Shown one piece after another: positions 1-24,427 of a stretch of 24,427 nucleotides of DNA. Source of the DNA: a virus; IMG/VR virus record IMGVR_UViG_3300021959_000375, positions 1-24,427 of that record; one strand, given 5' to 3'. Made by a program: the position numbers and the translations under genes. A model generated the notes under the pieces. It had not been told where the DNA came from. It saw only the letters and a program-made list of their open reading frames with translations, and searched no databases. Positions within the stretch are counted from its first letter, which is position 1, and every line of letters begins with the position of its first letter.

Positions 1-750
1 ACGATCAACATCATATGCTTGACCATCTACTGATGCTTCAAACATTTCTTTCATCACTTTTAGTTCTTCTTCACCTGGACGTTTAGGTAGGAAGTCACCT
101 AAATTATATAAACCTTGTGAGTCAATAGCAGTGGCTTCTGCTTCAGTTAATGCAGTTTCTTTCCTTGCCCATTTACTTGTGCTATAGTCAGCATAACCAC
201 CTTTAGAAGTTTTGCTTACTCTAAAGTCTAAACCTCTTGCATAATCTGTAGGTAGTTCCTCTAATTCAGGATCCATCAATGCACTTTTAATAATTTGGAA
301 TATCTGTGGTCCAATTATGAAACGTCTGATAGACTTATCTGACTTGTCATCTGCTATAGGATTTTCTCTTACAAATCCTTGCATAATATAACTACGTTTC
401 TTCCAGTACTTACGACCCATGTCTTCTAGTGATTTATCTTTAAACCAAGGACGTACTTCTGTTAGGATTGGACAAGTATCGCCCCACATTTCAACACAAG
501 GAACCTGTACTTGAACACTCTTACTGTCCATCTGTCCTTTAATTCCATTGAATGGGAGTTTGATCATTGCACGTTCAATCCAAAAGAACGTGTTGGAATT
601 GTCTGCATCAGGAAGGAAACGTAGAGTTGCACTATCGCCTTCGTTCATATTCCAATGTGGGTAAATTGCGTTATCGCCGCCGCTTGTTTGGTTGCCTTGC
701 TTGTTATCTGCCGCTGCAAGGCGAGCTCTTATTTCTGCTAATGAAGCCAT
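1..750 (-). CDS. 32: Single-stranded DNA-binding protein gp32 (3' end outside window)
   Basis: This is the N-terminal 250 codons of a T4-type gp32 helix-destabilising protein; the frame is open to the window edge. gp32 coats ssDNA during replication, recombination and repair. Translation starts at the ATG at 750, preceded by a strong TAGGAG Shine-Dalgarno that overlaps the stop of the small gene upstream. Visible gp32-like features are the short N-terminal basic arm (ARLAAADNK), the RFLP core strand (residues 44-47), a CPI motif near residue 93, the RPWFKD and KYWKKRSYI segments typical of marine T4-like gp32, and a conserved MKEMFEASVDG stretch near the window edge. Only Cys85 and Cys93 lie in the zinc region, where T4 has one His and three Cys, so the zinc site looks degenerate. 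The acidic C-terminus is not in the window. It is probably expressed from the early promoter at 906-933 together with the 46-residue gene. Assignment comes from remembered family similarity, not a search. Confidence 0.9.
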   Translation of the reverse strand, partial: MASLAEIRARLAAADNKQGNQTSGGDNAIYPHWNMNEGDSATLRFLPDADNSNTFFWIERAMIKLPFNGIKGQMDSKSVQVQVPCVEMWGDTCPILTEVRPWFKDKSLEDMGRKYWKKRSYIMQGFVRENPIADDKSDKSIRRFIIGPQIFQIIKSALMDPELEELPTDYARGLDFRVSKTSKGGYADYSTSKWARKETALTEAEATAIDSQGLYNLGDFLPKRPGEEELKVMKEMFEASVDGQAYDVDR

Positions 751-759
751 TTTCTTCTC

Positions 760-900
760 CTATTGCCTACGAGTAGCAACTACTACTCTATCATTTGCCT
801 GTTTATGTTTGTCAACAAATAATGCAACTACATTACTTGCACTTTTATTTAGCACAGTAATATCTAAAGGTGAGTTTTTATCTGTGAAAAAGTTAAACAT
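760..900 (-). CDS. 46-residue protein of unknown function upstream of gp32
   Basis: A complete small ORF fills the apparent gap between gp32 and the 709-residue protein. It begins MFNFFTDKNSP, is followed by a mixed hydrophobic/charged segment (VVALFVDKHKQANDR) and ends VATRRQ. Its TAG stop is part of the TAGGAG that serves as the gp32 ribosome binding site, and only 9 bases separate the two genes, so translational coupling is likely. A sigma70-like promoter (TTGACT, 16-base spacer, TATTAT) ends 5 bases before its ATG and there is no Shine-Dalgarno, suggesting a leaderless early message. No signal peptide or membrane segment is evident. I do not recognise a family; position and fit make it credible, but it needs homologues to be certain. 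Confidence 0.65.
   Translation of the reverse strand: MFNFFTDKNSPLDITVLNKSASNVVALFVDKHKQANDRVVVATRRQ
788..815 (-). promoter_or_regulatory. Possible second sigma70-like promoter for gp32
   Basis: TTGACA at 810-815 and a poor -10 (TGATAG, 788-793) are separated by 16 bases on the minus strand, inside the 46-residue gene. It would give gp32 its own leader of roughly 30 bases containing the TAGGAG site. The weak -10 makes this uncertain. Confidence 0.35.
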
Positions 901-905
901 GACTA

Positions 906-933
906 ATAATAGCACATGCACAGGAATAGTCAA
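906..933 (-). promoter_or_regulatory. Sigma70-like early promoter for the 46-aa gene and gp32
   Basis: On the minus strand, TTGACT (928-933), a 16-base spacer and TATTAT (906-911) form a good host-type promoter. The same two hexamers with the same spacer occur at 24017-24044. The predicted start of transcription falls within a base or so of the ATG at 900. Confidence 0.7.
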
Positions 934-951
934 AGATTTTGGTTGAGTTTG

Positions 952-3081
952 TTAACCTTTTGCGAGGTAAAGAATTCTTTCAAGCATTGGATCACGTTCT
1001 GCTTTGAGTGCTTCTTTGCCAGTGTCGATATCTTGTATTTCTGTCGTCACATGCTTCTTTTCAACAACCTGTCCACTAAGCCTACGCATATCTGACATTT
1101 GAGCATCTTCTATTATACCACCTAATGCTTTGATTCCTTTTTCGGCGAATTGTATAACCTCAGCTGGTTCTGCGTCGACTAAATCTCTGGCCATTTTATA
1201 CACGTCTAATGTTACATCGTCGGCATTTGCATGCATGTCCTTAAAGTAGTCGCCCATTTCATCTAAGATATGATCATTGTCGGTAAAGTCATTTGTAGAC
1301 GCTTGGTCGTATAAGTGATTAAGGTCGCTAATCAATTCTCTTTTAAGTTCATCTGCACTCATGTAGTCGGTATCGTCTTCAGTCATGTCTTCGGAATCCA
1401 AATCGTCCTGGGCCATCATGTCAACTGGTTTTTCGTTGTCAGTTCCATCTTGGTCGTTTGGATTGACAAAACTGTCCATGCCCTCATATTGAGGTGCAAC
1501 TCTATCCATATAGTCAATCCGTACCCATTCAGCCAGATCATATTCTTCATGTAGTGCATCATAGTCTTCTTCAGCAACTGGTGTACCGTCGGTATACTTT
1601 ATGCCATCTTCAAGAACAAAAATTAAATCATCAAAGTCCTGCATATCATATTCGATAGTGTCTTGGTCTATTTCTTTGCCTTTGAAAATAATTTTATCGC
1701 TGTAGCCTTCTTCAATGTCTGAACCACCAGCAGTTTTCACTACATCTTGTCCGCCCATGCCCATTTCTAAACTGCGTTGCTTGCCTGCGGCTGCATTGGC
1801 CTGTCCTTGTTCATATCCACTTGCTGGTTCTTCTTGTGTAGGTGATTCACTTACGTTAACATCTATGTCAACACCAAGTTCCTGAGCACGTGCCTTTACT
1901 AATTCTCTACAATCTGCATCTGGATCTTTGTCTGCTAGTTCACCAATGTCATCAAACAAACTGTCATCGCCAATCAAGTCATAAAGTTGTTCTGAAGCAT
2001 ACTCGCCATCAGGTCCACATGGTAGAGGCTTTGACATAAGCTCTTGTAGCCTTGCCATGTCTTCTGCAGTTTCTGGCAATGCCCATGTACCTTCCATTAT
2101 TTGGTCGGTCCAGTTTTCAAATTGGTTTGCTTCTTTCATTGTGCTTTCCTTTATTTTTGCTAGTATAGGCAATGCTTCTTCGATACGGCTATCAACTGCA
2201 CTGTTTACAAATACTTCTCTTACACTTTCGATTGTTTCGTCTAATTCTGTTGCTACTGCTGGATCATATGTGGCAAATATTTCTTTGTATCCACGTTTGC
2301 CAATCATCTTCTTGGCTTTGCGTTTTAGATCTGCATAATGCTTTACTGCATCTTCTACTATGCCCAATGCTTGTTCGTTTTGTGCAAATGCATTACTGCG
2401 ACTTGCTCTTACAAACTTTCCTAGTGTTTTTATTTCATTTATGGTTTCGCTAATGTACTGTCCAAATGCATCATATGGTGTACCGCCTTCGCTTACGTGA
2501 CGTGCCATTGCTTTAGCACCAGCAATACTTTCAAAAGGCATGCGAAATCTTTCACCTTGTGCATTTTCAACAAATAGTGCCGCAATGTTTCTGAAGCGTT
2601 GCTCACCTTCACCAATAGCTCGTGAATGTTGTATCACTACTTTTGCTTTGCCTGGCTGGTTGCTATAGCTCTTGCTTTTACCTTGAGCTTTCCATGCTTC
2701 CATAATAAGGCTTTCGCTTATGTCTGCCATGCTGGCCATTTGATACTTCAGTTTGTTCATGTTGTTCAAACTGAATGTAAGCAGGTTGCGTTTTGCAGTT
2801 TGTCTAAGCATTGCAAGAAAATCATACCAGTCACCTTTATCGCCAGGATCCATACCTTTGCCTAAGTTGTCACCATAGTAGACTTCTAAGTCATTGTCTC
2901 CATTTATTAATACTACAACTGTTCCGTATTCATTTCCGTTAACAGAAAAATTGAAACTAAACAAATCCGCTTCTCTCGGATTTACTGTAGGTTTACCCAT
3001 TGAATCCAAGCTCTTAGGATCTAAGTCTCTAGTAACTAACAAATCATAAATTTGTTGTGATGCTGTGTTTTCTTGTGCCAT
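952..3081 (-). CDS. 709-residue acidic protein of unknown function, marine T4-like type
   Basis: A large protein of a kind I recall as common but uncharacterised in marine T4-like phages. The N-terminal 100 residues (QQIYDLLVTRDLD, FSFNF, YGTVVVLINGDNDLEVYYGDN) look like a compact alpha/beta domain. The middle, to about residue 330, is helical and basic to mixed (ARHVSEGGTPYDAFGQYI, DSRIEEALPILAKI). The C-terminal half is strongly acidic and low in complexity (many D/E, a DDTDYMSADELK segment) with probable coiled coil near the end. No catalytic motif, signal peptide or membrane helix is evident. It lies directly behind gp17, and its late-like octamer overlaps the gp17 stop, which suggests a virion or assembly role; that is inference from context. 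No Shine-Dalgarno precedes its ATG; the AATAAATA octamer sits exactly 5 bases before the ATG. Confidence 0.85.
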   Translation of the reverse strand: MAQENTASQQIYDLLVTRDLDPKSLDSMGKPTVNPREADLFSFNFSVNGNEYGTVVVLINGDNDLEVYYGDNLGKGMDPGDKGDWYDFLAMLRQTAKRNLLTFSLNNMNKLKYQMASMADISESLIMEAWKAQGKSKSYSNQPGKAKVVIQHSRAIGEGEQRFRNIAALFVENAQGERFRMPFESIAGAKAMARHVSEGGTPYDAFGQYISETINEIKTLGKFVRASRSNAFAQNEQALGIVEDAVKHYADLKRKAKKMIGKRGYKEIFATYDPAVATELDETIESVREVFVNSAVDSRIEEALPILAKIKESTMKEANQFENWTDQIMEGTWALPETAEDMARLQELMSKPLPCGPDGEYASEQLYDLIGDDSLFDDIGELADKDPDADCRELVKARAQELGVDIDVNVSESPTQEEPASGYEQGQANAAAGKQRSLEMGMGGQDVVKTAGGSDIEEGYSDKIIFKGKEIDQDTIEYDMQDFDDLIFVLEDGIKYTDGTPVAEEDYDALHEEYDLAEWVRIDYMDRVAPQYEGMDSFVNPNDQDGTDNEKPVDMMAQDDLDSEDMTEDDTDYMSADELKRELISDLNHLYDQASTNDFTDNDHILDEMGDYFKDMHANADDVTLDVYKMARDLVDAEPAEVIQFAEKGIKALGGIIEDAQMSDMRRLSGQVVEKKHVTTEIQDIDTGKEALKAERDPMLERILYLAKG

Positions 3082-3086
3082 GTACG

Positions 3087-3094
3087 TATTTATT
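3087..3094 (-). promoter_or_regulatory. Late-like promoter octamer, 709-aa gene (leaderless geometry)
   Basis: AATAAATA on the minus strand, one mismatch from the T4 late octamer TATAAATA, is followed by 5 bases (CGTAC) and the ATG. In T4 the octamer covers about -13 to -6, so +1 would be the A of the ATG. Confidence 0.6.
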
Positions 3095-4670
3095 AAAACA
3101 TTGCCACAAACGGCATAGGTTCTAATGTTTCCTCGCTAAAATCTGTAAGGTGTGAATCAAGTTCTTTGTGATAACTTGTAAGAACCTGGAGCATACGAAT
3201 CGCCAGAAGCGTACTCATCACTAAATCATCAGTCTCGCCAGGCTTGCCAGCATAACTTGTACCGTGAGCAACAAAGTTCTTCAATTCTCCAATCAAACTA
3301 GGAGAGCTTATTGTCATCTTGTTTGTTTCAACCAGTGTTTTTAACTTGGCACAGGCTGCAATTTTACTTTTGTTTGTGGTATTAAAACCTTTACGATATC
3401 TTCTTCCGCTTGCACTTACTACACTGCTGTCGCTGAGAAAGTATCCTTCAATGTTTTGTTCTCCGTACTGTTCGATGCACAACAAAGCGGCCTCGCCTAT
3501 TGTATTGTTTTCAACACTATAATAAACGCTTTGTGGCTCTTGCACAGTAGAATTTATTTCTTTGACTATTTCAACCATAATTCTAATTTGTTCTGTGATT
3601 GGCGTTCTGTTGTGTCTCCATTCTGCAACTTGTGTAGTTGAGTTTGCTTCGTAAACTTGTATAGCACTAGGGTCTCCGCCTGTACCAAGACTAGGATCTA
3701 GTGCAACTACATATATTTTACCTTTCTGCGGACGTTTATACCAACGTACCTGTCCAGTTTTGTATAATGGTTCAAGTAAACCTTCCAGATCAATTAATTT
3801 TGTCGGAGATATAAGTGTTTCGTCTGATATAATAAATTCACAGTCCATCTCTCGTCGAAAACGTTCAATCCCAAGTATGTTACGTTGTTCAGTTGCCCAA
3901 TCTTCGTCTCTGTCAGGATGCTCTCGCCAGTATGCTCTATATGCCTTAAAACCATTGATGCCAAGTTCTTTAGTATTTCCAAATTCGTCTTCAGTTTTAT
4001 TAGCACCTTTCCATATAAATGCAAATTGATCCTCATCACTGTTTGGAGTACTGGTAATAATCGCACCACCACCTGTTGACAATGTAGGCGATATACTAGT
4101 CCAAAATTCTCTGGCGATAGTTGGTCTTACAAATGCAAACTCATCGCAATATAACAAGGTTATACTCATACCTCGTCCTGTGTTTTCAGTTGTGGTTTGT
4201 GCTACTATTCTACTTCCATTATCAAATTCTATTGAGCCCTTGTTATAACTGGTTACACCTGCACGTATATGATCAGGACATGCTTCATAGCTGTATCTTA
4301 CACGTTGCATGATTTCTTGGGCACCTGCATATTTGTGTGCCGCAACCAATATTGTACTATCAGGTTTGAACATTGCATACCATAAGAGATATCCAGCCGC
4401 ACTTGTGCTTTTACCAGTTTGTCTAGGCATCATTGATATGCTGAATCTATAGTTGTGATATGTGCTTATTAAACGTTCTTGAAACTCCCAGGGATCGTAC
4501 TGCAACTTTCCTTGTACAGGATGTTGAATAAAGAAAAAGTTACGCATAAAGTACTCTGGGCCAGTTTCTGGATCAGCACAACGCATAAACTCGTCTAGTT
4601 GTTGTTCAGTGAATTCTTGTTTTTTATAAGGAGTTTTTACTAATACCCCATCTTCTTGTCTTGCTACCAT
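3093..4670 (-). CDS. 17: Terminase large subunit gp17
   Basis: ATP-driven DNA-packaging motor and headful nuclease that docks on the portal vertex. The 525-residue length is slightly shorter than T4 gp17 (about 610). The N-terminal ATPase has Walker A PRQTGKST (residues 82-89) and Walker B LLYCDE with Asp176 and catalytic Glu177, followed by the ITSTPN coupling motif (205-210). The C-terminal RNase H-like nuclease has Asp325 in ALDPSLGTGGDP, Glu387 in SVENN and Asp481/482 in GETDDLVMS, matching the three acidic positions of T4 gp17. The start at 4670 has no Shine-Dalgarno; a TATAAGTA late-like octamer lies exactly 5 bases upstream, overlapping the stop of the radical SAM gene. Unlike T4, the small subunit gp16 is not adjacent but about 8.5 kb upstream in the direction of transcription. 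Confidence 0.97.
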   Translation of the reverse strand: MVARQEDGVLVKTPYKKQEFTEQQLDEFMRCADPETGPEYFMRNFFFIQHPVQGKLQYDPWEFQERLISTYHNYRFSISMMPRQTGKSTSAAGYLLWYAMFKPDSTILVAAHKYAGAQEIMQRVRYSYEACPDHIRAGVTSYNKGSIEFDNGSRIVAQTTTENTGRGMSITLLYCDEFAFVRPTIAREFWTSISPTLSTGGGAIITSTPNSDEDQFAFIWKGANKTEDEFGNTKELGINGFKAYRAYWREHPDRDEDWATEQRNILGIERFRREMDCEFIISDETLISPTKLIDLEGLLEPLYKTGQVRWYKRPQKGKIYVVALDPSLGTGGDPSAIQVYEANSTTQVAEWRHNRTPITEQIRIMVEIVKEINSTVQEPQSVYYSVENNTIGEAALLCIEQYGEQNIEGYFLSDSSVVSASGRRYRKGFNTTNKSKIAACAKLKTLVETNKMTISSPSLIGELKNFVAHGTSYAGKPGETDDLVMSTLLAIRMLQVLTSYHKELDSHLTDFSEETLEPMPFVAMF

Positions 4671-4675
4671 ACTAG

Positions 4676-4683
4676 TACTTATA
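4676..4683 (-). promoter_or_regulatory. Late-like promoter octamer, gp17 (leaderless geometry)
   Basis: TATAAGTA on the minus strand, one mismatch from TATAAATA, is followed by CTAGT (5 bases) and the gp17 ATG. It overlaps the TAA stop of the radical SAM gene. The same octamer recurs before the radical SAM gene. Confidence 0.6.
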
Positions 4684-5881
4684 GTGCTCGGGCAATCTCA
4701 GGCCACAGTTTTTCAAACTGTCCTTTTTGATCAGGATGCCATTCTGTTTCTAATTTTTCTGTAAATTCAATAAATTCTTTACTGCGTGTAAGATTATCTG
4801 GCGGCAAAAGTTCTTTTATACCATGAGAAGTAGCTTCACCTGTATTACCTTTTATAAGTTGTTGTTCGATTCCAGATAAAAAGTCCAATTCACGATTTGT
4901 AGAAGGTCTGTTTGATCCAACATGTAGTTTTCGGTATCTATGTATTTCGTCAATTGCCAATTGTCTTATTTGGTCGTTGTGTTGACTAGGGTCAAGGTGA
5001 TCGCCCCATACAACCTGCCAAGTAATAGATAAGTTATGTTTAAGTGCATATTCTTTTAGTTCGCAAACTTTTGTGCAGTTGTATATATTATAAACTGCAT
5101 GTATTCCTCCGCCATGTGAAGAGTTTTTTATTTTGTTTGCAACAGTGGTAATATTTTTGTCCATTTGTTTCCAAGAACTACCCCACCTGACGTATTCAAA
5201 TCTTTCTCCGATGTTATCGAAACTCATACTCCAACTGACATTATCTCTTGCAAGTAACTTTTTTGGTACTGGAAATCGATCAAAATCTACAGTGCAATTT
5301 GTTATTAGTGTCACTTGGACGTCTGAAGGCAAGATATCTAAAAGTCTATCATTTTCCTTCATCATTAACGGTTCACCGCCTACCATTGCGACTTCTCTTA
5401 CAAAATCTTTGTGTTTGCTGATATAATCAATTACTTGTTGCTCTTGCTTGTTGATTGTATGACTATTACCTTGTCCGATTATACTTGCCCATTTAGTACT
5501 AAAAACTGAACTACAATAGGTACATGCTAAATTGCAAGTATTATTCCAGCGTACATCAATCAATGCGGGTTTGTGTTCATCAAGACTGGCATTTGCAACA
5601 TCAAAATCTTCGCTTACATTGTTGTGCCAATGTCTTTCGCTTTCGCCTGTAATGTTTTCTCGGCGTATACAACCGTCGCAGTATTTTTCGTGCAATACTC
5701 CGTTACGTATTGACTTTTTTATTTCTTTAAGAGTATCGCTTTGTAAAATTGATTCAATTGATCCATCATCATGCTTTCCTAGCATGTTTGGATTAGCGGC
5801 ACAACAGGTTTTTATTTGTCCTTCAAAATTTAAATGCAGACTACGCCATGGGGCTGCACAATACTTTTTCTCTTGTTCCAT
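4679..5881 (-). CDS. Radical SAM protein with N-terminal SPASM/twitch-like cysteine region
   Basis: A 400-residue member of the radical SAM superfamily, which uses a [4Fe-4S] cluster and S-adenosylmethionine to generate radicals. The cluster motif CxxxCxxC is Cys116, Cys120 and Cys123 (TCNLACTYC). A glycine-rich SAM-binding segment follows (MVGGEPLM). Before the core is a twitch/SPASM-like auxiliary region with Cys8 (YCAAPW), Cys26-Cys27 and Cys68/Cys71 (YCDGC). This order, auxiliary cysteines first and core second, is what I recall for 'twitch domain' radical SAM proteins in marine phages; their substrates are unknown to me. It sits between a 45-residue peptide gene and gp17, with its own late-like octamer 5 bases before the ATG and no Shine-Dalgarno. 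Peptide or tRNA modification is possible; the substrate is not evident from sequence. Confidence 0.9.
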   Translation of the reverse strand: MEQEKKYCAAPWRSLHLNFEGQIKTCCAANPNMLGKHDDGSIESILQSDTLKEIKKSIRNGVLHEKYCDGCIRRENITGESERHWHNNVSEDFDVANASLDEHKPALIDVRWNNTCNLACTYCSSVFSTKWASIIGQGNSHTINKQEQQVIDYISKHKDFVREVAMVGGEPLMMKENDRLLDILPSDVQVTLITNCTVDFDRFPVPKKLLARDNVSWSMSFDNIGERFEYVRWGSSWKQMDKNITTVANKIKNSSHGGGIHAVYNIYNCTKVCELKEYALKHNLSITWQVVWGDHLDPSQHNDQIRQLAIDEIHRYRKLHVGSNRPSTNRELDFLSGIEQQLIKGNTGEATSHGIKELLPPDNLTRSKEFIEFTEKLETEWHPDQKGQFEKLWPEIARAL

Positions 5882-5886
5882 ACCAT

Positions 5887-5894
5887 TACTTATA
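5887..5894 (-). promoter_or_regulatory. Late-like promoter octamer, radical SAM gene (leaderless geometry)
   Basis: TATAAGTA on the minus strand, then ATGGT (5 bases) and the ATG at 5881. The octamer overlaps the stop codon of the 45-residue gene. No Shine-Dalgarno is present. Confidence 0.6.
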
Positions 5895-6027
5895 TGGACT
5901 TTGGAGAACGGTTTTTTATTTTGTTATTTGATTTTGGTTGTAGATACTCAGCTGGTAAAGGAGCAACCTTGGGTGTTGGCTTTGGTTTTGGTTTTTCAAG
6001 TCCGCCAAAATTTATGCCTGTAATCAT
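5890..6027 (-). CDS. 45-residue Pro/Lys-rich peptide upstream of radical SAM gene
   Basis: A small ORF fits exactly between the thermonuclease and radical SAM genes. Its ATG overlaps the thermonuclease TGA (ATGA), the classic arrangement for translational coupling, and its TAA lies inside the octamer for the radical SAM gene. The product starts MITGINFGGLEKP, has a KPKPKPTPKVAPLPAEY proline/lysine section and a basic Asn/Lys/Ser C-terminus. It has no cysteine, no membrane segment and no recognisable domain. Because radical SAM enzymes often act on small peptides encoded beside them, it could be a substrate, but that is speculation. It could also be a spacer or a C-terminal remnant of an older gene. 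Confidence 0.55.
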   Translation of the reverse strand: MITGINFGGLEKPKPKPTPKVAPLPAEYLQPKSNNKIKNRSPKSI

Positions 6028-6464
6028 GTTACTACGCCATCTTCAAGCAACTTAACTCGATTGGCTAGGTGTGCTTTTTGTACGTCTTCTTTGTTCTGTC
6101 CATGATAAGGTACTGCGTGTCCTTCGCTTACAAGAATTTCAGTAAGCATACGCCATGTATCTGTAGCACCGTCGTACACACTAAAGTCGCCTAAGATACG
6201 TCCAAACTTGCCTTTCATATCTTCGCCGTTTTTGTTTATTTGTGTTTTGAGAACGCAGGTTTTCCCTAGTAGTTGTTTTACTCTTGCTTTGGCGGCAAGC
6301 CCAAACTTTTTTTCTTCTTTGTCTCTTGTTCTTGATTCTGGTGTGTCTATGCCCATTATACGAACACGCTCATCTGATAGCACTATGCCAAATCCTAAGT
6401 CGATATCTACATCAACTGTGTCACCATCTACAACTTTTATTACTGTTGCTCTATACTCATACAT
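6024..6464 (-). CDS. Thermonuclease (staphylococcal nuclease family, SNc)
   Basis: A 146-residue calcium-dependent phosphodiesterase of the micrococcal nuclease family. Catalytic residues are intact and fall at nearly the same positions as in staphylococcal nuclease: Asp13/Asp15 in VVDGDTVDVD, Arg35 in VRIMG, Asp40, Thr41 and Glu43 in IDTPES, and Arg89 in GKFGRI. There is no signal peptide, so it should act in the host cytoplasm or be packaged. A possible role is degrading host DNA or RNA for nucleotide recycling; this is inference. It has a clear AGGAG ribosome binding site and a late-like octamer at 6486-6493, giving a leader of about 17 bases. Its stop overlaps the start of the 45-residue gene. 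Confidence 0.92.
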   Translation of the reverse strand: MYEYRATVIKVVDGDTVDVDIDLGFGIVLSDERVRIMGIDTPESRTRDKEEKKFGLAAKARVKQLLGKTCVLKTQINKNGEDMKGKFGRILGDFSVYDGATDTWRMLTEILVSEGHAVPYHGQNKEDVQKAHLANRVKLLEDGVVT

Positions 6465-6485
6465 ATTATGCTCCTGTTATAGGAG

Positions 6486-6493
6486 TATTTATT
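6486..6493 (-). promoter_or_regulatory. Late-like promoter octamer, thermonuclease
   Basis: AATAAATA on the minus strand; the predicted start lies 6 bases downstream at an A, leaving a short leader that contains AGGAG before the ATG at 6464. This is the leadered arrangement, unlike the radical SAM gene and gp17. Confidence 0.55.
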
Positions 6494-6498
6494 AAGTA

Positions 6499-7329
6499 TT
6501 ATAAATCCCACTTGTTAGCAAAGTATGTTTCAAGACCAGATATTTCGCTTGCTGTCAGAGTTCTACTATAAAAAACCAGTTCAGCAACAAATCCTGTAAA
6601 CTGATTTCCAAGTTCTTCTTGATAATCACTGCCAACAATAAAACTGTTACAGATGCCGCCAAATGCAGAAGGTACTGGATCAGTATAGGTAAGTGGAACA
6701 TCACTTTCATCTAGTCTAAATTTCAATCGGTCAGAATCAGTTGCGCCGGTGCCATCAAAAATGATTGATTGTATATGATAGCTGCTGTCTGTTCCAACAG
6801 GTGTAGTTGGTGTAGCACTCATTGCACCTACTTGGCCAGTCATCATGTACAATTCATATTCATTGGCTGCATTTTTACCGTAGCCCATATCACCACAGTC
6901 GGATTGTGCTTGTGTTTCAATAACTCCGCTACTACCGTTGCTAAATCTACTAACAATAAACATACTAGCACCAGTGAGATTTTGTAACCATGTTGCTGGA
7001 TTACTGCTACACGCATCCGAGCCATCAAATTCCAATGCACCAAGGCTGTTAAGTTGATTAGTTCTGTAGTTTGGTCTTCCTCCTGGGCCGCCAACAACAG
7101 GGTTCAAGTTGTGTGCATACGCCGAAAGGTCGTTCCATTGTGTTATACCGTCGCCATCACTGGGATTTGTAGGCTGAAAGTATTCATTGGTTGCAGCATC
7201 ATACCAAATTTCAAGCACCAATGGAGCGTCAGGAACAATATCTCCAGGATTTGGTTCAGCTGGTGCTCCAGGTGAGTATGAGTTGTTAAGCACTCCTAGG
7301 CCCCGGGACTTAAAGACCCGATTAACCAT
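6499..7329 (-). CDS. Concanavalin/LamG-fold virion protein (276 aa)
   Basis: The protein is rich in Gly, Ser, Thr and Asn. A short N-terminal part (SYSPGAPAEPNPGDIVPDAP) leads into a beta-sandwich typical of concanavalin A-like/LamG domains: WYDA and ITQWNDLS near the start, LEFDGSD, an internal SMFIVSRF strand, and the closing FVAELVFYSRTLTASE-type helix-strand characteristic of this fold. No catalytic motif is visible. Such proteins usually decorate phage particles or bind carbohydrate. The ATG at 7329 overlaps the TAA of the 99-residue gene (TAATG), so both are translated from one message. Tail fibre or capsid decoration cannot be distinguished. Confidence 0.75.
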   Translation of the reverse strand: MVNRVFKSRGLGVLNNSYSPGAPAEPNPGDIVPDAPLVLEIWYDAATNEYFQPTNPSDGDGITQWNDLSAYAHNLNPVVGGPGGRPNYRTNQLNSLGALEFDGSDACSSNPATWLQNLTGASMFIVSRFSNGSSGVIETQAQSDCGDMGYGKNAANEYELYMMTGQVGAMSATPTTPVGTDSSYHIQSIIFDGTGATDSDRLKFRLDESDVPLTYTDPVPSAFGGICNSFIVGSDYQEELGNQFTGFVAELVFYSRTLTASEISGLETYFANKWDL

Positions 7330-7628
7330 TAGATTGCTCCAAGTTCTGTGATGCTTACTCTGCCTGCGGCTGTAACTTGTAAAAATGCTACAAGATATGT
7401 TGGTTCAACAACCAAAAATTCAACACTGCCTGCTGGCATCATTAGGCTGTTTGATGTAGCAGTTGGCGATGTGCCAATTTCAATATAGGTATCTTGATTG
7501 ACTGCAATGCGTATAATGTTTGTTGTGGATTGTAATGCACCACTTTGTTGGCTGGCTCCACTGGATGTAAATCCTTGCGTGGTAGCTGGATAGTATGCGC
7601 CTTTTCTAAATGTAAGTGCTGATGCCAT
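7329..7628 (-). CDS. Small virion-type protein (99 aa)
   Basis: A short beta-rich protein (SLMMPAGSVEFLVVEPTYLVAFLQVTAAGRVSITEL) resembling small structural proteins of marine phages; no named family is certain. It has an AGGGG ribosome binding site immediately before the start and a late-like octamer (CATAAATA) upstream, and it is coupled to the following lectin-fold gene by a TAATG overlap. A role in the tail or particle surface is inferred from its neighbours. Confidence 0.7.
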   Translation of the reverse strand: MASALTFRKGAYYPATTQGFTSSGASQQSGALQSTTNIIRIAVNQDTYIEIGTSPTATSNSLMMPAGSVEFLVVEPTYLVAFLQVTAAGRVSITELGAI

Positions 7629-7643
7629 TTTTTCCCCTCAACG

Positions 7644-7651
7644 TATTTATG
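7644..7651 (-). promoter_or_regulatory. Late-like promoter octamer, 99-aa and 276-aa genes
   Basis: CATAAATA on the minus strand, followed by CGTTG and then AGGGG. The predicted start is the first A of the ribosome binding site, giving a leader of about 10 bases. Confidence 0.55.
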
Positions 7652-7656
7652 GTGAA

Positions 7657-8526
7657 TTATGGATTGATGTAGGTGTTATCTATAATGATAAGATTGAACG
7701 TACTACTACAATCGTTTCCTGAACTACTTGTGAAAGCACGAACTTCTATGTCAGTTTTTTCTGTAAACTTCAACGGTACAATATAGTTTTTGCTGTATTG
7801 ACTTCCTGCACTGGTAACAATGTCTTTGCTGTTAAAAGCACCCCCAAATGGTCTACACACAAGTAAAGCAGTAGTATCAGCATTTTGTCCACCAGCGCCA
7901 ATGGTCCATTGTGTAATATAGGCTGTATATCCTGCCGGTACTGTGTATATTGCCATGAAAGTCTGTCCAAGACTGGCTCCGCCACCTGTGCCTACTTTTA
8001 GTATCTGAGCAAGGAGTGTGCCGCCACCTCCGCTTGCACTACGCACACTGATAGTACCTGCGGCTTGTCCACCACTGCCTACACTGGTAACAATTACACG
8101 GAACACTCTGATAAATGTTGTGTTGCTTGCACCATCATCAATGTCGATGGTTTCTGTGGCTAGTGCATAGTTTTCATCAAGTCCTTGTACTTCAACTTGT
8201 CTGGCGCCTGTGCCTGCAGGTGTATCGTTGCCGTCACTGCTGGTTACATAAACACTACTTGAACTTGTAAGGTAGGTGTATACATTGCTCCCATCCCAGA
8301 TGGTTTCGATATTGCCACTTAGTGTGTCGTTTCGTCCAAACTTTTCAATGTAGCTAACACCGTCTACAGCACCATTGGATATGTTTATACCCCAACTGTA
8401 GAGGTCTCCTGATGTACGCACAATGGGTTGTCCCGAAGCATTGTAGTCCATTGCCTTGACCAGGTTCTCGGTGTTTGGTTCGTAGCTGTGAACGTAGTTT
8501 GTGCTGTTTGGATTATAATTTGCCAT
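7657..8526 (-). CDS. Virion-type protein (289 aa), probably tail or appendage
   Basis: The composition is Gly/Ser/Thr/Asn-rich with many predicted beta strands (YTAYITQWTIGAGG, NYIVPLKF) and a glycine-rich middle (SASGGGGTLL). The N-terminal 60 residues (NYNPNSTNYVHSYEPNTENLVKAMDY) resemble the start of structural proteins I recall from marine podo- and myoviruses. No enzymatic motif or transmembrane helix is visible. Its start lies 6 bases after the upstream lectin-fold gene, with no promoter between them, so it is in the same operon. The exact location in the particle is unknown. Confidence 0.7.
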   Translation of the reverse strand: MANYNPNSTNYVHSYEPNTENLVKAMDYNASGQPIVRTSGDLYSWGINISNGAVDGVSYIEKFGRNDTLSGNIETIWDGSNVYTYLTSSSSVYVTSSDGNDTPAGTGARQVEVQGLDENYALATETIDIDDGASNTTFIRVFRVIVTSVGSGGQAAGTISVRSASGGGGTLLAQILKVGTGGGASLGQTFMAIYTVPAGYTAYITQWTIGAGGQNADTTALLVCRPFGGAFNSKDIVTSAGSQYSKNYIVPLKFTEKTDIEVRAFTSSSGNDCSSTFNLIIIDNTYINP

Positions 8527-8532
8527 TATCTA

Positions 8533-9423
8533 TCAAAGTCCGTAGGCCGATTTGGTGCTGTTAAAGTTATTTGCAACTTCTTGTGCAGTTAGTGCATCAC
8601 TATATACTCTAATTTCGCCCATGTTGCCATTATAGTAAGTACCGTCGCCCATGTTAGTTATTGTACCAGCACCGAATAATAGATACTGTGTTGTTTCACC
8701 ATCATCGTGTGGAGAATCATATGTTACATTTGCACTTGCAACCTCTGCGCCATTGATATAACCTTTTAGTGTAGTACCATTATAGGTAATAACCATGTGA
8801 TACCATGTGTTATAATTCAATGCTGATCCGGTATCTTTTGTGATGCCTGTGCCATTCCAAAGTCCAAAGTTGGGCACAGGATTTACCGCACCAACAAATT
8901 CTAAAGCACTGAAATGATAAGACACACCTGGTGTAGCGGTACTTGAGACTTGCATTACTACTCCAGCAGCAGTAGGATATACCCATACACCTGCACTGAA
9001 CGTGTCTGGATTTCCTATATCACTGTATAAGTTTGCTGATCGTATGTAATCGTTGACTCCATCAAGTGTAAATATTCCATTATCTACATCGACGGTTGCT
9101 CCTACAAGAGTACCATTATTTCCTTCGCCACTTTGATCAACTATAGCACCACCGCTAAGTTCTCTGTTAGGTTTATAATAAGTAACTAGTCCGCTCTCAG
9201 TATACTGTGGCGTCAACCATGGTCGTCCAAGCTCACTCTGATTTTGTTTTATTCTATCTGCTTGATTATTATTATCTACTGCATAGACTGCTGGTAGTAA
9301 TTCTAAATTATATTGATCTGATCTAGTAGGTTGTGTTGCGGCTCTGTTTATCACTGCAAGATCCAATTTGGCAATCTGTCTATCTCTTTTCCACTCCAGT
9401 GTAGATATACCATTAGCTGCCAT
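8533..9423 (-). CDS. LamG-domain virion protein (296 aa)
   Basis: The N-terminal 30 residues (ISTLEWKRDRQIAKLDLA) are a conserved module I recall at the start of marine-phage structural proteins. Residues from about 95 to 290 form a LamG/concanavalin-like domain: NNGTLVGATV, FTLDGVNDYI, FSAGVWVYP, WYHMVITYNGTTLKGYING and the closing GEIRVYSDALTAQEV. LamG domains bind glycans or proteins, so a role in particle decoration or host recognition is likely. The ATG at 9423 overlaps the stop of the preceding 123-residue gene (TAATG). No signal peptide is present. Confidence 0.85.
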   Translation of the reverse strand: MAANGISTLEWKRDRQIAKLDLAVINRAATQPTRSDQYNLELLPAVYAVDNNNQADRIKQNQSELGRPWLTPQYTESGLVTYYKPNRELSGGAIVDQSGEGNNGTLVGATVDVDNGIFTLDGVNDYIRSANLYSDIGNPDTFSAGVWVYPTAAGVVMQVSSTATPGVSYHFSALEFVGAVNPVPNFGLWNGTGITKDTGSALNYNTWYHMVITYNGTTLKGYINGAEVASANVTYDSPHDDGETTQYLLFGAGTITNMGDGTYYNGNMGEIRVYSDALTAQEVANNFNSTKSAYGL

Positions 9424-9794
9424 TACCTAGGATAACCTTTAAATGCAACCACTGGACTTTTTGTATTCACTGCTGGAAGTTCACTGCTGCCTTTTTGTGC
9501 AGTTCTTTTTTTAGCTGTCAATCCAATTGATTTGAAAGCGTTCTGTGCTAGTTTTTCTTCTTCGTCTGTGTAGGTTCCTACATACCCATCACCAGCCAAC
9601 CATGAAGCGTTGTCCATTTCATGTTCAGCATTTCCGTCTTTGTCCATTGAAGCCATTGCAAGACTGGCACGATACAGATCGTAGTATCCGTTGTTTTTTA
9701 AACTTCCTGGGGAGGCTTTTTCAACATGATGAGGTATTTTTCCTTGTTTTAGGCTAGTTCCTCTGCGTTCAGTGATAAATTCGTAGCTACGCAT
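9423..9794 (-). CDS. 123-aa protein with a T4-like capsid-targeting N-terminus
   Basis: The N-terminus MRSYEFITE closely resembles the capsid-targeting sequence of T4 internal proteins such as IPIII (MKTYQEFIAE), one residue shorter, and ends in an IxE protease-type site. In T4 such proteins are packed in the prohead, cleaved by gp21 after the Glu, and injected with the DNA. The remaining 114 residues are basic at both ends and show no known domain (a YTDEEEKLAQNAF helix and a Lys/Ser-rich tail). It lies between two virion genes. An internal head protein is therefore a reasonable prediction; the resemblance is short and unproven. Confidence 0.65.
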   Translation of the reverse strand: MRSYEFITERRGTSLKQGKIPHHVEKASPGSLKNNGYYDLYRASLAMASMDKDGNAEHEMDNASWLAGDGYVGTYTDEEEKLAQNAFKSIGLTAKKRTAQKGSSELPAVNTKSPVVAFKGYPR

Positions 9795-9801
9795 AATTTC
9801 A

Positions 9802-11022
9802 TTACCATTTGCGACAGGACCAATAACGTGCTTTCGTCTTTGGTCCTGGATTATCGCAGTTGTGCCTAGCTCTAAAACTCTTACGTGCTTTAGGATTGTT
9901 TTTTCTTATACGCATTGATTTGCCCTTGACGCTGGTTCCGCCGTGACCAAAGTTCACTTTTTTCACATTACCTGTTTTTGGATCTTTCACATATACTTTA
10001 AACTTTTTGACATCACCTTGCATAGGCTTATTAAGTTCAACTTTACGTCCTTGATATTCTGCTTCTGCTATATCTGCTTCAACTACACGCTTCAAACTTC
10101 TAATAGTGTCGTTAACCATTGCACTGATATCGCTTGATCCTATCTCGTCATCGTCATCGCCATGGAATTCAGCAGTATCTCTAATTGCTTGTGTAATTTG
10201 CTCGATACCATACTGTCTAACCATGTCTGAGAACTCAGGATGATTCATAATCCTGCGTGTAATCATTGCTTCTACATCTTCAACATCTTCGATGAGTTTT
10301 TCAGTTTGTTCAACTGCTTCTGTAAGTTTGCGTGTGTAATATTCAGCACTTGATGGTATGCCCATACGTTTGTAAAGATCTGCTTGCTCTTCGAACATTT
10401 TTATATCGCTTGCAAGTTTTTGTATTTGTTTACAATTACAATGTGGACACTTCGCACCACAAGTACAGTCCATTACCTTAACACCACAACAAGCATCAGG
10501 ACAGTATATTTTACCATCTTTAATACGTTCTAGTAGTGTGCCTTCATTTGTAATAGCACGATACTGGCTTTTACTGCTTTCCTTTACTCTAGCTTCTGCA
10601 ATTCTAAAACCATCATGTGTAATGCCAGTTTTATTTGTTAGATAGTCTGCAATAAATTCTTCTGTATCTTCATCGTCTAGTCCAACTGGAACAGGAACTG
10701 TCATAGTTGTACTTAAATCACTTACATCATCTTCAGCGTCCCATTTGATATTAGTTACTTTAACTATGCCTTCGTCTAGTTCTTCTGAAGGTGGATCAAT
10801 AACTCCATCTGTGTCGTCACCCACATAGTTACAGTCTTCTAGTATACCATACGCATATTCATCTAAATGTAGTGTAATACTATCATCACTGTGTTCAACT
10901 ACAGGAAAGTCTATAGCAATTTCGTCATCAAAATCTTCTCTAACAACAACTTCAAGCACATCACCTGTAATAGGAAATGCAACTGCTCTTTCACTTTCTG
11001 GTATGTACTTTTTTAAACTCAT
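9802..11022 (-). CDS. 406-aa protein with eight-Cys cluster and DUF5872-like C-terminus
   Basis: The first 140 residues are very acidic. Residues 174-197 hold eight cysteines (CPDACC, CTC, CPHCNC), which look like a metal-binding cluster. A helical coiled-coil region follows (about 198-320). The last 70 residues are basic with the motifs VNFGHGG, NPKARKSFRARHNC and ARYWSCRKW, a module I recall in marine phages and giant viruses (DUF5872-like). No catalytic residues are evident. Its ATG overlaps the stop of the 472-residue gene. Position amid head genes suggests a structural, core or packaged protein; this is inference. Confidence 0.8.
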   Translation of the reverse strand: MSLKKYIPESERAVAFPITGDVLEVVVREDFDDEIAIDFPVVEHSDDSITLHLDEYAYGILEDCNYVGDDTDGVIDPPSEELDEGIVKVTNIKWDAEDDVSDLSTTMTVPVPVGLDDEDTEEFIADYLTNKTGITHDGFRIAEARVKESSKSQYRAITNEGTLLERIKDGKIYCPDACCGVKVMDCTCGAKCPHCNCKQIQKLASDIKMFEEQADLYKRMGIPSSAEYYTRKLTEAVEQTEKLIEDVEDVEAMITRRIMNHPEFSDMVRQYGIEQITQAIRDTAEFHGDDDDEIGSSDISAMVNDTIRSLKRVVEADIAEAEYQGRKVELNKPMQGDVKKFKVYVKDPKTGNVKKVNFGHGGTSVKGKSMRIRKNNPKARKSFRARHNCDNPGPKTKARYWSCRKW

Positions 11023-12440
11023 TACTTTGCCTTGTATTCTTGATATAGTTTCATTAGATGATCTTCGCTGACTTCATTAAGCTCTGACTCACCAAGCACT
11101 GACATTGGGTTGTCTCCACCAGCAACTTTTGGATATGCCATTTTCTTTGGTCCGTTAAGTCCACCAGCAATGTCCTGTGTCATATACTCAGTATCCATTG
11201 TGTTTTCATCATCTGCACCATTGGCAAATTCTTGATCTTCTGCTACGTCAACTTGCACTTCACCGTATCCTGGTTGTGCCATGCCCATTCCTGCTAATTT
11301 AAGCAATTGAGCTAGTTTGGCTGCTTCTTCGCCGCTTGCATTAATATTAATACTTGGCTCTGCGTTTGTTCCAGCATTTACGCTTATGCTCATGTCTTCA
11401 TTCAATTGTGTTGCACGTTTTACAATCTCGTTGCTTTCGTATACACTTGCGTTTTGATATAAAGGCTTACCTGCGCCTTCTGAAGTTGCAACTGAACCAG
11501 ATGAAGTGGTTTCTTCTACTTTTTCTTCTGATTCTTTTTTGAGATCTGGATATCCAGTTCCGCCGCACTCAGAACATTCTTTACCGTCTTCGTCCTTGCC
11601 GTCTTCGCATTGATCACATACTTTACTTCCAGTGCCTTCATCCATTTTACTGCACTTTGAAGCCATAAGTTTAATTTTATCCTGATCGCAGTCACTGTAC
11701 TTTTCACAAATTTCAGCTTCTGTCATGCCTTTGTCAACACACGCTTTCATTTCTTTCATAGATGGCATACCATCATGTTCTGCTTCTTCGATGGCTTCGT
11801 TTTTCTTGTCACCTTTAACAGGATAGGTTTTGCCATCAACTTCAAAACTGTCTTTGCCAGCTTTTATTGCTTTGTCTCTTTCACCTGAAAATTCATTGCC
11901 TTCTTCTACGTCTGCTTCATCAAGTGGATTTTCTGCCATTATCTTTGCGGCTACGTCTTGTGGTGTGCCTAAGGCTTCTTCAATCTCTTGTACAGGAAGA
12001 CCAGCTAGTTCTGCTAAACGTGCCATTACACCTTGTCTGGCTGCATCTTTCAGTGTACCCGAGTTTTCGTGCATTCCATCTTTGTCATGCTTCTCATCAT
12101 ACTCGATATCTTTGGTAACGTCTTTACCATCTTTACCAGCATGCTTCATACCATCGTACTTTGCATCATGTGCAACTTCACGTCCGGCTTTTTCGGCACG
12201 ATCATCTCTTTCAACATCAGACTCTTTTTCAAACATCTTGTTGTCTTTTTTCTTCTCTGGTAAACCATCAGGACTTTGTTTGTCGCTAAATGGAGTATAG
12301 TCTGCTTGTTTGTTAAGTTTTGTTTTCTTCATAAGGTCCTCTAGACCTTTTTTCATCATAGCCTGATTGTCTTCTTTATATATCTCAGGTGCATTTGCTA
12401 CCTTGTTTAGTTTGGCTAGTGTGTCGTAAATATTGTCCAT
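11022..12440 (-). CDS. 472-aa acidic protein with DnaJ-like zinc-finger pair
   Basis: The start is taken at ATG 12440 (MDNIYDTLAKLNKV), which has a good AAGGAAC site and lies 13 bases after the previous gene; a longer reading would overlap that gene. The protein is highly charged, with Lys/Asp/Glu-rich disordered segments in the first 150 residues. Near residues 274-296 are paired motifs CDQCEDGK and CSECGGTG, like one zinc-binding pair of the DnaJ cysteine-rich domain. A later segment (SININASGEEAAKLAQLL) resembles sequences in other marine phage proteins. The C-terminus is acidic. Scaffold, core or assembly chaperone roles are all possible; I do not recognise a named T4 counterpart. Confidence 0.8.
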   Translation of the reverse strand: MDNIYDTLAKLNKVANAPEIYKEDNQAMMKKGLEDLMKKTKLNKQADYTPFSDKQSPDGLPEKKKDNKMFEKESDVERDDRAEKAGREVAHDAKYDGMKHAGKDGKDVTKDIEYDEKHDKDGMHENSGTLKDAARQGVMARLAELAGLPVQEIEEALGTPQDVAAKIMAENPLDEADVEEGNEFSGERDKAIKAGKDSFEVDGKTYPVKGDKKNEAIEEAEHDGMPSMKEMKACVDKGMTEAEICEKYSDCDQDKIKLMASKCSKMDEGTGSKVCDQCEDGKDEDGKECSECGGTGYPDLKKESEEKVEETTSSGSVATSEGAGKPLYQNASVYESNEIVKRATQLNEDMSISVNAGTNAEPSININASGEEAAKLAQLLKLAGMGMAQPGYGEVQVDVAEDQEFANGADDENTMDTEYMTQDIAGGLNGPKKMAYPKVAGGDNPMSVLGESELNEVSEDHLMKLYQEYKAK

Positions 12441-12453
12441 TATAGGTTCCTTT

Positions 12454-13107
12454 TTATTTTTTGTTTTTACCCGGAGGGCCGTCTTTGCGATTCTCCGGAG
12501 CCGAACTACCATTGGAGGCTTTTACGACCGGAATCTTGTTAGTACCCATAATAGGACTATCTACACTATTAGGAGTATCTGTGTTGAATTTTGCTGGAGG
12601 AGTTGTACCACCTGCTATTGTAAAATCACTTGAGTATTCGTTGCCAACTACTTCTCTTTTATACGGATCAGCGGCATAGTATTCACTTGCTTTTTTGCTC
12701 TCTGAACTTTCTGGTTGTTCACCTTCTTCAGTACCAAGCACTGGATCAGGTTGCTCTTCATAACCTTTACGCTCTTCTTCTACACTATCAGCATACGCTT
12801 GTGATTGTATGATGATATGATTTGGATTCATTCCGAGAAGTTCAGCCATCTGTGTTATCTGTGGCGGTGTTGCTGGATAGTTAAAAGTCACATCCATAAA
12901 TGTAATACTATCATTTTCAGCTTCTGGAAAGTCTGGTAAGGTTTTTTGTATTGGAGTACTCTTTGGTTCTGTCATACTTACAACATCAAACTGTTGGAGT
13001 TTTTCTTCCAAAGCATTAATTAGTTCTGCATCAACATCACCAAGTATTTTGATTCTATAATCAAATGTTTGACGTGTTTCTACAAGGTATTGTGCAAATG
13101 ATTTCAT
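12454..13107 (-). CDS. 217-aa protein with a T4-like capsid-targeting N-terminus
   Basis: The first ten residues, MKSFAQYLVE, match the pattern of T4 capsid-targeting sequences (MKTYQEFIAE in IPIII) and end with an LxE site as recognised by the gp21 prohead protease. Residues 12-120 form a compact domain (FDYRIKILGDVDAELINALEEKL, PATPPQITQMAELLG, IIIQSQAYADSVEEER) that I recall as conserved and uncharacterised in cyanophage myoviruses. The remainder is disordered, rich in Glu, Ser and Pro, with SDFTIAGGTTPPAKF near the end. It is the first gene of an operon with its own late-like octamer at 13128-13135 and an AAGGAAAA ribosome binding site. A packaged internal protein is the best guess. Confidence 0.75.
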   Translation of the reverse strand: MKSFAQYLVETRQTFDYRIKILGDVDAELINALEEKLQQFDVVSMTEPKSTPIQKTLPDFPEAENDSITFMDVTFNYPATPPQITQMAELLGMNPNHIIIQSQAYADSVEEERKGYEEQPDPVLGTEEGEQPESSESKKASEYYAADPYKREVVGNEYSSDFTIAGGTTPPAKFNTDTPNSVDSPIMGTNKIPVVKASNGSSAPENRKDGPPGKNKK

Positions 13108-13127
13108 CTTATTTTCCTTCTATGCAG

Positions 13128-13135
13128 TATTTAGC
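13128..13135 (-). promoter_or_regulatory. Late-like promoter octamer, 217-aa gene operon
   Basis: GCTAAATA on the minus strand, two mismatches from TATAAATA, is followed by CTGCA and a leader of about 15 bases with AAGGAAAA. The same octamer variant occurs on the plus strand at 19964-19971. Confidence 0.5.
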
Positions 13136-13145
13136 AGAATAGAGC

Positions 13146-13640
13146 TTATTTCTCTTCTTTGTCTTTGTTTAACAACCTATCTAGTAGTGCATTCCTATCT
13201 AATACAACACCAGTTCCTGTGGCAATCTCTTCATTGTTAGATATTGCTTTTTGGTCCAGGTTTGCTTTTTTAAGTTGTAAATCCACCATTTTTAGTTTTT
13301 TGTTTAATTTAGCAGTTTTAGCAGTTATAGCGTGTCCGAGCATGGTACTTGCTACTCCAAAAATATCACTTGCCCATCTGCTGTCGACGTTCATTCCAAG
13401 ATCCATGAGATCATCAAAACCTTTGGTTGCTTTGTCTGCAAGTTCGTCCATTTCTGTATCGCTTGCTTCCAATCCACGCACTTGAGGAAGTGCCGCTTGC
13501 ACTTTATCAAGCTCACTGAGTGTATTTTGCATGATTGGGTTATTTTCTGGAGTTGGTTCAGGCACGTTGTCTGGCACTACTTCTTCAGTAAGCCCTTCAT
13601 CAGTCGGCAAATCAAATAGTTCTTCTAGTTTCTTGGTCAT
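13146..13640 (-). CDS. 16: Terminase small subunit gp16
   Basis: The length, 164 residues, is about that of T4 gp16. The N-terminus is acidic and variable. The central segment RWASDIFGVASTMLGHAITAK followed by a Lys/Leu-rich helix resembles the conserved helical core of T4 gp16 (the MEVFATLMGQM region). The C-terminus is short and charged. gp16 recognises viral DNA and regulates the gp17 motor. Its start is 29 bases inside the end of the CWC-type small gene, with an AAGGAAGC site just upstream. In T4, gp16 and gp17 genes overlap; here they are about 8.5 kb apart. Assignment is from pattern memory. Confidence 0.75.
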   Translation of the reverse strand: MTKKLEELFDLPTDEGLTEEVVPDNVPEPTPENNPIMQNTLSELDKVQAALPQVRGLEASDTEMDELADKATKGFDDLMDLGMNVDSRWASDIFGVASTMLGHAITAKTAKLNKKLKMVDLQLKKANLDQKAISNNEEIATGTGVVLDRNALLDRLLNKDKEEK

Positions 13641-13776
13641 GTGCTTCCTTCAAACATTCTGGACATACGCAATCATGTAACTCTGTGCTAATTGGTACCA
13701 ACGGTTCGATCATACACCAACAGGTGTAGTTTGGATCGCAAGTAAATCTAGTGTTACACAGTTCGCAAGTCTTCAT
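13612..13776 (-). CDS. 54-residue CWC-type cysteine-rich small protein
   Basis: A complete small ORF fills the gap between gp4 and gp16. It has eight cysteines: Cys4, 7, 13, 19, 21, 36, 38 and 41, arranged as CELC, FTC, CWC and CVCPEC. The CWC triplet with flanking CxxC and CxCxxC motifs resembles the bacterial cysteine-rich CWC family (PF14375-like), a probable zinc-binding fold of unknown function. The ATG lies 5 bases after the gp4 stop and the reading frame overlaps the start of gp16 by 29 bases, so it is almost certainly in the same transcript. No membrane segment is present. It could be a small regulator or a packaging accessory; nothing in the sequence settles this. Confidence 0.75.
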   Translation of the reverse strand: MKTCELCNTRFTCDPNYTCWCMIEPLVPISTELHDCVCPECLKEAHDQETRRTI

Positions 13777-13781
13777 TTTAC

Positions 13782-14222
13782 TTATTTTCGTTTTCCACCT
13801 TGACGGAAAATGTCATCCTCTGTAATCACTCTAAATATCAAACCGTTACGCTGACACCATTTCTGTGCGGCTGCCCACTTTGCATAATTTATGGCCACAA
13901 TTGCACGATCTCGATTGCTTGCTTTACTTTCTAGCACGCTTTGTTTTTTTGGTTTTATTTCGATTAGTTCAGTAACAACCTTATTATGTTTGTTTCTGTA
14001 TTGTATTAAAAAGTCAGGAATATATCTTGTTTTTTTTCCAGTCAATGGATTTATATAAGGAATTACTAGACTTTCACTAGACCATGATATAATATGATCG
14101 TTACTATCACAAAAACGCATAAACGCAAGTTCCCATCCACTTCTATACTTGGGCACACCTTTTCCTGCATATTTTTGAGGATTTAGAACTACGTAAGGTC
14201 CTTGTTGGAACTTGTTAGCCAT
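13782..14222 (-). CDS. 4: Head completion nuclease gp4-like protein
   Basis: A 146-residue protein close in length to T4 gp4 (also called gp50/65, about 150), which completes filled heads before tail joining. It has a TnsA-like/PD-(D/E)xK nuclease arrangement: Glu31 in SGWELAF, Asp70 in RYIPDF, and Glu88/Lys90 in IEIKPKK. The surrounding ISWSSESLVIPYINP and WCQRNGLIF segments also fit the gp4 family. An AGGTGA site precedes the ATG at 14222, and the gene starts right after the 129-residue ORF. Whether it has nuclease activity is not known from sequence alone, but the catalytic set looks intact. Confidence 0.85.
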   Translation of the reverse strand: MANKFQQGPYVVLNPQKYAGKGVPKYRSGWELAFMRFCDSNDHIISWSSESLVIPYINPLTGKKTRYIPDFLIQYRNKHNKVVTELIEIKPKKQSVLESKASNRDRAIVAINYAKWAAAQKWCQRNGLIFRVITEDDIFRQGGKRK

Positions 14223-14229
14223 AGTTCAC

Positions 14230-14589
14230 CTATATTAAGATATTGCGTGCAGTATACTGATTTGGAGTAGAAATTGAAGTTATACCAAGTAAAGTAGTGT
14301 TACTGCGTTGGTTATTTAGATAATAGGCAAGAGTAGCAGTAATTTGTATAGTATTTTGGTTACGGAGCTGATTTAGGATATTTTCAACTGACTCACCATT
14401 ATCTTCACTGATTTGAAATACACTGAGTGTAAAATTTTCTGCTTGATCTTTACTTGCAAAAATACTTGCAAAAAAACTATACACAGTATCATATTGATTT
14501 TGATCAATTACAAGTTCACGCTGGTAAAAATCATCAAATGCTCTAACAGTTGGATCAGTTCCTGGATTTGGATAGTTGATTGTTGCCAT
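14230..14589 (-). CDS. Small virion-type protein (119 aa), between tube and gp4 genes
   Basis: The start is taken at ATG 14589 (MATINYPNPGTDP), one base after the stop of the 412-residue gene, with an AGAGG site. An upstream ATG at 14619 would overlap that gene. The sequence (FDDFYQRELVIDQNQYDTVYSFF, LAYYLNNQRSNTTLLGI, YTARNILI) resembles a conserved protein I recall between tail-tube and gp4 genes in cyanophages. It is probably a tail or neck component, with no enzymatic motif. The exact T4 counterpart is uncertain. Confidence 0.75.
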   Translation of the reverse strand: MATINYPNPGTDPTVRAFDDFYQRELVIDQNQYDTVYSFFASIFASKDQAENFTLSVFQISEDNGESVENILNQLRNQNTIQITATLAYYLNNQRSNTTLLGITSISTPNQYTARNILI

Positions 14590-14590
14590 A

Positions 14591-15829
14591 CTAGCCTCTT
14601 TGATTTGGATTTTTACCAACTTGATTAGGAACTGTTATTGGTCCGTTTAAGTTGGTAGGATTCTGATTTGTCCCAGTATTAGCAGGTTTAAGTGTTGCGG
14701 CTTGTTCATTAACGGGTGTGAACCTAGCCTGTTTTGGAAAGAACCCACTGCCTCTAGCTGCACCTGGTAAATCTTCTTTTATAACATTTCTAGCGATATT
14801 TGTCGATTCAGTTTTGAACATTTCATTGAGATCTCTGCCTTTGAAGGTTTGATAAGCAGTGCCACCTTTTTGAATTGCTCCAACAACACCTGCAAGATTT
14901 CCGGCACTTAAATCTGTAATAATTCCTGCACCTGCATCAATTAGTCCACTTTGTCCAAATATTGTAGCAGTAGCACCAGGACGAGCCAATGGTGATTTTG
15001 TTGTATCATAGTTTGCATTATTGCCAAAACTTGGAATAGCATCATCTGGTGAACTACCATTGATTGCGCCATGATAGTATTTGACTGTTTCATATTCAAA
15101 AGTAAAGGTATTTTGCATGATGCCGCCACCCTCGGTGTAGTTGTAGGTATCATGTTCAAATGCACTGATAATAGGATTTACAAGCACATAGGCTGCAAAC
15201 TGATGATCGTTAAATCCAAATATTGTTATATCTCGAAAGAATGCTGGCTTACCACCTCTAGTATCAGTAGGACCATCCATATAACTTTCGCCAATATAGC
15301 CCCAATCGTTTATTTCTCTATCCTGAGTATAAATGTCTCTGAATCCATATGGGTATGCGGCTCCTGGATCTACACCACTGGCATTTTGTCCTAAACTGCC
15401 ATTTGTCACTGCCGCATCAAGGTATTTTTGACTTGCATCCTTGTAATAGTATGCGTAATAATTGTACCATAGCTCTCTTGCAAGATCGCTGGTATCGTCA
15501 TGCATGACACATGTAATTGGGTCGTACTCTATTTGTGTTTGGACTTTACGTTTTCTATTGTACTGATTCATAGTGTCAACAGAAAATTTATAAGCAGGAA
15601 GTTTTACTTCTTTTACCAGTAAACTGAGATTTGCAACATCTTGTGCTTGAAACACTGCCTGTAGTTGCGGAATTAAAAATGAATTTATGTTGAAGACTAC
15701 ATGAAATAAAAACTTTCGACGTGGAGAAAGCGCCGAGTTATTACTGCGAAATGTTTTACTCGCATGTGTATAATCTCTTAAAAAGTCGTTTCCAAAAAAT
15801 CCTTTGAGTACATCGTCACCAAAAGCCAT
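14591..15829 (-). CDS. Tail-tube-like virion protein (412 aa)
   Basis: It lies directly behind gp19 and shares the general style of marine T4-like tail proteins. The N-terminus (KGFFGNDFLRDYTHASKTF) and following RRKFLFHVVFNIN strand match what I recall as a conserved structural protein in cyanophages. LSLLVKEVKLPAYKF and RKVQTQIEYDPITC look like the gp19-type tube core. The last 150 residues are rich in Gly, Asn and Pro and probably disordered (ending NPNQRG). A GAGGAGT site precedes the ATG at 15829; no separate promoter is seen, so it is co-transcribed with gp19. Tube initiator, tube paralogue or baseplate component are all possible. Confidence 0.7.
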   Translation of the reverse strand: MAFGDDVLKGFFGNDFLRDYTHASKTFRSNNSALSPRRKFLFHVVFNINSFLIPQLQAVFQAQDVANLSLLVKEVKLPAYKFSVDTMNQYNRKRKVQTQIEYDPITCVMHDDTSDLARELWYNYYAYYYKDASQKYLDAAVTNGSLGQNASGVDPGAAYPYGFRDIYTQDREINDWGYIGESYMDGPTDTRGGKPAFFRDITIFGFNDHQFAAYVLVNPIISAFEHDTYNYTEGGGIMQNTFTFEYETVKYYHGAINGSSPDDAIPSFGNNANYDTTKSPLARPGATATIFGQSGLIDAGAGIITDLSAGNLAGVVGAIQKGGTAYQTFKGRDLNEMFKTESTNIARNVIKEDLPGAARGSGFFPKQARFTPVNEQAATLKPANTGTNQNPTNLNGPITVPNQVGKNPNQRG

Positions 15830-15849
15830 AAGTTACTCCTCTAACTTAA

Positions 15850-16467
15850 TTAGCCAGTTACAACGTCACCCAGTGTTCTTCCTACTGTAGATCCAATTCC
15901 TGTTCCAAGTGGTGTCTGTACTGCGTTGTCATAACGTAATGAGCATTCAATTGTTACAGGATCGTTTGATGCATAGTCTAAGTCACCATAGTTAGCACTT
16001 ACTAAAAAGCAACCATATAGTTCCCATGTTTCAAGTACGTTAGGTGTGCTTGTTCCGTTACCACCATCTAGTACTTCACAACGTGTAACAAACTTATAGT
16101 CAATACCTGAACTTGCACTTGCTTGTTCTAGTGTATCCATTTGCTTTTGAATTTGCTCACCAACTAATCTACTAACATTTCCACCAGCATCATCTCTGAA
16201 TGTTGCTGATACAGCGTCCCATGTTTGACGTCCAGCAAGATAAATTCTACTGTTGTAAATTGGTACTTCAATTTCTTCAAAGTTTATAGTAGGTCTAGTA
16301 AAAGTCATTACCTGTTTGGTAAGTTCTGTTCTAGGTGTAGACACTCCCATGTTTTCAAATACCACCCGGTAGCGATATTTTAGTTTTGGCATTAACAGTC
16401 CTTGAGTTGGACTGGATTGGTCTGACGCCAATGGTACTGTCATTCTTGTTAGCGATGATACGGCCAT
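15850..16467 (-). CDS. 19: Tail tube protein gp19
   Basis: The 205-residue length is a little above T4 gp19 (163). The N-terminal KLKYRYRVVFENMG strand, the PTINFEEIEVPIYNSRIYLAGRQ motif and the C-terminal ETWELYGCF and NDPVTIECSLRYDNA strands form the characteristic tube core. Tube hexamers stack inside the contractile sheath and conduct DNA into the host. It has a leadered late-like promoter (GATAAATA, 16493-16500) and an AAGGAG ribosome binding site. It is separated from the sheath gene by a strong terminator, so its abundance may be set independently of gp18. Confidence 0.92.
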   Translation of the reverse strand: MAVSSLTRMTVPLASDQSSPTQGLLMPKLKYRYRVVFENMGVSTPRTELTKQVMTFTRPTINFEEIEVPIYNSRIYLAGRQTWDAVSATFRDDAGGNVSRLVGEQIQKQMDTLEQASASSGIDYKFVTRCEVLDGGNGTSTPNVLETWELYGCFLVSANYGDLDYASNDPVTIECSLRYDNAVQTPLGTGIGSTVGRTLGDVVTG

Positions 16468-16492
16468 TTTATAATTCTCCTTATTATAATTT

Positions 16493-16500
16493 TATTTATC
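16493..16500 (-). promoter_or_regulatory. Late-like promoter octamer, gp19
   Basis: GATAAATA on the minus strand just after the gp18 terminator; the predicted start lies about 20 bases before the gp19 ATG with AAGGAG in the leader. Confidence 0.55.
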
Positions 16501-16513
16501 TATTTTTGACCAC

Positions 16514-16540
16514 AAAAAAATGGAGCCGAAGCTCCATTTT
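16514..16540 (-). terminator. Rho-independent terminator after gp18
   Basis: On the minus strand, a 10-bp stem (AAAATGGAGC / GCTCCATTTT) with a TTCG tetraloop is followed by a run of seven T. It lies 16 bases after the gp18 stop. The stem is preceded by an A-rich stretch, so it may also act weakly on plus-strand transcripts. Confidence 0.92.
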
Positions 16541-16556
16541 GTATTTTTTCTTGTTC

Positions 16557-19500
16557 TTACGTTACCGCAGCCGAGCTTGCTACGTTACCAGCTGCAATTT
16601 CGCCTGTGTTCTTAATTCTTACAGGTATGAAGATAAATTCAACTGCTTTAACTGGCTCGATAGCAACATCAACATATAATTCGTTGGCGTCTATTCTAGC
16701 TGGTGTGTTGTTAGAAGTATCACAAACTACCAAATAGTCATATATACCACGTTTTGCTACTAAATCAATCATCAAGCTCTCAATTGCATTTTTGATTTCA
16801 TCTCTTGTGGTGGTATCGTTTGGCTCAAAAACAAAGTTCTTACCAATTGTTTCTAGTCTACCTCTGATAAATGCTACAAGTCTTGCAACGTTTATTCTAT
16901 CAAGTGAACTACCAGTAAATGTTGTTTTGTTACCATAGTTAAGTATACCTGATCCAGGAATAAAAGTAATTGGATTTATACTGTTTTCATATAGTGTATC
17001 TCTCAAACCTTGTCTTACCGCAGTTTGAACAAACTCACCTGTTTGAGCATTTACATATCCAATTTGACTTGCATTATCAACAGTACCACGTCGTGTACCT
17101 GCAGGTGCTAACCAAGGAAATGCTACATCGTCTGAACGTATCACAGTTCTCAGTATCATGTGTGTTGCTGGTGCAACAACTGTTTGTCCAGATAAGTCTG
17201 TAGTTTGACAACTTGGATAAAACACACCAAAATATGGATCAGCAGTAGTCAGTCCATCACCATTGGCATTTGTTGCCCAATTAGTGATAGCAGTTCCTGT
17301 GTCTTCTAAACGCATAGGTGTATCACTTAGAACAAATCCAGTATTGTTACGCTCATTGTTTAGTGCTACAAGGTTGTTTGCTAATTCTTCATAGTTTGGA
17401 GCACATAATAGATTAAAGATCTTTTGCTCTTCACGAAGTTCTTGTGTAGCATCAACTGATGATTTCAGTGCAGCAACAACAATTGCCCTCACTGCTTTTC
17501 TGCCTGCATACATAGCACCATCTGCTTGATTACCACTTGCAGTTACCCATGCATCTGTTACTGTTGGTAATGCACCATATGTAGAAAATGGAAAGTCCGA
17601 AGAATTAAAATAATCTACTTGAAAGCTCTTAACATTAAATCCACTACGTCTTGTGTTGTATAACAACATGCCAGTTGGATAAAGTGTAGGATTTGGTTTA
17701 TCAAGATCTACATAGTTACTGGTTAGTAGAGATTCAATTGTTGGAAGATCATCTGTTATAGGATCTGTAGTGCCATTTCCAGCCCAACGTGCATCTGCAA
17801 AAAGCACACCATTTTGTCCAGTTTGATCTGAGTTATCAATTAATACCCATTGATCAACTGAATCAACACTTTGCCATCTATAAATTAAAGGCCAGTTATC
17901 GAGATCAGCCGTTGAAATCCATAAGTCACCATATACCAATGCAGTATCGTCACTTTGTTTTGTTGGAGCAGTTGAACTTATAATTGGACCAGCTGGTGAA
18001 GTTGTACTTAGGTCAAAACCTCTAGCATCGCTAGTAACATTTTGATAGCCTTTCCAAGTTCCACCATCCTGTATCATTATATCTACTGGATTAGTATCAC
18101 TGTAATACCAATATGTTCCATCTGCTGGATCAATGCTTGGTGCAGTTGAACTAGCAGTATATCTTGGTGTAAGTCCAAATCCTAATGGAATCCAGTTACT
18201 TAGGATTACATTATTATCGCTACCTGTTCTAACTTGACCTGTGGTAACCGATGTGCTGATTCCTGCATCTGCAACTGGTGTACCACTTATGTCTTTAAGC
18301 ACAATTACACCACCTTCGGTGTGTTCAATTTGAACTGCACCTGTGGACAACACTCTTGCAGTTGTGTTTGCTACATCAGCGGCAGTAAATGCAGTAACAA
18401 AGTCGGTTGCACTTGTTCCACCTAATGTTGCAGTAACCGCAGTAGTAAGAGTATCACTATTTTTAGCACTTGCTTGAATTGTAAATGTTTCAAGATTGGT
18501 AAATGTCGGAGTTGTTGTTGTTCCAGTAACAAGAGTTGCTCCTGTAGTGTAACGACTAAAAAACTTTGCCTCAAATATATCTTGTTCAGCTCTGTCATAC
18601 TGTGTATATAAAGAACCTGTTACAATATTTGTTCCACCGCCTGCTGGATCTAATGCTTTTAATGCACTCTGATCATTTGCATAAATTGGGTTGTTAATTG
18701 TTGTGAATGAGTCTGTTGCTGCTGCATACTCTTTAATAACATAGTTTGCACCAAGATTCACATTGTTTGTTTTAAACCAAATTGAACCTGTTGGATGAGG
18801 CTCTGTGTCAAAGCTCTGCCATTGCGGGTTGCTGTAGTTTGGTCCAAAATGCACAACTGGTGCATAATAAGGCTTATCACCTCTTGAAGTACTTGTTGCA
18901 ATTCCAACTTCAGTCAACAATGTTGAGTTGTTTCCATCGTCTATCATTGCAATACCATTGCCATCGTCAGTAGAACCATCATTGGCTGCAGTACTGTCTG
19001 CATATATTTCTAATTTGTTATCAGAACTTACAATAGCAGATATACCTGTTATTGAAGCAGTGTTTATGTCACTTGCAAGTGATGTTAATGTTGTTCCTGA
19101 TGCAGTAATAGTTGTATCATTGATTACCATGCTATTACCAGCAGTTATTGTTGGATTAGTAGCAGTACCAATTACTGTTGGCCAGGAATTTTTCCAACTA
19201 TCACTTCCAACAAGCACCCATGAATTAGCAGTAACACTAGCGGCACTATTTCCTGGAGACTTAAAGTACAATGGATTGTTTGAATTTGTTGTGTTTATTG
19301 CATAATCACCGATACTACCAATTGAATCAAGTGGTACACCAGCTGATGTACCGCCGACTAAATCTGCTACATTTGTTATTACAGTTGGCACTTTGTTTGT
19401 AAAAACATTTGTAGTTGACGACCATTCAAAAGCACCATATGCACTTACACCTGTATCAAACCAATATGCACCATCTGCTGGATCGCCAGTAGGTCTTGTT

Positions 19501-19868
19501 GTAGTAGCAGTAAGTTGACTTAGATCAATGTCTGCTCTTTGTACATAAGCTCTGTTGCTGATACCAAGTGCTGAATAAGCAGCCAATAAACCGTATTCGT
19601 TTAGTTCGTAGCCATTTATACTTGTTCCTGCGGCTGTGCTATAAAAGAATGGAGTACCAAATGTTGCTGATAAATCTCTTTGTGATGTAATCAAGTATGG
19701 TTTATTTGCATTTGCTGCGGTTGTTCCTGCAGCTACTCCTACGCCTGCTCCACTTACTTTATTTTGAGCAGTTGCTATCAAAATAAAAGGGACTGAATTC
19801 GTTGCGGCTGGTAGATAGTTACTTTCATCTATTATAGTGACTTCTACGCCTGGTGATGTTAGTGCCAT
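16557..19868 (-). CDS. 18: Contractile tail sheath gp18, with large insertion
   Basis: At 1103 residues this is far longer than T4 gp18 (659). The N-terminal 110 residues (SPGVEVTIIDES, VPFILIATAQN, YGLLAAYSALG, AYVQRAD) and the C-terminal region from about residue 700 to the end (LNRNN-type middle, GKNFVFEPNDTTTRDE, RGIYDYLVVCD, VEFIFIPVRI) are sheath-like. The extra material lies between about residues 120 and 680. It contains recurring Tyr/Trp modules (DPADGAYWFDT near 129, PTGSIWFKT near 359, DPADGTYWYYS near 580, YGDLWISTAD near 646) and a flagellin-hook 'IN'-like segment (DTTITASGTTLTSLASDIN). Such insertions probably project outward as surface domains. A canonical TATAAATA octamer and a GAGGAAG site precede the start. 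Confidence 0.95.
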   Translation of the reverse strand: MALTSPGVEVTIIDESNYLPAATNSVPFILIATAQNKVSGAGVGVAAGTTAANANKPYLITSQRDLSATFGTPFFYSTAAGTSINGYELNEYGLLAAYSALGISNRAYVQRADIDLSQLTATTTRPTGDPADGAYWFDTGVSAYGAFEWSSTTNVFTNKVPTVITNVADLVGGTSAGVPLDSIGSIGDYAINTTNSNNPLYFKSPGNSAASVTANSWVLVGSDSWKNSWPTVIGTATNPTITAGNSMVINDTTITASGTTLTSLASDINTASITGISAIVSSDNKLEIYADSTAANDGSTDDGNGIAMIDDGNNSTLLTEVGIATSTSRGDKPYYAPVVHFGPNYSNPQWQSFDTEPHPTGSIWFKTNNVNLGANYVIKEYAAATDSFTTINNPIYANDQSALKALDPAGGGTNIVTGSLYTQYDRAEQDIFEAKFFSRYTTGATLVTGTTTTPTFTNLETFTIQASAKNSDTLTTAVTATLGGTSATDFVTAFTAADVANTTARVLSTGAVQIEHTEGGVIVLKDISGTPVADAGISTSVTTGQVRTGSDNNVILSNWIPLGFGLTPRYTASSTAPSIDPADGTYWYYSDTNPVDIMIQDGGTWKGYQNVTSDARGFDLSTTSPAGPIISSTAPTKQSDDTALVYGDLWISTADLDNWPLIYRWQSVDSVDQWVLIDNSDQTGQNGVLFADARWAGNGTTDPITDDLPTIESLLTSNYVDLDKPNPTLYPTGMLLYNTRRSGFNVKSFQVDYFNSSDFPFSTYGALPTVTDAWVTASGNQADGAMYAGRKAVRAIVVAALKSSVDATQELREEQKIFNLLCAPNYEELANNLVALNNERNNTGFVLSDTPMRLEDTGTAITNWATNANGDGLTTADPYFGVFYPSCQTTDLSGQTVVAPATHMILRTVIRSDDVAFPWLAPAGTRRGTVDNASQIGYVNAQTGEFVQTAVRQGLRDTLYENSINPITFIPGSGILNYGNKTTFTGSSLDRINVARLVAFIRGRLETIGKNFVFEPNDTTTRDEIKNAIESLMIDLVAKRGIYDYLVVCDTSNNTPARIDANELYVDVAIEPVKAVEFIFIPVRIKNTGEIAAGNVASSAAVT

Positions 19869-19904
19869 GTTTTCACTTCCTCTGTGTTAAAATCTTCTTA
19901 CTGA

Positions 19905-19912
19905 TATTTATA
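19905..19912 (-). promoter_or_regulatory. Late promoter octamer, gp18 (canonical)
   Basis: TATAAATA on the minus strand is the exact T4 late consensus. The predicted start lies at about 19899, leaving a leader of about 31 bases with GAGGAAG before the ATG at 19868. This identical match supports reading the other octamers as a related late class. Confidence 0.75.
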
Positions 19913-19963
19913 AGAATATCAATTTTCTTGCCTGATATACTGCCCTTTGCAAAGGTTTACATT

Positions 19964-19971
19964 GCTAAATA
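19964..19971 (+). promoter_or_regulatory. Late-like promoter octamer, HNH-like gene (leaderless geometry)
   Basis: GCTAAATA on the plus strand, followed by CCCGT (5 bases) and the ATG at 19977. No Shine-Dalgarno is present. It is divergent to the gp18 promoter, about 60 bases away. Confidence 0.5.
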
Positions 19972-19976
19972 CCCGT

Positions 19977-20321
19977 ATGAATAGACCTATTTGTAGTGCT
20001 TGTAACCGTCGATTAGTCGCAGTTAACTATATCAAAGAAAACAAAACGCACTATCGCACAAGATGTGACAGTTGTATTAGACGAAAAAGAAAGGCTCAGC
20101 CAATAACTCCTCGTTGGATGAGAAATGGTTTTAAGAAAAAAACAAATTGCGATAGATGTGGCTTCTATGCAAAAAGCGGAGCACAGATTTTGGTATTTCA
20201 TATGGATGGAGATTTGAATAACTGTGACTTAACAAATCTAAGGAATGTCTGTTTAAACTGTAGTGTTGAGATTACAAAACTAGAACTACCTTGGCGTATT
20301 GGAGATTTGGTCGAGGACTAG
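19977..20321 (+). CDS. HNH-like zinc-ribbon protein (114 aa)
   Basis: This plus-strand gene sits inside a minus-strand cluster. The start at 19977 (MNRPICSACNRR) is chosen because it begins the conserved zinc-binding part and lies 5 bases after a late-like octamer; a start at 19947 is also open. Four CxxC pairs are visible: Cys6/9, Cys30/33, Cys58/61 and Cys92/95, with a central VFHMDGDLNNC segment that fits an HNH-like motif. I recall close relatives in many cyanophage genomes, annotated as hypothetical or HNH endonuclease. Nuclease function is not certain, since the catalytic His pattern is only partly clear. Its last 36 bases overlap the end of the convergent kinase gene. Confidence 0.8.
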   Translation: MNRPICSACNRRLVAVNYIKENKTHYRTRCDSCIRRKRKAQPITPRWMRNGFKKKTNCDRCGFYAKSGAQILVFHMDGDLNNCDLTNLRNVCLNCSVEITKLELPWRIGDLVED

Positions 20322-20909
20322 ACTTTTTAAATCATCTACGGTACTATCATTGTGTAAGATAGTATCAAATCTAGTATTCACATCAATCCATTTGTACTCA
20401 CTTTCGTGTACATCAATACCACTCATTAGATTGCTTGTTTTAGGATTATTATTATCAAAAATAGCTCTGGCAAACCACTCAGGATCTTTGCCTCTTTTTA
20501 CTTGCCAAATTTTGCCGCCAAGTTTGCGTATCATATTTTGCTCGTTACGAAAACGCACATCAGGCACTATATAATCTCCTGGATGGTCTATCAAATATTT
20601 TTTTAAAAGACTTACCCATACGCCATTGTAAAACCCGTCTCGCATACATTCAGTACCAAATTCTTGTAGCACTATACGAGGTGTAATTGTTCTGCCTGTT
20701 TCAGCAGTCCAAAATTCGTCTGCTTGTTCACGCCACTGACGACTTTCTTCGGTATCGCCTTCCAGCATTGCTCTATCCCAGCCAAAGATAGTGGCTACAC
20801 CATCTTTTAGTTTATCAGCAAAACTAATTTTTTTGTATCCTTGCTCTACCAGTATATCAGCAACTGTTCCTTTGCCAGAACCAATTAATCCGCATATTCC
20901 TATTATCAT
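20286..20909 (-). CDS. 1: Deoxynucleoside monophosphate kinase, T4 gp1-like
   Basis: A 207-residue P-loop kinase that phosphorylates dNMPs to supply DNA synthesis. Walker A is GLIGSGKGT (residues 7-15, with Lys13), followed by FADKLK, a feature of T4 gp1-like kinases. Other family marks are QEFGTECMRDGFYNGVW and IVPDVRFRNEQN. T4 gp1 is 241 residues, so this is slightly shorter. The ATG overlaps the stop of the exonuclease gene (ATGA), showing translational coupling in an early cassette. The tail overlaps the convergent HNH-like gene by 36 bases. Host mononucleotide salvage is the likely role. Confidence 0.9.
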   Translation of the reverse strand: MIIGICGLIGSGKGTVADILVEQGYKKISFADKLKDGVATIFGWDRAMLEGDTEESRQWREQADEFWTAETGRTITPRIVLQEFGTECMRDGFYNGVWVSLLKKYLIDHPGDYIVPDVRFRNEQNMIRKLGGKIWQVKRGKDPEWFARAIFDNNNPKTSNLMSGIDVHESEYKWIDVNTRFDTILHNDSTVDDLKSLVLDQISNTPR

Positions 20910-21427
20910 TTAAGTCCAGTAACTTTTAGATGTTTTATTGTTTGTTGTAGCAAATCTATTTGTCTTCTACAATCTTCGAGTGCATGATGACTTGCACGTG
21001 GCTTCGGCAAATCTGGGTACAAACTATATACAGTTCGTGCATCTCTGACATTCCAAAATTGCCACGGTATAGGCAAGCCTAATTGTTTCATTGCGTTTTC
21101 TAGTATAACCATATCAAATGTTGTACCATTTGCCCATGTGAGATTGCAGTGAAAACATATCTTGCTTAGTTCTTCTAATGCCTGTTTTAGTGGTATTCTA
21201 CCTTCTTCTGAGAATGCTTCATTTTGTGCTTCTTGTGGCTGAGTTGCCCACCATTCTACTGTGGCATCATCAACTTCTCTGTCAGGTTGACTGTCAACAT
21301 CAACTCTTGCATAGTAATCTTGTTTATGGTAACCTATACTGAAAGGATCAAAGGTTTGTGCGGCTATTGTAAGAATACAAGCATCTGGACCTGTACCTAC
21401 AGTTTCTATATCAATCATAATATCCAT
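20906..21427 (-). CDS. dexA: DEDDh 3'-5' exonuclease (DexA/DnaQ-like)
   Basis: A 173-residue exonuclease of the DnaQ superfamily, related to T4 DexA. Exo I is MIDIETVG with Asp6 and Glu8; Exo II is NGTTFDMVIL with Asp105; Exo III is HHALEDC with His147 and Asp152, giving the DEDDh set. Known relatives degrade ssDNA or RNA 3'-5'. It is followed by the kinase with an ATGA overlap, suggesting nucleotide recycling. The start at 21427 lies exactly 7 bases after the -10 of a near-perfect promoter; a second ATG at 21418 would also work. There is no Shine-Dalgarno at either start. It lies between late structural genes but carries a host-type promoter. Confidence 0.88.
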   Translation of the reverse strand: MDIMIDIETVGTGPDACILTIAAQTFDPFSIGYHKQDYYARVDVDSQPDREVDDATVEWWATQPQEAQNEAFSEEGRIPLKQALEELSKICFHCNLTWANGTTFDMVILENAMKQLGLPIPWQFWNVRDARTVYSLYPDLPKPRASHHALEDCRRQIDLLQQTIKHLKVTGLK

Positions 21428-21433
21428 ACTATC

Positions 21434-21461
21434 ATTATAACAGTGAATGAAACTATGTCAA
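21434..21461 (-). promoter_or_regulatory. Perfect-hexamer sigma70 promoter, exonuclease-kinase cassette
   Basis: TTGACA (21456-21461), 16-base spacer, TATAAT (21434-21439) on the minus strand: both hexamers match the consensus. With the usual spacing, +1 is the A of the exonuclease ATG, so the message would be leaderless. This is the strongest early promoter seen in the window. Confidence 0.85.
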
Positions 21462-21462
21462 C

Positions 21463-21858
21463 CTATTTTCTTGGTTTTACTGTTTTCTTTGTACCTACTG
21501 TGCCTTTAAGACTCGTTTTTGGCGGTTTGTATGCTTTTTGTACTTTTCCACCTGATGATACTGTTTGCTTACGTATTTTATTAAGCATACCTAACAGTTT
21601 ACTTGCTGGATTTACACGTTTTGTTTTTTTGGCTTTGCGAGCAGCCTGTTTGCTTTTGGTTTTACGAGTCACTTTCATTTGTGCTCGGCGCTTTTGATCT
21701 ATTGGTGCATCGCAATCTTTGGCATTGCCAACAACCCGTCCACGTCTTGCACCACTGGTACAACGCCATTTGGTTTTGAGCTTGTTGCCTTTTCGTGAGA
21801 ACACCATTTCGTGCTCATTGACAATCTCAGGTTTGGAAACAAACTCCTCAACACGCAT
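21463..21858 (-). CDS. Small very basic protein (131 aa)
   Basis: The start is taken at ATG 21858 (MRVEEFVSKPEI), which overlaps the stop of the neck-like gene (TAATG). The N-terminal 55 residues contain HEMVFSRKGNKLKTKWRCTSG and a second cysteine in NAKDCDAP. The rest is extremely rich in Lys and Arg (RRAQMKVTRKTKSKQ, ending KTVKPRK). I recall similar basic proteins in marine T4-like phages without a known role. Binding DNA or RNA is likely from charge alone. The first residues weakly resemble the capsid-targeting pattern but lack the terminal Glu site. Confidence 0.75.
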   Translation of the reverse strand: MRVEEFVSKPEIVNEHEMVFSRKGNKLKTKWRCTSGARRGRVVGNAKDCDAPIDQKRRAQMKVTRKTKSKQAARKAKKTKRVNPASKLLGMLNKIRKQTVSSGGKVQKAYKPPKTSLKGTVGTKKTVKPRK

Positions 21859-22631
21859 TAGCCAATTACCCAAGTAAGTGGTTGCGATCCATCAACATAG
21901 TTTTTAAGTTCTTCAATCTTGGCATCCATAATAGCAGAACCTTCTGCTTTCATCTGTGCACCGTTCAAAGCAGTACCACCTTGCGGGCCTGCAATAGTAG
22001 CAAACTTTTCTCTAGCTTCTCCAATAATCAGTTTACAGTTTCCAATCATGTAGTCTTTTATCCACTGTGATGTAGAAAAGTCAGTTAATAGTTGTACCTC
22101 AGGACGTAGATTATAGCACCAAAGCAGAACTGTTTCTCCTGAACCTTTTATGTCACGCATTAGTGTAATTTGTTTTGTTGCACTATTGAAATTGTAATTT
22201 AAAAAACCACCAAACATTTTTGCAGTTAGTTCTACATACTGACTATAAAAATCATAGGTAGCAAGACCACCCATCTGATTGCCATTAAGTAAATAGGTGT
22301 TTAGTGCCGCCGAACTAAAAGGTTCAAATGCTGATCCTTCTCCGCCATTGCTAAATCCAATTGTACGTCGAAACACCTGCCTAACGGTCATGATTTCGCT
22401 TGGCAATGTGTATATGTTTGTGTCTTCTCTAAGAGTGAGAAAATTATAACTTTCTTCAAATGCATTTTCTGCCCTTTGTCGATAGACACCAATAGCTCTT
22501 TGATAAGCACTTTCATAATGACTTGCATCAAGTTCAGTATCAATTATGCCTTCGCCTAATTGTAACTTGATGTAATCAAATACTTCTTGCTTTTTTGTTT
22601 CTAATGTTTGATCAAGTGTTTCAGTTGCCAT
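21858..22631 (-). CDS. Neck-like head-tail connector protein (257 aa)
   Basis: Conserved segments (DYIKLQLGEGIIDTELDASHY, YTLPSEIMTVRQVFRR, TVLLWCYNLRPE, GEAREKFATIAGPQGGT, YVDGSQPL) match a head-tail joining protein I recall from cyanophage myoviruses, often called neck or gp13-like. T4 gp13 is 309 residues; this one is shorter and the specific number is not certain. No enzymatic motif is seen. A leadered late-like octamer (GCATAAATA region, 22650-22657) and an AGGATGG site lead into the ATG at 22631. Its stop overlaps the start of the basic protein. Confidence 0.7.
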   Translation of the reverse strand: MATETLDQTLETKKQEVFDYIKLQLGEGIIDTELDASHYESAYQRAIGVYRQRAENAFEESYNFLTLREDTNIYTLPSEIMTVRQVFRRTIGFSNGGEGSAFEPFSSAALNTYLLNGNQMGGLATYDFYSQYVELTAKMFGGFLNYNFNSATKQITLMRDIKGSGETVLLWCYNLRPEVQLLTDFSTSQWIKDYMIGNCKLIIGEAREKFATIAGPQGGTALNGAQMKAEGSAIMDAKIEELKNYVDGSQPLTWVIG

Positions 22632-22649
22632 AATACCATCCTATGACAG

Positions 22650-22657
22650 TATTTATG
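22650..22657 (-). promoter_or_regulatory. Late-like promoter octamer, neck-like gene
   Basis: CATAAATA on the minus strand, then CTGTC and a leader of about 14 bases with AGGATGG. It overlaps the region just before the stop of the 420-residue gene. Confidence 0.55.
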
Positions 22658-22661
22658 CGGA

Positions 22662-23924
22662 TCACCAGGCCTTTAGTATAACCACATGCTCGTTGCCTCT
22701 ACCATTGTATTTTATTTCAGTGGCTTTTATATTGGCAAATTGTTTTCTGTTGTTAGGTTTTCCAGCATTCATAAGTTCTTTTAATTGTTCTGCTGGTTTA
22801 CGCAGTGTTTTTTGTACACTTTTGTTTGGATCAAAACCAATCACACTATTGCTTTTAATGCTGTAGGTCTTGATTGTTTCGTCAGCAATGACATATATTA
22901 GTTTACGTGTTTTAGTATTGTAAAGCCATGCTTCAGAACCGTGAACTAATTTTTCTGGCGAAACACTAGTCAGTTCAAGCTCATCAAAACGTCTAAGATA
23001 CTTGAACTTACGTACTAATTGTGCAGGTGTTTTTTGTTTGGCAACTCTAGGAGCTCTATCTGCTTTTTTAACCTGTACATAACTTGCACAGTCAGCAACT
23101 GCACGTTCTAAAAACTTTTGCATTGCACGTATCTGTAACTTGCCTAAATGGCTATATCCTTCTTCTAGTTGTGCTATCATATCAAGTTCTTGTTCTGACA
23201 TTTTAGCCTGTTCTTTTTTACTAGGCGGGTTCATAAGTTCATTGATTTCACTAAGTTGTGCTTTGAGTGGATCAGCAATAATATCTATTGTTTGCGGCGG
23301 ACATCCTTCATCACGTAACAATTTCATAAGACTGTACTTATCAGGATCCTTACAGTCGTTTGCCATAAACTGATCAACCAGTTCATGCACTGCACCTTCG
23401 ATATCCATTGTTTTATCACGCATGTTTTCTTGTATGGTTTTGCGTTCGACTTTTGGTTTTGTATTATCTACAACAAGTTTTGGTACAGGTGGTGTACGTT
23501 CTAGGGCTTGTGCAATAGTTTTTTTAACATAATCGCTAGTAGGATGTACATCACCAATTGTGCCTGGCAGTGTTTGCCAGTATGAGTCGTGCTCAGGATG
23601 TACGTCTGGCATACCTTGACGTAAACATCTTGCATAGATACTTGCATATACCATTCCATTGTGTCCATGACGTTTCATAGTAGCAATATCTTCTTTGCTG
23701 TAGTTGTTTTCTTTCATCCATGCTAACAGGTCTGGAAACAGTTCAACAGGCTTACGTTCTTGGTAATACCAATCAACTGAAACCATCTTGTGCTTATGGT
23801 AGGCTTGTCCGCTCATTTGCAATGCAGTTGACCAATCAGGGTCTAATGCTTTACTTCGTTGTTTTCTTACTACCGGCTTTTTCTTACGAGTGCCTGGCTT
23901 CATTAAACTTTTGCCTTTTGCCAT
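22662..23924 (-). CDS. 420-residue protein of unknown function, marine T4-like type
   Basis: The N-terminal 30 residues are strongly basic (KGKSLMKPGTRKKKPVVRKQRSK). Residues 26-150 hold DPDWSTALQMSGQAYHKHK, YYQERKPVELFPDLLAWM and RHGHNGMVYASIYARCL, which I recall from widespread uncharacterised cyanophage proteins. The middle is helical and acidic to mixed (AQLEEGYSHLGKLQIRAMQKFLERAV). The C-terminal 120 residues look alpha/beta (EAWLYNTKTRKLIYVI, NEHVVILKAW). No catalytic motif, signal peptide or membrane helix is evident. A strong sigma70-type promoter and an AGGAG site precede the ATG, so unlike its structural neighbours it is probably expressed early. Function unknown. Confidence 0.85.
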   Translation of the reverse strand: MAKGKSLMKPGTRKKKPVVRKQRSKALDPDWSTALQMSGQAYHKHKMVSVDWYYQERKPVELFPDLLAWMKENNYSKEDIATMKRHGHNGMVYASIYARCLRQGMPDVHPEHDSYWQTLPGTIGDVHPTSDYVKKTIAQALERTPPVPKLVVDNTKPKVERKTIQENMRDKTMDIEGAVHELVDQFMANDCKDPDKYSLMKLLRDEGCPPQTIDIIADPLKAQLSEINELMNPPSKKEQAKMSEQELDMIAQLEEGYSHLGKLQIRAMQKFLERAVADCASYVQVKKADRAPRVAKQKTPAQLVRKFKYLRRFDELELTSVSPEKLVHGSEAWLYNTKTRKLIYVIADETIKTYSIKSNSVIGFDPNKSVQKTLRKPAEQLKELMNAGKPNNRKQFANIKATEIKYNGRGNEHVVILKAW

Positions 23925-23955
23925 CGAATTCTCCTAAAGTTCTAACTGTTTACAG

Positions 23956-23983
23956 AGTATAACATGTATGTAGTTAGTGTCAA
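23956..23983 (-). promoter_or_regulatory. Sigma70-like promoter for the 420-aa gene
   Basis: TTGACA (23978-23983), 16-base spacer and TATACT (23956-23961) on the minus strand. The start would be near 23949, giving a leader of about 25 bases with AGGAG. It is back to back with the plus-strand promoter at 24017. Confidence 0.8.
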
Positions 23984-24016
23984 CCACGATTATTTTATTC
24001 TTTTCAAATAAAAAGG

Positions 24017-24044
24017 TTGACTTATACTGTGACTGTGTTATTAT
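24017..24044 (+). promoter_or_regulatory. Sigma70-like promoter for the rightward small genes
   Basis: TTGACT (24017-24022), 16-base spacer and TATTAT (24039-24044) on the plus strand, with a likely start near 24051. The hexamers and spacer are identical to those before the 46-residue gene at 906-933. Confidence 0.75.
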
Positions 24045-24074
24045 GTATGTACAGTTAGAAAAAAGGAACAGTAT

Positions 24075-24302
24075 ATGAAGAAGAAAATACAAATTATTGG
24101 AATAGTAAAAGAAGATAGTGTTAATGTAGAATACGAAACTGGCAAGCACGATAGTATTAGTAGTGCAGAAGCTGAATTGCTTACTATGATGGACTACACA
24201 AAATCAGGTCCGTTTCCGGTTAATAATATCAAACTGGTAAAAACTATATACAACTTTGTAGAATGCTATGAAGATGAATTTAAGGATTGGAAGTATGCTT
24301 AA
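24075..24302 (+). CDS. 75-residue protein of unknown function
   Basis: A short plus-strand gene beginning KKKIQIIGIVKEDSVNVEYE, with alternating strands and a C-terminal acidic/aromatic helix (KTIYNFVECYEDEFKDWKYA). An AAGGAAC ribosome binding site and a sigma70-like promoter precede it, so early expression is likely. It overlaps the next gene by 8 bases. I do not recognise a family; small early proteins like this often act on host functions, but nothing here shows which. Confidence 0.75.
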   Translation: MKKKIQIIGIVKEDSVNVEYETGKHDSISSAEAELLTMMDYTKSGPFPVNNIKLVKTIYNFVECYEDEFKDWKYA

Positions 24303-24427
24303 TGAAACATTACAACTATACGAACGTCGTATAGACAACTGCTGGCAAGCCGCAGAATTTTGTGCTGATGGCACATGGGGTAGAGAATATTGGACTCAGA
24401 ATGCAATGTATCTTCTTCGACAACTAA
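24295..24427 (+). CDS. Small protein of unknown function (3' end outside window)
   Basis: An open frame starts at ATG 24295 within the end of the 75-residue gene (8-base overlap) and runs off the window after 44 codons. The visible part (LNETLQLYERRIDNCWQAAEF, then GTWGREYWTQNAMYLLRQL) is helical with several Trp and two Cys. The TAA at the very end of the window is not in this frame. It appears coupled to the gene before it. No family is recognised. Confidence 0.6.
   Translation, partial: MLNETLQLYERRIDNCWQAAEFCADGTWGREYWTQNAMYLLRQL

Follow-up and report, generated by a model that had tools for sequence, protein, structure and literature searches.

Predicted T4-type late promoters abutting start codons: putative leaderless messages for a conserved subset of late genes in a jumbo phage clade

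Predicted late promoters in the window

Late transcription in phage T4 is the textbook case, and its late genes carry leaders with a Shine-Dalgarno (SD) sequence. The T4 late octamer spans positions -13 to -6 (PMC1524935). In Bacteria, leaderless genes have been called from -10-like signals some 10-12 bp ahead of the start codon (PMC3160421), by the same logic that we follow here: a promoter box that keeps a short, constant distance to the start codon implies that there is no leader. Searching the open-access literature, which includes few subscription journals, we found no paper on leaderless T4-type late messages.

The window is a 24,427-nucleotide stretch of viral DNA, whose features are listed in Table 1. 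N5 denotes five bases between the end of the octamer and the ATG, and N4, N6 and so on are to be read likewise. A preliminary description, which already relied on the T4 octamer position given above, had reported N5 octamers without SD ahead of the radical SAM, gp17 and 709-aa genes, the same geometry at an HNH-like gene, and a more distant octamer with an SD ahead of gp18, gp19, the thermonuclease and the 99-, 217- and 257-aa genes. All of this held, including six of six contrast genes, and was if anything understated: no AAGG, AGGA, GGAG or GAGG occurs within -18 to -4 of the first three genes, and the HNH-like gene also lacks an SD. The statement that no candidate has both or neither held only in part, as a 54-aa ORF (ATG at 13776) carries AATAAGTA at N2 without an SD and is the sole exception to the clean split. 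The argument drawn from SD absence is weakened, since an octamer at -13 to -6 fills the SD position and the absence is thus partly forced by geometry.

Table 1. Promoter elements and genes of the window
Feature	Position	Strand	Sequence	Remarks
709-aa virion structural (head/packaging) protein, predicted leaderless	952..3081	minus		phrog_13484, E 3e-13
709-aa gene octamer	3087..3094	minus	AATAAATA	N5; overlaps gp17 stop; predicted +1/ATG 3081
gp17 large terminase, 525 aa, predicted leaderless	3093..4670	minus		PF03237
gp17 octamer	4676..4683	minus	TATAAGTA	N5; contains radical SAM stop codon TAA; predicted +1/ATG 4670
Radical SAM/SPASM protein, 400 aa, predicted leaderless	4679..5881	minus		PF04055 + PF13186, phrog_14086
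Radical SAM octamer	5887..5894	minus	TATAAGTA	N5 (5882-5886); predicted +1/ATG 5881
Thermonuclease octamer	6486..6493	minus	AATAAATA	N21, SD present
99-aa gene octamer	7644..7651	minus	CATAAATA	N15, SD present
217-aa gene octamer	13128..13135	minus	GCTAAATA	N20, SD present
gp19 octamer	16493..16500	minus	GATAAATA	N25, SD present
gp18 octamer	19905..19912	minus	TATAAATA	N36, SD present
HNH-like gene octamer	19964..19971	plus	GCTAAATA	N5; predicted +1/ATG 19977
HNH-like gene, 114 aa, predicted leaderless	19977..20321	plus		label from preliminary description
173-aa gene, predicted leaderless from host-type promoter	20906..21427	minus		exonuclease-like by eye only
TATAAT -10 of 173-aa gene	21434..21439	minus	TATAAT	N6 before ATG; predicted +1 21427
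TTGACA -35 of 173-aa gene	21456..21461	minus	TTGACA	TTGACA-N16-TATAAT-N6-ATG
257-aa gene (phrog_211 head-tail adaptor) octamer	22650..22657	minus	CATAAATA	N18, SD present

The starts of two of these genes can be placed by homology: the SPASM match begins at residue 8 of the radical SAM protein and the PA5oct homologue aligns from residue 10 of gp17, so that both should start at M1. The HNH-like product has no match in Pfam or PHROG.

These octamers resemble TATAAATA, contain a TAARTA core and in this respect match a T4-type late promoter. The base ahead of the core is A in 53-54% of both leadered and N5 sites, versus 83% in T4. No -35 element was detected from -37 to -30 (at most 0.13 bits per position over 132 leadered and 62 N5 sites); further out, from -44 to -39, the N5 sites rise to 0.25 bits at most. 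The sixth position after the octamer is A in 59% and G in 12% of leadered promoters (n=132), the T4 values being 58 and 12% (n=24). A gp55-type sigma factor (phrog_12791) is encoded in six of the eight related records of the clade, with best E-values from 1e-72 to 1e-62, and was not found with that profile in the fragments G009 and G011. Neither phrog_223 nor PF02916 detected a gp45 clamp in the eight records; phrog_223 also fails on the comparison phages PA5oct, GAP32, PBECO4, Atu_ph07 and Phosso.

A spacing peak at five bases

The window holds 37 one-mismatch matches to the octamer for 46.7 expected, so the motif is not enriched as such, but its distances to start codons are not random. A TAARTA-N5-ATG spike is present in all eight related records that we fetched (G001 15 sites, G005 12, G006 9, G003 9, G010 6, G002 6, G009 5, G011 5), with P-values from 1e-3 to 2e-10 and means of 0.38-1.62 at other distances. 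The strongest case is G001, the 328-kb contig holding the region, with 15 sites at N5 against a mean of 1.62 elsewhere (Poisson P 2.4e-10). These records share ancestry and their counts are not independent. When all 6-mers were ranked at 50 distances in seven related genomes (keeping pairs with 10 or more occurrences), TAAATA at 5 came sixth and TAAGTA at 5 twelfth, all others in the top 12 being SD k-mers. The TAAGTA variant accounts for 8 of the 15 N5 sites in G001 and 4 of the 12 in G005, and is less frequent in the other records. A further 78 gp17 or radical SAM loci contributed 86 N5 sites, 74 of them absent from the eight records and the window, for a background of 1.54.

The distribution of distances is two-peaked, with 62 sites at N5, about 11 per distance at N15-30, and 2.5 per distance in between, at N9-14, where the 15 sites compare with 21.2 expected from the far background (P 0.10) and are thus at, not below, background. 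Permuted hexamers at distance 5 in G001 yielded means of 0.43 (max 3) and 0.25 (max 2), versus 7 and 8 observed; the margin was narrower in G006 (mean 1.50, max 6, versus 9 observed). The reversed hexamer ATAAAT is a poor control, as it is part of ATAAATA and has its own smaller peak at 6; permuted hexamers were used instead.

Other features of the start site were also compared. An SD accompanies 132 of 177 sites at N15-30 versus one of 62 at N5. A pyrimidine directly precedes the ATG in 61 of the 62 N5 genes, versus 294/659 and 543/1158 octamer-less ATGs. Only 52% of leadered promoters have a pyrimidine at the predicted -1, so that the 98% observed at N5 is a feature of N5 genes and not of the promoter type. 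Start codons at N5 are 62 ATG, 3 GTG and no TTG. The N5 ATG is not the first possible start of its ORF at 18 of the 62 sites. Three divergent pairs of N4-5 genes, with only 26 or 38 nucleotides between their ATGs, occur in 11 records.

The preliminary description overlooked a second geometry, in which a host-type TATAAT box stands at N6, as for the 173-aa gene of the window and, with an identical arrangement, a 173-aa gene in G010. TATAAT at N6 was counted 18 times versus 3.46, a weaker spike than that of the octamer, at TATAAT's own +1 spacing, and the single-genome P-value falls below 0.01 in only three of eight records. A pyrimidine precedes 12 of the 18 ATGs. The -35 enrichment at these sites (13/18) is common to TATAAT sites at N15-35 (55/86). 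None of the 78 late-region loci has TATAAT at N6.

Conservation among orthologues and recurrence in other phages

Membership in the two classes goes by gene and is mostly kept, orthologues hardly ever changing class; this is shown for motif spacing, while the leaderless state is inferred. Among five divergent genomes, the 94 ordered pairs that include an N4-5 gene have an N4-5 partner in 52 cases, an N6-8 partner in 13 and a leadered partner with SD in none, the rest being 28 without an octamer and one without an ATG candidate. Conversely, none of the 222 ordered pairs with a leadered gene has an N4-5 partner. Over all eight records there are 199 such ordered pairs with an N4-5 gene, of which one has a leadered partner and 52 have an orthologue without an octamer.

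The 53 distinct gp17 upstream sequences comprise 26 at N5, three at N4 and one at N36. SDs are found in none of the 29 N4-5 forms and in 13 of the 24 others; the remaining 11 of these 24 also lack an SD by the criterion used, and a pyrimidine precedes the ATG in 17 of the 24 too. An N5 octamer lies ahead of the radical SAM gene at 10 of the 11 loci with the start in view (13 loci found), three being identical to the window. The 709-aa homologues in G002 and G010 are likewise at N5, and HNH-like homologues are at N5 (6) or N4 (1) in 7 of 11 records searched, the window's own included. We consider it likely, in the absence of measured RNA 5' ends, that the leaderless set comprises baseplate gp25, the 709-aa gene, gp17 (in many relatives, though not in every one), and the HNH-like and radical SAM genes. 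The sheath, tube and adaptor genes of the window are predicted to be leadered from their octamer distance and SD.

Outside the clade, ten comparison phages including T4 gave no significant N5 spike. The arrangement recurs in pelagimyophages, which the preliminary description also overlooked: TAAATA-N5-ATG spikes in HTVC008M (11 sites, P 8e-11) and Mosig (6, P 3e-4), with a pyrimidine before the ATG in 10/11 and 6/6 cases. Melnitz remains undecided (3 at N5, P 0.085, pyrimidine 3/3). Counts are too small to judge in P-SSM2 (4, P 0.11, pyrimidine 1/4), P-HM2 (2, pyrimidine 2/2), PA5oct (3, 3/3), Phosso (2, 2/2), Atu_ph07 (1, 1/1) and T4 (1, 0/1). The N5 genes of pelagimyophages are mostly different ones (DNA end protector, head closure, tape measure, tail tube cap), gp25 being the only one shared with the clade by clustering. 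The published passages on these phages that we consulted do not mention the N5 arrangement. Late-promoter prediction with a method used for cyanophages is reported to have been unsuccessful in pelagimyophages (PMC7029224), and it is possible that missing leaders account for this failure.

Two candidate causes were rejected. A phage-encoded bS21 is present in G005, G006, G009 and HTVC008M, but is ruled out as a simple correlate: it also occurs in the spike-less PA5oct, Atu_ph07 and Phosso and not in G001. As a clue to the host, the best 80 of 198 matches to the G005 bS21 point to no one lineage, being 37-56% identical and scattered over many phyla. An alphaproteobacterial host is not a sufficient cause either, as Caulobacter phage Cr30 and Sinorhizobium phage phiM12 (scanned over 120 of its 195 kb) have no N5 sites.

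Explanations and comparison with known systems

What could hold an octamer exactly five bases from an ATG? The sequences themselves show the motif, together with its exact spacing, exclusivity and conservation. The reading we favor, likely but inferred without RNA 5' ends, is that T4-type late promoters are positioned for transcription to begin on the A of the ATG. An RNA polymerase with the phage gp55-type sigma would recognize the TATA-like octamer at -13 to -6, melt the DNA just 3' of it, and initiate on the purine following a pyrimidine, that is, the A of the start codon. Ribosomes would then bind the 5'-terminal AUG instead of an SD. A second set of late genes would use the same octamer 15-30 bases upstream together with an SD, so that one promoter type may serve two initiation modes, and some TATAAT promoters would also start on the ATG at their own N6 spacing. 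The actual 5' ends, leaderless translation (including 70S initiation on a 5'-AUG) and any regulatory purpose are inferred from sequence alone.

Other explanations must be weighed. The promoters and leaderless transcripts could be real yet yield little protein, translation of gp17, the 709-aa gene and similar genes proceeding mainly from longer polycistronic messages by coupling to the upstream gene. The stop codons that overlap the gp17 and 709-aa octamers speak for this, as does an upstream stop within or just before the octamer-to-ATG stretch at 19 of 62 N5 sites (15 by a stricter count). However, 37 of the 62 are intergenic, gp17 holds N5 behind differing upstream sequences, with a divergent neighbor in G005 and G009, and coupling leaves the exact spacing, the -1 pyrimidine and the TATAAT-N6 peak unexplained; we regard it as very unlikely. 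We give even less credit to the idea that TAARTA at -11 to -6 is no promoter and acts as an A/U-rich translation enhancer in a leadered mRNA. Initiation without an SD can indeed be helped by A/U-rich sequence ahead of the start codon, and a Kozak-like context is reported in Flavobacterium (PMC6847099). Against this stand the same motif 15-30 bases upstream of SD genes, where the predicted +1 is enriched in A, the fall to background at N9-14, the encoded gp55-type sigma, and the TATAAT peak, which lies one base further out than that of the octamer as promoter geometry predicts. Finally, the pattern could be an artefact that A+T-rich DNA, short gaps between genes and TAA stops produce together, and two of the three reported sites do overlap the preceding stop codon. 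Such an artefact is all but excluded by the permuted hexamers (with the smaller margin in G006), the 74 further N5 sites and the lack of an N5 peak in T4, PA5oct and S-PM2, which are of similar A+T richness.

The leaderless-promoter reading thus remains our preferred one. Several partly independent tests back the preliminary claim of a +1 on the A of the ATG (the spacing peak, the two-peaked distances, the -1 pyrimidine, the predominance of ATG and the conservation of class among orthologues). The claim remains an inference without transcript 5' ends. Two outcomes set beforehand as refuting, N5 at chance frequency and unconserved spacing, were tested and not met. The further claim of leaderless late messages for a subset of genes including the packaging motor is supported, by inference. 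A bolder reading, which we find unlikely, sees the two translation channels as a regulatory device: a ribosome population changed during infection would make SD-led and leaderless late messages differ in time or level, gene membership would be held by selection, and the arrangement would have two separate origins, one in the jumbo clade and one in pelagimyophages.

If leaderless messages are indeed made, these hosts must translate them well enough to supply essential virion proteins, and programs that look for genes or promoters on the assumption of a leader will go wrong on such genomes. The system resembles T4 late transcription (gp55/gp33/gp45) in its TAAATA-core octamer, lack of a -35 element, A-rich predicted +1 and encoded gp55-type sigma. 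It differs in that T4 hexamers lie mostly 25-30 bases upstream (peak at N28, one at N5), whereas in the related viruses about one third of the predicted late promoters that lie near an ATG adjoin it. The promoter type shared with T4 appears here to drive leaderless messages for a set of genes that is conserved and counts the packaging motor and a baseplate protein among its members. The lambda cI mRNA (PMC9031893, PMC3160421) is likewise a phage message starting at AUG. However, cI is a single regulatory gene on a host-type promoter, unlike a class of late structural genes. The bacterial genes of PMC3160421 have host sigma70-type promoters, in contrast to the viral late-sigma-type promoter and conserved leaderless/leadered split found here. 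Each element was already known individually; the leaderless use of T4-type late promoters in a conserved subset of genes is inferred from sequence and, as far as the literature searched goes, without an earlier report.

Spacing of predicted late promoters from start codons

We measured the distance from TAARTA, the core of the T4-late-type octamer, to every in-frame ATG within the first 25 codons of non-overlapping ORFs. A sharp peak appeared at exactly five bases (N5) in all eight related IMG/VR records fetched (G001 15, G005 12, G006 9, G003 9, G010 6, G002 6, G009 5, G011 5), against a mean count at other distances of 0.38-1.62. For G004, G007 and G008 we have only a pattern count, WATAARTA-N5-ATG occurring 4, 3 and 2 times, respectively, and its reverse 0 times in each. 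Permuted hexamers at distance 5 in G001 gave means of 0.43 (maximum 3) and 0.25 (maximum 2); the smallest margin over such permutations was in G006, with 9 observed versus a mean of 1.50 and a maximum of 6. When no motif was preselected (seven genomes), the 12 top 6-mer/distance pairs comprised ten Shine-Dalgarno (SD) k-mers, TAAATA at 5 and TAAGTA at 5. Searches with gp17, the large terminase, and the radical SAM protein yielded 78 further loci (882 kb), where N5 reached 86 versus 1.73, or 74 versus 1.54 (58 distinct N-termini) after removing those with a 40-base context already present in the eight records or the window. These loci are enriched for late genes, because they were chosen for gp17 or radical SAM, and are also related to each other.

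The window, 24,427 bases at 38.8% G+C from a large T4-like phage, encodes a gp17 100% identical to that of IMGVR_UViG_3300021964_000012 (G001, 328,292 bases), which also contains an exact match to 100 window bases around 3001-3100. The preliminary description had proposed late promoters placed to start transcription on the ATG of the radical SAM, gp17 and 709-aa structural genes; these three N5 sites held as described, as did a fourth, GCTAAATA-N5-ATG, at the HNH-like gene. Its clean split between genes with an SD and genes with a close octamer held only in part, the exception being a 54-aa ORF. Alignment of gp17 homologues starts at residue 10 and the SPASM match of the radical SAM gene at residue 8; the first ATG, which is the N5 one, should therefore be the translation start in both. 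All eight N5 sites at 6-32 kb of phage HTVC008M are annotated CDS starts. In the clade, where genes were taken as simple ORFs and records are related to one another, the N5 ATG is the first possible start of its ORF in 44 of 62 cases and not the first in 18.

Coordinates of features discussed in the text
Feature	Record	Position	Strand	Remarks
Radical SAM gene	G001	60928-61884		N4-5 late promoter
Radical SAM gene	G001	156483-158372		N4-5 late promoter
Radical SAM gene	G001	261580-262782		N4-5 late promoter
Ribosomal protein bS21	G005	73440-73595		not found in G001
Ribosomal protein bS21	G006	329660-329806		not found in G001
Ribosomal protein bS21	G009	29037-29192		not found in G001
Start region of 54-aa ORF	window	13774-13786	minus	AATAAGTA at N2 of ATG, no SD
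Promoter of 173-aa gene	window	21428-21461	minus	TTGACA-N16-TATAAT-N6-ATG, no SD
Tail sheath	window	16557-19868		1103 aa
146-aa protein	window	13782-14222		TnsA-like domain
DNA end protector/head closure divergent region	HTVC008M	18916-18943		L306 (HTVC008M stretch) 12917-12944

Two distance classes and the predicted start

In seven clade genomes, 78 sites lie at distances 4-5 versus 7.1 expected from the far background, followed by a shoulder at 6-8 (34 versus 10.6) and, at 15-30, a broad hump of leadered sites (177 versus 56.5). Between the two strong peaks, distances 9-14 hold 15 sites versus 21.2 (P = 0.10 for fewer), so that leaders of about 4-9 nucleotides are no commoner than background; such leaders are too short for an SD and too long for a leaderless message. 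An SD accompanies 132 of 177 sites at N15-30 versus 1 of 62 at N5, an absence that is partly geometric. About a third of these messages would be leaderless (19 N4-5 and 42 N15-30 sites in G001; 78 and 177 in the seven genomes), an inference made without background subtraction or measured 5' ends.

The T4 octamer covers -13 to -6 (PMC1524935) and precedes the transcription start by roughly one helical turn (PMC2988020). Six bases past the octamer, 132 leadered clade promoters have A in 59% and G in 12%, as do 24 T4 sites; at N5 this position is the A of the ATG. A pyrimidine directly precedes the ATG in 61/62 N5 sites, 14/16 at N4, 8/10 at N6, 18/24 at N7-8 and 70/74 new N5 sites of the further loci; the proportion is 95/173 in leadered genes, 294/659 in SD genes lacking an octamer and 543/1158 in other genes lacking one. 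Since the predicted -1 base of leadered promoters is a pyrimidine in only 52%, we read the N5 bias as probable selection for exact initiation in genes that would lose their start codon if transcription began imprecisely. N5 start codons are ATG (62), GTG (3) and TTG (0); E. coli leaderless messages favour AUG (PMC9031893).

Host-type -10 elements, TATAAT, sit at -12 to -7. TATAAT peaks at N6 (18 versus 3.46, P = 3e-8) with an SD in 0/18; the two promoter geometries, if both started on the ATG, would predict just this move from 5 to 6. A -35 element within two mismatches accompanies 13/18 of these sites versus 24% of random places, similar to TATAAT at N15-35 (55/86). The signal is weaker than that of TAARTA-N5: alone it reaches P < 0.01 in three of eight records (G001, G005, G003), a pyrimidine precedes the ATG in 12/18, HTVC008M has one site and the 78 late-region loci none. 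The 173-aa gene is a host-type leaderless candidate that the preliminary description did not list.

Genes concerned and their conservation

Among 11 records searched, the N4-5 families are the HNH-like protein (7 records), baseplate wedge gp25 (PF04965; 6, HTVC008M included), a 71-aa MKLFE protein (6), gp17 (5), radical SAM (5), the 709-aa structural protein (3), a 199-aa protein (3) and others. Radical SAM proteins account for 3 of the 19 N4-5 genes of G001; one of them also shows a B12-binding match that falls short of the Pfam cut-off. Six of eight clade records carry a gene for a gp55-type late sigma (phrog_12791), T4 gp55 itself being a weak match. We did not detect gp45 in the clade, which is uninformative since phrog_223 also misses it in other jumbo relatives. 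Phage-encoded bS21 was rejected as a correlate, its presence not tracking the trait.

Elsewhere among the window's late genes, the 146-aa protein carries a TnsA-like endonuclease N-terminal domain (PF08722, E = 2e-22). The tail sheath looks unusually long, an impression without size comparison; its Pfam C-terminal sheath domain matches only at 987-1085.

Of 80 gp17 loci, 77 had enough upstream sequence and 76 of these an ATG. Their distinct upstream sequences number 53, of which 26 are N5, 3 N4 and 1 N36, while 23 lack TAARTA, that of G006 among them. An SD at -18 to -4 occurs in 0/29 N4-5 forms versus 13/24 others (Fisher P = 3e-6). In G005 and G009, the 38-nucleotide divergent region upstream of gp17 places an octamer at N5 for both ATGs.

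Reciprocal best hits among five divergent clade genomes (ordered pairs, each pair counted twice) kept the classes apart. Orthologues of N4-5 genes (94 pairs) were N4-5 in 52, N6-8 in 13, leadered with SD in 0, without octamer in 28 and without ATG candidate in 1; those of leadered genes with SD (222 pairs) were of the same class in 162, N6-8 in 3, N4-5 in 0, none in 54 and without ATG candidate in 3. Over all eight records, at <80% identity, 122/199 orthologues of N4-5 genes were N4-5 and 1/199 leadered.

Comparison with known phages and promoters

The closest phage gp17s (60 listed of 2,522 phage records) are those of PA5oct and near-identical phages (53%), Atu_ph07 (52%) and Phosso (49.5%). 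T4 has leadered sites peaking at N28 and one site at N5. N5 counts were 0 in S-PM2, GAP32 (100 kb), Cr30 and phiM12 (120 kb), 1 in Atu_ph07 (200 kb), 4 in P-SSM2 (240 kb; P = 0.11), 2 in P-HM2 (P = 0.28), 3 in PA5oct (P = 0.34) and 2 in Phosso (200 kb; P = 0.27); PBECO4, by pattern count only, gave 7 versus 7 in the reversed control. In ten comparison phages, orthologues of clade N4-5 genes were N4-5 in 0/81 and leadered in 5.

The peak is present in two pelagimyophages, HTVC008M (11, P = 8e-11) and Mosig (6, P = 3e-4); Melnitz, which is related to them, is an equivocal case with 3 (P = 0.085). Exactly 26 nucleotides (5 + 8 + 8 + 5) separate the ATGs of the divergent HTVC008M DNA end protector and head closure genes, a gap made up of two back-to-back octamers, each at N5, in which a leader would not fit. 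In three pelagimyophage-type genomes, orthologues of clade N4-5 genes were N4-5 in 0/19; the two groups therefore mostly use different genes, gp25 being the exception at a looser cut-off. Two observations there remain unexplained: among 6-mers, TATATT directly before the ATG ranks first in HTVC008M (10) and Mosig (7), and HTVC008M (6) and Melnitz (4) have an excess of TATAAT at distance 0.

In the open-licence literature searched, no account turned up of T4-type late promoters positioned to yield leaderless messages. A study of Melnitz lists 15 predicted late promoters and, in the sections bearing on the subject, has 'leaderless' only in a reference (PMC9004378); in a pelagimyophage paper, late-promoter prediction failed (PMC7029224). 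T4 late promoters and leaderless messages are themselves known elements, and the inference of leaderlessness from promoter-to-start distance is likewise already known (PMC3160421).
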